64,000 nucleotides of DNA from Limnephilus marmoratus (lineage: Eukaryota > Arthropoda > Insecta > Trichoptera > Limnephilidae), in NCBI GenBank assembly GCA_917880885.1, contig OU862919.1, forward strand, positions 10,558,001 through 10,622,000, read 5' to 3'. Below, piece after piece: positions 1 to 64,000 of the stretch. The notes beneath the pieces were generated by a model. That model ran no database searches, was not told the DNA's origin, and saw only the letters and a list, made by a program, of their open reading frames with translations. Each line of letters starts with the position of its first letter. Position 1 is the first letter of the stretch. The position numbers and the translations under genes were made by a program.

Positions 1-1
1 A

Positions 2-3000
2 TGGAAGAAGAAGTGTGTGTCATTTTCTCATGCTCTGATAGCTGCTGTACGACCCCGATTTTTTGTTTCCTCCCTTCTGATTGGAATTGGTACCTACTTT
101 TACCGAAAATATGGATCCAAACATCTGGTAAATATGTGCGCTGCGCTGGGGTTCTCCTGTTCTTATTCAGCAGCTGTGCAGCTTGAAACTTCAGCGATTT
201 TACGAGATGAATCCTCACCACCAATAGGAAAAGAAGCTTTTATCCAATTTGTCTATGACAATGCGGACGTGAACGTTAACACGCTGGATGGTGATAACAC
301 GTTTCATGAGATGGGAGGCATTATGTGCGTGACCCCCTCGAGAGCAGTAATGCGAGACAAAAACATCCCACGTATACAGAACTATGTTACTGCTCAAAAT
401 GTGACCTCCAGCAGTGAAATAGAAATCAAAGAGTGCTTTGTTAAAAAAAACAGTGGATTGGCAGCTATCATGGTTGAGGATTTGCAAGGAACCTATGAAA
501 TTGATGGTGAAATTTTGCCCTCGGCTCCTGACCTAATATGGCTGTATGGGAAGTCGCTCAATAAACAATCGATGCCAGGGTGGAATGGATTTATGGAGCA
601 AGCCACAGACGGGCTTCAGTTTTCACGCTCAAAAATCCTTTTCCTTCCATTCATCCGTGCCCCTCCCACTGATTACAATACGGTGTTCACTTCACTCATG
701 GAAGCCAGCAACCGGAGCAAAGCTCATGGCCAGAAAATCACATTCGTCACTTTCGACCAGCCATTATTCACAAAAGCAAGAGATATTGTCGAGAGTGGAC
801 TTCACTCGGAGTTGAACAGTGTAGTTGTACGGCTTGGTGGATTTCACCTCTTACTGTCCTTTATGGGATGCATTGGCACAATAATGGGTGGGAGCGGTCT
901 GAAAGAGCTACTAACCACCATCTACGCAGGCCACAGTGTTGACAAAATTTTGAATGGGCACGCATATTCACGAGCTGTTCGAGCCCACATTTTGGCAAAC
1001 CTCACACTGGCCAGCATTGTTTTTTATGAGGTTGACATAACTCCAGAGGAGCGAGACGAGACTGAAAAATTGCTGAGAGATACTGAAAGGTCTCTCACTA
1101 TATCAGCGGAAGAAATTGATACCTACCAAATACTAAAGGCAAAATTTAAAAGTACCTTGGAGAAAATTGAAGCAAATGGTCCAACATCACAGTTGTGGGT
1201 CCAATACTTTCGTATGACCACTTTGATAAAACTATTCATCCAGGCAGAGCGTGCTGGTGATTGGAACCTTCATTTGTACACTGTCCACAAGATGCTCCCT
1301 TTTTTCCACGCAGCTGGACATTTTTTGTATGCTAAGAGTGCGCACCTCTACCTTCAGGATATGATGGCTCTACAAGATCGGATGGATAAAAGTGAATATG
1401 ACATGTTCACAAAAGGATCCTTCACCATTCGCCGGTCTGACAAGTTTTGGTCTGGGTTGTGGTCAGATCTAACAATTGAGCAGAAGCTGATGCGATCCAT
1501 GAAAACCTACGGTGGGTTGACCCAAGGAAGGGGAATCTCCGACAGTGTTCTGGCAAGGTGGACAACAGGAATGGTGTTTATGTTGAACATTTGTGAAGAA
1601 CTGGAAAGTTTTTGCAGCATCTCATGTCCTACTGGAGAACAGCATGTAGACATGAGACCTTCTAGAATCATCCGAGATAATAGTGATGTGGAAAAACTAA
1701 AAAACTGGTTTGCTCTCCACCCTCCATTTCCCAAAACTAACAGTTTGATTTCTATCAGTAGTGGTTTACTGGCAGGTCCTGAAATTAATTGCCACACAGC
1801 CCAGAGAGTTGGAACGGAGGGAGCGATGAAGATTGTGGGGCAAATGTACGACAAGGTAGTAGTAAAGCGAAAAAATAAAGTTACCACGCTAGCATCGATC
1901 ACCTCAACCGTTAAACTGCCGGACAAAAACAGAAGAGTGGCTGTGGATCCGCTCACAATTTTCCAGCGAGTGTGTATTACAAAGCAATCCGAACAGGATT
2001 TACAGGATGACTTCAAGTATGAGTTGGCCCCGTTCCCGATGTCTCTGTTCAATGAACAAGGGATGCGCAAGGGCACAAAATCTTCTCTGTACTCTGCCTT
2101 CACTCCTCTTTCCAGCCACACGCCGATAGATGCCAGCACTCACGTCATTTTGGATGGTGGCTACCTCTTGCACAAGGTCGTGTGGCAGCGGAAGAGTACG
2201 GTTCGAGCACTTTTGACGCGTTATACTACCTACGTCCGAAACCACTTTGGGAAGAACGTCTCCATCGTTTTTGACGGCTACCCCGAAGATGCTACCAAAA
2301 AAAACACCAAAACAGCGGAAAGACTCCGGCGCTACGCAGCTCATTCCAGCTACGAATTGACGTTCGATGAATCCACAGTAATTCAAATTGCTCAAGAGCA
2401 TGTATTGGGCAATGAGAATAATAAGAGACGCCTTATAACTCTTCTCTGTGATACCTTTCAGAAGGATGGAGTAGAAGTGGCTGTTGCCGAAGAAGATGCG
2501 GATCGAGAGATCGTCATGATGGCGTTTTCAAAAAGAGCAGTAGCCGATCGGGTCGTCATAGTGGGAGAAGACGTCGACCTGCTCGTTCTTCTCAATAGTT
2601 TAGGTGCTGAAGAGACAAACGTCTATCTTCAGAAGAGTACCAAGGGTGAAGCTGGTTGCTGTCACTACTCTACGACCTCCTACAATCACCAGGGCTCCCG
2701 GCGATTACCAGGAATGGTACTATTCACCCACGCGTTTACCGGGTGCGATACCACCTCAGCACTTTTGGCCAAGGAAAGACCAAAATCACCACACTTCTGA
2801 GCAAGAGTGAACCACTTGCTGAGCAAGTGGAGATCTTCCTTCGGCCAGACTCCACCCCACAAGCCATAAGTGAAGCAGGCATAAAGTGCTTTGTGGCTCT
2901 ATATGGGGGTGACATCGCGAGGGATACTTTGGATTTACTGAGGTATAAGACGTTTGTCACTTCAACAAGCATAAACCTCGCCCGGTTGCCACCGACGGAA

Positions 3001-3412
3001 GATGCCGCAGGCCACCATGCAGCAAGGTGCTACCTCCAAGTACAGAAGTGGCGAGGAATCAACTTGAATCCCACTGAATGGGGGTGGAAGCTGTCTTCTC
3101 AAGGACTCACCCCCATCCCCACCATGATGGATCCCGCACCTCCTGCCCTTCTGCGAAAAATTTCATGTAAATGCAAGAAAGGATGCTCTGGGAGCTGCTC
3201 GTGCAGAAAGGCTGGGCTCCACTGCTCAGTCCCTGTCAGTCATGCGGTGGAAAATTATGCAATAACGTCCCGGATGTGGAGCTGAAATGCTCGGACGATG
3301 AAGATGACCCAACTACAGACTGGGCGCCTCTCCCAGCGTCCATCACAGATATCGAGACACCTTATTCGTGCGAGCCTAAGCCCGGGCCATCTAAGATAAA
3401 AAGAAAGACATG
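2..3412 (+). pseudogene. PIN/XPG-like nuclease plus CXC-domain protein, two frameshifts
   Basis: The reading frame is open at the window edge, so the true start is upstream. Residue numbers are counted from position 17. The N-terminal third holds a family-like block, TLDGDNTFHEMGG, near residue 89. A FEN1/XPG-type PIN nuclease domain lies at about 705-915: VILDGG strand near 709, IVFDGY near 752, acidic EEDADREI near 827, VGEDVD near 848, GCDTTSA near 908. These match the acidic metal-binding positions of that fold. A one-base slip in a T run near 2766 ends the first frame; homology resumes immediately in the next frame and runs to a Tesmin/TSO1-like CXC cluster at 3165-3270 (CKCKKGC, CSCRKAGLHC). 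A second slip near 3228 moves the rest (CQSCGG, then an acidic tail) to another frame, ending at 3412. PIN domains cleave nucleic acid and CXC domains bind DNA. The role in transposition is inferred. Confidence 0.7.
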
Positions 3413-3640
3413 ATTTGGCAACCAAGACACAATACCTACATGATTTATATTAGTTTTATTTTTTGTGTACATATAACTTGTCCTCACAGTAGGTACCATG
3501 ATGTCTGTACAAGCATTTTAGTATGTAGGTATATAAAACAATCTTTGAAGATGACGTAATTCCCGATAGATGTATTATCTTTTCTTTTTTTCATCAAAAA
3601 TGTGTTAACAATAACAAAAAAAAATTGTAACTCTTTGATA

Positions 3641-3646
3641 AATAAA
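3641..3646 (+). promoter_or_regulatory. poly(A) signal of PIN-CXC copy 1
   Basis: AATAAA lies 229 bp after the last stop codon of the PIN-CXC coding region, in AT-rich sequence. It is the first good poly(A) signal downstream and suggests the element once had its own transcript end. Confidence 0.4.
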
Positions 3647-4375
3647 ACCATAAAAAGACGTGAGAACAGTTTATTTGCATTTCCCCCCAAAACCCGCCTA
3701 TGACTATTTTTGGTTATCTGGCGTTCTTGAGAGAACCGTTAGGTCTACAGATATCATTCTAGCTTTAAATGAAAGCTAATTAAATTTACTACAATTTTAT
3801 TTCATATAATATTTGACGTGGGATACGTGTTTTAGAAAATATTTTACAAAATAAGTGACCATTTCGAAAAAATTTCACTTTTTGGAAAAAATGACCTATT
3901 TTCAAAGAACTGTATCTTGAAAACCAATGGCTTTATATAGCTTGCTTTCATCTCAAATTGTAGCAAATTTAGTCTTAAAGGTATGTATACTAACTATACC
4001 GGTCAGACCCTTCCTTCACTGAGATATTGAGCAAAAACTGAAAAAAATCCGAAAATTTCTTGGTTTTTTGGATCCACTGCCGCTCGCACAGCACTTTCGA
4101 AGTTGCAAATTTTTTTTTTATTACTGGTTTAGGTCCTAACAACATATAAAAAATTCAGAATGACCGGACCTTTTGCAAGCACAACCCCCTTTTTATGTTT
4201 AACTTGACTGGACTATTTGATCTGATTTCGTTCTTGGGGATATTTTTAGTATTACCTATGTAATTTATTTATTTTAAACTTGTGATTCAAAAAATAAACG
4301 ATTCAAAATTGTGATTTTAGTCTGCGAGGATAAACGTAAGGAGCTATTTGAACCCGATTCCGTTTTTCGGGGCTA

Positions 4376-5299
4376 CGAGGGTTGTCCGTAAATTAAGGTC
4401 TCCAAGGTGCTGCGATCGCGAGGAACAATTTTACGCGCAATCCAGCAATACTGGCTTGTAGTTCGGTTTCCCCTTTACTTGTCAAATCCCCACCATGCTG
4501 CACCCTCTGCGATGCTTGGCTCGGCGTGGCAGCCTTTCGCGATGGAGCTTTCACTCGCCGCACCCGCCAGGTGCGAGTTACGCTCTGTAATTCGTTTTTA
4601 AACTTCGCTTCGGCGAATCTGAATGATGCCACTAGGATTGTTCCTTTGTCTCTGGTGTCGTGTAGTGTATCCAGGTCTTGTCCCCAGTCACAATTGAGTC
4701 CAAGAATTCTTCGCCATCGATGTCGTAGCACTCAAGGAATTCGCGGGCTACTTCAATCCGCTGTTGTTTGTGATCTTTGGTGAGTATTTTGGGACCCACC
4801 TTGGGCACACCTTGTGGTCTCCCAAATATTCTGTCAAAATCTTATCAATAGTGGTCTTACAGATATCAGGGATCATATCACAGAGTTTCCGAACCGTCAC
4901 CCGTCGATCTGCAATCATTGTTTTTTCCACTTTGGCTTTTTTTTCGTCTGAAACCGATGGTCGTCCGGTACCCATTTAAATTCTCTGCACCATTTGCGCA
5001 AGTTTTCGAACTTGTACACTGTTTTCCTTACATTTCAAGTAGCTGCGAATGAATTTCTACCGGGGTTTTGTTCTTTTCACGAAAAAATCTAATTATAGAG
5101 TGTTATTCACACCTGACGGGTGTGTCGAGTGGAAGCTCCATTGCGAACGGCTGCCACGCCGAGACTAATGTCGCAGAGAGTTCAACGTGGTGGGGATTTG
5201 GCGTAGGGGAACCAGGCTACACGCCAGTGATGCCGGACGTCGCATATTTTTTTCCTCGCGACCGCAGTATCTTAGAGACCTTATTTTAGACAGCCCTCG
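4376..5299 (-). mobile_element. Deleted mariner with ~200-bp inverted ends
   Basis: The element begins CGAGGGTTGTCCG and ends with its near reverse complement, CAGCCCTCG, flanked by TA on both sides (4374-4375 and 5300-5301), the Tc1/mariner target signature. Similarity between the two ends is not limited to about 30 bp. The left 200 bp and the inverted right 200 bp align nearly throughout, including a GGCGTGGCAGCC block. At 0.92 kb it is shorter than a usual 1.3-kb mariner, and most of the C-terminal transposase is missing. Confidence 0.85.
4600..4975 (-). pseudogene. Mariner transposase remnant
   Basis: Reading on the minus strand, 4975-4748 encodes the paired helix-turn-helix N-terminal part (GRPSVSDEKK, ADRRVTVRKLCDM, then HKVCPRWVPK, a hallmark just before the catalytic domain). 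After a jump and frame change, 4745-4600 encodes the stretch around the first catalytic aspartate (EEFLDSIVTGDKTWIHYTT), typical of mariner proteins. The sequence between these two segments and the later DDE/DDD residues are absent, so the protein cannot be active. The gene belongs wholly to the surrounding TA-flanked element. Family assignment is firm from the motifs; the exact subfamily is not determined. Confidence 0.8.
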
Positions 5300-5654
5300 T
5301 ATTTTTATGAGAACACGTCATTATGACACAATTCAAAATTTCTTTGTGAGGGCTATTTCAGGAGCTATTTTGAACTGAGTATCTTTGTTTAAGTTTTATC
5401 TTTGTGTGGTATAATGAGGAAAAATTATAACTCCGATTTTAGGAAGTTAATTTTTTAGACACCTCTTCAGTAGATCGGTTATTAGTGTCAGCGAGGGTGT
5501 AGCTATAGCATTTACTTGGAAGGGGGAGGGGGTGATCCTTTAATTATTAGAAAATGTTTTCGAACCTCTACTTACCACAACTTATTATTTATATCACATT
5601 GCAAAAGAGATGGTGCAAATTATATTGTGGTATTTTCAGTTAATTTAACACAAA
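5300..5654. other. Non-coding stretch, nothing recognised
   Basis: AT-rich sequence between the mariner and the minisatellite. No coding potential, splice signals or repeat relationship was recognised. Confidence 0.5.
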
Positions 5655-6095
5655 CTGCACATAATTTAGGCTTTGTTTTCCTGTTTTCCTATAACTGAAA
5701 CATAGCATTGCTGACACAGCTGTCTCTAATTTAGGCCTCATTTTATTTTCCCCGTATCCGAAACGTAGCATTGCTGACCCAGCTGTCTCTAATTTAGGTC
5801 TCATTTTCTTTTCCCCGTTATGTAACGTAGCATTGCTGACCCAGCTGTCTCTAATTTAGGCCTCATTTTTTCCCCCGTATCTGTAACATAACATTGCTGA
5901 CCCAGCTGTCTCTAATTTAGGCCTCATTTTTTCCCCCGTATCTGTAACATAACATTGCTGACTCAGCTGTCTTTAATTTAGGCCTCATTTTCTTTTCCCT
6001 GTATCTGTAACATAGCATGGCTGCCACAGCTGTCTCTAATTTAGGCCTCATTTTCTTTTCCCCGTATCTGCATGGCATTGCTGACTCAGCTGTCT
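5655..6095. repeat. 61-bp minisatellite, ~7 units
   Basis: A unit of about 60-63 bp is repeated head to tail: GTAGCATTGCTGACCCAGC, then TGTCTCTAATTTAGGCCTC, then a T-rich tract and CCCCGTATCTGTAAC. Unit starts lie near 5698, 5759, 5823, 5886, 5947 and 6008, with partial units at each end. Copies differ by a few substitutions and by the length of the T/C tract. Each unit contains CTAATTTAGG-CC, which resembles a splice branch/acceptor tract, in the interval just upstream of the first host exon. Confidence 0.9.
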
Positions 6096-6336
6096 TGTCT
6101 TTGCACTCAGTTGTATTTTTTTGCCCCAATGGGTTTGTTATTTTAATAAGAGAGCTTTTATTTTTTCTCCATTAACTGTTATTTTTCAAATAAAATTTCT
6201 AAGATGACGAAAGGCTAGTGAAATTATATAAAAGATTTAATTTCCACCTTATTATTACTTCTCCTGACAATGAATCCAATAAGTGCTATCATGTTACAAT
6301 AATTAAGCAAATGAATTGATTACAAACTTTTCTCAG

Positions 6337-6632
6337 GAGATAATGCCGATGACCTGGATGTATCAATCATCCCACCTTCCGGAATGATAATGGGCCATTC
6401 AACTCAGGAAGTTTACTTGCAAGTTTTGCCCAAACGGAGAGCTCTCATCAAATACTTTGTAATTCCTTGTACGGTGGGAGAAATGGAGCAAATACTGCCT
6501 CTGGGGATAGCGTGCTTTGTAGAGAACCTCCGTATCGAGTTTAAAATACAACAGGAGTTCGACGAAAGTTACGACTTGATTCTGGATTGGGTGTCGTGGT
6601 CGAAGAAATTAGGTTATTTTGAGGAAGATGGG
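6337..6632 (+). CDS. DLEC1-like exon a
   Basis: Acceptor TTTTCTCAG, donor GTAGGT. The exon enters with two bases completing a codon and leaves in phase 0. It encodes an ASH-type strand pattern (IIPPSGMIMGHSTQEVYLQV, ending near FEEDG). Confidence 0.75.
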
Positions 6633-7756
6633 GTAGGTTCTGTAGAATTTTCCTATTAAGTAAGTGTTTTTAAATTACTTTTGTTGTTTTGCTACCCGGT
6701 TTCGCCCTGGGTAGATTTGGGTAAACCTTAGTATCAACAGCTTTAAAAACACTCCTCTGAAATCTTTTTTATTATCAAACAATCTAAAAAAACAAGAAAA
6801 ATTAAAATTTAGCGTTTTGGATACTATGCTAATATGGTAATTTAACAAAATCGTAGCTCATGATATACATAATATGGTCGCGCGCTGAATTTAAGAATTG
6901 TGTAAATTTCATAAAGAGATAATTTTATGTTTTATTAAGGCCTTTGTTTAGTATAAACAGATTTCCGGTAAATGGTACGATATATTTAAACATTTGCCAC
7001 CTACTGTCACCAGGTTTCAGATGTTAATGACACAGAACTGTATCCGTCTACAACACTTCGTGTTTTGAGTTCAAATAGCATCGATGGTGAAAATTCCGAG
7101 GAAAGTCTTTCACACGTGTCTGATGAAATATTTCCCATGGAGTGGTATTGGCAAGCTCCGGGAGAAGGTATTTTCATCAAAACCAGTGACAAATAATAAC
7201 GAAATTAATATGATTAATTAATCTGCTAGTAATTGCTATGATTCTGTGGCCTCTTCTAACTTTTCAGACGATGAACCAATTCCTAGCAGCTCTCTAATAC
7301 CATACATTCAACTAAACACCCTCCTACCTCTTTTTTATCTTTTCCCAAAAATTGAAATAAATGATTTTCCTCTGGATAAAGGTAATAGTTTTCATCTCAA
7401 TAAATACTTCATAATAATATAATGTTATAAATTTAGAGTTGAAACGGATATTCGGTAACTATCCGGCAGCCGACCTATCCGGCCTGATACCGGATAATAA
7501 ACGAGTATCCGGCCAGATACCAGATTTAACAAACATTAACTAACGGTCCAAACTGAAGTATGTATTTTTGATGTGTATTGTACTTACACCGGTTACATCT
7601 ATTTACCTAACCATAATATTCAATAGATAAATCGTTCGTTCAGCGATGAATTCCATTAAATAATTAAAAACAGAAGAAAAGAGATTTTTTGTTTGGTACA
7701 TACCTGCCTTTTTTTCTTCCCCACCCCGAGAAATTTTAACATTACTTTTTATTTTT

Positions 7757-7793
<37 letters not shown>

Positions 7794-10700
7794 TTTTTTA
7801 TTTTTTTTTATTTTTTTTTTTTACAGTGAATACCGCACAAGAATCTCAACTGCTCCCGTCTGGAGCCAGTGAGACTATGGCATCCCCAATTGGGGTATGT
7901 TGTGAGGCTGAAGGTAGCGGGGAGGGGAAGGAGGTGGGAAAGAGGAAGGTTGGGAAGTACCTGGCTATTCAGATCTGGTCACTAAACACGGCTAAAGCCA
8001 TTTTCAAGCAACGTTTCAATTCTGAATGGTGGTCTTACACCAGGGCGATACTGATAGTATCTTCCACTACGATACTGATAGTATCTTCCACTGCACTGCT
8101 ACATTCACATGCCGCAAATATACTATATATTATTTTAAATGAATTAATTGTGAAATAACACAAATTAATCAAATAAAATTTATTTGCGCATGCCGGGTTC
8201 GAACCCGCGACCTCCGGAATGTGAGTCAAGAGTCTTAGCCACTGGACTACGGAGGCCGTCATAACATAACGAACAAATCGCAACTTTTCAAACTCAAAGT
8301 ACAACAGCACGTTTTTTCGTAACCACAAATGATCGTGTTTGCAATCAATTCAAGAAGACAATGAAACACTAGCTTCACTCGTAAATGGAATGGCCCGATC
8401 TCACCCGAGTCCATCCGATCATTAGTGCGGTTCGCTCGTGTAACGAGTTGCCAGTCGGCTATGTTTGGCCGGGTATTCAGCGGCCGGATATCCGGCTATC
8501 CGGCTTTAAGGTTGGCTGGATATTCGGTATCCGATATTTGGGAAAACATCTATCCGTTTCATCTCTATATGAATACATAATATGTTTTCTAATTTTTCTC
8601 CCTTTTACAGTTGTGTCGCGAACAATTTTGATAAGAAACAAAACACCAATACGGACATTCTTCAATGTGAGCGTGGATAACTATCCAGCAAGTTTAAAAA
8701 ACAGACCTGAAGATATCGTAAGGGGAATCGATGCTAAGATCAATGGGTTGTCGTATGGTAAGATGTAGAACTTTTATTTGTTGCTTTTTATAACATACCT
8801 CCTACCTACTGTTAAGTTGTCCAGAATATTGGCTGAAGAAGAGGGAAGAGAAACAACATGACCAAAATATTTATAATAATAATAAACAATGGCCGTATAA
8901 ATCAAAAATTATATCAAACAATTGTGACATGTTACCACAGACACTGTTAAAAATAACGGAATGCATCCCTAATCTGCCACACCAAATGTTTCGGAAAAGG
9001 GTTTTTTTGAAGTATATTCATGGTTACTTACGCCCCAATACAATCCTTATTAGTTATCTCTATTGCCAATTAGATAATTTTTGCGTTTTAGTTGGCATTT
9101 TGCCTCAGGCGGATGCTGGTTTTGGAATACTAGCTCTGTGCAATTCATCTCAATTATCACCATATGGAATAGAAAGAATTCAAATTCACATGATATCGGA
9201 CACTTGGGGAATCTACACGGACACTATCAGGATACAGGTAATATTAGAGACCAGTTAATAATTTGCAGTTTTCCTAAGGGGAGCGAGGAAATCTTAAACA
9301 TTTCAATCAATTTCTAAAACTTTCAGGTCGATGGTCTGGCTCCGTTGCCTATAAGAGTAATGACAAAAGTGACCGGCTGTCCCCTGAAGATTGCTGACAG
9401 CCTGAGGTTCGGAACTCAACTTTTCGAGGGCCCCAATGTAAAAAGACAACTTAAAATTACTAACACCTCGAGTGTACCTATCTCTGTCAACTGGCATGTA
9501 TTTGAACATGAAGGTGAAACCACACTTTTCGAAATTATTTTTATTAAAATTTTTTCACTAATCTGATCATCCCATATTTATTTTAATTTTATTTTCAGAT
9601 AAAGCACTTCCATTCAGTCTTATGCTAAATATTTACAACAAGAACTCTTGGCCACTATTTCTTTTGCCTGAACCTGATGAAGTGCAACATCCCCCCCAAG
9701 CCGTGTTTTCTAGCAGAACCAGTTTTGGTGAATACACGACCAATTCAGAACAGAATTCCAGAGTTAGTTTAACCAAAGAAAGCTCATTGCCGATGCAACA
9801 CACTGAAATGGAATTAGGTGGAGATTATAAAAATCATGGTCAAAGTTTACCTTTTCCCAGATTATCCAAGCGGAAAAAAACCGAAATGTCAGGTGTGTCG
9901 TTCAAGAGCGCAATTCCTAAAGACAAAGCATTGGTGTCTTCAAATTCATCGGAATCAGATCGAAAGCATTCTTTAAGAAGACTAAACACTCCAGCAAGCT
10001 TAAAAAGTACTTTTACTGTTACTGAAATTTATTCCGATATCATTCCTCAACCAGAAGACCTGGATGAATTGTATGATGGAGAAAGTTTTAAAGATGATTT
10101 TAGTAATCTTTCCACCTGTAATGACGATCAGGATACGAAGATTCAGCTGTATTTGACGGACTACTGCGGCCGCCCTGCCGAAGACGGTCACTTTATGGTT
10201 AATTTTGTTTTACTCTTAGTAGACAGAGTACCCAGAGATATAAAATGATATCATTTTTACACCTTTCACCCTACTTTGATGGGTAGTTGTCGTTGATATC
10301 GAATATTTCCAAATCAATTTTAGTACAGAAGAGTTTTATGCTAAGTATTCATGAAATTGTAAGTTTGACTGTATTACTTTAAAAATATTTATTTTCAGAT
10401 TGAACCGAGGCACATGATGCTGTATCCGGGAAAAAGTGCCAATTTAGCAGTCACTTTAATGACAACTGAGAATCGCGATTCAAATAACATTAAGACATAT
10501 AGTAGGTATATGTTGGATCTTGAGAGGACCCTTGTTGGCAGTATTCAGTGTAAGGAGTATCGAACGTAAGATGTTTGATTGCTTAGTTACGAGTATCTTT
10601 GTAATGTCTCTTAAGGCTCCGCAACCGGGCTCGAGAAGAAGAAGATGGAGAGATTCGAAATTACGAATGTCAAAGGAGAGCGCTAACATTTACAGCGGCA

Positions 10701-13700
10701 AAATCGATGCGAAAATAGCGAAAATGTTTAATAAAACACGACTCGTTTAAAATAGAGCGAAAATCTCACGGGCATTGTCTTAAACAGCATTTAAAGAAAC
10801 ACTGTGATTTTTTTCATACATATAACTTGTAAAGTAACTGAAACAAAAGTGTTTATAATATTTTTTGGAGCATACTTTGCGATGCGATTTTTTTCTATCG
10901 AGGGAATTTTATATTATTTGCGTTTCGGCGCCAGCAATGTCTAGATATTATCTTCAAGAATAACATATATTTTTTTAAGAGCTTTAAAACTTAACGTATT
11001 TAAGGGAGATATGTAAGAAACGGTAGAAATGCGAGTTGCGGGCCCTTAATTTCCAATAATAAGATAACTTAAGTTGCATTAAATTATCTTTCAAATAAGT
11101 TATAGGTTTATGTGAATACTAGTTGATTTATTAAGTTACCTTAAAAGTTACAATAAAAATCAGAGTGTGTATTTCACACGCGGTAGAAGTGAAACTAGAA
11201 AGCCGCCAGATGTCGCTTTGTTTTCTTTTGCCTGTTTATTTTAAAGTCGTTTGAAGATTGGATATTGATTTAAAAAAATAAAAATGTTTATTTTTTTTGG
11301 AATTCGAAGTAAGATTCGAACCTCCGTTCGCTGGATTTCTCTGGCCGCTGAGATTTCCGACGCGCTACACAGCTGCGCCACCGGACGCTCGAGGGGAGTT
11401 GTGAATTTAGCGCATTATATTAGAACCGAGGACCCGTCATATAATAAATTTTGGTGACGCATTTCCGTTTCATCCAAATTTCAAATCACTATCGGGGCTA
11501 AAGAAGTTTCAGTTCAATAATAATAATAATAATTGGATAATTTGTAGAGAGCCGTTTTTGTGAAAAATCACTTCAAAGGCGCTGTAAAATTTATTAACAA
11601 TTCTTAGGTTCTGTCTAATTTTACTATTTACAAATAGATAGAGAAATATACACAGGTACCTGGCAGGTCACTTCCGATAAACACACTTTAATTAGAAAGT
11701 TTATGCTAGGAGAAGATACGGCTTTGAATGGGATCATTATATTTAAAACACTGACATTGCATGCTTTTACATTTGCTACCCCATCACTATTAGTATTACA
11801 ATTATGAAAAGATTAGTGACAAAAATAGAGTTGATATTTATTTTTAAAGACTGGAGAATTTAGGACTCTTTAGGGCTGGAGAATGACCTTTATGCCGGCG
11901 CCAGACATGAATTCAAAGAAGTGATCAAATAAGTGTTCACATGTGTGGCACGGGCATTTGATACTGTTGTCACATATTTGATCACTTAAGTGCGCTTTGC
12001 CGTTCATTGTCGGTTTTTTAGCGCACATCAAAGGCATCAAAGTCCAAATGTTTGTGTGCCTGCCACACTGCGCGAAGCCCAGGTGCGAGAGCGTCGCGCC
12101 GTGGAGAGATGTTGTGCGTAAACAACCAAACGAACTAACGATGGAGTGGAATAATGAGAGCGTTTTCGAGTTTATAGAGTTGATGCAAGGAGAGCCAGAC
12201 ACATGGGATCCGAAACATCTTCTTCTTCCTTGCGCTGTTCCAACTTATTGCCTAGGTAGGCTGTCGGGGTCGGCTCTTCTCGTTCTTAGGTTGTAATTTC
12301 TTCTGTTCTAAGTATCGCCTTCATCCAGGCCGTTTCTCTGAAGTATTTTGGAGCATTGAGTCATCCAGGAGTTCTCTGGTCTTCCTCTGGATGACTCGAT
12401 GAAGCTCCATAGATATTGCCTGCTTCACTGTGTGGTCTGATGGTCTCCGTCTTATGTGCCCATACCATCCAAAACATGAAGGGCATAAAAATCTGAATAA
12501 CATCGAAACAACAAACTGTGCTAACCAAATCGTCCTCCATGTTTTGTGAAGTCTATTTGAAAACTGTGAGCTCAAAGGAGTGATCAAATCTTTGAACACA
12601 TATCTTACAGATACAACTAATATGTGGCCAAATGGTGAGCAAAGTCTTCAAAGAAGTGATCACTTATTTGAACTTATGTCTGGCGCCGGCATAACAAACG
12701 CTGAAAAATATTTTTTTTTTTACATTCTTACAAATTAGTTATTTACAGTGTGGCGAGCATTGAAGGCGAAGATGAAAGGTTTTTGAGTTTATGGATACGA
12801 CTGTCTGAAAAGGTACAATGTATATTAAACAGGTCAGACTTCCTTACTAGACTAGGCTCTAAGTAGTTCTGCCGCTGCACAGTGTTTCGTTTCATACAGC
12901 TAGACGGAAAAAAGTTACTTTGGAATTCTTGAAAAATGACGTCATGGGGATATTAACAGGTAGTTAGTATTACAAATACATTTTTAATTGGGGTAATTAA
13001 TGAACGGATTAACTCATACCATAGCCCCAAAGTTAGGTAAATTAGTTAATGAATTTTCAGTTGATTTCATTCGCATCTTGTTGCGCGAGCTGTAAGGTTG
13101 TTTATGTGTTTAAAGTGTTTTGTTTTGGTTCTAAAAAAATGGAGGCTACTTTGGAAGGTATGTAGTATATTTTTTTGTAAAATTTTAATATAAAACATTT
13201 TCGTTTTTTTTTTTTTTTTTTTTTAAATAATGTTTAACTTGACTGTTTTAATACGGTTTAAAAATATTTAATTTCTAACTACTCGAGAATTTATTTCGGA
13301 TAAGGTATCAAAAGGGTAGTGTAATTTTTTTTTGTTGATTGAACAATTATTTTTCTATTCAAATCAGTTTCGATATTTTTGCTCATTAATGCTCACCGAT
13401 TATATTTTGTCATTTCACAAGCACCACAGACACATGGAGGAGTTCCAAGGAATATATAGTCATATTTTAAGTAAATTTGAACATCAAAATCTCATTGCAA
13501 GTGAAAAAAATTTGAAATGCCAAATACAGTTAATATTTTTATTTTTATTTTATTTTTATTTTTATTTTTTATTTATATCAAACGTTTATTGATTACAGCA
13601 TATAAAATATAATGTACATTTAGATGATGTATTAATTTGCTTACATGTTCATATTCAAATATGTTAATACCACTCTTCCATGGAAGCGTTAGCTTGTGTC

Positions 13701-16700
13701 TGGAAGAGTAGTGTACATTTTTTAATTATTATTTTTAATTGTAAAACTAACGTTTCAATTAAAAATAATAATTAATATTTGACAAGTTTAAGTATTTCCC
13801 CAATAAATGAAGACATAATTTGTCTCGACGCCACCTAGCGAGGGATTTAACACTTACAATGTTTCTCTCGCAAAAATAAAGTTGGTTGTTTTCAGGTGGA
13901 AAAAATATAATAAGCAGTAATTGTTGAATGAAACACTAGCATATATTGAATCATTTGGCGGGTACGAGATAAGCCGCCATAGCTCAGTGGTCAGAGCAAT
14001 CGACCGGCAATCGAGAGGACACGGGTTCAAGTCCCGTTGGCGTCATGTATCTTTTCTCGGAAGATTTTTCAATGTGGATGAGTGTTTCAGGCTGATAATT
14101 ATTGCTTATAATAATTGTTACATTTTTTAATGCTATATTTAAGTTCTTAAATTACAATGTGAATGTAAAAAACAAGTTGTAAGTTGTAAGTTGTAAGTTC
14201 GGTGATATGTAATTATAAGTATTTATCTACTATCAAAACAACTTTACTGTTTGGATAATGTGTCCAGAATTATTGTAATTAGTTGCTAAAAACAATACAA
14301 AATTTAACTTATTTGAAGAATGGAGTATCACTTGGAAACTGAGTTATAAGTAGATTAGATTAGTCGGAAACTGTTTTTTTTTTTGAGATTATCTTTAAAA
14401 TATTTTTTTACAGTGTTTATTAATTGGATTTTATCATTAATTTTTCTAATTTCATCCGGTAATCGGTTGAAAATAAGTCTTCCTTGATAAGTATAATAAT
14501 TTTGTGCAAAGGAAGTGTTTAATTTTGGGCATGAAAAAATATATTTATGTCTAGTACGAATATATATATATATATATTTATTATATATTATATTTAATAT
14601 ATTATATCTTTGAATATAAGCAAAAAGTGGATCGCAGCCTCTCGGATTCTCGAAAGATTTTTTGTTAAATTGTGTGAGTGGCAAAAAAAATATATTAATC
14701 ACTTTCAACCCAAATTTTCAATAATTTCGGATTAAGTACTCCCCACAAGAGGGTTCTAAATACTTTATTATTTTCTAAGAGTTTTTTTCCTTCTAGCTTA
14801 TATGAAACGAAACACTGTGCGCTGCTGCGAGCGGACTGGAGGAGCCCGCCCAATCTCACCGATGCCTTCGGCAATCATCGTAATCGTTCGTACCTAAGAC
14901 ACGAACGATAATAGGTGGTACTATTCTGATATCACTCTCAACTGTCGTCTGTTGGGATATGACAGAGATTCGTATTACTAACTATGCTGTTGACATCTAT
15001 TGAAGGAAGCTGAAACTAATAAATGAATAATCAATAGACTACGTAATGCATAAATTAGATTTCACTGATCATATCGGAGTTAGCCTTTAGTCTTCCGCTT
15101 TTGCGAGCGGTGAATTTATGTTACCATTGCACAGTCTCACTTGTGTGTATTACTGTAATGCAATATCTCTGGCTATTCATAAAATATATTTTCTAGCTAT
15201 ATTAGTTTTAGATTTTTATCCAAACTTGAAATAGATGAGGAGTCTTTAATATTATTGTCCCCATGAATTGTTGTGAGTTTCATTACCTTCGACATACAAA
15301 GATTTTTTTTAAAATCGGTAAATTCTTCAACATTTGCCGTCCTTATTTTGATCTGTAAAATTCTGTTGAATAACATTGAATACTGATTGTTTTTTCGGTC
15401 TGTTTGTTTGATTTCCAGTGAAGAACTTTATAGATTAACTCCTCCACTGACTTTTTCTGTTTTATCTGCTCGTATCATACTTCCCAAAGTGACTGTATGT
15501 GATGCAGAGAATGGACTAATCTTCACAACACACGCCGTCACGATTTTTAGATCGGCTCGTCGATATATGAGGTTATTAATACTATTTATATTATTATTAA
15601 AACTATTTACGAGTATAATAAACGCTATCAAAATCTAAGGTGAATGGTCTTGAAATAGATGTTTGCTATTGTTAAAAAATATGCTATTTAACTTCATGTT
15701 TTTGCAATAGTCAAGTAAGGTAATGGAGGGAATTTGAGAATATCATTTGTGGATGAAATCTTTAACAGTCGTAGTAACAAAATGAGGTTTAAGATTGGTT
15801 GTTTCACAGAAATTGAAAAATTCATCAAATTTCAAAGTTAAATTTCAAATTCTGTAAAAGTTCTGTTACTATCCAAGTACTGTGAAACAACCGGCCCATC
15901 AGTTTTTTCATGTCGGCAGAATCAAGGTTCAATAAATTACAGAGTTGTTGTCATTTCTTGCTCCGTTTGAATACTTTGAATCCATATTTAGTTATTATTG
16001 TAAACGCTGATTTATGGATATTTTAGAAGCAAGATGACCCACCCTGATGATGGGTGAAATTTTTTTAAATTTTTTTATAACATTTAATAATATTTTTTGA
16101 TAATTACGAGTATTAATGAAATGTCATGGCTCGTTTGCTGGGTAGCAATTATCAAGTAATGTATTGATAACTCATCAAAAATGTTAATTTTCATACTTTT
16201 GAATGTAGCCATAACTTTGTGGTTATCCATTATAGATAAATGAAACAATGATAAATTAAACAATGAAATAAGGTTTGAACCTCTTGTAAATTTGAGTAAA
16301 GCCGACCGGTTTCGGAACGACCGTTCCTTCTTCGTTGGATATAAAAATATCCCTTAAAAATAATGAATCTATTTATCAACGAACAAAAAACATTGTCTTA
16401 CAGCCCAATCATGGATATGTTCCCCTACCCACCCACTCTTCATTAATACCTAGCAACGGCTCTACCCCTGCCACAGTCCTTAGTAATAATACATTGTTTC
16501 CATCCACTATTTTGTAACTGTCAAATCAGTATACGTTTGCCCTGAAGAAGGAACGGTCGTTCCGAAACCGGTCGGCTATACTCAAATATACAAGTGGTTC
16601 AAACAAAGTAACATTGTTTCATTTATGTTAATTTTCAGTTTATCAAAATCCCTGACCATTTACAACCCTCACGAATTAGCAGCAGAAGGAACTATTGGAG

Positions 16701-19700
16701 TTGAGTCCCCTTTCAGTTTGAAATCTGAAAACCAATTTACCATTCCTCCTGAAACTTCAATGAAGGCAAGAATTACGTATTTAATACCCACTAAAATCTT
16801 TTCTTTATTACACAACTTAAAATAAAATTGCACACAAATGTTGAGAGTGTTATTGATTTTGGTTTACAGGTAAAAGTAGAGTGCGTAGTGACAACGTTAA
16901 TGTGCTTAAAGGGATGTCACGAATTACCCACACATTTGGAGATTTCAAAAAAGCTGACAATATTGCAGGATAAACTGGATGTTCAGGTTTTGTTCCCTTT
17001 ACTGTAACCAGTGGTTTCTGGCATTATTAGAAAAAAAAATGAAATTGGTCTCCGGTGACTTTTTGTTGTTGTTGTTTTTAGTTTTTTCAAATTTTTATAA
17101 AAAAAAAAACAAAAAATCTTTCACGTAACCGCCCAACCACCCACCCCGACCAAAAATAAAGTCACGTGATTACTGATGTTGTGATCTGCACTTTTTCTTC
17201 CAAATTACCTTATGCAAGTCAAGTTCGTCTCTTAACACCCAATATTATTCGTATTTCATATTATATTATTATTTTTTTTACATTAGCTCCACACAGGAGG
17301 CCCCGAGGAAAATAAATCTCCTCAGGGCCTATGTCATCTTTGGGATGCTGTGTGGAGGGTCTTTTAGGAAAGGAAGGTGAGGTAGTTCTGAGAAGGAAAA
17401 GGGTATTTTGGATGGGTAGGAATCTGGGATTCTCAATTGGAGAGGCGAGAATGGGTACCGCCGCCCCGGGAACCTTTGTTGGATAACCAACACCTCTGCC
17501 ATAGGTCACCCCAAGTGATTCGCTCGTTTGGTGATTTAGCAGGGGTGCCCGGGTTCATGGGGTGAGGTTTGTCTAGATCTTGGAGGCGGATGACCAGGAC
17601 ACACTAAACCCCAGATTCCTACCCACCCTTTAAACACTTTCCTTCCCAGAACTCTCCTCTCCTTCTTTTCCTCAAAAAAACCCTCCACACATCCCCAAAG
17701 ATGACATAGGTTCTGATGGAATTTTTTTTTCTCAGGGCCTCCTGTGTGAAACTCAAGTAAAAAAAAAAGTGTGTCGAGGAGTGACGGACGTATGAATCCA
17801 TACCTCTCACTGCGTTCCAAGGCGATGTTCCGACTAGCTTTTGATATTATTGGCTATGTGCTTGAATTCGAAACCGAATTACAAAAGTGGCTTTTTACGA
17901 ACTTTCCAGTACGAAGATGGTTTTGAGTAGGTACGGCGCGGCAACAGAGTTGTTAGTTATCAGCCGGATTCTTAAATTTCAACCGTACATACGAGAGTAA
18001 AGGCGGAAATATACTTGCGTGTCGTGGCGTGTCGTGACCACAAATTAACCAATCATCGTCGTGGCTTGTCGACACGCCACGACCCACAAATATGTCTCTA
18101 ACCATAATAAATTAATGAAACCGATGTGCTTCTGGGACGACACGACACGCCACTACACGCAAGTATGTTTTTGCCTTAATAATAACGTCAGATTTAATTT
18201 TGTTACCTACCTTCTTTATCGCTTGTCTGATATAATAAGTAGTCCCAATATTGAAAACAAACGATTATTGAACTTGCATAATGACTGGTAATATACCAAC
18301 AAATATTTCATATTACTTGCCCACGCACCAGCAATCGTATTTAGTATATTTAATGGCACAGTTTAAGAGTATAGTAAGTTATAAGCAGTAAGCAAAAGTA
18401 ATAGTAATAATCCTATTTTATAAGTTGTCCATACGGAATTTTTAATTTTTAAAGCGATTCACCAAATCGCGTAAAATTTGGTATCAGGCCGCTAACAATA
18501 ACAATCCTTATGTAGATGGTGATAAGGTTTAAATTCCCGTTTCCCACCAGCCGCCTGTTTATTCGAGAAAAAAAATCGCCAAAAAGCGTGTTTTATTTTA
18601 TTATGTGAAGCTCAGGCACAAACATTTTTTTTACGATTGCTTTCTAAAGAATTTAATTTTCTACATTATACAATAAAACCATAACCGAAAAGGTTTCGTA
18701 AGAGATTTTGAACTTTAAATAAGTTTTTATAGGCCAGATACGTTTTTTTTGGACTTATAAAAATACCTACTAATAAAAAAATACTCGATTATTTCAAAGA
18801 CAAATATGTGTTCTAGTCACTGTATTTAATTAAAGCATCTTACTAATATTATTATAAGAGTACGAAAACAGTGTGCGATATATTTGTGAATGATGAATAC
18901 TTGGAGCAGGTGGATGAGTTTGTTTATCTGGGTAATATGTTTACGAGAGATGGGAAAGCTGATAGAGATATTGAAAAAAGGGTAAATGCCGGTAATGGAG
19001 GACTGAATGCTGTTGGCGCTAATAAAAAACTGTCAAAAAAAGCGAAGCTAGCAGTCCACAATGGAGTCCTGGTACCTACCCTGATGTATGGCAGTGAGGC
19101 ATGGAACTGGCAGAGGAAGGATGAAAGTAAACTGAATGCTGTTGAAATGAGATCCCTGAGACGTATGTGTGGTAAAACCATTATGATCGTGTTAGAAATG
19201 TGGATATCCGCAAAGAATGTAAGGCTGATGTAAGTATAATGAGCAAAATTAAGAAAGGGACCCTCAGATAGTTTGGGCACGTAGAGCGAATGAGCGAAGA
19301 AAGTAGTGTAAAAAGAATATATGATGCAAATATGAATGGTAGAAGAAGTTGGGGACGCCCGAGGAAGACATGGCACGATCAAGTGAATCAGATAGGTACT
19401 TGAGACGGGCCATGTCAAAAGTCAGATAATAGAAGAGTATGTATGAGACGATGTATGAATGTGAGTGAGGCAAAGGGTGTGTGCCAAGACCGAGTTGTTT
19501 GGCGGTCCGTCCTCTCTGCCTACCACTGCGGGGAAACGGCGTTATGGTTAGTTAGTTAGTTATCTTACTAATATTATAAACGCGAAAGTTTGTATGGATG
19601 TATGTATGTTTGTTACTCTTTCACGCAAAAACTACTGATTAGATTTTAATGAAACCTTACAAAAATATAGCTCATACATAAGATTAACACATGGGCTATA

Positions 19701-22700
19701 ATTTATAATGCTAGCTAGGAAGGGGACGGCGGAAGGGGAACGGGGACGTACGGAAAGGTGATTCAGGGAGAAACAATGTAATTCTAAACAATGTAATGCC
19801 GGGAACCAGCAGTCTAAGATATTTCTAAGCGATCTAATTTTCAAACCAAAAACACTTGATTTTGCATTACTTAGTGCCAGTTGTTTTCATCAAATTTCAA
19901 AGATAATTTTCAAGTTCTGTGAAAGTTCTATTCAAGTTATGTTATTATTTCAGTGTTGCGAAACAGCTGGCCAATGATGATATAAAAACAGAATTTAAAA
20001 ATAACCTTTAGACAACTTGAAAAAAAACTTTGAAATATGACGAATTGTTCAAACAACTGACCTTTAGTAGTACATCGCTCTTATCGGTATTTTCCTTGAA
20101 CTTATATCGTTATGATTTTTTATTTACAGACTGTTACATTGAAACTGAATATCATCTTCCCAGAGTTGAGGATTGAACCATCTTTCGTGGATTTCGGCCA
20201 ATGCCCGGAGAATGAATCAGTCACTGGCGTATTTAAAGTCGAGAATTTAACAGGTAGGAAATTCTCGTAACAGACTGTTTTAAGGAAATTCAGTGAAAAA
20301 TATTTTGGCTTAAAATATTTATTCATACGAGGGCTGTCCGTAAAATAAGGTCACCAAAGTAACACTGGCGTGTAACCTGGTTCCCCCCGCCAAAACCGCA
20401 CCACGCTGTATACTCTGCGACGCGTAGTCTCGGCGTGGCAGCCGTTCGCGATTGAACTTCCACTCGCCGCACCCGCCATGCCTCCTAGCACGGTCGATCG
20501 ATAAGGATTGATACGATAACTTTCGGTAACTTCTCATCGTTCCCTATGGCAACTGCAGATCTCTAACGTACAAACAACAGTTGACGCCGAACATATTAAG
20601 AATACTACTTAGTCATTGTGAACTGTAACTTATTCGTCGGCGATCTGCAGCCATGCTGGGAATCTATCCTATCAATCCTTATCGATTGACAGGTATGAAT
20701 TTTATTTTATTTTTATATTATTTTGTTTTTCATTCAACTTATTTTTAATTTGTATTATTATACTTAACATAAAATTGGCCACTACAACACGGGTATGTGC
20801 CTAGTGTGATGGCCGAATAATAATCCATTTACTGAAATGTATAAACTTTACTGAATAAAGAACATTAAAAAAAAAAAATTACCTCCCCCCTCCATGTCGA
20901 TAAAGCAGGAATGGTTCGTGGGACACTTGTATCCAATAATATCGATGACCCATTAAAACGGAAACAAATCCTAAAACTATAAAATAAGATTTGACTACAA
21001 AAAGATTCACCAAAAGGGGCCTTTCCCAGTTTTAAATGGCAAACAGATTCCTTAAGTCGAAAAACCTGTGTGAAATTATCCAAATATTCGGATATTCAAA
21101 TATTTAAAAATTTCTAGAAAAACTGCAATCACCATTTACAATTCAATTATTGCTCCACACTTCAACTACTGCTCAAGTATCCTTTTCCTATGTAACGAAA
21201 GAGAACAAAATAAGTTACAAATTCTCCAAAACAAGGCGATGAGAATAATACTTCGACGAAATAGATTTTCAAAAATAATTAAAATGTTAAATGAACTAAA
21301 TTGGTTAACCGTGAAACAGATGCTGACCTTAAACACGATGGTATTTACCCACAAAATATTAAACAACATGTTACCAAAATACTTCTCAAATAAAATTAAA
21401 TACTATAAGGACATCCACAGACATAACACAAGGACGTGCAAGGAAATCAGACTACAAAAAAAGGCAAAGCGAATACGCAGAACAGTTTACTGTACAAAGG
21501 AATGAAGTTATATAACACGCTACCAGAAAATTTAAAGTCCACACCAATTGGAAAGTTCAAGATGTATTGTGGGAGCTGCATAAAACTAGAAAATATATAC
21601 TTAGTGAATATAAAATATTATAATTAATTAGAAATTTGTAAACTTAAATGCATAAATTATTAAATTAAAAATTATTATTATTATTATAGATGTACCCTGT
21701 TTTTTATAAACTATTTCGAAATACTTCCATTTAAAACTGACGAGATTGTTTTAATACAAGGGTTTGCATTTGAGGTAATGTAGAAAATTCAGTGAAAACT
21801 ATTGAAATTTCACAAAAACAAAATATAATATCTATATTATATCTCAACAGATTTTGACTTGTTCAAGTTATTGTTGGGCCATCGATATTTAGAACCAGCT
21901 GAAGTCCCCGGCATTGCCCAGGCTTTATGCAGAGTTTTTTTAATCAGATGTAGACAGACAGTTGTTTTGAAGGTCAATTGTACAAAATGTCGCCAATCTT
22001 GGAATAAAACTGTAGATTTGTATAAAAAAAAACCACGCCGCCCTCTGGTATCCGCCACTCGGTTGTCCGCTATAGACTCCCTTATTTACATAAATAGATA
22101 GAAAGATGAACCTTTATTTAAATTGATTGATTTATTTAGATCAAGAGATGGAGCTGACCGTGTCTATAGGACAGGATTGCACCGCAGTCTGGACCCTCGA
22201 GCCCTGCACTGTGATACTGGAGCCCATGCGATGCGGCGGAGTCAAACCGGCCACTTTCTATCTCACCTTTTTTCCAGGGTAATGTTATTGTTTTATCACA
22301 TTATCCATCTATTGATTCTGTGCAATTCTGTCGAATTTACTAGGAAAAACTAATTGAAGCTTAGAATCCTCAGTGTTATACACGGTGTCCGGAAACTCGT
22401 AGTACAAGCGGGAAACTGGTAAATCTACATCACATTCGGAGTCGATTTGTGATATAACTTTTTTGATTTGAGCTTTCGTTTTCGAGTAAATCGGGTCCGA
22501 AGTTGGAATTTTTTTGGTTAAAATGAAAAAAAAATTCACTAGGGGGTTGATTTCAGCTGTGTAATGTCTTATAAAATGCATCGAAGGGTAAACCGGGCTC
22601 AAAATATTTTTTAACCCTTTAGTTGCCGAAAAAATGGAAAAAAAAAATTAAATTCGAAATGCTCAGATTGAAAAAAATAGGTTTTTTGGATTCTCTACGT

Positions 22701-25700
22701 GATGTAGATTCACCAGTTTCCCGCTTGTACTACGAGTTTCCGAACACGTTGTATTTAATTTATTGAAGATACTAATATTTACTACCCTCAATGAAATGTG
22801 AACAAGACACAGAAAACCAAAATGGGAAGAATATCGGAGGCACTATCTAGTTTATAAATATATTCTGTTAAGAACCCTAAATTGGGAGGCGGGTATGGGT
22901 ACCGCCGCCCCGAGAACCATTAATTGGATAACCATTACCCCTGTAGTTACCCCAAATAGTTCGCTACGTTTGTTAACTTAGCAAGGATGCCCAGGTTCAT
23001 GTGGTAATATTTGTCTAGATTTTGGTAGCGAATGCTTTTGTCCGCCTTCGGCGTGGCGGACCGGATCGGAAGAGATTGGTTGAGGGATTCTCTCGACCCA
23101 TCGCCTTACATCGCAGTGGGAGGGATGGATTCATACGTCTGTCACTCCTGACACATTGACCCCCAGATTCCTACCCACCCCTTATACATTTTCCTTCTTA
23201 GAACTTCCCCTCCTTCAATAAATTGGTAGAACCGGTAAAACTAGAGGATTTGAAATCATTTCAACCAATTGCGACCGTTACCTTAATTTTTCTGCATCTT
23301 TGTCTTTTTCATATTTCAGTATAATAAAGTTATTAATATTATCTTCTTCATTGATTTAATAGTCTGTCGTCTTTAGTTTTTCGTTTTATCAATACCGCCT
23401 ATATCGGACCTGACAGTGTTTAAATAAAAAGTTCTCACATTCTTACGGCGACACGTCTTTGATAAAATCCTTATCACTGAAGAAGTGTATACCAAGCAAT
23501 GACGTTACATACTATATTAGACGAGGGGTAGAAATCTCAAAGTGGGAAGACAATCGCAAGACAATTGTACCGGTCTCGATATCTAGTACTTTAGTACTAA
23601 ACTGCTACGCGTCGAGTAAGGTTGCGTCTTACCAGTACTTACCAGTAAGTAGATTGCATTTTAAAAAGTGTCAAAATGCCCTCCTGTGTGATGAGAAAAT
23701 GTTTCAATTACACTGCAAATAATAGTAAAGGCGAAGGAATAACACTTCATTTGTAAGTACACGCAAATTACTTAATATTATCGATTATTATAAATATTAC
23801 AATAAATTTTCATGTTTCCCGCTCGCGGTTTTACACGTCATTACGAGACAGAGAACGTTGCATCAAAAAGTAACGAGCATAACAAAGACAACCTGCTAAC
23901 AGTAGGTCGGTTTACACAGCGTCCCGCACAAGTTTTCTTCTATTGGGAAAGATGGGGTAAAACGTACACAGGGTAAATCGTTAATTAATTTAATTATGTT
24001 TGAATTGTCATAACTCATAACGCTCGAACCGAGCTTCCTTGCTGACAATGACAAGACACTATAATTTAATATACGTAAACACGCTAGTTGTAGTTAAGCT
24101 CTATTAATAATTATAATTTACGCTGTGACTTTATAAACGTAAAATGACAATTAATTCAATATAAATTTATTATGACTTATCAAATATGAATTTTAGGTTT
24201 CCCCGTGATCAACTACGACGACAGAAATGGACCACTGTTGTTCGCATTCAAAGATGCGAACATGATTGGACACCTTCGCTTTAAAGCACAATATGTTCAG
24301 TTCATTTCAATAAAGACGATTTACATACCACGGTCAAAGGAAAGCGTTTTATAATGTCGTTGATGAAAATTGTAAATAGATTTGTATACTCATTTGAACC
24401 TATGACCTGTACTGTATAATAAAATATGTTTTTAACAATACTACTATAATAGTACCAATATTGTATTACTAATGATAACTCATATAATTATAATAAAAAA
24501 TATTTGCCCGTGTGTCTTGTTTTACCCGCCTTTACCCTCCCCTGTGCGTAGTGTAACCGAGTGAGAGTATCTTGTTATCTCAGTCACACCCGTGATGTGA
24601 AAGCAGTATTCGGCAAAGAAATTAATACGCCGCCCGCTAATGTATCCGTGCCATTCATACATACACATTATTTGATTTATTTATTTATTATTATTTATTA
24701 TTATTATTACATTTATTACATACAAGATATAACAATATAAAAGGAAGCTTTGACTGTCCAACTAGGAAGGTTTCCCGTTTTAGGACAGTCAATCTTTATC
24801 ACACAGGAATAAACTTTTGAATTGAGAAATTATTGAAAATCGCTGAAAACAAAAGAGTGTTCCTTACTTTCCACATTATATTGTGAGTATGTGAGACTAT
24901 AACGAGTCTATTTATTTTATATAACGTCATTGATACCAAGACATTTAATTTTAATGAATTTTCCGCCTTATCAGGCATTTTAAAATAATGTTCTTTGTTC
25001 AAATCTTCTCTCTCATGCATTCCTGTGAGGAGATAAGGATGATCACCTATATTAAAATAACCTTTATTAAACACACGTGAGAAATGTACAGTTTGGCAAT
25101 TAAGTCCAGAAATTTATTAAATTGGAACTAAATTTTTTCATTACTATGGCAACACCGAATTACTCGCTTGTCGTTAATTGTCCATGACGTTTCGTATGGC
25201 TTTTGGCTTTCATCCGATTTACTGTCTTAAGAGGAAATACTAGCTGCGTTTTTCCATACAAACGTATTCCCCGTTTATCTCTCTGGATTTTGACCCTAGA
25301 GCAAAATTTTTTTTTACATAATATAGATATCGACCACTAGCGTGTCGGTACGTTTTGCTTTTTTTGATAATTTACTTCTTATAGAAGTTAGGACCTTCCA
25401 AAAATGAATAAAATTGCCTAATTTAAACGCCGTCAAAAAACGTTCAGTATACAAACTAAACAATGTATTTTGAAAAAAAGCAAAACGTACCAACATAGAA
25501 TATTTTCTTTTAATACAGTTAGTGAAAAAAAAATTTAAAATCGGTCCAGTTTTGGAGAAGAAAAATGGGGAATACAAAACATCGATTTCGAAGATTTTAT
25601 TTAGGTATTTTCGGCCCGACGTGCAGGTGTCCCTTTCGCTCAGTTCTCCTGGGGGGGCCGGGGAACGAGGGTGTTGACAAATACATATAAAGCGAAGTAG

Positions 25701-28700
25701 TGATGTAACGAATTTTATCGGTAGACTAGTGTTGTCCTTGCCCGAGTAATCGATATTTTTTATTCGTTTTTTTTCTGTTCAGTGACTCATCGCGGTATAC
25801 CAATACTGACCGAGCTTTCATACTAAAATTGTGCAAAATTAAAATTGTTTATGTCAAGTACTATAATAAATTTTTAATTTGGGAGGCGTTATAGGTACCA
25901 TCGCCCCGGGAACCATTTATTGGATACCAACACCCCCGCCACTTGGTCACCCCAAGTGGTCCGCTATGTTTGGTGACTGAGCATGGGTTCCCGGGTTCAC
26001 GGGTAAGGTCTGCATGGGTTTTGGTGGCGGATGATTTTGTCCACTTACTGCGTGGCGGGCCGGATTGGGAGAAACTGGAAGTGGGAGATCTTTTGATCTC
26101 TACAGCCGGACTCTCTCCACCATCATTTCATACTTTTACCTACCCAGAAATTCCTCTCCTTCCTTTCATTAAAAATATCCTCTACACAGCTTCTCCAATG
26201 ACTTTGCTATACTATAAGGGTATTTAACTTAAAAATAATTTTTATATTTCATTTTATATGTATAATTGCATTTTGTGATATTTTTAAGTAATTAATCACC
26301 TCTCCCTTTATTATTTTGTCTATAATTCTCATATGCCTATACTTGTTTGTCTTTTAATATTAATCTTATCCTGACGAAGAGAATACTCTGTTTTCGAAAT
26401 ATGTTGATAATATTGATTACATAAAGCTGTTTTTACAAAGTTATTTGTTCTCATTTAACTAGACGCCACAAAGATTGGACCCATTTGCAGCATTTCAAGC
26501 TGGGTCGCCATAACCAATTCGTTTGTGCAATTTCAATCAATGCATTTCTGTGTTTCTCGAGAACCCTTCTATGGGCTTACACGTCATTAGTACTTTTACG
26601 CCAGTTATTTAAACATTTGTGGTCAAAAACATCCAAGTAGTGTAGTTTTGTAGCTCTAGCACATATGAAGCTGTATGACTTTTTATTATGGTATAATTAT
26701 TATTATGCATATATCCAATTGTATATCCGCATATACATTATTTGGCTTAATATAGTAACTATGTTATTTTCCACATCAAGTATATAATAAATAGATGCAA
26801 GAATGTTTTTTTTGATAAATTAATAACGTATAAAAAAATATATATATATATATATTTATTCTCAAAACTCTTGAGAAAATATCGTCGTTGCATTCACAAA
26901 ATATCCCATGTGAGGTTTTCGACCAAATTTTTTTTTGTTTACACCATTTGATTCACCACGGTTTCCTAAATAATCTGACAAATATATCCCATTTTTCAAA
27001 AATTCATCTTTTTAATCATTTTAGAGGCAACTCTGACCATTACTTGTAATTAATGGTAATTATTTAAAAAAATATACTACATATACTACAGAAATATAAA
27101 AAAATATAAAATTATAAAATTAAATCCCTATATACTACAGAAATATAAAAAAAATATAAAACTATAAAATTAAAATGAGAAAAAAAGTCTTTTTGTGTGC
27201 AAGAATTCGTATTATTTTTTTAACTCAAATTTGTCGCACATAAATTAAAATTACCCAAAGAAATGTTTTTTTAATAATATACACACAGCATCCCCAAAGA
27301 TGACCTAGGCCCTCAGAGAAATTATTTTCCTCAGGGCCTCCTGTGTGGAGCTCATATAAAAAAATAATAATAATCTCAACAATCTAAAAAGAGTATACTA
27401 TGCACTAATCCAGTCATTAATTCAATATGGAATTATTGCATGGGGGGGGGGGTCATACAACAATATTCTAACCCCGATCAAAGTAATCCAGAAACTAATC
27501 ATTAAAGTAATCCTAAAGAAACCCTCCACTTATCCAACAGAAACGCTTTTCGCAGATTTCACGGTGCCTCGAGTAGAGAATATCTTCAAGAAAAATGCAA
27601 TTACCCAAATTTACAAAGATAATATCATCAAAAAATTTTAAACTAAAATCAAAAAGATATGAAGATAACATCAAAATACCAAAATTTAATACCAAACTAA
27701 TGCAAAACAATTACATCTATTTAGGAATAAAGTTTTTCAACAACCTTCCCATTGAAATAAAAAAAACCAAAGACATCAATAAACTGAAACTCAAACTTCA
27801 TCAGGAATAATTAACTAAATAATTACCTGTTTTTCTCATTCTTTCTATTTATTATTAATCTATATTCACCTCTATTTTATTTAGATTTTTCGAATTTCTC
27901 CCAAGTGCACAATATTTTAGTATGTAACCGTATCCTATGTATGTACACCATATGTAATTTATATAACTCCACTGTACAATTATACATCTATATTAAATAT
28001 TAAAATATATATATTTTCTTCAATATTAACTCAGTAGGTAAAGCAAAAATATTTTTTTAATATTTCTATTTAACTGTCAAAAAATTACCAAAAAATTAAG
28101 TTGCATCCAAAATCATACGAAATTCATTTTTTTAAGACCAATATTTCGTAATTTGAAACAAAAATAAAACATATTTATCAGCACAAGATATTTTCTCTAC
28201 CTTTTGCTAAAAAAATACATTTTCAATTTATTTGGGTGTTTTGGTCACAAATCCAAATTTAACCCCCCCCCCCCCCCCCCCTCGGCTATTTGTTAGCTTT
28301 GGGAACAACTCATATCGATCTTGTGTCTCCCTTACTATTATGTTGAGAAATAAGTTTTAAACGGTGTTCGAAAGAGAAAGAGAAAATATCAAACTTTATA
28401 TTCAAATTCAAAAGTTAACCACAAAATAATGGAATTGTACACCTTTATAAAACCAAAGTTTATGAAACTTATGGAATTTTGTATCTATTAATTATTTTTA
28501 CATGAAACAATAAAAAAGTGAGGTGACGGAAATGTTAACAATACATTTGTGTGATAAATATGTACGTGTTTTTATTTTTTTCGTTATCAGTAATTTTAGT
28601 TAGAAAAAACGTAAGATGAGTCATTTTAAAAAAAATTATGTGTGCGTTCAAAATTTTTATATTCGAAAAGCAAAGGTTTATTTCGGATTTCAAAATTTAA

Positions 28701-31700
28701 AAGCGTATTTCATCGCCTTTCAAAAACAATTTTTAGTTTTCGGATACTATCAGAAATATTCCATTTATTTGGATTTTATTGCAAAGCGGAAATATTTCGA
28801 CCTTATGAAAAAATATGCCCGAGGCCTGAGGGATATGGGTCCTATGAGAAAGGTCAAGTTGCCTTTCCTACGTTTGCTACACAAAATATCATATGTGCAT
28901 AAAAAGTGCGCACAAAAATCCTGAATGCAAAATTTAAGAAAAAATTGTCGGTTTTAATGAAAAAAGGTATATTAAGCCCACTTGTTTTCACCCAAACACG
29001 GTATCAAAAATAACTCTACAATTAATGAAAATAAATAAAAATATGGGTCCCCAATTTTTTTTTCCGGTTTTTTTTTATTATGCATCCTAATATTCTAAAA
29101 TACCCACAGGATATTTTGTGCGCGCAACAACGATAAGTAGCTATAATAGCATATTCATAGGACGCTTACAATAGGACGCCCCTGCGAGCGGTCTTGTCTC
29201 TACACATTTGCAGATTGGAACATGCGTGGTCGGCAGAAATAATAATTCGACACGGGTGAAGCGCGTAGCCCACACACACAAGGCCTGCATTCACTCACAC
29301 ATCTATAGCGCGATTCTGACTACTGTCAGAGAGTGAAATAAAAGAGATTTTTTAAAATACCTATTCATAAATGTTCGCAGCGACCGGCAGCGCTCTTAAA
29401 ACAGTCCGTAAACACCAGTTATGAGTATATATATATATATATTTATTTATTTATTTAATTTCAACGGTATACATATACCATAAGAACTGATTACATGTCA
29501 CAAAATGAAAAATTTCATCGCTGGCTTACGCCATTGAAGTAAAAATCGTGTTTTGTTTCATATCATAGTGTTTCCATACAAACGAAGTATTGAAAATCCG
29601 TAAGTCTAAGCTTTAACTTTAAAATATATACCTATTATTTTAATAACTATGCTTAGCTATGATTTACTGTCTTAAAACTGACCGTAAACACCAGTTATAA
29701 GTATATATATACCTATTATTTTATTATTATCTTAATTACTATGCTTAGCGAACTACAGTAATAATCAAGCATTAATTGTTTATTTTTTGTTTATTAAGAC
29801 TTACACAGTACATTATAATACAGATTATAAGGTATGTTAAATTAAATTATTACATGGTTATGTACCTATTACGAAAGTCCATAGAATGTCATTTGGTAAT
29901 TACGCCTGAGATATGAACCGTTTAACCGTAATTACGTTTAACCGTAATTACGCCTGATATATGAATTTTATTTTACTTTATTGTTTCTATTCTCTTTCTA
30001 GTTCTCACTATGCAAAATGTGTACGTAGGACTATAATATGAAATGCAAACACCAGTCACCACCTTATATTTTAATCATTTGCTTGTAAATACATTTTTAT
30101 TTATTATTATTAGTATTTCAACAACTATGCTAAACAATCCACGGCTATTTTATGATTTAATTGGTTATTTCATTTTTATTTTATTCTCTCTCTTCTCTTT
30201 TTTTTCTTTTGCTATGCTAAACAAATAACAGTTAGGTACTTTATTTTAAACTTTTTTATTATTTTATTTGATATTCTTTCTCTTCTTTTTATTTCCTCAA
30301 TTTTCTTTCTTCTCTGTACAAATCATGTTCCATATGTTCATACCCATAATTATTTGACTCTCCTAAAACGGGATAATACTCCTAGTTGGGCAGTCAAAAT
30401 TTAATAAATTATGTATATAAATGTATAATATTGTGCTAAATAAACAAACAAATAAAAAATAAAACTAAAAAAACCGCGTAGAACACACTGAAGATCGCTC
30501 ATTTAATAATTTTTTTTCATTGTTTTCCTATGCATTGTTTGAATTGAATAAAAATAAACGTAGTGGTGCAAGAGAAGTTATATACTGCGTTTTTTGACGC
30601 TGCCTAGCCGATTATCGCGCGAAGAAGATCCTATGTAATTTGGAAGATGTTTACAAACGAAGTACAGAAAAGACTGGTACGTAGTATAGTTTTTTAATAA
30701 ATTTAATTAGTATTACAAGATTTATTATGCCAATTTTCGAGCGATTATAACCATTACAATCTGATTTGAGGTTATGCTTAAAAATCCAAATTTGACACTT
30801 CCATTTGACAGTTAATATGCGGCCACAGGAAAAAGGGAAAAACTCAATTTAAAAAAAAATAATAATATGCAACTTCTTTAAAACTCGTACAAAAGTTACT
30901 TTTTTCTTAATTTTCTCTTTCTTTCTTTCCAAGTGAATATTATCTAGTGTGTTTTTTTAAACTACCTTCCATAATAATAATTTTAATGATGTTTTTCACA
31001 CATAGCTAAATCTGAATCAACGGTAAGACGAATCGTCAAGGAAGGGGAAAAGGCAGATGGAAAATTTGAAACACCGGGAAAACGGAAAATGGGTATAATA
31101 ATAATAATATGCATAAGTGCTGATGATTGGAAAAATTGTTGCTAACACGTGATGAAAATTGAGGCAGAATATTATGCACGAGGCAGTACTATATATGATG
31201 ATATCGATGAACTACATTTAGGTAAATATGAAGATACGGAAGAAGAAGAATCACACGAGGACGAAGACAATAATTACATGTCGGGTGTTGAATTAATTGA
31301 CTAAAATTTTTAAGTACCTACCTACGTTTTTATATCGAAATAAACGCCCATTTAAAACTTGTTTTGTTTTATTTTACATCTATTAAATTACAGTTTTTTT
31401 TGCAAAATTTTTGAAAATACAAATACGCTACGAAATATGAATTTTGACCGAAGTGTTTTTTAAAACACACATTCATTGCCTTATGAGCCATCTTGGTATT
31501 GGCATTTAAAACCTAGAAAACAATCGCAGCGCCATCATTTATTTTCTACACTTAATTGCCAAACTGTACAATTATACTCAATAAATAGAGAAGTAGGTAC
31601 CTAAATGTGTGGGAATATTTACGTAATAAACCAACACAATACACCAACTGGTTTCGGTTTAGCCTAAACCTTCCTCAGGGCTGTAAAAATATGTAAATAT

Positions 31701-32088
31701 AGATGTACATGTGTTTTCTCCATCAAAAGTTGTGAACCACTTTGGAATTTAAGTTATAAATAAGTTTTTTTTAAATTTTTGTTTGCTATATTATTATTGA
31801 TGAGAAGAACTCGGCCAAGATTGGCCGCTATTATGACTCTCAGCGTGTGGGCCTTTTATGCAGGCGGCATTGATTAAATTATATTTTTTGTAAGGATTTA
31901 AAGTGTAATTTTGTATTAATATTTATTTTTGTAATGTATTTATTTCTAGTTTGAGGAAAGGAACACTGGACACGACCGTCACCATACATACTCCTGTGCC
32001 GCACTGTTCTTACAAAGTACCGGTCACAGGAGAAGGCATTTGCAGAGACGGCGCAGAACAACCAATTCTAACAATACTGGAAAAATAG
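6337..32088 (+). CDS. DLEC1-like ASH/MSP-domain axonemal protein, 3' part of gene (15 exons)
   Basis: Exons: 6337-6632, 7014-7167, 7268-7381, 8611-8757, 9092-9237, 9327-9513, 9599-10197, 10399-10505, 12749-12812, 15419-15571, 16639-16765, 16870-16986, 20130-20253, 22140-22278, 31950-32088. They total 2613 bp, about 870 residues including the C-terminus; the start is upstream of the window. The product is a chain of ASH/MSP-type beta modules: 'LRFGTQLFEGP' with 'ITNTSSVPISVNW', 'IEPRHMMLYPGKSA', and 'IEPSFVDFGQCPENES' with 'VENLTG'. These modules occur in microtubule-associated ciliary proteins such as DLEC1, HYDIN and CFAP65. A long serine-rich linker inside one module (exon 7) fits DLEC1 best. 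The likely role is in sperm flagella or sensory cilia. Phases agree at every junction except 12812-15419, where an exon of length 3n+2 is needed. HYDIN- or CFAP-family membership is the main alternative. Confidence 0.75.
6633..7013 (+). other. Intron a-b
   Basis: AT-rich intron of 381 bp with GTAGGT donor and CACCAG acceptor. No repeat was recognised in it. Confidence 0.6.
7014..7167 (+). CDS. DLEC1-like exon b
   Basis: Acceptor CACCAG, donor GTATTT. Phase 0 in, one base out. It encodes an acidic, serine-rich linker (SSNSIDGENSEESLSHVSDE) followed by an aromatic segment, MEWYWQAPGE. Confidence 0.7.
7268..7381 (+). CDS. DLEC1-like exon c
   Basis: Acceptor TTTTCAG, donor GTAATA. The phase matches exon b (G plus AC). 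It encodes a hydrophobic stretch, LIPYIQLNTLLPLFYLFPK. Confidence 0.7.
7436..8568. mobile_element. TIR element with CGGATA-rich ends, carrying a SINE
   Basis: The left end reads TAGAGTTGAAACGGATA and the right end reads TATCCGTTTCATCTCTA, a near-perfect inverted repeat. Both subterminal regions are full of CCGGATA/TATCCGG repeats in opposite orientation. No transposase is visible, so it is non-autonomous; the class (perhaps hAT-like) is uncertain. A tRNA-derived SINE is nested inside. The right end is 42 bp from the exon d acceptor. Confidence 0.65.
7750..8258 (-). mobile_element. tRNA-derived SINE with poly(A) tail, copy 1
   Basis: On the minus strand a tRNA-like head (8258-8187) has an A-box-like TAGTCCAGTGGCTAAGA and a B-box GGTTCGAACCC. 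A body of about 350 bp follows, ending in a long A run (the T tract at 7755-7822 on the plus strand). The same head, body and tail order recurs at 57282-57822 and in part at 58865-59016, so this is a SINE and not a functional tRNA gene. Confidence 0.8.
8611..8757 (+). CDS. DLEC1-like exon d
   Basis: Acceptor CCTTTTACAG, donor GTAAGA. Phases match exons c and e. It encodes an ASH strand segment (RTILIRNKTPIRTFFNVSVD) and a basic/acidic turn ending KINGLSY. Confidence 0.75.
9092..9237 (+). CDS. DLEC1-like exon e
   Basis: Acceptor GCGTTTTAG, donor GTAATA. It encodes ILPQADAGFGILALCNSSQL and then IQIHMISDTWGIYTDTIRIQ, a beta-rich end of an ASH module. Confidence 0.75.
9327..9513 (+). CDS. DLEC1-like exon f
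   Basis: Acceptor CTTTCAG, donor GTGAAA. It holds a diagnostic ASH core: a strand with LRFGTQLFEGPNVKRQLKI, then TNTSSVPISVNWHVFEHE, matching the 'FG...N.s..p..v.W' pattern of this fold. Confidence 0.8.
9599..10197 (+). CDS. DLEC1-like exon g (longest, linker exon)
   Basis: Acceptor ATTTTCAG, donor GTTAAT (weak). The 599-bp exon begins with ASH strands (KALPFSLMLNIYNKNSWPLF), carries a long serine/acid-rich low-complexity linker, and returns to folded sequence (IQLYLTDYCGRPAEDGHFM). An insertion of this kind between the W strand and the I-x-P strand is what I recall of vertebrate DLEC1. Confidence 0.75.
10399..10505 (+). CDS. DLEC1-like exon h
   Basis: Acceptor ATTTTCAG, donor GTATAT. It encodes IEPRHMMLYPGKSANLAVTL, the closing strand pair of an ASH module (P-x-G turn). 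It ends with two bases that join exon i to give Ser-Ser-Val. Confidence 0.75.
10615..11049 (+). repeat. Unclassified dispersed repeat, copy 1
   Basis: This ~435-bp segment (from GCTCCGCAACCGGGCTCGAG to GAGTTGCGGGCCCTTAA) is closely similar to 55672-56923, which is interrupted by a LINE. The first 130 bp could encode a basic peptide, but no family was recognised. Boundaries are those of the shared similarity. Confidence 0.7.
11300..11392 (-). mobile_element. tRNA-like SINE head (serine-tRNA-like shape)
   Basis: The minus strand reads GTCCGGTGGCGCAGCTGTGT, later GGAGGTTCGAATCTTAC: an A box and a B box with an enlarged variable region between. The acceptor ends do not pair well, and the copy sits deep in an intron, so a SINE head or degenerate tRNA is more likely than a working tRNA. 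Confidence 0.5.
12115..12220 (+). pseudogene. MADF-like domain fragment
   Basis: The frame reads RKQPNELTMEWNNESVFEF and continues IELMQGEPDTWDPKH. The pattern W-x(n)-F-I-E-L-x(2)-x-E-P-x-x-W-D resembles the first helices of MADF (BESS-associated Myb/SANT-like) domains. Translation then runs into the nested LINE, so the domain is truncated. It lies between the two inverted ends of the surrounding element and is taken to be its second protein. I could not see the domain's later helices. Confidence 0.45.
12225..12520 (-). mobile_element. LINE 3' fragment nested in the MADF element
   Basis: The minus strand encodes GWYGHIRRRPSDHTVKQAIS, a C-terminal block seen after the reverse transcriptase of some non-LTR elements. 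Its 3' end is marked by AAGAAGAAG next to the interrupted MADF frame. Confidence 0.55.
12749..12812 (+). CDS. DLEC1-like exon i (short)
   Basis: Acceptor TATTTACAG, donor GTACAA. It encodes VASIEGEDERFLSLWIRLSE plus K in the frame demanded by exon h. It leaves in phase 0, while the next recognised exon needs two preceding bases. Confidence 0.55.
13139..13157 (+). other. Candidate first exon inside TIR element
   Basis: ATGGAGGCTACTTTGGAAG is followed by a good donor, GTATGTAG, and preceded by an A-rich start context. It may be the remains of the element's own gene. An open stretch at 13368-13470 (LMLTDYILSFHKHHRHMEEF) follows a good acceptor and might be a later exon. Low confidence. Confidence 0.25.
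13973..14200 (+). mobile_element. tRNA-derived SINE with TTGTAAG tail repeats
   Basis: The head (13975-14046) folds as a tRNA: D arm GCTC-AGTGGTCA-GAGC, TPSIC arm ACGGG-TTCAAGT-CCCGT, and an acceptor with one mismatch. Position 33 is C instead of T and the anticodon stem is imperfect. A 150-bp unrelated body and a (TTGTAAG)n tail follow, the layout of a tRNA SINE. Confidence 0.65.
14355..14760 (-). mobile_element. LINE 3' fragment
   Basis: The minus strand encodes FENPRGCDPLFAYIQRYN and then YYTYQGRLIFNRLPDEIRKI, the 'lfN.LP..ir' block found near the C-terminus of CR1/Jockey-like non-LTR proteins. An (AT)n run interrupts it. Confidence 0.6.
14821..15418 (+). other. Intron remainder before exon j
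   Basis: No repeat was recognised. This is one of two places where the missing exon could lie. TCTCACTT at 15135-15142, between CACAG and GTGTGT, is an 8-bp candidate of the right phase, but too weak to call. Confidence 0.4.
15419..15571 (+). CDS. DLEC1-like exon j
   Basis: Acceptor GATTTCCAG, donor GTTATT. It encodes EELYRLTPPLTFSVLSARII and then VTVCDAENGLIFTTHAVTIF, an ASH strand pattern. It needs two bases from the preceding exon and leaves two bases for exon k. Confidence 0.7.
15793..15898. mobile_element. Short palindromic MITE
   Basis: GATTGGTTGTTTCACAG at the left is answered by CTGTGAAACAACCGGCC at the right. A related copy lies at about 19862-20062. Confidence 0.6.
16239..16625. 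mobile_element. Penelope-like inverted pair A
   Basis: Two arms in opposite orientation (16239-16345 and 16541-16625), each with the CGGTCGTTCCGAAACCGGTC block and outer flanks CATTGTTTCATTTAT-type, enclose ~190 bp of unrelated sequence. The Penelope-type 'CCTGAAGAAGG...CGAAAC' motif points outward in both arms. No protein is left. The right arm stops 13 bp before the exon k boundary. Confidence 0.6.
16528..16582 (+). ncRNA. Hammerhead-like motif A
   Basis: Helix I: AGTATA (16528-16533) pairs with TATACT (16577-16582), and GCC (16539-16541) pairs with GGC (16574-16576). Core CTGAAGA lies at 16542-16548. Helix II is GGAAC/GTTCC with a GGTC loop, then GAAA at 16564-16567 and CCGGTC before the expected cleavage point. 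One extra A (16549) sits between the core and helix II. The pairing is clear; catalytic activity is not shown. Confidence 0.5.
16639..16765 (+). CDS. DLEC1-like exon k (ends at a GC donor)
   Basis: Acceptor AATTTTCAG. It encodes SLSKSLTIYNPHELAAEGTI and later FTIPPETSMK. The boundary AAG|GCAAGA is a GC-AG type donor; joining at 16870 keeps phase and gives IPPETSMK-VKVECVV, a plausible closing strand. Continuing to the nearby GT at ATTAC|GTATTT would create a stop after joining. Confidence 0.65.
16870..16986 (+). CDS. DLEC1-like exon l
   Basis: Acceptor GGTTTACAG, donor GTTTTG. Phase 0 at both ends. It encodes VKVECVVTTLMCLKGCHELP and a helix-like ISKKLTILQDKLDVQ. Confidence 0.7.
17272..17827. 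mobile_element. SINE-like repeat inserted in an opposite-strand copy of itself
   Basis: A minus-strand copy is split: 17272-17432 (ACATTAGCTCCACACAGGAG onward) and 17769-17827 (GTGTGTC, GAGTGACGGACGTATGAATC). Between them, 17433-17768 is a plus-strand copy starting near GGTACCGCCGCCCCGGGAAC and ending CAAGTAAAAAAAAAA. Other copies: 22882-23215, 25878-26205, 27283-27365, 54514-54665, 60953-61400, 61725-62058 and 62118-62455. Confidence 0.75.
18001..18176. mobile_element. MITE with TAA target duplication (PIF/Harbinger type)
   Basis: AGGCGGAAATATACTTGCGT at the left matches the inverse of ACGCAAGTATGTTTTTGCCT at the right, and both contain GTGTCGTG/CACGACAC repeats. TAA flanks it on both sides (17998-18000, 18177-18179). 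Confidence 0.75.
18180..18865 (+). other. Intronic stretch, nothing recognised
   Basis: AT-rich sequence between the MITE and a LINE fragment. No coding or repeat relationship was identified. Confidence 0.4.
18866..19545 (+). mobile_element. 5'-truncated LINE, reverse-transcriptase C-terminal part
   Basis: The frame reads VDEFVYLGNMFTRDGKADRD, VLVPTLMYGSEAWNWQRKDE and MRSLRRMCG, then after a frame change LRWFGHVERMSEESSVKRIY and GRRSWGRPRKTWHDQV. These are the thumb and post-RT blocks typical of endonuclease/reverse-transcriptase (RTE/Jockey-type) non-LTR elements. The catalytic YADD part is absent. Confidence 0.8.
19561..19720. mobile_element. Helitron 5'-end-like fragment
   Basis: TCTTACTAATATTATAAACG followed by CGAAAGTTTGTATGGATGTA is a sequence I know from the 5' ends of many insect Helitrons. 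No 3' hairpin or CTAG end was found nearby. Confidence 0.55.
19862..20062. repeat. MITE-like repeat related to 15793-15898
   Basis: GCCAGTTGTTTTCATCAAAT and TTTCAAAGATAATTTTCAAG match the palindromic MITE at 15793, and AACAACTGACC closes it in inverse orientation. Confidence 0.45.
20130..20253 (+). CDS. DLEC1-like exon m (clear ASH motif)
   Basis: Acceptor TTATTTACAG, donor GTAGGA. It encodes TVTLKLNIIFPELRIEPSFV and then DFGQCPENESVTGVFKVENL. The 'I-x-P-x-x-V-D-F-G-x-C...V-x-N' signature is the best ASH/MSP hallmark in the window. Confidence 0.85.
20328..20485. mobile_element. Mariner end fragment, same family as 4376-5299
   Basis: It begins CGAGGGCTGTCCGTAAAATA after a TA and shares GGCGTGGCAGCCGTTCGCGA and ACTCGCCGCACCCGCC with both ends of the mariner at 4376. 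It breaks off where another MITE begins. Confidence 0.7.
20490..20695. mobile_element. Palindromic MITE next to mariner fragment
   Basis: GATCGATAAGGATTGATACG at the left and ATCCTATCAATCCTTATCGA at the right are inverted copies; GGCAACTGCAGATC and GATCTGCAG pair further inside. Confidence 0.6.
20696..20880 (+). repeat. Repeat shared inverted with 54240-54360
   Basis: GGCCACTACAACACGGGTAT, GTGCCTAGTGTGATGGCCG resembles the reverse complement of 54300-54355. It is probably a retroelement 3' region; no protein is visible. Confidence 0.4.
21119..21680 (+). mobile_element. LINE 3' fragment (CR1/Jockey-like)
   Basis: The frame reads TAITIYNSIIAPHFNYCSSI, LQILQNKAMRIILRRNRFSK and LNELNWLTVKQMLTLNTMVF. 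A frameshift near 21440 leads to YKGMKLYNTLPENLKSTPIG in another frame. This is the region after the RT palm in CR1/Jockey proteins. It ends in an (ATT)n tail at about 21665-21688. Confidence 0.75.
21840..22101 (+). other. Open intronic stretch, not joined to the gene
   Basis: After an ACAG, an open frame encodes LLGHRYLEPAEVPGIAQALC and RQTVVLKVNCTKCRQSWNKT. It could in principle follow exon m in phase, but it has no donor that leads to exon n in frame, and exon m joins exon n directly. Probably a repeat fragment. Confidence 0.3.
22140..22278 (+). CDS. DLEC1-like exon n
   Basis: Acceptor TTTATTTAG, donor GTAATG. The phase agrees with exon m (G plus AT). It encodes QEMELTVSIGQDCTAVWTLE, PCTVILEPMRCGGVKPATFY and LTFFP, an ASH module centre. 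Confidence 0.75.
22384..22750. mobile_element. MITE with ~50-bp inverted repeats
   Basis: GGTGTCCGGAAACTCGTAGT, ACAAGCGGGAAACTGGTAAA, TCTACATCAC at the left returns as its reverse complement at 22697-22749 with three or four differences. The interior has no coding capacity. It lies near the start of the long last intron. Confidence 0.75.
22882..23215 (+). mobile_element. SINE-like repeat copy (3' truncated)
   Basis: Starts TTGGGAGGCGGGTATGGGTA and follows the family at 60953-61400 closely up to CTTCCCCTCC, then stops before the CAGGGCCTCCTGTG tail. Confidence 0.7.
23216..23675 (+). other. Intronic stretch before THAP remnant
   Basis: No repeat recognised. It may hold the upstream region of the THAP-like gene. 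Confidence 0.35.
23676..24418 (+). pseudogene. THAP-domain gene remnant, two exons, one internal stop
   Basis: Exon 1 (23676-23752) starts at ATG and encodes MPSCVMRKCFNYTANNSKGE then GITLHL, with donor GTAAGT. Exon 2 (24197 on) follows acceptor AATTTTAG and encodes FPRDQLRRQKWTTVVRIQRC, EHDWTPSL, a TAA stop, then TICSVHFNKDDLHTTVKG. The arrangement M-P-x-C...C, H-x-F-P, W, T-P-S and C-S-x-H-F is the C2CH zinc-binding THAP DNA-binding domain. Splice phase between the exons fits (TT plus G). The single in-frame TAA sits where THAP proteins usually have a short variable turn. It lies in sense orientation inside the long host intron. It may be a domesticated gene or a P-element-type transposase piece; no later domain was found. 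The stop could be a polymorphism or true decay. Confidence 0.6.
24419..25878 (+). other. Intronic stretch, mostly unrecognised
   Basis: 24660-24790 is (ATT)-rich and ends with GGAAGGTTTCCCGTTTTAGG, resembling the inverse of 30360-30400; both look like retroelement 3' tails. The minus strand at 25074-24799 is open, with no known motif. Nothing else was identified. Confidence 0.35.
25878..26205 (+). mobile_element. SINE-like repeat copy
   Basis: GGGAACCATTTATTGGATAC and the following body match the family at 60953. The 3' tail is lost and the copy is diverged. Confidence 0.65.
26225..26450 (+). mobile_element. Penelope-like 3' end fragment with hammerhead-like motif
   Basis: Core CTGACGA at 26371-26377, an extra A, helix II GAGAA/TTTTC, GAAA, then TATGTT before GAT. 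Helix I pairs ATC with GAT and AATATT with AATATT. It is a lone arm with no coding sequence. Confidence 0.45.
26451..27282 (+). other. Intronic stretch, AT-rich
   Basis: An (AT)n run at 26840-26862 and a ~55-bp local duplication at 27065-27175 (TATACTACAGAAATATAAAA repeated twice). Nothing else was recognised. Confidence 0.4.
27283..27365 (+). mobile_element. SINE-like repeat, 3' end only
   Basis: CAGCATCCCCAAAGATGACC, then CTCAGGGCCTCCTGTGTGGA and an A-rich end match the tail of the family. Confidence 0.7.
27370..27835 (+). mobile_element. LINE 3' fragment
   Basis: The frame reads NLNNLKRVYYALIQSLIQYG then IIAWGG, a post-palm RT block. A G run (27440) shifts frame; it continues IKVIQKLIIKVILKKPSTYP and, further on, YIYLGIKFFNNLPIEIKKTK. 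CR1/Jockey-like and clearly defective. Confidence 0.7.
28261..28283. repeat. Poly-C tract
   Basis: An uninterrupted run of about 21 C, very unusual in this AT-rich sequence and a likely site of length error. Confidence 0.85.
28370..28600 (+). repeat. Repeat shared inverted with 55440-55680
   Basis: AAAGTTAACCACAAAATAAT, then AAAAAAGTGAGGTGACGGAA, matches the inverse of AATGTCACCTCACTTTTTTA and TTTTGTGGTTAACTTTTA in the later block. Class unknown. Confidence 0.5.
28601..30540 (+). other. Intronic stretch, low complexity
   Basis: Contains (AT)n at 29428-29445, a local duplication of TAAACACCAGTTATGAGTAT (29401 and 29688), a 25-bp duplication around TTTAACCGTAATTACG (29918-29955), and a probable retroelement 3' tail at 30360-30460. 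No gene seen. Confidence 0.4.
30545..31310 (+). pseudogene. IS630/DDE_3-type transposase remnant
   Basis: An exon-like segment 31008-31091, after CACATAG and before GTATAA, encodes KSESTVRRIVKEGEKADGKF and ETPGKRKMG, typical of the helix-turn-helix end and linker of insect DDE_3 (Tc1-like) proteins. After a gap, 31146-31304 encodes HVMKIEAEYYARGSTIYDDI and an acidic tail to a stop, which resembles the C-terminus of the same proteins. An earlier segment near 30545-30670 may be the N-terminus. The DDE catalytic core is missing. It lies in the host gene's last intron. Confidence 0.5.
31600..31700 (-). mobile_element. Penelope-like 3' end fragment with hammerhead-like motif
   Basis: On the minus strand: CTGAGGA, extra A, helix II GGTTTA/TAAACC with GGC loop, GAAA, CCAGTT, GGT. 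Helix I pairs GCC with GGT and TAC with GTA. Confidence 0.5.
31950..32088 (+). CDS. DLEC1-like last exon o
   Basis: Acceptor TATTTCTAG. It joins exon n in phase (GG plus T). It encodes GLRKGTLDTTVTIHTPVPHC and SYKVPVTGEGICRDGAEQP, ending ILTILEK and TAG. The 'P-G-x-R-x-G-x-L...V-P-V-x-G-E-G' pattern is the end of an ASH module, consistent with a true C-terminus. Confidence 0.8.
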
Positions 32089-32357
32089 TTATTCATAGTA
32101 CGACGCACAGTGGACCATTTAGAACATGCCAACTTGACAAAATGATTATAGATATTATATTGTCATTTATAAAGTATCACCGTTAGAAACATTTACACCG
32201 TTTTTTTTTCAGTTTTTATAAAATACATTTTCTGAATGAATTTTGAATGGGGAATTATTATAATTATGTAATTGAAACGATTCCATTTTGTACATTTATC
32301 AAATAGATGATTGAAGCTCTATGAGAAGACAAAAACAGATGATACTGAAAAAATAGA

Positions 32358-32363
32358 AATAAA
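32358..32363 (+). promoter_or_regulatory. poly(A) signal of the DLEC1-like gene
   Basis: AATAAA 270 bp after the stop codon, followed by a T-rich stretch (TTTTCTTTTATTG). A second AATAAA follows near 32423. Confidence 0.5.
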
Positions 32364-33127
32364 TGTATGGTATTTTCTTTTATTGAATTATAATTTTAAA
32401 AGCTAAAAAAATATCAATCGAAATAAAGGTATATAATGATGTAAAATGCATTTGCACTACTTTAATTCAATTGTATCGATATCCATCTGGTAATATTCAG
32501 TAAAAATGAATTATTATTGCACTTACGTATAAATTGTACTTAAAGACACGGATACCAATAGTAGAATTTTACAACTAACTTTTGCACATTATTTGAAAGT
32601 ACTTAAAACATAAAAGGGAATAAACACACTTCAAAAGTAAAAAAAAAGAAAACTCATCTCATCTCTCAAAACTCATCTCTGAAAAATGAAGTGGGATGCG
32701 TTCGTGTGCAAGTGGTGGAATATGAATTATAGTTAACAATAAGTATTCTTTCAATAAAACATAAATTCGGCTGGGTTAGACTTGGGTAAATATAGTACAG
32801 ATCTATTTTATTCAGATTTTTTAAAATTATCCAGATAAATACCATGTTCTCTTATATGAATGAATATTTCAATTAACAATTAAATTTTGGTAACCAGATT
32901 TTTTCGAAATAGTTACATACCCGTTGTAATAATATTCTTATCAATTTTTAATTCACAGCACTACACAAATAAATTAATATGCATGTCGATTGAAGCTCTA
33001 AAAACGAACGAAACGGCAGGCGGAAATAGGAATATTTCATTACATTAACTTTGGCGACTCACCCTTCCTCCTGGGTTTCGAGTGATCATGTATTACTTAG
33101 AATTTTTTTTATCCAACTATCTCTTGT
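32364..33127. other. Intergenic, nothing recognised
   Basis: AT-rich sequence between the host gene and the second PIN-CXC element. Confidence 0.4.
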
Positions 33128-36100
33128 AGTCCAGTAAATGAATGCTCCAAAAGGATGTGTAGAGTGCGTGAGCAGGGACCTAAGCAATTCTTTCAGGACT
33201 TGTTTAGGGTGCTTAGGGTGTGAACATACTAAAAGTCCTGACGTCTAGGTGGTGAGCTAGGGGGGGAGGGGGGGGGGAGAAGGTCCCAATTTTCAGGTTT
33301 CCGCTTTTATCTCAAAAACGGTGCGTCACAGAGGAAAATTTTCTGAGAATAAGTAAAAGCTTATAAAATTATCTACAACTTTTATTCTACACGTAATTTT
33401 CTAAATCCCAGCCATTTTTGAATTACACGCTCCAGAAATGTAGATATTTTAGAAAAAAATCATTTTACCTCAAATTTTTCATCAAACATTCCTTCATATC
33501 GTATAAAATATTCATCACACAAAGAAGTTTATTTGAAATAAGTTGTAAAGAATTTAATTCCCTTTTAGAATATATATAAACATATACAAATAAATCTCCA
33601 ACCAGTAAATATTTACAGCAATTTAAAGTTTTTTCGTAAAATGTCGTAATTTTCAGAAAAAGCTGTTTTAATCCTATTATCTACTAACCCACAGCTTTTG
33701 TTTTTTCGCCTAATAAATATGTGTGACCACACTTTAAAGCCAGTTATTAAATAAAGTAGACAAAAATCATATTACTTAAAAAAATTCAAATCGTGTTTTA
33801 TAATGATAATGATAATTATATCATGATAATTTTATATTTCGTTACATCAAGCACATAAAAATATAAACCTCATTGTTATCACTGTTCTCAATAACATAAT
33901 GTTACACTCTCATCCTCTTTGGACGTGAGGGTCTGGTAAGCGTTGTTCATCCATGGCATCTTCATCCTCAGTAGTTGATGGCTCTTGCTGAATAGGCTCT
34001 ACGTTGTCTTCATCGTCGTCCTCGGCAACACTATTGAGGCATCTCCCTTGGCAGTGGAGGCACGCTGTAGAACAGGTCAGCATTGCTTTTCGGCATCCAC
34101 ATTTGCCAATTGCACAATCCTTGGTGCAGCGGTAAAATATCATATTCAGAAGGACCTCCGATGCTGGTGGATCTTCTATTGTAATTGGCAACAGGGTCTC
34201 TCCTTCATGATTCCACCCCCATACTTCAGGGGGCAGCTCAATCGGTGCACTGGGAATGCTGTTTAGCTGCGCTCTCGGTTGGAGGGAGGAAACTGATGTC
34301 AGGCTTCATATTTGCCCACTTATTAGGTCCCACATATTAGGTCCACTGACCTTGTGAACGACTGGAAGCGGTACTCTAAGGGAGCTCTGTCTTTTTGGCG
34401 TCGCATACCATCTAAGGAAACATTTATTTCCAGCCTCTTCAACCTCGTCGCGAGTAGGGGAGGGGTTGTAAAAGAACATTGCCGCTTGCTTGATGATTTC
34501 TGACTCCAAGTACAAATTTGAGAAGCCCACCTTGCTTCTCCTGAAAGTTGCAGATGTTGTATCGCAGCCGATAAATAAATGTAATGTGTGTTCAAATCCA
34601 CGTGCAGCATCTCTTGAGTGTACAGTGTCATTGTTTCGGTTTTCCCTCGTCCAGGTTTCAGCAGCAGAATATCTTGGGTGGGAGGAGTGGAAGCAATCAA
34701 TAGGACAATGAGTTCACATCTTCACCAACGACAGTCACAGAATTGTGAGAGGATTGTTCCACAGCAGTCTTAACGACAAGGACATCGGCATCATCGGTGG
34801 CGTGAAGAGTCTGTGTCCCATTCTCCCGAAGCTTTGTCTGTAGGAGATGAAGTTAATTTTGTTGGTAGGATTGGATAAAAAAATCTCCCTGTTTAACAGG
34901 TGTTCCAAGTCAAATTGATGTCAGCTGATCTTCTCAGTCTGTATCATCGTATCTGTTCTTGTGATTTCGTACTGTTGGCTGGGTTTGAATACCCATCAAA
35001 TACCGCAGTGCGAGTCATCCAGGATAGTGTTGGTTGACGTAGGTGATGTAACGATCACAAATTGTGGCAACGGAGGCATCTTTTTGCCAAATTACTCTGT
35101 TTAGTAGAAATCCTCCGTCCACAACTATGTTCATCTGAGGCAGTAGATCAGTTTTTTAGTAGGTTCGAATAAGCTGTACAGGACAGATTTAGTGGTCTTT
35201 CGCATCCCACTTTCATTGAACAGTGCCAAGAGAAATGTGGCCAACTTATACTCAAAGAATTTAATCAAATCCTCATCTTATCGTCTGCTTAGCAGTTTGC
35301 TTGATCGTTTGCTTATCCGCTGAAACAGCAATGTTGGGTCAACTGCAACCTTTTTTGAGCTGATAGAAGACATTGGGAATTGACATTATTTCACTGGTTT
35401 GTGGGAAGGGAGGATGTGCATCAAACCACTGACCGAGTTTGGAAATGTCTGCTGTATCTCTACTTCGGTGGGCTTGTCCGAGGTCCTTGTGCTGTTCACT
35501 TGACATGAAAAAGATTCCACAAAACTCTTCAGGGGAAGTGCAGATCTCATGAGTTGCGCTCATACCAACTAACCAATTGCTGACTACATTGTACGAAACA
35601 TCTCTGGCTCCTGTTATGCCTCCTCGGCTATTGAATAATCGCATCAATGTGGTTTCAATGGTCATATCTGACCATACGTCTGACTAAAAACGATCAGAGC
35701 ATCGCATAATCGTCGTTGCGCGTCGGTGTGTCAGTAATAAGATAAAAACAGCATTTTCTGAAAATGGCGACATTTTACGAAAAAACTTTAAATTGCTGTA
35801 AATATTTACTGGTTGGAGATTTATTTGTATATGTATATATATTCTAAAAGGAAATTAAATTCTTTACAACTTCTTTCAAATAAACTTCTTTGTGTGATGA
35901 ATATTTTATACGATATGAAGGAATGTTGGATGAAAAATATGAGGTAAAATGATTTTTTTCGAAAATATCTACATTTCTGGAGCGTGTAATTCAAAAACGG
36001 CTGGGATTTAGAAAATTACGTAAAGAATAAAAGTTGTAGATAATTTTATAACCTTTTACTTTTTCTCACAAAATTTTCCTCTGTGACGCACCGTTTTTGA

Positions 36101-36271
36101 GATACAAGCGGAAACCTGAAAATTGGGACCTTCCCCCCCCCCTCCCTCCCCTAGCTCACCACCTAGACGTCAGGACTTTTAGTATGGTCACACCCTAAGT
36201 ACCCTAAACAAGTCCTGAAAGAATCGCTTAGGTCCCTGCTCACGCACTCTACACCTCCTTCCTTGACTGGA
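33128..36271 (-). mobile_element. PIN-CXC transposon, copy 2, with >500-bp inverted repeats
   Basis: Left arm 33128-33690 and right arm 35735-36271 are inverted copies along almost their whole length, including a G-rich tract (GGTGAGCTAGGGGG) answered by its C-rich inverse, and the outermost TAGTCCAGT answered by ACTGGACTA. TTG borders both ends (candidate 3-bp target duplication). Between the arms lies a decayed minus-strand gene homologous to 2-3412. The N-terminal half of that protein is absent, so this copy is internally deleted. Confidence 0.8.
33910..35700 (-). pseudogene. PIN-CXC protein, N-terminally deleted and frameshifted
   Basis: Read from 35700 down: a segment with MTIETTLMRLFNSRGGITGA and WFDAHPPFPQTSEIMSIPN matches copy 1 near residues 490-590. 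Then IVVDGGFLLNRVIW and DRYITYVNQHYPG, the PIN strand region (35130-35000), AVFDGY in another frame, DDADV and VVGEDV (34790-34715, with N replacing the following D), FIGCDTTSA (34590-34560), a conserved EEAGNKCFLRWYA, and the CXC cluster YRCTKDCAIGKCGCRKAML at 34140-34080 with an acidic tail. Several frame changes and a lost aspartate make activity unlikely. It shows that PIN and CXC order is a family trait. The protein's N-terminal ~480 residues in copy 1 have no counterpart here. Confidence 0.75.
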
Positions 36272-36273
36272 CT

Positions 36274-36958
36274 ATTGGGCCTTTAACCAGCCAGCGGCCG
36301 AGAATCCCAATTCCGTCGAAAGATGTTCCTACTATTATATTTCTGTTATAACTCAATATCGATTTTATTTCATTAAAAATTTGCTTTACCTTTAATATTA
36401 CCTACATCCAAAAATGCTGAAAGGCGTGATGAAAAAATAATTCAAATTTACTTCATTTTGTAATTGTTTTTATTTTAACATAATAGTATTTATAAATTTT
36501 CAATAATGACTAAGCAAAAAAAGAATGTAAAAAAACTTAATTTTATTAGTTTTCAAGACCGTAAATAAATAGACAAACTGAAGTATTTTCGTTACAAAAC
36601 ACGTGCACGGATCTTTTTTTAAATGATTTTATTTAAACTAAAATAAAAATTCTGAAACATAGCTTTCCCAGATAATTTATTGATTTATTTTACTGCATGA
36701 TTATGTGATTTGAAATATGTGTTGTATAATAAAAAAATGGTTTAAAAATTTAACAAATCTGCAAACGACCAATGGTATATAACCTTATTATACTAAAAAA
36801 TAATTTTTTTTCTCAAAATTTAAAACATGCATTTTTACTAGATATAAGAACAATCTTTCGAAATCAATTTTTAATTTTTTTGTGGAAAAGAGTCAACACG
36901 TATAAAATTTGATTTAATAATGACATGTTTCCGGTTTTCATTAATTATTACCTCTTAA
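36274..36958. mobile_element. TTAA-type MITE, copy 1
   Basis: It starts GGGCCTTTAACCAGCCAGCG directly next to the PIN-CXC right end and closes ATTACCTCTTAA. Full copies with TTAA at both ends lie at 59685-60403 and 63057-63777, and a split copy at 43973-47047. Ends TTAAGAGCGTTTAACCAG and CTGGTAATGCTCTCTTAA are inverted repeats. No coding sequence. Confidence 0.75.
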
Positions 36959-37594
36959 CGTGTTTCAAATTGTAAATACGTATGAATTTTGTCGAGTTGA
37001 CTTGTTCTTCATAGTCTTCTGTGCGACGGTTTCATTTTGTTTTATCTATGTTTCCCGTGTGTATAACTAACTTGAATACATTATGAAACATTATTAATAC
37101 TATTTTAAACGGACTAAAAAAATATGTTGTTGATCTCATTTTAATTACTATAAAACCAACCACATTTTGCCTTTTCGCAACATAAAAACTATTAGCATTA
37201 ATGTAACATTTTTTGTAGAACTTCTGTGTTGGACGATTTAATATCAAATTGTAAAAAAGGGTACGGTTCGGGGGAATGGGGGATGTTTCCGAAACTACTT
37301 AGTTGCCTTTACATAAAATAATAGTATCTAGTTGTTGGGAAACAAAATGATTGTTTTCTGTACAAAATTAGGATTGAGCATATTAGTATTCTCACGATTG
37401 TGTTAACATTGTGAGTGCCTTTGTGTGGTTTGCATACAGCCATCACCATCTTTACCCGGGCCAGGACATTGAATGAAGTTGGCCGCCTATTTTATATGAT
37501 CCTTCTGTATTAGCTTGTGTCGCTCTCCATAGAAATAAAAAAATTGCCTCATTTTTAAGCGCATGGGGTCTCAAAAGTTGTAGATATTTTAAAA
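36959..37594. other. Intergenic, nothing recognised
   Basis: AT-rich sequence with no motif recognised. Confidence 0.4.
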
Positions 37595-38820
37595 CATGGG
37601 TCGGCAACCTTTTGTGGTCCAAGGGCCAAATTTTTGACGTGAGAACTTGCGCGGGCCGCACTCATTATCTCATTTGCCTAGGTAGTAGTTTTTATGAGAT
37701 CGAAATTTGCTCCAAGTCAACTTTAATGGGGGGGGGGGGGTGACATTACGTTATCCGGGGGGTGACATTACGTTATCCCGGGTGGCACCCATGCTAGCTA
37801 CACCACTGACAGTATAACTACAATATTACAGTTCTAAAAATAAAACGGTTTTCTTTTTTTACGACATTTATTTTGTTAAAATGGCTACATAAACAAAATG
37901 GTAATATAAATCATTTTTTAAGAAAGAGTAAAAGAAATGTCAAAGAAACTTCGAACAGAACTCAATGGGATTTTTGTTGTTGGATTTTACTTTCAAGTTC
38001 TTTAATATTTGCTTTCATTTTTGATGTGGAGACGCGTAGTATTGCGTCCAAATGTAAATGTGATAATCAAGAAGAGTGTTTGTTTTTCCGATAATTAAGA
38101 ATTGAAAAAGTTTGCTCACAAATATACGTACTACCAAACATAGTAATTATTATTTGCTGAACAAACCTTTTTAATTCTTTGTTCTTTTCGGAAGGCAAAC
38201 TCCCGTAGAAATCTACCAAGTTATTTTTTTCCTTAAATGCCATTTTAAGGATATTATCACTTTGCAAATCTATCATGTTGATTTGCAAATAGCTTGGTAC
38301 ATTATCGATATCTACTGCGAAGGGGTTTTCGAAAACCTCCATCTTGCATGGGATTTTTTTATACTCAGCAAATTGGTTTTCAAACTCAGTTTGATGTTGT
38401 AGTAATGCACTTTTCATGTTAGTATTTTCCCAAATAAAATTTATACCAGCTTCTTCTACTGCTTTCTTGCAATTTGGAAAATGATCGAGTTTCCTTTCAT
38501 CGATATGCTTGATAAACAATGATAGTTTAATTTCAAATGTTTTAACATCCGAATACATATGGCATATCAATTTATTTTTTCCCTGTAAACGAGAATTGAG
38601 TAGATTCAGTACGAACGAGTGGCGTTACCGGCGATCGACAACGTAATGAGGCGAGGTGCGAACTGCGGGTGGCTTCATTGTCGTCCTTTCCCTTCTCCTC
38701 GCTCCCCCTTCGCTAACCCTTTTACTCCGTTGTGTATGATATCGTCCGTCACGTGCGTTGCGGCGAGAATCTTGCGGGCCGCACCAAGACTCCTCGCGCG
38801 CCGCAGGTTGCCGACCCATG
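37595..38820 (-). mobile_element. Internally deleted hAT element
   Basis: The ends CATGGGTCGGCAACCT and AGGTTGCCGACCCATG are perfect inverted repeats of the kind seen in hAT families. The 8-bp flanks TTTTAAAA (37587-37594) and TTCTAAAA (38821-38828) are a target duplication with one change. GGGCCGC lies at both ends. At 1.2 kb only the C-terminal transposase remains. Confidence 0.85.
37880..38570 (-). pseudogene. hAT transposase, C-terminal part
   Basis: From 38570 on the minus strand an open frame of 167 residues encodes SLFIKHIDERKLDHFPNCKK, NPFAVDIDNVPSYLQINMID and LQSDNILKMAFKEKNNLVDF, then MFGSTYICEQTFSILNYRKN. The last block is the hAT dimerisation region (FGSTYxCEQxFS), as in ZBED/GTF2IRD2-like transposases. 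A stop at 38067 ends the frame, but homology continues faintly. The N-terminal BED finger and the first catalytic residues are gone. Confidence 0.8.
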
Positions 38821-38828
38821 TTCTAAAA

Positions 38829-39560
38829 CGTAAAAATAAATGAAATCGGTGTGCACTATTAGCTCGGAATAAATGGTCGGAAGTTAAAAAAAAAAACGTT
38901 TTCGTGATTTGGGAAAAAAATAAAACAAAGGGTTGTATATTATATTTTGTAGCACTTAATTTTTATTCCATAACTGCAGTACAAAGAACGCATAAAAATT
39001 CAAACATTTGTGATATGTGTGTTAAAAATATAAAAGGGGAAAAAAACAATTTTTCTGGATAAAATCAGTAATCTCATAGACTTACTTGTATTCATAAACT
39101 TCATTTTTTTTCTTCATTTTTGTCAGATATACACAGTTTTTAATAACAAACAAGCGTTAAAGGTTAAATTATTGTCAAAAGAATATTAAAATACACGTTT
39201 TAGGTGAGCACCATTGAAGTTGAAACACCAACACCGTTAAGTTAGAAGTATTCATAAAATATTTGCATCAGGATCATCGCCTATAGAAAAAAAAAATTTA
39301 GAGACTATCTGAAATTTACCATTCGAATGAGCACCATTAGTAAAGATTTGTGATTTTAACGGCCAAAAGTATTATCTATCGTGACATATTTTTGGGGTGT
39401 TGCGCTACCTCCTTTTTCAAGAAACCCCAAAATTATTAAATTAGGTACTTACCCCAAAAATTAATCCCGATAACCGATAGTAAATTTAAAAAATAATTTT
39501 TCAGATTTAGATCTATCAAAAATGTAAATAAAAGTAGTATAAATATATTTCAAATAAAGA
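38829..39560. other. Intergenic, nothing recognised
   Basis: AT-rich with short A and T runs; no repeat family or gene identified. Confidence 0.4.
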
Positions 39561-39574
39561 ATTCTACATATTAT

Positions 39575-39908
39575 AAATTAAAGTCCTCCGCCGCGTTCGT
39601 CTGTCCGTTCACGATAAACTCAAAAACTACTGAACGGATTTTCATGCGGTTTTCACCAAGTGGATGAGGAAGGTTTAGCTATATAATTAGGTTTTGTGTA
39701 AATTGGTTGAAATTTATAATATATAATAGGGAATGTATGTATGTGGTGGACGAGTGGGCTGGCAATCGGGCTGTGTGGATTTGATTTGTATGCAAATTAA
39801 CAGATGGCGGTGTGAGTTAATTTATCGTTGTTATAAATGCTGGATAACCATCCAGTAGATGGCGTTGTGTTTCGTTAGCCACAACAACGCGTGACCGGGT
39901 CAGATAGT
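39575..39908. mobile_element. Non-autonomous Helitron
   Basis: AAAGTCCTCCGCCGCGTTCG, then ACTCAAAAACTACTGAACGG and ATTTTCATGCGGTTTTCACC, is a typical insect Helitron 5' region. The 3' end reads GTGACCGGGTCAGATAG, close to the GGGTCAGCTAG end of 42655-49171 with its CTAG altered. Confidence 0.65.
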
Positions 39909-39914
39909 AATTAA

Positions 39915-40075
39915 TTCAATGAAGACAAAATTAGCGAAACTCTGGAAACAGAAAAATCAGAAAAAGATATTGTCACCTCTGGGACTGGAACCCAGGACTT
40001 TCGGCTTTCCGGGCCGTGACTCTACCAACTGATCTAAGGTGTCCTTATCCGCTTCGGTCATTTTTAACATTATCA
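39915..40075 (-). mobile_element. tRNA-derived SINE (second family)
   Basis: The minus strand has ACCTTAGATCAGTTGGTAGA (A box) and TGGGTTCCAGTCCCAG (B-box arm), then a short body with TTTCGCTAATTTTGTCTTCA. Partial copies: 40316-40400, 51425-51530 and 63960-64000. Confidence 0.6.
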
Positions 40076-40315
40076 TACTTCGACTAAGAACTATCAACAT
40101 TATCTTCATTTTCTTAACGCATATTTTATTGGCTGCTGTCTTTATGTACGATTGCAAGATTCAAACTCGAACTAAATGCTAACTAGATAGTGTCTGAATA
40201 AATTTTTATCCATTTTATTTTTAATATGCGACATCTATTGACTTTTTCTGCAAGTCTAGAATGAATATTTATTTTAATTTTAACTATATGAGTAAAACCT
40301 CAAATTGTAATATTA

Positions 40316-40430
40316 AATTAAATGAAGACAATATTAGCGAAACTCAATTGAAAATCTGGAAACAAAAAAATCATTGTTACCTCCGGAACTTGAACTTCAT
40401 TTAATTAAATATTAATTACAATTTGAGGTT
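40316..40430. mobile_element. Partial SINE of the 39915 family
   Basis: ATGAAGACAATATTAGCGAA and TGTTACCTCCGGAACTTGAA repeat the body and B-box arm of the 39915 copy. AATTAAATGAAG flanks recur inverted around it. Confidence 0.5.
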
Positions 40431-40801
40431 TTACTAATAAAGTTAAAAATAAAAATATTTTTTTTAATAAAGTTTTTAGTAAATCCCGATAAAATAATCA
40501 TTGTTTACGAAACATGTTGATTTTTTAAGCAAGTCGTTAAAACTGAGTATTTTATTAATTTTGAATTAAAATGGTGTCTCAAAACAAGGTTGCTGTGTTT
40601 CTAGAAAGAATTATTAATAATTATTAAAATAAAATAATTTTGGTAACTACTTTATCGCTCATCTTATATCTTCTTATCTTATATATATATTAATTTTTCG
40701 AAGAAAACTTCTTCTAACAGGTTGTTACTTTGTGATGTCATTATTTATTTATTAAAAGAAAATAACTTAGTTTACATCACTTTATTTTTTATATTTTATA
40801 G

Positions 40802-40858
40802 GTACTATCAACATGTTTCGTGAACCATGTTCACTTCTTCAGGAATAAAAGTATACTA
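40802..40858 (-). ncRNA. Hammerhead-like motif B, left arm
   Basis: Minus strand: CTGAAGA, extra A, GTGAAC-ATG-GTTCAC, GAAA, CATGTT, GAT. Identical core to 42550-42576. Confidence 0.45.
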
Positions 40859-40962
40859 AAGTTAAAAAATTAATTATAGATTACATATGGAGAGAAGAAA
40901 TTGAAGGAGGGGGAAGGGTTGACAATGGTGGGAGTTTCGAAAAATTGGGGATTACCAAGCTA

Positions 40963-41592
40963 TTAGAAAGGCCGGTTAAGTGGGAAGATATTTAAAACAG
41001 GGTTAACAAAAATTTTTTGCTTATTAATTATGTCAGCTTTTGAATTTACATTTTTTCTTATTCCTAAAATTTCTAAATTATTGATTTGCGATGTTTTATA
41101 TCCTGTATGTAATATTTGAAGACCTGAATTTATGTCAAAGCTATGATCATATTTTAATAAATGGTCTGCAAACTCAGAATCGCTATTGCCATTTAGTGCT
41201 CTGAGGTGCTCTTTAACCCTAATCTCAAAGTTTCTATAAGTTCTACCTATATAAAACGAACTACAATCATTACAACTGAGTTTGTAAACCCCTGATTTTT
41301 TGGTATTAATTTCGCTATCTTTATTGTTGAGTATATATTTCTTCAATTTGTTATTTGTGTAAAACGCTGGTTGAATAGTACCGGGAATATTTATACTAAT
41401 AATTTTTGACGTATCGTTGTCGACAAATAAAATTCTACGCCAATGTTTATTGTTATCTTTAGAAATAGGGTAAATATATAATTTGAAAAAATTCTGTTTA
41501 ATTTTTTTATTTAGTATTTCATCTATCAAATTAGAAGAATAGCCATTATTAATTGCTATTTGCTTTATGAGATTTAATTCGAAATTATAGTA
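40963..41592 (-). CDS. Penelope GIY-YIG endonuclease part, left copy
   Basis: Begins near EFNLIKQIAINNGYSSN with no start of its own and runs 188+ residues to a stop. It carries KSGVYKLSCNDCSSFYIGRT with YRNFEIRVKEHLRA and HLLKYDHSFDIN: the C-x2-C knuckle, G-V-Y...Y-I-G and R...E-H of GIY-YIG nucleases in Penelope-like retroelements. The reverse transcriptase domain is absent. It differs from the right copy at a handful of positions (for example SINIPG versus SKNIPS). Truncated 5', as usual for retroelement copies; the frame is intact, suggesting recent insertion. Confidence 0.85.
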   Translation of the reverse strand, partial: YYNFELNLIKQIAINNGYSSNLIDEILNKKIKQNFFKLYIYPISKDNNKHWRRILFVDNDTSKIISINIPGTIQPAFYTNNKLKKYILNNKDSEINTKKSGVYKLSCNDCSSFYIGRTYRNFEIRVKEHLRALNGNSDSEFADHLLKYDHSFDINSGLQILHTGYKTSQINNLEILGIRKNVNSKADIINKQKIFVNPVLNIFPLNRPF

Positions 41593-41619
41593 TTATAATA
41601 TTTTAAATTAAATAAGAGT

Positions 41620-42429
41620 TTAAATTTCTTAGATTTAAATTTAACATTAACAGGTACAAAAATAGATTTCACTATTTTCCGTAAAGATACGTATACTGAT
41701 ATTGTTATACACAATTCTTCAAATCATCCCTTTTCTCAAAAACTAGCGGCTTTCCACTCTATGATTAATAGACTAATTACAATTCCTTTGTCAGCTCTTA
41801 ACTATAATTTCGAATTAAATCTCATAAAGCAAATAGCAATTAATAATGGCTATTCTTCTAATTTGATAGATGAAATACTAAATAAAAAAATTAAACAGAA
41901 TTTTTTCAAATTATATATTTACCCTATTTCTAAAGATAACAATAAACATTGGCGTAGAATTTTATTTGTCGACAACGATACGTCAAAAATTATTAGTAAA
42001 AATATTCCCAGTACTATTCAACCAGCGTTTTACACAAATAACAAATTGAAGAAATATATACTCAACAATAAAGATAGCGAAATTAATACCAAAAAATCAG
42101 GGGTTTACAAACTCAATTGTAATGATTGTAGTTCGTTTTATATAGGTAGAACTTATAGAAACTTTGAGATTAGGGTTAAAGAGCACCTCAGAGCACTAAA
42201 TGGCAATAGCGATTCTGAGTTTGCAGACCATTTATTAAAATATGATCATAGCTTTGACATAAATTCAGGTCTTCAAATATTACATGCAGGATATAAAACA
42301 TCGCAAATCAATAATTTAGAAATTTTAGAAATAAGAAAAAATGTAAATTCAAAAGCTGACATAATTAATAAGCAAAAATTTTTTGTTAACCCTGTTTTAA
42401 ATATCTTCCCACTTAACCGGCCTTTCTAA
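41620..42429 (+). CDS. Penelope GIY-YIG endonuclease part, right copy
   Basis: The open frame starts without an initiator near LNFLDLNLTLTGTKIDFTIF (41620) and continues RKDTYTDIVIHNSSNHPFSQ, a block that follows the RT palm in Penelope proteins, through NRLITIPLSALNYNFELNLI to the GIY-YIG module (SGVYKLNCNDCSSFYIGRT, RVKEHLRALNGNSDSEFADH). It ends FPLNRPF with a stop at 42429. It has about 45 more N-terminal residues than the left copy. The RT domain itself is missing. Confidence 0.85.
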   Translation, partial: LNFLDLNLTLTGTKIDFTIFRKDTYTDIVIHNSSNHPFSQKLAAFHSMINRLITIPLSALNYNFELNLIKQIAINNGYSSNLIDEILNKKIKQNFFKLYIYPISKDNNKHWRRILFVDNDTSKIISKNIPSTIQPAFYTNNKLKKYILNNKDSEINTKKSGVYKLNCNDCSSFYIGRTYRNFEIRVKEHLRALNGNSDSEFADHLLKYDHSFDINSGLQILHAGYKTSQINNLEILEIRKNVNSKADIINKQKFFVNPVLNIFPLNRPF

Positions 42430-42534
42430 TAGCTTGGTAATCCCCAATTTTTCGAAACTCCCACCATTGTCAACCCTTCCCCCTCCATCAATTTCTTCTC
42501 TCCATATGTAATCTATAATTAATTTTTTAACTTT

Positions 42535-42595
42535 AGTATACTTTTATTCCTGAAGAAGTGAACATGGTTCACGAAACATGTTGATAGTATAAAAT
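42535..42595 (+). ncRNA. Hammerhead-like motif B, right arm
   Basis: CTGAAGA (42550-42556), extra A, helix II GTGAAC/GTTCAC with loop ATG, GAAA (42573-42576), CATGTT, GAT. Helix I can pair TATACT upstream with AGTATA downstream. Confidence 0.5.
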
Positions 42596-42799
42596 ATAAA
42601 AAATAAAGTGATGTAAACTAAGTTATTTTCTTTTAATAAATTATACAACATATATTAATAAAAATGAATCGCCGAAATGTATGTACTCGCATAACTTCCG
42701 AATGACTGCACCAAATTGGATAATTCTTTTTTTGTTGTGTTCGTTATTGTCAGGACAAGGTTTGTATGAAAGAAAATTTAAAAAAATCAAACAATTTTT

Positions 42800-43140
42800 T
42801 TTTAAATGTCATAATATGAAAGGTTAGTGCGTGAATGAGACAGAAGACTATGAGAGATCTTCAGTATGTTAACAAAAAGTTTGTATTAAAAAAACAAAAA
42901 AAAAAAAAAAAAAAAAAAAATTTATAATCACATAAGTTTATTTTTTTAATATCATAAAATATGAAAAGTGAGTGAGTGAATGAGACGGAAGAGTGTGAGA
43001 GATCTTCAATATATTGACAAAAGGTTTGAATGAAAGAAAATTTTAAAAAATCAAACAGAATTTTTTTTATAATCTCATAATATGAAAAGTGAGCGAGTAA
43101 ATGAAACGGAAGACTGTGGGAGATCTTCAATATATTGACA
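42800..43140. repeat. Tandem repeat in Helitron 5' region, 3 units
   Basis: Three diverged units of ~115-140 bp with AATATGAAAAGTGAGTGAGT and GAGAGATCTTCAATATATTG. The middle junction holds a 25-bp A run (42893-42920). Confidence 0.7.
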
Positions 43141-43292
43141 CAAAATAACACATTGACGTTTAGTTACTCAGCCAGCAGTTTGATAAATTCAAACAGATTA
43201 TACGTCATAATGTCAATCTATTCATACTGTCAATATGGTGACATTAATTCATATACATACAACAATTACCGCTTCTTTAGCAACAGCAAAAA

Positions 43293-43800
43293 AATGCCAC
43301 CAGTGAGGCGTCAAAATATCGGTCGGCATACGTATAACGCAAGTCGAAATCATAATCTTCGAGGTAATAAGACTGAAGAGAGTTGGCAGCGTTTGGAGGC
43401 AAATAAAATGAGAATTTCTCAAGCGAGATCTTTCGCGACTCCTGAAGAACCCATACCATCGACTTCAAGCGAGAGACAACAAAACGTAACAATTACCTAC
43501 GAACGTTTGGCTTTCAGATATTATGATTCAACAGTAGATTACGCCGGCGATACCTCGGTCGATTTTGGAACAATGAGCACTATTTGTCAATATTGCAATG
43601 CTTTGAAATTTCAACTCGAATCGCCAGGATTATGTTGTGCGAATGGAAAGGTCAAATTAACAAAACTGACGACGCCACCTGAACCACTGAATTCATTACT
43701 TTCAGGGCAAGAACCTCTATCAAAGAATTTCTTGCAGAATATTCAAAATTACAACAGTGTGTTCCAATTGAAGAACGTGGTTTCAATCCAACTTTTAATG
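43293..43800 (+). pseudogene. Helitron RepHel protein, N-terminal part
   Basis: From ATG at 43293: MPPVRRQNIGRHTYNASRNH, ERLAFRYYDSTVDYAGDTSV, then CQYCNALKFQLESPGLCCAN and GKVKLTKLTTPPEPLNSLLS. The C-x2-C...C-C cluster and the 'GLCC.gGKV.L' block mark the N-terminal zinc finger of Helitron replicase/helicase proteins. A frame change near 43765 moves IEERGFNPTF to another frame. The sequence then meets GTATTT at 43800. Rep HUH motifs, which should follow, are absent before or after the interruption. Confidence 0.8.
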
Positions 43801-44417
43801 TATTTTTTTTATTCGGTGACACACATTATTCACATCCATTGCAACATAAAACCTATATATATGAAAATTCCATTGTGGCTCATAAATGAAGATTTTTTAA
43901 CCCTAGAAAAATAATCATATTTTGATGTACGGTAAAATTGACGCGTGAGTTTTAACTCGCTGTAATATTTTATTAAGGGCCACTAACCAGCCAGCGGTCG
44001 AGAATTCAAAATTCGTCGAAAGATGTTCTTACGATCGTACAGGGTGGTTCCAATGAGAAAGATTGATTATTCTCCCTACCAGTTTTTTTTAAATAACTCA
44101 ATATCGATTTTATTTCATTAAAAATTTGCTATAATTTATACCTACATTCAAAAATGCTGAAAGACGTGATGATAAAACCAGGGCCGTATTTACACTTTTC
44201 ATCAGTATAGGCCACTTCTTTAGCGCCGCCCCTTCCTCCTTCTTAGCTTCCTCCTCCGCCACCTACCATGATCACTCACTTGTAGGTTTATAAATATTCT
44301 AATATACGTTAAGTGGGTATTCAAAAATGAAATAAAGAATGAATTATTCGTAAAATAAAAGCGTAACATGAAACAAGAATTACAATTTTTACGGGATTTT
44401 TTATTTGACAAAATCAT

Positions 44418-44654
44418 TTATAATAGCTTCATAGTTGCTTCTCTGCATAGAAGATCCGAAGAGTAAAGTTCTTCTTGCAATAATGATGACCTTTGATATT
44501 TCTTCACTCGCTTTAAACAGGAAAACCTCCTTTCTCCAGAACAATTTGCGACAGGAGTGCAAAGTGCAACGCGGAGAGCTATATCCAAGTTTGGGTAAAC
44601 GTTGCGCAGAGACTGAGCTTTTTCTGAGACTCTCCGTGATGAAAGTTCACCCAT
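44418..44654 (-). pseudogene. hAT transposase C-terminal fragment
   Basis: Minus strand: SLRNVYPNLDIALRVALCTP, VANCSGERRFSCLKRVKKYQ, RSSLLQEELYSSDLLCREAT. The 'YPNL..AL...L..PV..CS.ERSFS.LKR.K...RS' pattern is the hAT dimerisation domain of ZMYM/KRBA-like transposases. It lies close to the left end, where the C-terminus of a minus-strand transposase should be. Upstream continuity is broken by an insertion and T-rich sequence. Confidence 0.8.
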
Positions 44655-44819
44655 TTTTTTTTTTTTTTTTTCTTTGAAGTATTATTCCTTATGCCTTCGC
44701 ATATGCCTTTTTTCTAATTCAGATCTCAGCCAGGAAGTTGTTTCAATACCCTCATTTGATATTTCGTCTATAGAGTTTTTTCTCTAAGGGTCATCTTACT
44801 CTGAATGTCGTCCTCACAT

Positions 44820-45490
44820 TGCTAAAGTGCGCTGTTAGCATCGGCGCTACTTGCGGCCAACGCCAAACCCAAAACCTGGAAAGGACATGCAATAAACAGG
44901 CCAGCGGCTAGCTCAGCACAGCCGGCGCGAGCAAGGTCCCTCTTAAACCCAGGGCGAGTGTTTGTGGTTCGCTTGTAAATTCCTACTTCCCTTCCTTTCC
45001 TCAAAATCTCCAGGTCTCCTTCCTCAATCAGAACACAGTTGTTATGCACGTAAAGGGTTTTATTCATTTAAAGGTGAACAGGGTTATACAAAAAGCCAGC
45101 CTCGGCACTATACACATGGGTATTTGGCTATCTCTAATAATCCTATCATAACGGGGGGGCCTTTTCTCAACTCTCTACACGTATTTAGTGAATTTAAATG
45201 TCAGTTCTTAGCACACAGAGGGGAAGCAAGGTTCATTTGTACTCACAAGCAGGAAATAGGCAGTCGTCAGACAGGTACTGGTAGGCGTAAGCCTCTTCGT
45301 GCACAATTCACATTTAAAGTAAACATCGCGAGCGTTTACGGAGAGCGCCTAGCGCGAAACACGGGGAACACAGTTGTTACGCCCAAGGCCGGCGGAGGAA
45401 TGAATGCGGGGTGCCGTTCGGCCTCGGGCCACGGACTGCGCGTGCGGGGAGGGGGGGCGGAGAGGGGCGGTGCGGCGAGTTAGTGCACTG
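44820..45490. other. GC-rich block of unknown origin inside the hAT
   Basis: Unusually GC-rich for this window (45300-45490 especially). It contains GAACACAGTTGTTATGCACG and GAACACAGTTGTTACGCCCA 330 bp apart, but no coding motif. Could be an inserted LTR-like or promoter-like sequence. Confidence 0.35.
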
Positions 45491-45493
45491 GGG

Positions 45494-45817
45494 TCAATTC
45501 GCTAGCTCCTCGCACGGAACCCAATTCCGTAAGTTTCGTAACGTAACAGCGCTCATTTTAATTGCACTTTCTTCGAAATAATCAAAGTTTTCTTGTTCTG
45601 GTATAATAAACTCGAGAAAAGATCCACAAAAATCAGATACCGTCAGTAAATCAACAGATGAGCTCTGAATCTGAGCACTCACTTTATTTAGTCTTTCCAA
45701 AATAGCATTCCAAAATAGATTAGTAACCAAATAAAGATAGCCCACTGCCCAAGCATTTTTTGTGAAATATTCGCACCTTAATAGCACGATGCAATCCGCG
45801 GTGCCGTACGGGATCAC
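45494..45817 (-). pseudogene. hAT transposase internal fragment
   Basis: Minus strand: LFWNAILERLNKVSAQIQSS, SVDLLTVSDFCGSFLEFIIP and FDYFEESAIKMSA, resembling the region between the catalytic core and the dimerisation domain in the same hAT group. Frame broken at both ends. Confidence 0.6.
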
Positions 45818-45835
45818 TGGGCGTCTAAAGGTTCA

Positions 45836-46556
45836 TTTAAGGGGGGTTATTTAAAAGGCTATTTTTTTTCATAAATGATGGTAAAACTATTCAAAAATAT
45901 CTATCTGAAAATTTCAAACCAAAATTCCACGCCATTTAAAAGTTATATGCGTTTGAGTGAGTGTCCCTCGGTCGAACTACCACTATTTTACTGCCACTCT
46001 AATTTTCAAACGCATTTTTCTCAAAACCACTTTTTTCGAATTTGTGTAACCTCTAGCTCCTACAGTTTTTTATCAATCTTTATCAAACTCAGCTCATAGT
46101 TTCTTTATATAAATGCGCTCTATTTGAACCTAATTTATTTTAACATTTTTTTATGGCAAAAAAGTTCAAAGAATGGGAAAAAATCATAAGTAGTAAATTT
46201 TCACATTTCTCAAAAAAATATTAATTTTCGATTTTTCTGTAAAAAGTGAGGTTCAAATAGAAGAAACACTTTAAAAAAAATTTTTTTTTTTGAAAAATTG
46301 ATTTCGGATGAAAATTGTGACCTCCAGGAGTTACACAAATTGTCCAGCCGGATGGCGACTTATAATGCGCGGCAATTGATATTTCATTTATTTTTTGAGG
46401 AAAATATTTGATTAAAATATACTCTTGAATACACATATTATGTAAAATGACTGCAAGGTATAAATAAAAAAATACATATTCCTTATGTATTTAAAAGAAT
46501 CGTGAAAATCACTAAAAATACGAGGTCCTGCACCTGTTTCTCCCCTTAAACGCTCG
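45836..46556. mobile_element. MITE nested in the hAT
   Basis: TTTAAGGGGGG near 45837 and CTCCCCTTAAAC near 46540 are inverted ends. The flanks on both sides share GTACGGGATCACTGGGCGTC (45806 and 46625), so ~60 bp is duplicated around it. Confidence 0.5.
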
Positions 46557-47563
46557 TGCAATAAAGGGAGTCCCATGCCAAAGCCTTTTTTTGTGAAATA
46601 TTCGAACCACTATCACCGGTCCCGTACGGGATCACTGGGCGTCTAAAGATTGATAGATTTAAAACTCTAACTATCCTTAGTGACTTTTTTGTTGTTGTTT
46701 ATAATCGTACATAAAATTAACGGGTTACCAAAGCGGGCGAGCGCCGCCCCCTGAACTCTGCCGCCCCTAGGCCGCGGCCTATAAGGCCTATTGACAAATC
46801 CAGGACTGGATAAAACTATTAAAATTATGTACTATTTGTAATTATTTTTCGATCATACGACCTAGGTTATAGTTTTATTATACAAAAAATAAACATATTT
46901 TCTCATAATTCAAAACAAAACTTTACCAGGTAAAAGAACAATCTTTCGAAATCAATTTATACGTTTTTGTGGAAAAGATTCAAGACGGCTAAATTTTATT
47001 TAAAAATGACAATATATTTCCCGTCTTATCTGGTTATTCCCTCTTAAGTTAATTGATAGGAATAAACCAATCGGTATTATATTATTACAAACAAATGAAA
47101 TAAGAAATACGACGTTTTGTGAATATATTTATTTGTTTTATTAAAAAAAAACAAAAAGTGAAACTTCTTCAATAATCAACCATACTTGAAATATTTTTTT
47201 TTCTCAAATCACTTATTTTTTACAAATAATCAGCCATTTTGACTAATGTACTAAATAATTAATATATATTATATTTAATAATAGCATATAGTTGTACAAA
47301 AATACATCAGATACATTTTTGGAACGAATCAATATTATGCTTTTTGACACAAGCGGTCATCATATCTCAAAATTGGTGACACCTATCTCAGCCACGCGTG
47401 CGCCCCACGGAAGGCCCAAGCAGCAAGTGAGATGTCTGAAAAGCACAGCGATGGAATCGCACTAATTTGAACGAGAGTGCAATAATTCTAACATGCATGC
47501 GTAATTTTTCCGTAGACTATCTTTCCAGGGTTAATTTTTTTTTTCTTATTTTCAATATTACAG

Positions 47564-48860
47564 ATTCAAGAACAAATTCACTATCGTGCAGGAGAATTGT
47601 TGCCATCAATTGATAGTGAATACAATTTTTTTCAAATTAATTTTATGGGAAATTCTGAAGCTGAAGTAAATCAACGCTGTGCTACAAATCATTCAGCTAG
47701 GAGAGAGATCATCAAGCTGCAACAACTGTTACATGAACATAATCAGTTGATCCAATTGTTCAAAGCAGCCTTAGATATGATGCCATCGGACGATCATAAA
47801 ATAGTGATCAGAGCAGACAAAAGACCCGCAGGAGAGCGTGAGAGACGTTTCAACGCACCAATGTTAAACGAAGTTGCCATTGTGGTTGTTGGAGAGAATA
47901 TAGAGTCTCGCGACATTGTAATTAAACGACGTGATGGTGGCAACCTTCAGCGTATTAGCGAAACACATCGGCACACAAACGAGCATTAGAGGCACTCGAT
48001 CGAACACTAAGAGATTTACATAGCAATCAGAACCTCTTCGGAGGCGCGATGATTCTACTGGAGGCTGGAGATTTTCGCCAAACGCTGCCAGTTATTTTCA
48101 GATCATCAACTGCTGATGAAATAAATGCTTGCTTGATGGCATCAAATTTATGAGCTACGTGAAAAATCTTAAGTATGTTTTGCGGAAGTTTTTGCAAATG
48201 CATTATTAGACATTGGCAATGGGAAAATTCCTCTTTCCTAAATATTAGTGTGAATTATAGAAACCATGCATGGTTGAGCGAAAGAGCCATTTTAGCAGCG
48301 AAAAATAAGGATGTAGAAGATTGAAATATGAAATTCAGAGACAAATTGATGGACAAATGCATTCATTTAGTTTGATCGATTCCATTATCGATCCAAATGA
48401 AGGAGTCAATTATCCTACTGAATTCCTAAATTCATTGAATTTGCCAAGATTACTGCCACACAATTTACAACTCAAGGTTGGCTTTGTGATAATTATGTTA
48501 CGCAATCTAAATCAGCCAAAATTGTGCAATGGATCAAGACACGCTGTTAAAAAATGATGTAAAATTTGATTGAAGTTACTATAATCATAGGAAAATTCAA
48601 AGGCGAGAATGTGCTTATTCCCAAAATACCCCTAATGCCAACTGACTTTCCTTTTGAATTAAAACGTGTCCAGTTTTCAATGCGCCTTGCATTCGCAATG
48701 ACAATTAATAAATCCCAAGGCCAATCGTTAGAAGTGTGTGGAATAAACCTTGAATTGCGGTGTTTTTCTCATGGGCAGTTAGTTGAACGTTGCGTTTTCG
48801 AGAGTCGGCAAACCATCGGCGCTATTTGTTTTCTATCTAGAAGGAAAAACTAAAAATGTT
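47564..48860 (+). pseudogene. Helitron helicase part, decayed
   Basis: 47564-47989 encodes IQEQIHYRAGELLPSIDSEY and, later, IKLQQLLHEHNQLIQLFKAA. 47980-48152 encodes ALEALDRTLRDLHSNQNLFG and AGDFRQTLPVIFRSSTADEI, the PIF1-type helicase motif with G-D-F-R-Q. 48340-48540 gives GVNYPTEFLNSLNLPRLLPH and LRNLNQPKLCNGSR. 48575-48850 gives PTDFPFELKRVQFSMRLAFA, MTINKSQGQSLEVCGINLEL and FSHGQL, the last PIF1 motifs. Frames change several times, and Walker A and the Rep catalytic region are missing, so this is an inactive, internally deleted copy. Confidence 0.8.
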
Positions 48861-49260
48861 GTACATTACGAGGCATTGCAATAGTTATGATCGAATTATT
48901 ACATTGTAATTTTATTTCATTTTATGGTCGTATTGTAAACGAAAGATTTTGTCTTATTTTTTGTGATTAAGTACGTAAATCTTTCGATATATGGAATTAT
49001 TGATAATCCAACTGATTTGAATTTACCGGAAGTGTTACATTTCCTTAGTCCGCGAATATACACCACCCGTGTGAAGCCGAGGCGGGCATGAATAGTACAA
49101 GTCTTTCGGGAATTTCTAATAAAATAACGAAAATAAATATATGGCGGTACGAAGTTCGCCGGGTCAGCTAGTGGTTTTATACTTATCAGTTCCAATTTTG
49201 AAAATTTAAAGAACTTGGTTAATTTTAGGTGTAACGCTGTTATATTTAATTATTTGCACA

Positions 49261-50033
49261 TTAAAATTGAAATTGAAACACTTTTTAACTTTTTTCCACT
49301 TATTTATTTCACCAGTACCGGTTTTATCCTATTATGGACATCTTCAGGCTGGCAATTAACATTCTTTTAATACAGAATTTATACAAAATTAGGTAGGTAG
49401 GTACATATGTTTGGGTTATTACGTTACAACTGCTCTTTAAGGTAAATATGTCATGAATAAGAAATAATAATATTTACATTGGGAAAAATATCAAATGAAA
49501 TAATAATATAACAATGGTCACGATAGTAGAATAATCGATAATTTAATAAATTTAAATGAATTGTCCTGCATATCACGTAGGACAAACCGGAAGAGAAGAA
49601 TCAACCTGCAGAAAAGAAAATCTGATAAATGCAAGATTGTGTTCAATAGATCATAACCCCCCCCCCCTTTTTGATTTTCTTTTCTGCAGGTTGATTCTTC
49701 TCTTCCGGTTTGTCCTACGTGATATGCAGGACAATTCATTTAAATTTATTAAATTATCGATTATTCTACTATCGTGACCATTGTTATATTATTATTTCAT
49801 TTGATATTTTTCCCAATGTAAATATTATTATTTCTTATTCATGCCATATTTACCTTAAAGAGCAGTTGTAACGTAATAACCCAAACATATGTACCTACCT
49901 ACCTAATTTTGTATAAATTCTGTATTAAAAGAATGTTAATTGCCAGCCTGAAGATGTCCATAATAGGATGAAACCGGTACTGGTGAAATAAATAAGTGGA
50001 AACTAGTTAAAAAGTGTTTCAATTTCAATTTTA
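49261..50033. mobile_element. Penelope-like head-to-head pair C (near-perfect palindrome)
   Basis: Arms 49261-49622 and 49673-50033 are almost identical inverted copies, with a 50-bp spacer containing a C run. Both arms encode the same short peptide NCPAYHVGQTGREESTCRKE, the YIG-QTGR part of a GIY-YIG domain. Outward ends carry CCTGAAGATGTCCATAATAG. Confidence 0.8.
49941..49986 (+). ncRNA. Hammerhead-like motif C, right arm
   Basis: CTGAAGA (49948-49954), extra T, GTCC/GGAT stem with ATAATA loop, GAAA (49970-49973), CCGGTA, CTGG pairing with CCAG upstream. The left arm (49335-49378, minus) has GAAA changed to AAAA. Confidence 0.45.
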
Positions 50034-50335
50034 ATACAATAGAATTCCACCACGAATAACTGTACAATAAATAAACTCATATTTGCGCATCATCACCCTA
50101 AACATATAAGTTAATAATAATAATCTTTATTCCAGGATGTGGGGAGGATAGTGCAATCCCACACGTCCCATATAGTTATACATATTTATATATTTACACA
50201 TAGTAAAAATAAGAACATAAAAATAAGAACATAAAGATACGATAACGAATGAATTTAAAATGATTACTGTTTTCATTTGTTGTCATGTTAAGAACACAAC
50301 TTTAACTTGAGACAAATTGCTCACTTTTGCTGAAT

Positions 50336-51070
50336 TAAGTAGTGAAGACTTGTGAGAATTCTGGGCTAGAACTGAATATAAATAAAACAAATATTGCTCA
50401 TAAGCAAAAATAACGCATTGGATGAAAATCTTTATATCGCTGGAACAAAACTAGAAGAGGTACAGAGTATTGTATACTTGGGCTGCAATGTAAATGATAG
50501 ATGGGATCGTTCGGTTGAAATCAAATGCCGCATTGAGCAAGCTCGTGCAACCTTTATCAGCATGAAAAAATGTTCTGCAGTGAAGAGCTCAACCTTGGAT
50601 TACGAATGCGAATGGTTAGATGCTACGTGTTTTCGATATTATTTTATGGAATAGAAGCATGGACGCTTACTGAAGAAATAATTAGGCGACTTGAGGCATT
50701 CGAGATGTGGATCTACAAAAGAATACTTAAAATAAGCTGGATGGACAGGGGTAACTTACTAATGAAGATGTTATGGTTCGGATGAATAAAGAAAAGGAAG
50801 TAATTAAAACTATGAAAATCCGAAAACGTCAATATCTCGGACATGTGATGAGACATCCAGAGAAGTATGACATCCTGCATCTCATAATGCAGGGAAAGAT
50901 TGCCGGAAGACGGGGCCCTGGAAGAAGAAGAACCTCAAGGCTGAAAAACCTGAGACAGTGGTTTGGCCAGTCTACCGTAGAGATGTTCCAGGCCGCAGTA
51001 AACAAACTCCGCATAGCCAACATGATAGCCAACGTCCGTTGAACGGACAAGGCACAAGAAGAAGAAGAAA
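50336..51070 (+). mobile_element. 5'-truncated LINE
   Basis: Reads ENSGLELNINKTNIA, LEEVQSIVYLGCNVNDRWDR, IEAWTLTEEIIRRLEAFEMW and IYKRILKISWMDR across two frames, then RKRQYLGHVMRHPEKYDILH and GKIAGRRGPGRRRTSRLKNL. This is the post-RT part of an RTE/Jockey-type element. The 3' end is (GAA)n at 51056-51070. Confidence 0.8.
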
Positions 51071-52555
51071 TCGCTATAATTTTCAAAGTTCGTGATAGGG
51101 CCAACAACTTGAGATATACGAGTATGAATGCTAGTGCCGTCATCTTTCTTGTTTTGTAATTCTTACGGCTTTAAATCACAAAAAAAAACTTTTAAGAAAT
51201 CCCATTGAAAATATTTTGTCATGTGATATATATTCATAAAAAACGTGGTATCTATATTCCCCTTTCGTCCGCTGTGTTTTTTTGTTGTTCAGAACAAACA
51301 GACGTTTTATTGTGTATCATGTGTACCCACAGGATTTACAAATAAATTCGTCAACTCTCTTTACCTGAATGTAAAAATAACATTATTTGGTTTTTTTAAA
51401 TAAATCTGAAATTGTAATATTTAATCATTGAAGACGATATTATAAAAATAAAAAAAGGTTCTGTTGCATCAAGGAATTGAACCCAGGGCTTGCCAATTGC
51501 TCAATTTCCTCTCAAGGTCCAGGGATCAATTTATTTATTTATTTATTCTTTTTTTTTGTTTTTCGTTTGTTTCAAATTTTCGTATGAGAATCGCTAATTT
51601 TCAATGTCCTCAATTTTTATTATTTATTTAATTACATAAAATAGATTTATTTTTTGTTTACATTATACCTACCTGCAAAACTACTACAAGTAGCTTGTCG
51701 GCAGGAAAATAGTGTGGACAAAAACATAGTACAATATAAAATGTTTTACAGTAGAAGAAAAAATATTGCAATTTAATAAAATACATAATAAAACACACAA
51801 ATAAGTATAAAAAATAATAAGAATACGTCTAAAAAAATTTAAAATGCACGAGAAGTCAGTCAATACAGAAAATCTGATTCCAATAGCCATGTTTTTAACA
51901 ATAGTGCAAAATTAGGTGCCGAGCAACATTTTTTCAAATCATATTAAATATAAGTGGTACAATGTATTAAAAAGTTCGCTGGCCATGTTTATTAGAAAAT
52001 CTAGTTTCATTTTGTGTGAGTATTGTATTTGTGAGTATTGTACACGTGATCCACAATTGTTTTGTATGGACTATCTAGGATATGTTGCGTACAGATTTTA
52101 TGCCAAAAAAGAGCTCTAAGAGGTAAAACATTTATGGATTTATACATTATTGTGATATGTAGCCGCTGGTCATAAACTGCTTTGCTGACGAGTAATTTGA
52201 CCATGGCGTGGCGTTTTGAATTGACTGTACATGTTGAATGATTAACAATTTTAATTTTTGAGCTAAAAATGTGGGCGTTGTGGCTTGCCACATGTTCAAC
52301 ATGTGAATTTCTGAGCACATGGTTAGAAAATAAAAATATGCGGTCATCATATTAACTGATGTTTATCACTTTTGTAAACCTATTTATATTCTTGGCAATA
52401 ACCATATTTTTTAATCGAGATCCGGATATTTATATTTTCTTATCGTTTTTCACATTTAACGTGTTTAAAAAATATACTTACATACTATACGATACGAATG
52501 TTCCGCCCTGTAAGGGTCACTCCTGTCTTGGTGCAACCGGGGCACTGATTTATTA
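51071..52555. other. Unrecognised, with a SINE trace
   Basis: 51425-51530 is a degenerate copy of the 39915 SINE (GAAGACGATATTATAAAAAT, TTGAACCCAGGGCTTGCC). 51660-51900 and 52140-52360 show no motif I know. Confidence 0.4.
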
Positions 52556-53010
52556 GGTCATGGAACATGGAACATGGAACTTGGAACGTGTTCTGATGAT
52601 GGGAGGGTGGTGGGAGTTTAATCAGCCAGTAGAACTATAAAACAATGCAGAGTCCATGAAGGATTATATATAGGATGGACAGAAATCTTTATGCTTTTTC
52701 CATCTTACTCTTTTTCCCATTGAAAATTCTTACTTTTTTTAGCTTTCTCTTAGCATTTCTAACCTCTTCTTGCTCTTGTTTGCTCTTTCCGCCATCTACT
52801 TTTTTCTTCATTCATCTTCTTTCATTTTCTTGCTTCTTGTTTTTTTTCTTCTTACTTCTTCTTGCTTATTCTAGATACTTCTTGCTCCCTGCATGTTTCT
52901 ACTTTTCCCACTTGCTTCTTCTTTCTTCTTCACGCTCCTTTTTGTTCGTCCTTACTTCTTCTCGCTTTTTATTGTTCGTTATTGCTCCTTCTGAACAATT
53001 TTTCTACGGG
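52556..53010. repeat. Low-complexity block
   Basis: A short GGAACATGGAACAT tandem (52563-52590), then T/C-rich CTTCTTGCT-type microsatellite sequence from 52690 to 53000. The long open frame through it is a compositional artefact. Confidence 0.7.
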
Positions 53011-53099
53011 AGATTAAATTATTTGAACCTGCAACTAAAGTCACACGGGATACTCGATTTATATCCAAACCTCGGTTATTCCAAAGCCTAATCTGACTA

Positions 53100-53965
53100 T
53101 GATTCTCGTTTAAACTTTACAGTAATTAATTATAAAACGTAAAATATACAAATTATTAACGTTCAGCTTGAGTGATCTAAATATTTAAACGAGGTGGAAA
53201 GCCTTGAGTTAAAATTAATTACTTGTGTGACTTTGACGGCAGCGCGGCCCTTCAGGGAAAAACAATGTTACAAAACTTATAAAGCTTCCAGATAATAATA
53301 TTATATGCGACAGATATTTTGAATTTGTGATTGAATTTTAAAACACTTGTTGCGTTATTTTGAAATTGTTTAATATTCGTATTGCCCGAGACTCATTCGG
53401 CGGGTATAGTTTTTGTTTATTATGTATATATTGATCATACCTTCTTATCGACTATTTTGTGAACACTTCCATTAAAAATTATAAAAAAAACTTTATTTGC
53501 AAGATTTAGAACCCTGTATCTAACACAGATGTGCATTAAACCACAGAGTAAAGAAAACTTTTTAAAAACACACAATACGTTTTTTTATTTTTTCTAGTTA
53601 GAAAGAGAAGCCTGAAAAGAAAAAGCATTTCATTTACTTGAATTGAAAAAGTTTTATGACAAGATGAGAAATTATAACATGCGAAAAGCGGTGGAACTCA
53701 ATACAACTTAACGAACTTAGTTCCATTCAGGGATAAATGTTTTCCGGGAAACTGGCCAAGACCAGACAAAAGTAACTCTGGTCTCATCTTATAGAATATA
53801 GGTTAAGAACTTAATAAACCATGTATTTTTAGCTAGCACCATAAGAAGTGCACTCGCATAATTTTAATGTGGTTTTATCTCTCGATTTATCTCGCACCAT
53901 TTTAATGTGTTCTAAACTTATCTTCAAAATGCCTAGAATTGGTATAACTAATAGTGCTTCAAAGT
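53100..53965. other. Nothing recognised
   Basis: AT-rich, no coding or repeat signal identified. Confidence 0.4.
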
Positions 53966-53969
53966 TTAT

Positions 53970-54180
53970 ATGGCTTTCAGGGTGATTCACGGACCAAAGA
54001 TTTTGGCATCCTGCAGGGAACTGTATTGGGACCTATTTTTATTTATTATTTATGTCAGCGATATTTGTAAAATTTCTATTAAATCAAAACGCTGATATTG
54101 CAGTCTTAACTCAGGGATTAACCTCGAACGAAATTCAGAGAATTCAGTTTATGAAATAGACATAAACTTGGTTAAAAGTA
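53970..54180 (+). mobile_element. LINE reverse-transcriptase palm fragment
   Basis: GILQGTVLGPIF matches RT domain motif 4 of non-LTR elements (G-x-x-Q-G-x-x-L-G-P). Frame changes follow, then DIAVLTQGLTSNEIQRIQ. Only this piece remains. Confidence 0.65.
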
Positions 54181-54239
54181 GTTTCGAACAAGTAGCGTAA
54201 ACTGGCAATTGCAATTCAAAGCAATACAATCAATAATAC

Positions 54240-54360
54240 AATTTTATTTTAATTTTTTTAAGTTTTCTTTATTCATTGAATTGTTTGTTACAAGAATTGA
54301 GAGTTTTTCGACCGCTATGCTAGGCACATGCCCGTTTTGTGGTGGTCGATTTTCTATACA
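54240..54360 (-). repeat. Repeat shared inverted with 20696-20880
   Basis: The reverse complement reads GACCACCACAAAACGGGCAT and GTGCCTAGCATAGCGGTCGA. Likely a retroelement 3' region. Confidence 0.4.
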
Positions 54361-54513
54361 GTACATTAACATACGCAGAGTGTGAGAGAATGTAAAAAAA
54401 TATGGAATAAAATAATATTAAAGAATATTAAAGAATACAAAAGAATATAAAGGAATGTAAATTCCTATATAGTAATATGAAAGAGTATGGAAGAATATAG
54501 TACAATATTAATA

Positions 54514-54665
54514 AATAGCCAACATCTCTGCCATGTGACTTATGAGATATTATATGCTTACTTGAGATTTGTTCGGGTCTTGGCGGCGGACGTGTCGGAC
54601 CACCAACTGCGTGTTAGGTCGGATCGGTAGACACTGGTTCAGGGAGACATTTTGACCTCTCTGGT
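54514..54665 (+). mobile_element. SINE-like repeat fragment
   Basis: CCAACATCTCTGCCATGTGA, GTTCGGGTCTTGGCGGCGGA and GGTCGGATCGGTAGACACTG match the middle of the 60953 family. Both ends are lost. Confidence 0.55.
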
Positions 54666-55435
54666 GAGAGGGACTAATAATGTAAAAAAAGATAACGAAG
54701 ATTATTATTATTATTATACTAAAGAAGGAGGTAGCGCAACACGGCATAACACCCCAAAAACAAATAACGAAAAAGATTATTATTGTATATTTTTTATAAG
54801 AATAAGAAATATTTTATTTTTAGACTATCAAAAACCCTTTAATTTTTCCCCAATTTAAACCGAATTGCAATATGGAATTGTTGGCTGGGTTAACCACTTC
54901 TATCTTGCCGTTAGAGTTTTTTAAATACAATATAAAATAAAATAACTTAAAATAAACCAAGTTAAAAATAGAGTTTTTTATATTAATTATAACCTAAGAT
55001 AGGAAAAACTTTTGCAAATTTCATGAAACCAAAGCTTTCCGTCGAGAGAGATTAAGAGATTTTGGTACTTCAACCAGTTTTGCAAATAAAAAAATATTTT
55101 CCGTTTAATAATTAAGAGAAGTACTCCATCGTATCTATCATCTATCGATAAATGTCCAAGTTTAGATTCATTATGAAGTTTGCAAAATACCTGTCATCTG
55201 TATTTTATTGAGCTTTCTTTATATGAAGATCCTGTTTTTAAACTGCTCGCGGGAGATCCTGGAATATTAGCATCTTAACCTCTCAATATATTGTCAGAGG
55301 GTCAAAATAATTCCGCTTCATAATAAAATCCAAATAATTGGAATATTTCTCAACGTATCCGACAACTAAAAACTATTTTTGAAAGGTGATAAAATACGCT
55401 CTGAAATTTTACAAATCGAAATAAACTAATAATTT
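54666..55435. other. Nothing recognised
   Basis: AT-rich with an (ATT)n run at 54700-54718. No gene or repeat identified. Confidence 0.4.
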
Positions 55436-55439
55436 TCGG

Positions 55440-55671
55440 TGAATAAAAAATTTGAATGCAAACATTATTTTTTTTTTAAAATGGCTCACCTTAACTTAAA
55501 AAAAACCGCATATATTTTATTAGATAAATAAATGTACTATAAACGTTAATGTCACCTCACTTTTTTATCCTCCGATGAAAAAATAATGATAATGATAAAT
55601 TTTCTTCAAATTGCGATCCGAAACTTTGATTTCATAAAGGCTTTTACTTCTTTTGTGGTTAACTTTTAGAT
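55440..55671 (-). repeat. Repeat shared inverted with 28370-28600
   Basis: See the copy in the host intron. Similarity ends where the 55672 repeat begins. Confidence 0.45.
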
Positions 55672-56923
55672 TTAGCTCCGCAACCGGACTCGAAAAGAAG
55701 AAGATGGAGAGATACGAAATTACGAATGTTAGAGGAGAGCGCAAACATTTACAGCGACAAAATCGATGAGAAAATTGCGAAAATGTTTAATAAAACACGA
55801 CTCGTTTAAAATAGAGAAAAAATCTTTTAGTATCATTTAAAGAAACATTGTGATTTTTTTCACAAATATAATTTATAAGATAATAGAAAAAGACTTGTTT
55901 TTAATAATTTTTAGAGCATACTTTGCGATTTTTTTCTATCGAGGGAATTTCATATAATTTGCGTTTCGGCGCGGGTAGCATCTACATTATCTTCAAAAAT
56001 AACATATATTTTTTAAGAGCTTAAAAACTTCAAATGTTTAAGGGAGATATGTAAGAAATCGGTTGGCTACGCAGATGACCTTAACATTGTCGGAAGATCC
56101 CTACAGGCTGTAAGAGAAGTGTTTGACCCTTTGGAGACTGCGGCAAGAGAGGTGGGTTTGCAAATCAATGAAAATAAAACAAAAATCATGATGCAAACCA
56201 GAACCCCTCACCGCAGAATAAAAGACAAAGTGAAATTCAAAGACAATTATAATTTCGAAGTGGTCGAAGAGTTTACCTACCTGGGCTCCATCATAACGCA
56301 GGACAATGAAGACCCAGTAGAAGTAAGAAAGCGCATAACAGTCGCTAACAAAACTTACTTCGCGTTGCTGCCAGTGTTCAAATCCCGAAACGTCCATAGG
56401 AAAACCAAAATAACCTTATATAAAACAATTATCAGAACGGTCTTGGCCTATGGATGTGAGGCGGGAACACTGACAGCAAAGTCAGCGGAACGGCTGGACA
56501 TCTTCGAAAGAAAGGTATTTCGAAGAATCTTAGGAGCGGTGCGAGAGGGAGAGGCATGGAGAATCCGCCACAATAATGAGCTCTAGGATATTTACCAAGC
56601 TCCCAGACTCTCCACCCATTTAAGACTCCAAAGATTAAGATGGGCCGGACATGTGCACCGAATGCCAAGCACACGAGTACCGAAGAAGGTTCTGACAGGA
56701 CACCCGGGAGGTAAACGAAAGGCGGGCAGACCTAGACTGAGATGGGAGGATGATGTCAGGAAGGATGCAAGAGGATTACTCCAGGTTGCAGATTGGAAGA
56801 AGACGGCCGAGGACAGAGGGCGGTGGAGGCTTATTTTGAAGGAGGCCAAGGCTCGAAATGGGCTGTAGCGCCATTGAAGAAGATGTAAGAAATCGGTAGA
56901 AATTTGGGTTGCGGGCGCTTAAA
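55672..56923 (+). repeat. Dispersed repeat copy 2, split by a LINE
   Basis: 55672-56063 plus 56882-56923 reconstitute the 435-bp repeat at 10615-11049. The interruption is the LINE below. Confidence 0.7.
56064..56881 (+). mobile_element. 5'-truncated LINE with 14-bp target duplication
   Basis: Starts at the YADD box (GYADDLNIVGRSLQAV), then ETAAREVGLQINENKTKIMM, EFTYLGSIITQDNEDPVEVR and RTVLAYGCEAGTLTAKSAER. After a stop at 56583 it continues LRLQRLRWAGHVHRMPSTRV and GKRKAGRPRLRWEDDVRKDA. ATGTAAGAAATCGG flanks both sides (56050-56063 and 56882-56895). Confidence 0.85.
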
Positions 56924-57281
56924 GCGTGGTTTTTTCTTTGTAACACCGTTTATAATATCATATTTCTCACTACGAGAGTAACGGTGACAACGATTTCTAT
57001 GAGGCGAATGTGAATTGTTCCTTAAAGCGAACAATTTAGTCCGAGGGGTTAAATGGGCTCCACTTTATCTGCCGTGTTTATATGAATCCAAATAAGAAAA
57101 GTGTTTAGCATGTGAGCACTTAATATGAATATGTAAACGTCGTTTTGTGATGTTTAATTTATTTAGTACTCGTATATTCACCGGAGAAGACGTAAAAACT
57201 AAATGTCACAATTTTTTCGCACAAAAATAATCGTTACCCAAACAACACACTTGAAATTGTGTGTATTGGTGTAAGTACATT
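56924..57281. other. Nothing recognised
   Basis: No coding or repeat relationship identified. Confidence 0.4.
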
Positions 57282-57822
57282 TATTTTTATTTTTATGTGA
57301 TTACCACACAAGAGTCCCAACTGCTCCCAACCGCCTGGAGCCAGTGACTGCGGTATCCCCAATTGGAATATGTTATGAGGCTGATGGAAGTAAGCAGGGG
57401 AAGGAGATGGACAGAGGAAGGTCGGGAAGTACCTGGTTATTCAGATCTAGTGACCAAACACTGCTAAACTTGAACTTTTCAATTCTGGTGAAGAGATGGG
57501 GAAGAGGAAGGTGGGGAAGTACCTGGCTATCCAAATCTAGTTACCAAACACGACTAAAGCCATTTCAAGCAACATTTCAATTCAAACATGGTGTATAATG
57601 CAAGCAATTCTGAATGGTGGTTTTACTTACCAGGGCGATACTGAGAGCATCTTTCACTCTGGAACGTGCTGTAAATATATGCACCTATTGTTATTTTGAG
57701 ACGATTAAATTGTGAAATAACACAAATAAATCAAATAAAATTTACTAGCGCTCGCCTGGATTTGAACCCGCGACCTCCGGATCGCTAGTCGAGAGCCTTA
57801 CTCCTCGACCACGGAGGACTAC
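57282..57822 (-). mobile_element. tRNA-derived SINE with poly(A)-like tail, copy 2
   Basis: Head at 57822-57750 (B box GGGTTCAAATCC), body as in 7750-8258, and an A-rich 3' end at about 57282-57300. An internal ~85-bp direct duplication (GGGAAGTACCTGGTTATTCA / GGGAAGTACCTGGCTATCCA) sits in the body. Confidence 0.75.
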
Positions 57823-58429
57823 GTACAGCAATCTCCTTGCCCTTTGTTGTATTTGGTAACCGCATAAAACAGAACAGTGACGAAACAAGACATGATTAAA
57901 TAATAGGTTTGGTAAATTTTTTTTACCACTTTTTTTCAATGTTCTGTTTTGTCGTGAAACCATCTTGTTTTCGCCTTTCCTTGCTAGACAAAGAACAGTA
58001 AATTATTGCACTCATCGATTTTGTCAATTCCATCTTTTAAAGTTTTAAACTTTTTTTTTCAGTTTTTCAGTGTGTTATTTTTCTAATATAATATATTTTT
58101 TTCATTTTTACTGGAATTTTCTTTTGTCAAGTCGAGTAACAAATTTAAAACATAGTATATTAAAGCAATGTTGTGACTTTGTATTGTGTTGCAACTTTGT
58201 ATTGCAATGTATTGCAACTTTGTGAGCAATACATACGTTCGTGTCAACTCTGAAAATGATTCTTACCTATAACAAACTACGTATTAATATTAAATAATAA
58301 AGAATAGTATTAATTTCTGTGTTCCCAATGGGTATCTCCATCGACAGGATAGACTGTTTTATCTCCCGGCTTTCAGAAGTAACTTGCTCATTCCAATCAT
58401 TTCGAATATTGGTATGTTTAATATGGTGA
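57823..58429. other. Nothing certain
   Basis: AAACAGAACAGTGACGAAAC near 57867 and GTTCTGTTTTGTCGTGAAAC near 57940 form a loose inverted repeat. TGTATTGCAACTTTG is repeated near 58190-58220. Otherwise nothing seen. Confidence 0.3.
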
Positions 58430-59270
58430 CCCGACAATTCGTCCTGCGACAATTCATCCGGCGACAGTTCATCCTGCGACAGTTCATCCGGCCGACAGTT
58501 CATCCTGCCGACAGTTCATCCTGCCGACAGTTCATCCCGCCGACAATTCATCCGGCGACAATTCATCCTGCCTGATCATTTAGAAGATTTTTATTAAGTA
58601 AGTATGCAAAGAGGATATACGGCCGTACAACCAAAATCGATATACTTATATCTGAAGGCATCTTGAGTGGAAATCCGCTGTAAAAATATTTTACTAACAA
58701 TAATTTCAACTCTCCGAAGAAGCATGCGTGAATATCAAAATACGACATACTTATACGTGCAGTCGGCTTAGCAAAGAACGGTAAAGATTCCTACTTGCAT
58801 CTAATATAACTTTTTTTATCTGAAATTAACACCATCTTTTTAGGGTGAATTGACTGATTTAAAAAAAAAAACATAAGAGTCCCAACCGTCTCGAGCCAGT
58901 GAGCGCCAATGGCATCCCCAATTTTGGTATGGTGTGATGCTGAAGGTAGTGATGAGGGGAAGGAGATGTGGAAAACGTATCTTCCTGGCTATTCAGATCT
59001 AGTCACCAAACACGGCTAGGTTAGGTTAGGTTAGGTTAGGTTAGGTTAGGTTAGGTTAGGTTGTACGGCCGTATATCCTCTTTGCATACTTACTTGAAGA
59101 AAAAATCTTCTAAATGATCAGGCAGGATGAATTGTCGCCGGACGAATTGTCGGCAGGATGAACTGTCGGCAGATGAACTGTTGGCAGGATGAACTGTCGG
59201 CAGGATGAACTGTCGCAGGATGAACTGTCGCCGTATGAATTGTCGCAGGATGAACTGTCATGGAACCGTT
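58430..59270. mobile_element. Foldback element with minisatellite arms and a TTAGG core
   Basis: The left arm (58430-58630) has repeats of GACAGTTCATCCTGCC type, then TGATCATTTAGAAGATTTTT and GAGGATATACGGCCGTACAA. The right arm (59060-59270) is the same in inverse order. The central part holds a partial SINE (58865-59016) and a TTAGG array. Confidence 0.8.
59017..59061. repeat. (TTAGG)n array, ~9 units
   Basis: About nine perfect copies of the arthropod telomere pentamer, between the truncated end of a SINE and the right foldback arm. It is interstitial here. Confidence 0.85.
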
Positions 59271-59274
59271 TAAT

Positions 59275-59684
59275 ATAAATGAAGCAGAATTTAGACTGCA
59301 AGACTTGTTGCTGTTATTTTATAGTAGGTACAATACTGTTTTTTTTTTGGTTATTCCTTGCTGATCGGCGTGTTATGTATTTTGCAAAACTGATAAGCTG
59401 CTTGTCAGATGTGTAGGGTTTGAAGCGCATTTATCAGTAAGGCATTTATTGTTTTACTTATCTATCTTTTAAAAACGATTTGAAATATTAATTTCGTAAT
59501 GTTTTAAAATGAATAAATTGAATTGAGTTAAAATTGAATTAAATAAAATATGCTTTCACCATTCAAGGTTGTTCAGATAAATTTCTTGGGTCGACGTGAG
59601 CTAAAACATAAAAAAAAATTTAATGAATTTTAGGGAGAAGTATAGGTACTAGACAGTCAAAAATACAATATCTTTGACATAATA
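59275..59684. other. Nothing recognised
   Basis: AT-rich spacer. Confidence 0.4.
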
Positions 59685-60403
59685 TTAAGAGCGTTTAACC
59701 AGCCAGCGGACGAAAATCCACATTTCGTCGAAAGTTGTTCTTACGATCGTGCAGGGCGGTTACAACGAGAAAGATTAATTATTCTTCGTACCAGCTTTTT
59801 AAAATTATAACTCAACATCGAATTTATTTCAATTCAAATTAGCTTTAATTTATACCTTCATCCAAAAATGCTGAAAGGCGTGATGATAAAACTATTAAAA
59901 TAATGTATTTTTGTAGTTATTTTTTGATTATAAGTATTTATCATTTTTCAATAATGTCTAAATTTAATAAGAATGTTAAAAAATCTGAAATATATTAGTT
60001 TGTAAGTGCGCAAATAAATACACAAATGGACCAATTTTCGTCAAGAAACGTAAGTACGTACATATTTTTTAATGATTTTATTGAAACTAAAATTAAAATA
60101 AAAAAACATGCGTTTGCTAGATAATGTATTGATTTATTTTACTGCATGATTATATTATTTGAAATGGGTGTGGTATAATGCAAAATCTTTTTTGAAAATT
60201 TAACAAATCTGCCAACGACCTATGGAATAACCTTATTATACTAAAAATTAGAAAATTTTCTCAAAATTTATTACATGCTAATGCTAGATAAAAGAACAAT
60301 CTTTCGAAATCCATTTATAATTTTTTGTGGAAAAGAGTCAATACGTCTAAAATCTTATTTGAAAATGACATATTTCTGGTTTTCTCTGGTAATGCTCTCT
60401 TAA
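59685..60403. mobile_element. TTAA-type MITE, copy 3
   Basis: TTAAGAGCGTTTAACCAGCC to TCTGGTAATGCTCTCTTAA. Over 90% alike by eye with 63057-63777. No coding sequence. TTAA at both borders recalls piggyBac target duplication. Confidence 0.8.
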
Positions 60404-60952
60404 GGTTTCCGGATTGGAAAAGGGTCGTAAGCTTCTAAATATTAGTTGTGTAGGGTTTATATTACTTTACTCCATATCATTTAGAGCGGAACATATTTTA
60501 TTATTAAATGATTCCCTCTGCATAACGTAGATTTTAAAAGTTCAAACTATCTTATTATTTCGACCGTATATTCAGAGTTATTCAATCTCGAACACCTTCC
60601 CTTTCTCGCATCGCTTCATCTCTTTCTAATTATGGGCAGGGAATACTATTGGTTAGAATATTCACCCTACCGCTCATGTGTCACAGTTGTGATGACCGAT
60701 ATAGGATCATGTGGCACCTCGAAAGATTTGAGTTGCCTTCCGGTTCTACCCGAAAAATCTTGAAGAAAAACCTCTGGAAGGACTGAAGTTCTTTCAACTA
60801 ACTTTTGTTAAAAGGTTTAATGAATGGTTGAGGGAACAATTAGTTTCCTTAGGGTTAAAGTAGGTACCCATAAAGTCATTGTTATAGTTTTGTACTGTTT
60901 TACTATTATTAAACTGGGTTATACTTGCAAATTGATCATATAACTCAATTTG
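60404..60952. other. Nothing recognised
   Basis: No motif identified. Confidence 0.4.
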
Positions 60953-61400
60953 GGAGGCGGGTATGGGTACCGCCGCCCCGGAACTATTTATTGTATAACC
61001 AACATCACTGCCATAGGTCACCCTAAGTGGTTCGCAACGTTTGGTGACTTAGCAGGGGTGCCTGGATTCATGGGGTGAGGTTTTTCCAGGTCTTAGCGGC
61101 GGATGCGTCTGCCCACTTGCTGCATGGATCAAGAGAAACTGATTGAGAGAGGCCTTTTGTCCTTTCCAGCCGGACTCTGGACCCATCGCCTTGCAACGCA
61201 GTTGACGGGATAGATTGATACGTCCGTCACACCTGGATACACTAACCCCCAGATTCCTACCCACCACTCATACCTTTTCCTTCTCAGAACTTCCTATCCT
61301 TCCCTTCCTTAAAAAGGTCCTCCATACAACATCCCCTTAGATGACATAGGCCCTGAGGGAAAATATTTTCCTCAGGGCCTCCTGTAGGGAGCTAGCGTAA
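60953..61400 (+). mobile_element. SINE-like repeat, full-length copy
   Basis: TTGGGAGGCGGGTATGGGTA, CCGCCGCCCCGG, GGTGACTTAGCAGGGGTGCC, TGGATTCATGGGG, a pyrimidine-rich middle, then CTCAGGGCCTCCTGTAGGGA and an A run. Box A/B-like blocks (TGGTGACTTAGCAGG, GGTTCATGG in sister copies) hint at Pol III origin, but no tRNA is recognisable. Confidence 0.7.
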
Positions 61401-61724
61401 AAAAACCCACTCCAAATAAAGAATAACTATGAGTACCGTAAATAAATTTGGATTTCATTTCATTATTCCGCTAAACATACTATCTTTTTTCCTTTTCACA
61501 AGTCCCGCAAGAAACGAAAGCGACAGAAAATACTTGAATGTGTTAAATCATATTCCAATGTATGTTTCTTTCGAATTGTCGATGTACTCGTATTTGTGTC
61601 GATATAGTTGACAGGTACGACGATCAAAGATATTCAATTACAAAAGATATGCTATGGTGTCCGCTCGACTGTCGGCGATTGCTTCCCAATGGGTATAGTT
61701 TGATACGGAAAGCAGTAGTTTCAG

Positions 61725-62058
61725 TTTGGGAGGCGGGAGTGAGTACCGCCGCCCCGGGAACCTTTATTGGATAACCAACACCTCTGCTATAGGTTACCCC
61801 AAGTGGTTCGCTACGTTTGGTTATTTAGCAGGGGTGCCCGGGTTCACGGGGTGAGGTTTGTCTAGGTCTTAGAGGCGGATGACCAGGACACACTGAACCC
61901 CAGATTACTACCCACCCCTTAAACCCTTTTCCTTTTCAGAAATCTCCTCTCCTTCCTGTCCTTAAAAAATCCTCCACACAGTATCGCTAAAGATGACATA
62001 GGCCCTGGGGGAATTTTTTTTCTCAGGGCCTCCTGTATGGAGCTGATGTAAAAAAACT
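61725..62058 (+). mobile_element. SINE-like repeat copy (internal deletion)
   Basis: Same family; it lacks ~110 bp between GAGGCGGATGACCAGGACAC and the upstream block, as does 17433-17768, so these two form a short subfamily. Confidence 0.7.
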
Positions 62059-62117
62059 TATTTTTTTAAGGTGTGCAGTAATATTGGCTAACAATATAGT
62101 TTGAATACGGAAAGATT

Positions 62118-62455
62118 TTTTTTACATTAGCTCCACACAGGAGGCCCTGAGGAAAATAATTTCCCTCAGGGCCTATGTCATCTTAGAGGATGCTGTGTGG
62201 GGGGTTTTTGTAAGGAAAGAAAGGACAGGAATTTTTGGGAAGGAAATAGGTAAAAGGGATGGGTAGGAATCTGAGGCTTAGTGTGTCCAGGAGTGACGGA
62301 CATATGAATCTATCCCTTCAACCGAGGTGCAAGGCGATGGGTTGAGAGATAGAGGCTAGAAGGTAAAAGATCTCCCTCAACGAATCTCTCTCGATCCTGC
62401 CCAACACGCAGCAAGTGGGCAGACGTATCGGCCACCAAGACCTAGACATTTAGTT
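62118..62455 (-). mobile_element. SINE-like repeat copy, minus strand
   Basis: Begins with the tail (TTTTACATTAGCTCCACACA) and runs to the middle (GGTCTTGGTGG on the minus strand). With the plus copy at 61725 it forms a convergent pair 60 bp apart. Confidence 0.7.
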
Positions 62456-63056
62456 GATTTAGTTTATTTATTCATTTAGTTGATTTTTTGAAGGTGTACA
62501 GAAGTACTGGTTAACAATATCGGCGACATCAGGACGCACAGTCCCACTCAGTAAAAACCGCTGATAGCACATCTCTAATATTTCAATGTATTTGGGTACG
62601 ATGTATCTATTCAAAATTTTAAATTATTCCGCATCACGAACCCCATCTTAAATATTCCCGTCGTAAACGTACTTCTTGTTAGGATTCCCATAATCGCATT
62701 TAACTTTAGATTAATACCCATAACAAGGCGTCAAGACGTTTAATACCTTATTAAAGTGTGTAGCTCTTAAAGGAGACACAAGTGAGAACCTAATCTAATT
62801 TAAAGTTGAGAGCTTCTGCCAGAGGTTACTTCCGGTAACAGTTACCGCCGAGCGTCGTAACATCCGGATTCATGTTTCAGATTAACTTCCTGATCTTAAA
62901 TTAGATTCAGCTTGTGCCTAAAATGTAATTTAAATAATACTTTTTCAAATTTTCTCGTTCAAGCAGAGAGACAGCTCTTTGTTTTGTTTACCTCTACTTT
63001 TTGATACTAGCGAGAAAGGGACTATAGGCGTATACATACATCCATCTAATTTATTG
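62456..63056. other. Possible small MITE, otherwise nothing
   Basis: AGACACAAGTGAGAACCTAA with TCTAATTTAA (62772-62802) and TTAAATTAGATTCAGCTTGT (62898-62918) form an imperfect inverted repeat. The rest is unrecognised. Confidence 0.35.
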
Positions 63057-63777
63057 TTAAGAGCGTTTAACCAGCCAGCGGACGAAAATCCACATTTCGT
63101 CGAAAGTTGTTCTTACGATCGTGCAGGGCGGTTACAATGAGAAAGATTAATTATTCTCCGTACCAGCTTTTTTAAATTATAACTCAATATCGAATTTATT
63201 TCAATTCAAATTAGCTTTAATTTATACCTTCATCCAAAAAATGCTGAAAGGCGTGATGATAAAACTATTAAAATAATGTACTTTTTGTAGTTATTTTTGG
63301 ATTATAAGTATTTATCATTTTTCAATAATGTCTAAATTTAATAAGAATGTTAAAAAATCTGAAATATATTAGTTTGTAAGTGCGCAAATAAATACACAAA
63401 CGGACCAATTTTCGCCAAGAAACACATGTACGTACATATTTTTTAATGATTTTATTGAAACTAAAATTAAAATTTTAAAACATACGTTTGCTAGAAAATG
63501 TATTGATTTATTTTACTGCATGATTTTATTATTTGAAATGGGTGTGGTATAATACAAAAACTTTTTTGAAAATTGAACAAATCTGCCAACGACCTATGGA
63601 ATAACCTTATTATACTAAAAATTAAAAAAAATTCTCAAAATTTATTACATACGAATGCTAGATAAAAGAACAATCTTTCGAAATCCATTTATAATTTTTT
63701 GTGGAAAAGAGTCAATATGTTTAAAAACTTTTTTGAAAATGACGTGTTTCCGGTTTTCTCTGGTAATGCCCTCTTAA
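63057..63777. mobile_element. TTAA-type MITE, copy 4
   Basis: TTAAGAGCGTTTAACCAGCC to GGTAATGCCCTCTTAA, near-identical to 59685-60403 over its whole length. Confidence 0.8.
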
Positions 63778-63959
63778 CGAACAAGTAATGTTTAAGTCAT
63801 TATATTATAATTTAAAAATATTCTTTTTATGTGAAAACTTCTTTAGCATTGTTGTGATTTGAAACTCGATGATACGAAAGCGAGCGACACTAAAAAGAGA
63901 CATACCTGTACATTTATAGGATTTAGAGAGCCTGCGAGAGAACAAGACAGCAATAAAAT

Positions 63960-64000
63960 ATTTAATTAAATGAAGACAATATTAGCGAAACTCAGTCGAA
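63960..64000. mobile_element. SINE fragment at window edge (39915 family)
   Basis: AATTAAATGAAGACAATATT and AGCGAAACTCAGTCGAA match 40316-40350; it continues beyond the window. Confidence 0.5.

Follow-up and report, generated by a model that had tools for sequence, protein, structure and literature searches.

A FEN1-type nuclease and a CXC cluster fused to a DDE transposase in a Limnephilus marmoratus transposon probably of Academ type

Two related elements in the window

The window analyzed here is a stretch of 64,000 nucleotides of Limnephilus marmoratus DNA (G000 C14:10558001-10622000; assembly of 1.63 Gb in 67 contigs), and its first 4,215 nucleotides (1..4215, + strand) belong to a transposon copy, copy 1, that is truncated by the window edge. 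Both termini were located in the genomic loci L040 and L001, giving a complete copy of 6,148 bp (G000 C14:10556068-10562215) with the target-site duplication (TSD) TTT on either side. The original prediction closed the element at 4213, where we find 4215, and overlooked that the left end lies ~1.9 kb upstream of the window and that the open reading frame (ORF) likewise runs past the left edge. Copy 1 is 99.2% identical in nucleotide sequence to a 6,150-bp copy, L002, which presents an uninterrupted frame of 1,505 codons at 99% identity (an ORF of 1,488 aa counted from its first ATG). The copy 1 frame at 2-2800 (+) is already open at the first bases of the window; frameshifts occur near 2765 and 3230, and comparison with the L002 ORF places the matching stop codon at 3411..3413 (+). 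The right terminal inverted repeat (TIR) of copy 1 (3641..4215, +) ends CTTGACTGGACTA at 4215; its partner, the left arm, lies before the start of the window and pairs with it at 95%. Inverted repeats in L002 are ~570 bp long and 95% identical, with the termini TAGCCCAGTCAAG at the 5' end and TAGTCCAGTCAAG at the 3' end (read inward). Adjoining copy 1 is a short element at 4374-5301 with ~220-bp imperfect inverted ends (77%), to which a fragment near 20325-20478 is related; its resemblance to mariner was judged by eye only.

Inspection of the window reveals copy 2 at 33127..36274 (-), flanked by TTG/TTG. It belongs to a diverged sister family and is decayed, with part of its interior deleted. 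The inner parts of its inverted-repeat arms occupy 33151..33692 and 35722..36260, with repeats of ~530 bp at 95% identity, and TAGTCCAGT is common to its ends and to the right end of copy 1. The predicted second, diverged copy with the same nuclease-CXC order between long inverted repeats is thereby located. Copy 2 retains the last part of the transposase (the E helix), then the PIN nuclease and then the CXC cluster in frames broken many times, and is without the protein part bearing the first two D motifs. No usable empty site was found for copy 2, which on its right side abuts the margin of another repeat.

A second family includes L021 and L022 (L031), located on C3 and C1, which have 1,498-aa frames and share 99.95% identity over 5,510 bp. 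This near-identity points to recent movement, or possibly to recent copying by another route, the L021 sequence compared stopping short of its left end. The ends of L031, L032 and L036 are TACTCCAGTCAAAATAGAC; the flanks are TTA/TTA for L031, GAG/GAG for L036 and unmatched for L032.

A transposase, a nuclease and a CXC cluster in one polypeptide

The encoded protein of ~1,490 aa consists, in order, of N-terminal cysteine modules, a DDE transposase, a FEN1/EXO1-family nuclease and a CXC cluster. The N-terminus carries two CX2C...HX2C modules that are probably zinc-binding. The transposase domain occupies 68..1618 (+) in copy 1 and has a predicted RNase H fold with a helical insertion, of the P/hAT/RAG build, between the second D and the E. 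Its predicted catalytic residues, in the numbering of the window ORF, are D86/D89 on strand 1, D252 after strand 4 and E493 in the last helix, with codons at nt 266-268 (D89), 755-757 (D252) and 1478-1480 (E493). Conservation was assessed in an alignment of L002 with 99 of the best 120 (of 359) relatives, namely those of at least 1,100 aa, the 21 shorter ones being left out. L002 residues D440, D603, H633, D840 and E844 are invariant in all 100 aligned proteins, and D437 is present in 99.

A structure model of window residues 1-620, built from an alignment of 55 of the 120 listed relatives, reached a pLDDT of 90.6. Strands at 80-90 (D86, D89), 101-111 and 211-218 are followed by a helix, a strand at 247-251 and then D252; beyond it lie a helix, a strand at 274-278, a helical insertion of ~190 residues and a helix at 488-501 bearing D489 and E493. 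This succession of strands and helices is that of the RNase H fold in DDE recombinases. When the 1,000 chains ranked highest by Foldseek were re-aligned structurally with VIA-align, the P element transposase came out at the top (12.0 and 11.8), followed within the best 14 entries by Hermes, RAG1, ISCth4 and Transib at 7.8 to 5.4, with unrelated proteins from 3.9; VIA-align warns of common arrangements below 8, a score that only the P element rows reach. Foldseek itself returned nothing below E 0.39 for the transposase model against the PDB, with Transib at rank 5 (E 0.52). That is to say, Foldseek alone missed the match, and the fold call therefore draws on VIA-align, strand order and conservation together.

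Sequence profiles recovered less of this domain. The window ORF had no phmmer match among PDB sequences, and Pfam gave no transposase match in four window frames and 12 relatives. Weak Pfam rows were taken as chance, among them Aim19 and a sub-threshold TIMELESS_C match in copy 2 (E 0.0047). DUF6589 appeared below the cut-off in four of the 12 scanned relatives (P0098, P0028, P0100 and P0120), with P0098 at E 3.9e-6 and 26.3 against a required 27 bits. Precomputed Pfam matches to DUF6589 also exist for P0098, P0122 and P0147, lying over the transposase region in P0098. This family of unknown function may itself be a transposase family; our literature search returned no paper mentioning DUF6589.

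The FEN1/EXO1/XPG-type nuclease (PIN) domain follows at 2078..3072 (+, end approximate); it is frameshifted near 2765 in copy 1 and complete in relatives. The motifs that had suggested it (DGG, VFDGY, DADREI, GEDVD and GCDTTSA) are present in the open frame at 2-2800 (+), and the first bases of the codons for its acids lie at nt 2153, 2273, 2495, 2501, 2570, 2576 and 2747. All seven FEN1-type acids are kept in every covering protein among the 100 aligned; in the comparison with the FEN1/EXO1/XPG family, the first (the DGG block) is paired outside the sequence alignment. The domain shares with FEN1/EXO1/XPG nucleases the PIN-like fold, the seven metal-binding acids and the K/R residues of the arch, but differs in being fused to a transposase and is only about 10-17% identical to them in structural alignments.

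The tesmin/TSO1-like CXC cluster lies at 3166..3266 (+). The frameshifts near 2765 and 3230 place it in a different frame from the PIN domain in copy 1, with its last part out of frame. Relatives carry nine cysteines in the pattern C-x-C-x3-C-x3-C-x-C-x6-C-x3-C-x2-C-x4-C-x-N, which agrees with the canonical tesmin/TSO1 spacing, and each cysteine is present in 86-87 of the 86-88 covering proteins. UniRef labels several relatives as Tesmin/TSO1-like CXC. The Pfam CXC model gave no match at E <= 1 in the broken-copy frames or at 0.1 in the 12 relatives.

The arrangement corrects the original prediction on one central point. A PIN nuclease had been proposed as the main enzyme of transposition, whereas the polypeptide also contains, ahead of that nuclease, a DDE transposase whose acids are invariant. 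The alternative raised alongside, that PIN-CXC is an accessory to a transposase encoded elsewhere, comes close as regards the accessory and fails as regards the location, since the transposase is fused. The copies lie within an element carrying its own transposase, an outcome that the original prediction had named in advance as refuting it and that applies here as regards the transposase.

Genomic copies, target duplications and empty sites

A host-genome search for the element protein returned at least 55 matches; this and the following figures from that search are lower bounds, with 49 of 8,702 first-look candidates scored. Beside L002 it recovered L003 (99% identity, with a shorter frame), many further shorter copies, and several diverged ones (43-46% identity) free of stops in the matched part, to which L021 and L022 belong. 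With up to 2 mismatches allowed, 441 left termini were found, compared with 0 for a reversed control pattern. A single left and a single right terminus (within 2 mismatches) were found in 20 of 34 merged loci, and 17 of these 20 are flanked by identical 3-bp sequences, the exceptions being L013, L011 and L025. Unlike the TWA duplications of PIF/Harbinger elements, the TSDs here take that form in only 5 of 17 cases (four TAA and one TTA).

Two insertions, L004 and L002, have empty paralogues that align gap-free across the junction. Those of L004 are stretches of L012 and L017. For L002 the paralogue lies in the window at 50790..51002 (-), where both flanks minus one TTA align gap-free with a junction near 50846-50848, the right flank being compared over 64 bp only. 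The L039 flanks were also compared with window 62508-62574, but nearly all of that alignment falls on the right side, with 6 left bases, and it is not counted. Shared termini and target duplications across many copies, together with two empty sites, bear out the original proposal that a FEN1/XPG-like nuclease is joined to a CXC cluster in a transposon-encoded protein, and that such copies should share their ends.

Internal deletion reduces 18 of the 20 two-ended loci to 3.1-4.0 kb, the remaining two being window copy 1 and L002. The left ~570-600 bp is kept in most deleted copies, and breakpoints recur at 598/3167 (9 of 18), 598/3643 (2) and 572/3238 (2). Deletion derivatives have therefore multiplied. 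At G000 C4:22770471-22770754, two left termini ~240 bp apart point away from each other, possibly in a rearranged or nested copy.

Relatives extend well beyond this genome, with 359 related proteins at E <= 1e-3; L002 apart, those aligned share 39-62% identity with the window ORF. The named relatives belong to ants, a wasp, moths, butterflies, beetles, aphids, a whitefly, a thrips, stick insects and a mayfly, and outside insects to an octocoral and a rust-fungus record. Most among the best 120 of the 359 lie on contigs of ~5 kb. Their database names are limited to uncharacterised, hypothetical or CXC-domain proteins.

Classification and a possible division of labour

We assign the element, with a probability of roughly 85%, to the autonomous cut-and-paste DNA transposons of Academ type (AcademX lineage), equipped with an extra nuclease. 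PIN-CXC forms the back half of a protein whose front half is a DDE transposase, and the element is therefore most likely a known kind of transposon carrying an additional nuclease, not a new transposition chemistry. The AcademX nuclease is said to be XPG-like, a description credited to Kojima (2020) and to Kapitonov and Jurka (2010). The element combines 3-bp TSDs (17 of 20 two-ended copies), a second nuclease and a DDD/E transposase. AcademX has TSDs of 3 or 4 bp and AcademH of 9 or 10 bp within the one Academ superfamily, TSD lengths that seem tied to the encoded nuclease and helicase (PMC10045372), and Academ is counted among the DDD/E superfamilies (PMC9587614). A DDE transposase, a nuclease and a 3-4 bp TSD are common to the element and AcademX, the likeness being one of described features. 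Since the tested features fit, the element is placed provisionally with this known kind; where the original prediction could name no established superfamily, the AcademX lineage of Academ now fits by features.

AcademH, assigned to the superfamily of AcademX, has a helicase and 9-10 bp TSDs (PMC10045372), in contrast to the 3-bp TSDs found here. Pfam gave no helicase match in four window frames and 12 relatives. The predicted transposase fold of the element is also that of the P element transposase. TSDs are 8 bp in P element and hAT and 5 bp in RAG/Transib; the 3-bp TSD departs from the 8-bp P element and hAT length. A fused flap nuclease is not known from P element, hAT (Hermes) or RAG1/Transib. 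In bacterial Tn7, TnsA (a restriction-endonuclease fold) and TnsB divide the labour between two nucleases; with the role of the nuclease here being a proposal, that likeness is an analogy. The DDE transposons KolobokE, KolobokD and KolobokP have nucleases as well, of lambda-exonuclease-like, DnaQ-like and His-Me finger types (PMC9587614), compared with the FEN1-like type of the element.

An unlikely alternative is a separate, unnamed DDE superfamily that gained its flap nuclease independently of AcademX. Academ was compared by its described features, the best structural match is the P element transposase, and the only repeated sub-threshold Pfam match to the transposase region of relatives is DUF6589; however, a nuclease with a 3-bp TSD is exactly what is described for AcademX (PMC10045372). 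More improbable is that the nuclease was captured from a host and rides as a passenger with no role in transposition. Internally deleted, broken-frame copies did multiply, and a copy thus requires no frame in cis, but the nuclease active site is kept in all covering proteins of the 100, from insects to the octocoral and rust-fungus records, and therefore appears to be under selection together with the transposase. That the PIN nuclease is itself the transposition enzyme, with no DDE chemistry, is scarcely credible: its seven acids are all conserved and Pfam shows no transposase, yet within the same ORF lies a DDE domain whose acids are invariant and whose predicted structure is P/hAT/RAG-like, on which ground the PIN nuclease was rejected as sole enzyme, and the constant 3-bp TSDs and empty sites suit DDE strand transfer. 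A large host CXC/FEN1 gene family merely located in repeats, as the uninformative names of relatives might suggest, is refuted by the empty sites and fits poorly with the TIRs, the TSDs, the copies with internal deletions and termini that number in the hundreds.

Within the Academ-type reading, the parts of the protein can be given putative roles. The cysteine modules and/or the CXC cluster may bind the TIRs, and the transposase would bind the long TIRs and pair the ends. Its DDE site would cut the transferred strand and insert it into the target at positions staggered by 3 bp, at insertion sites whose ends, duplications and empty forms are observed and which have little fixed sequence. At element ends or joints, the flap nuclease would remove or cut either the opposite (5') strand or a 5' flap. 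Handling of this non-transferred 5' strand or flap is its most likely task as judged from sequence, because the domain is strictly conserved and fused to the transposase. Such a division of labour would resemble that of TnsA/TnsB in Tn7. We suggest tentatively, and with more doubt than confidence, that a single eukaryotic polypeptide here unites two nucleases for transposition: DDE chemistry would cut and join one strand, and FEN1/EXO1-type cutting of the second strand or trimming of a 5' flap would take the place of the hairpin formed in the related hAT, RAG and Transib systems. If true, flap endonucleases would have acquired a new use, in a partition of tasks like that of Tn7.

The assignment removes a candidate new transposition chemistry and supplies a concrete subject for the question of why a second nuclease or a helicase is found in several DDE transposons. 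Intact-frame copies occur in the genome, two of them nearly identical, and the role of the flap nuclease is therefore directly testable. Several database Tesmin/TSO1-like CXC proteins are transposase fusions and not host regulators. Literature searches returned no paper linking Academ with XPG and none on a flap endonuclease with a DDE transposase in a transposable element; XPG with transposase, TIR and TSD gave only unrelated CSB-piggyBac work, and a TSO1-like CXC in a transposon with a transposase only unrelated plant work. The CXC cluster is the single feature of the element untraced in print in these searches.

Other repeats lie elsewhere in the window. A near-perfect head-to-head palindrome at 40747-42641 has 789-nt arms at 99% identity, and its frame on the + strand closes with a GIY-YIG-like stretch that narrowly misses the Pfam cut-off (E 0.00057), as in Penelope-like retroelements; the other arm mirrors this frame. 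A 363-nt inverted repeat at 49260-50035 (99% complementary, 50-nt spacer) is foldback- or MITE-like, and 5679-6128 is a tandem array of a ~62-bp unit. A reverse transcriptase fragment lies at 56017-56586 (RVT_1, E 1.3e-8), followed at 58433-59259 by an inverted repeat that consists, at one end, of tandemly repeated short units of ~15-16 bp.
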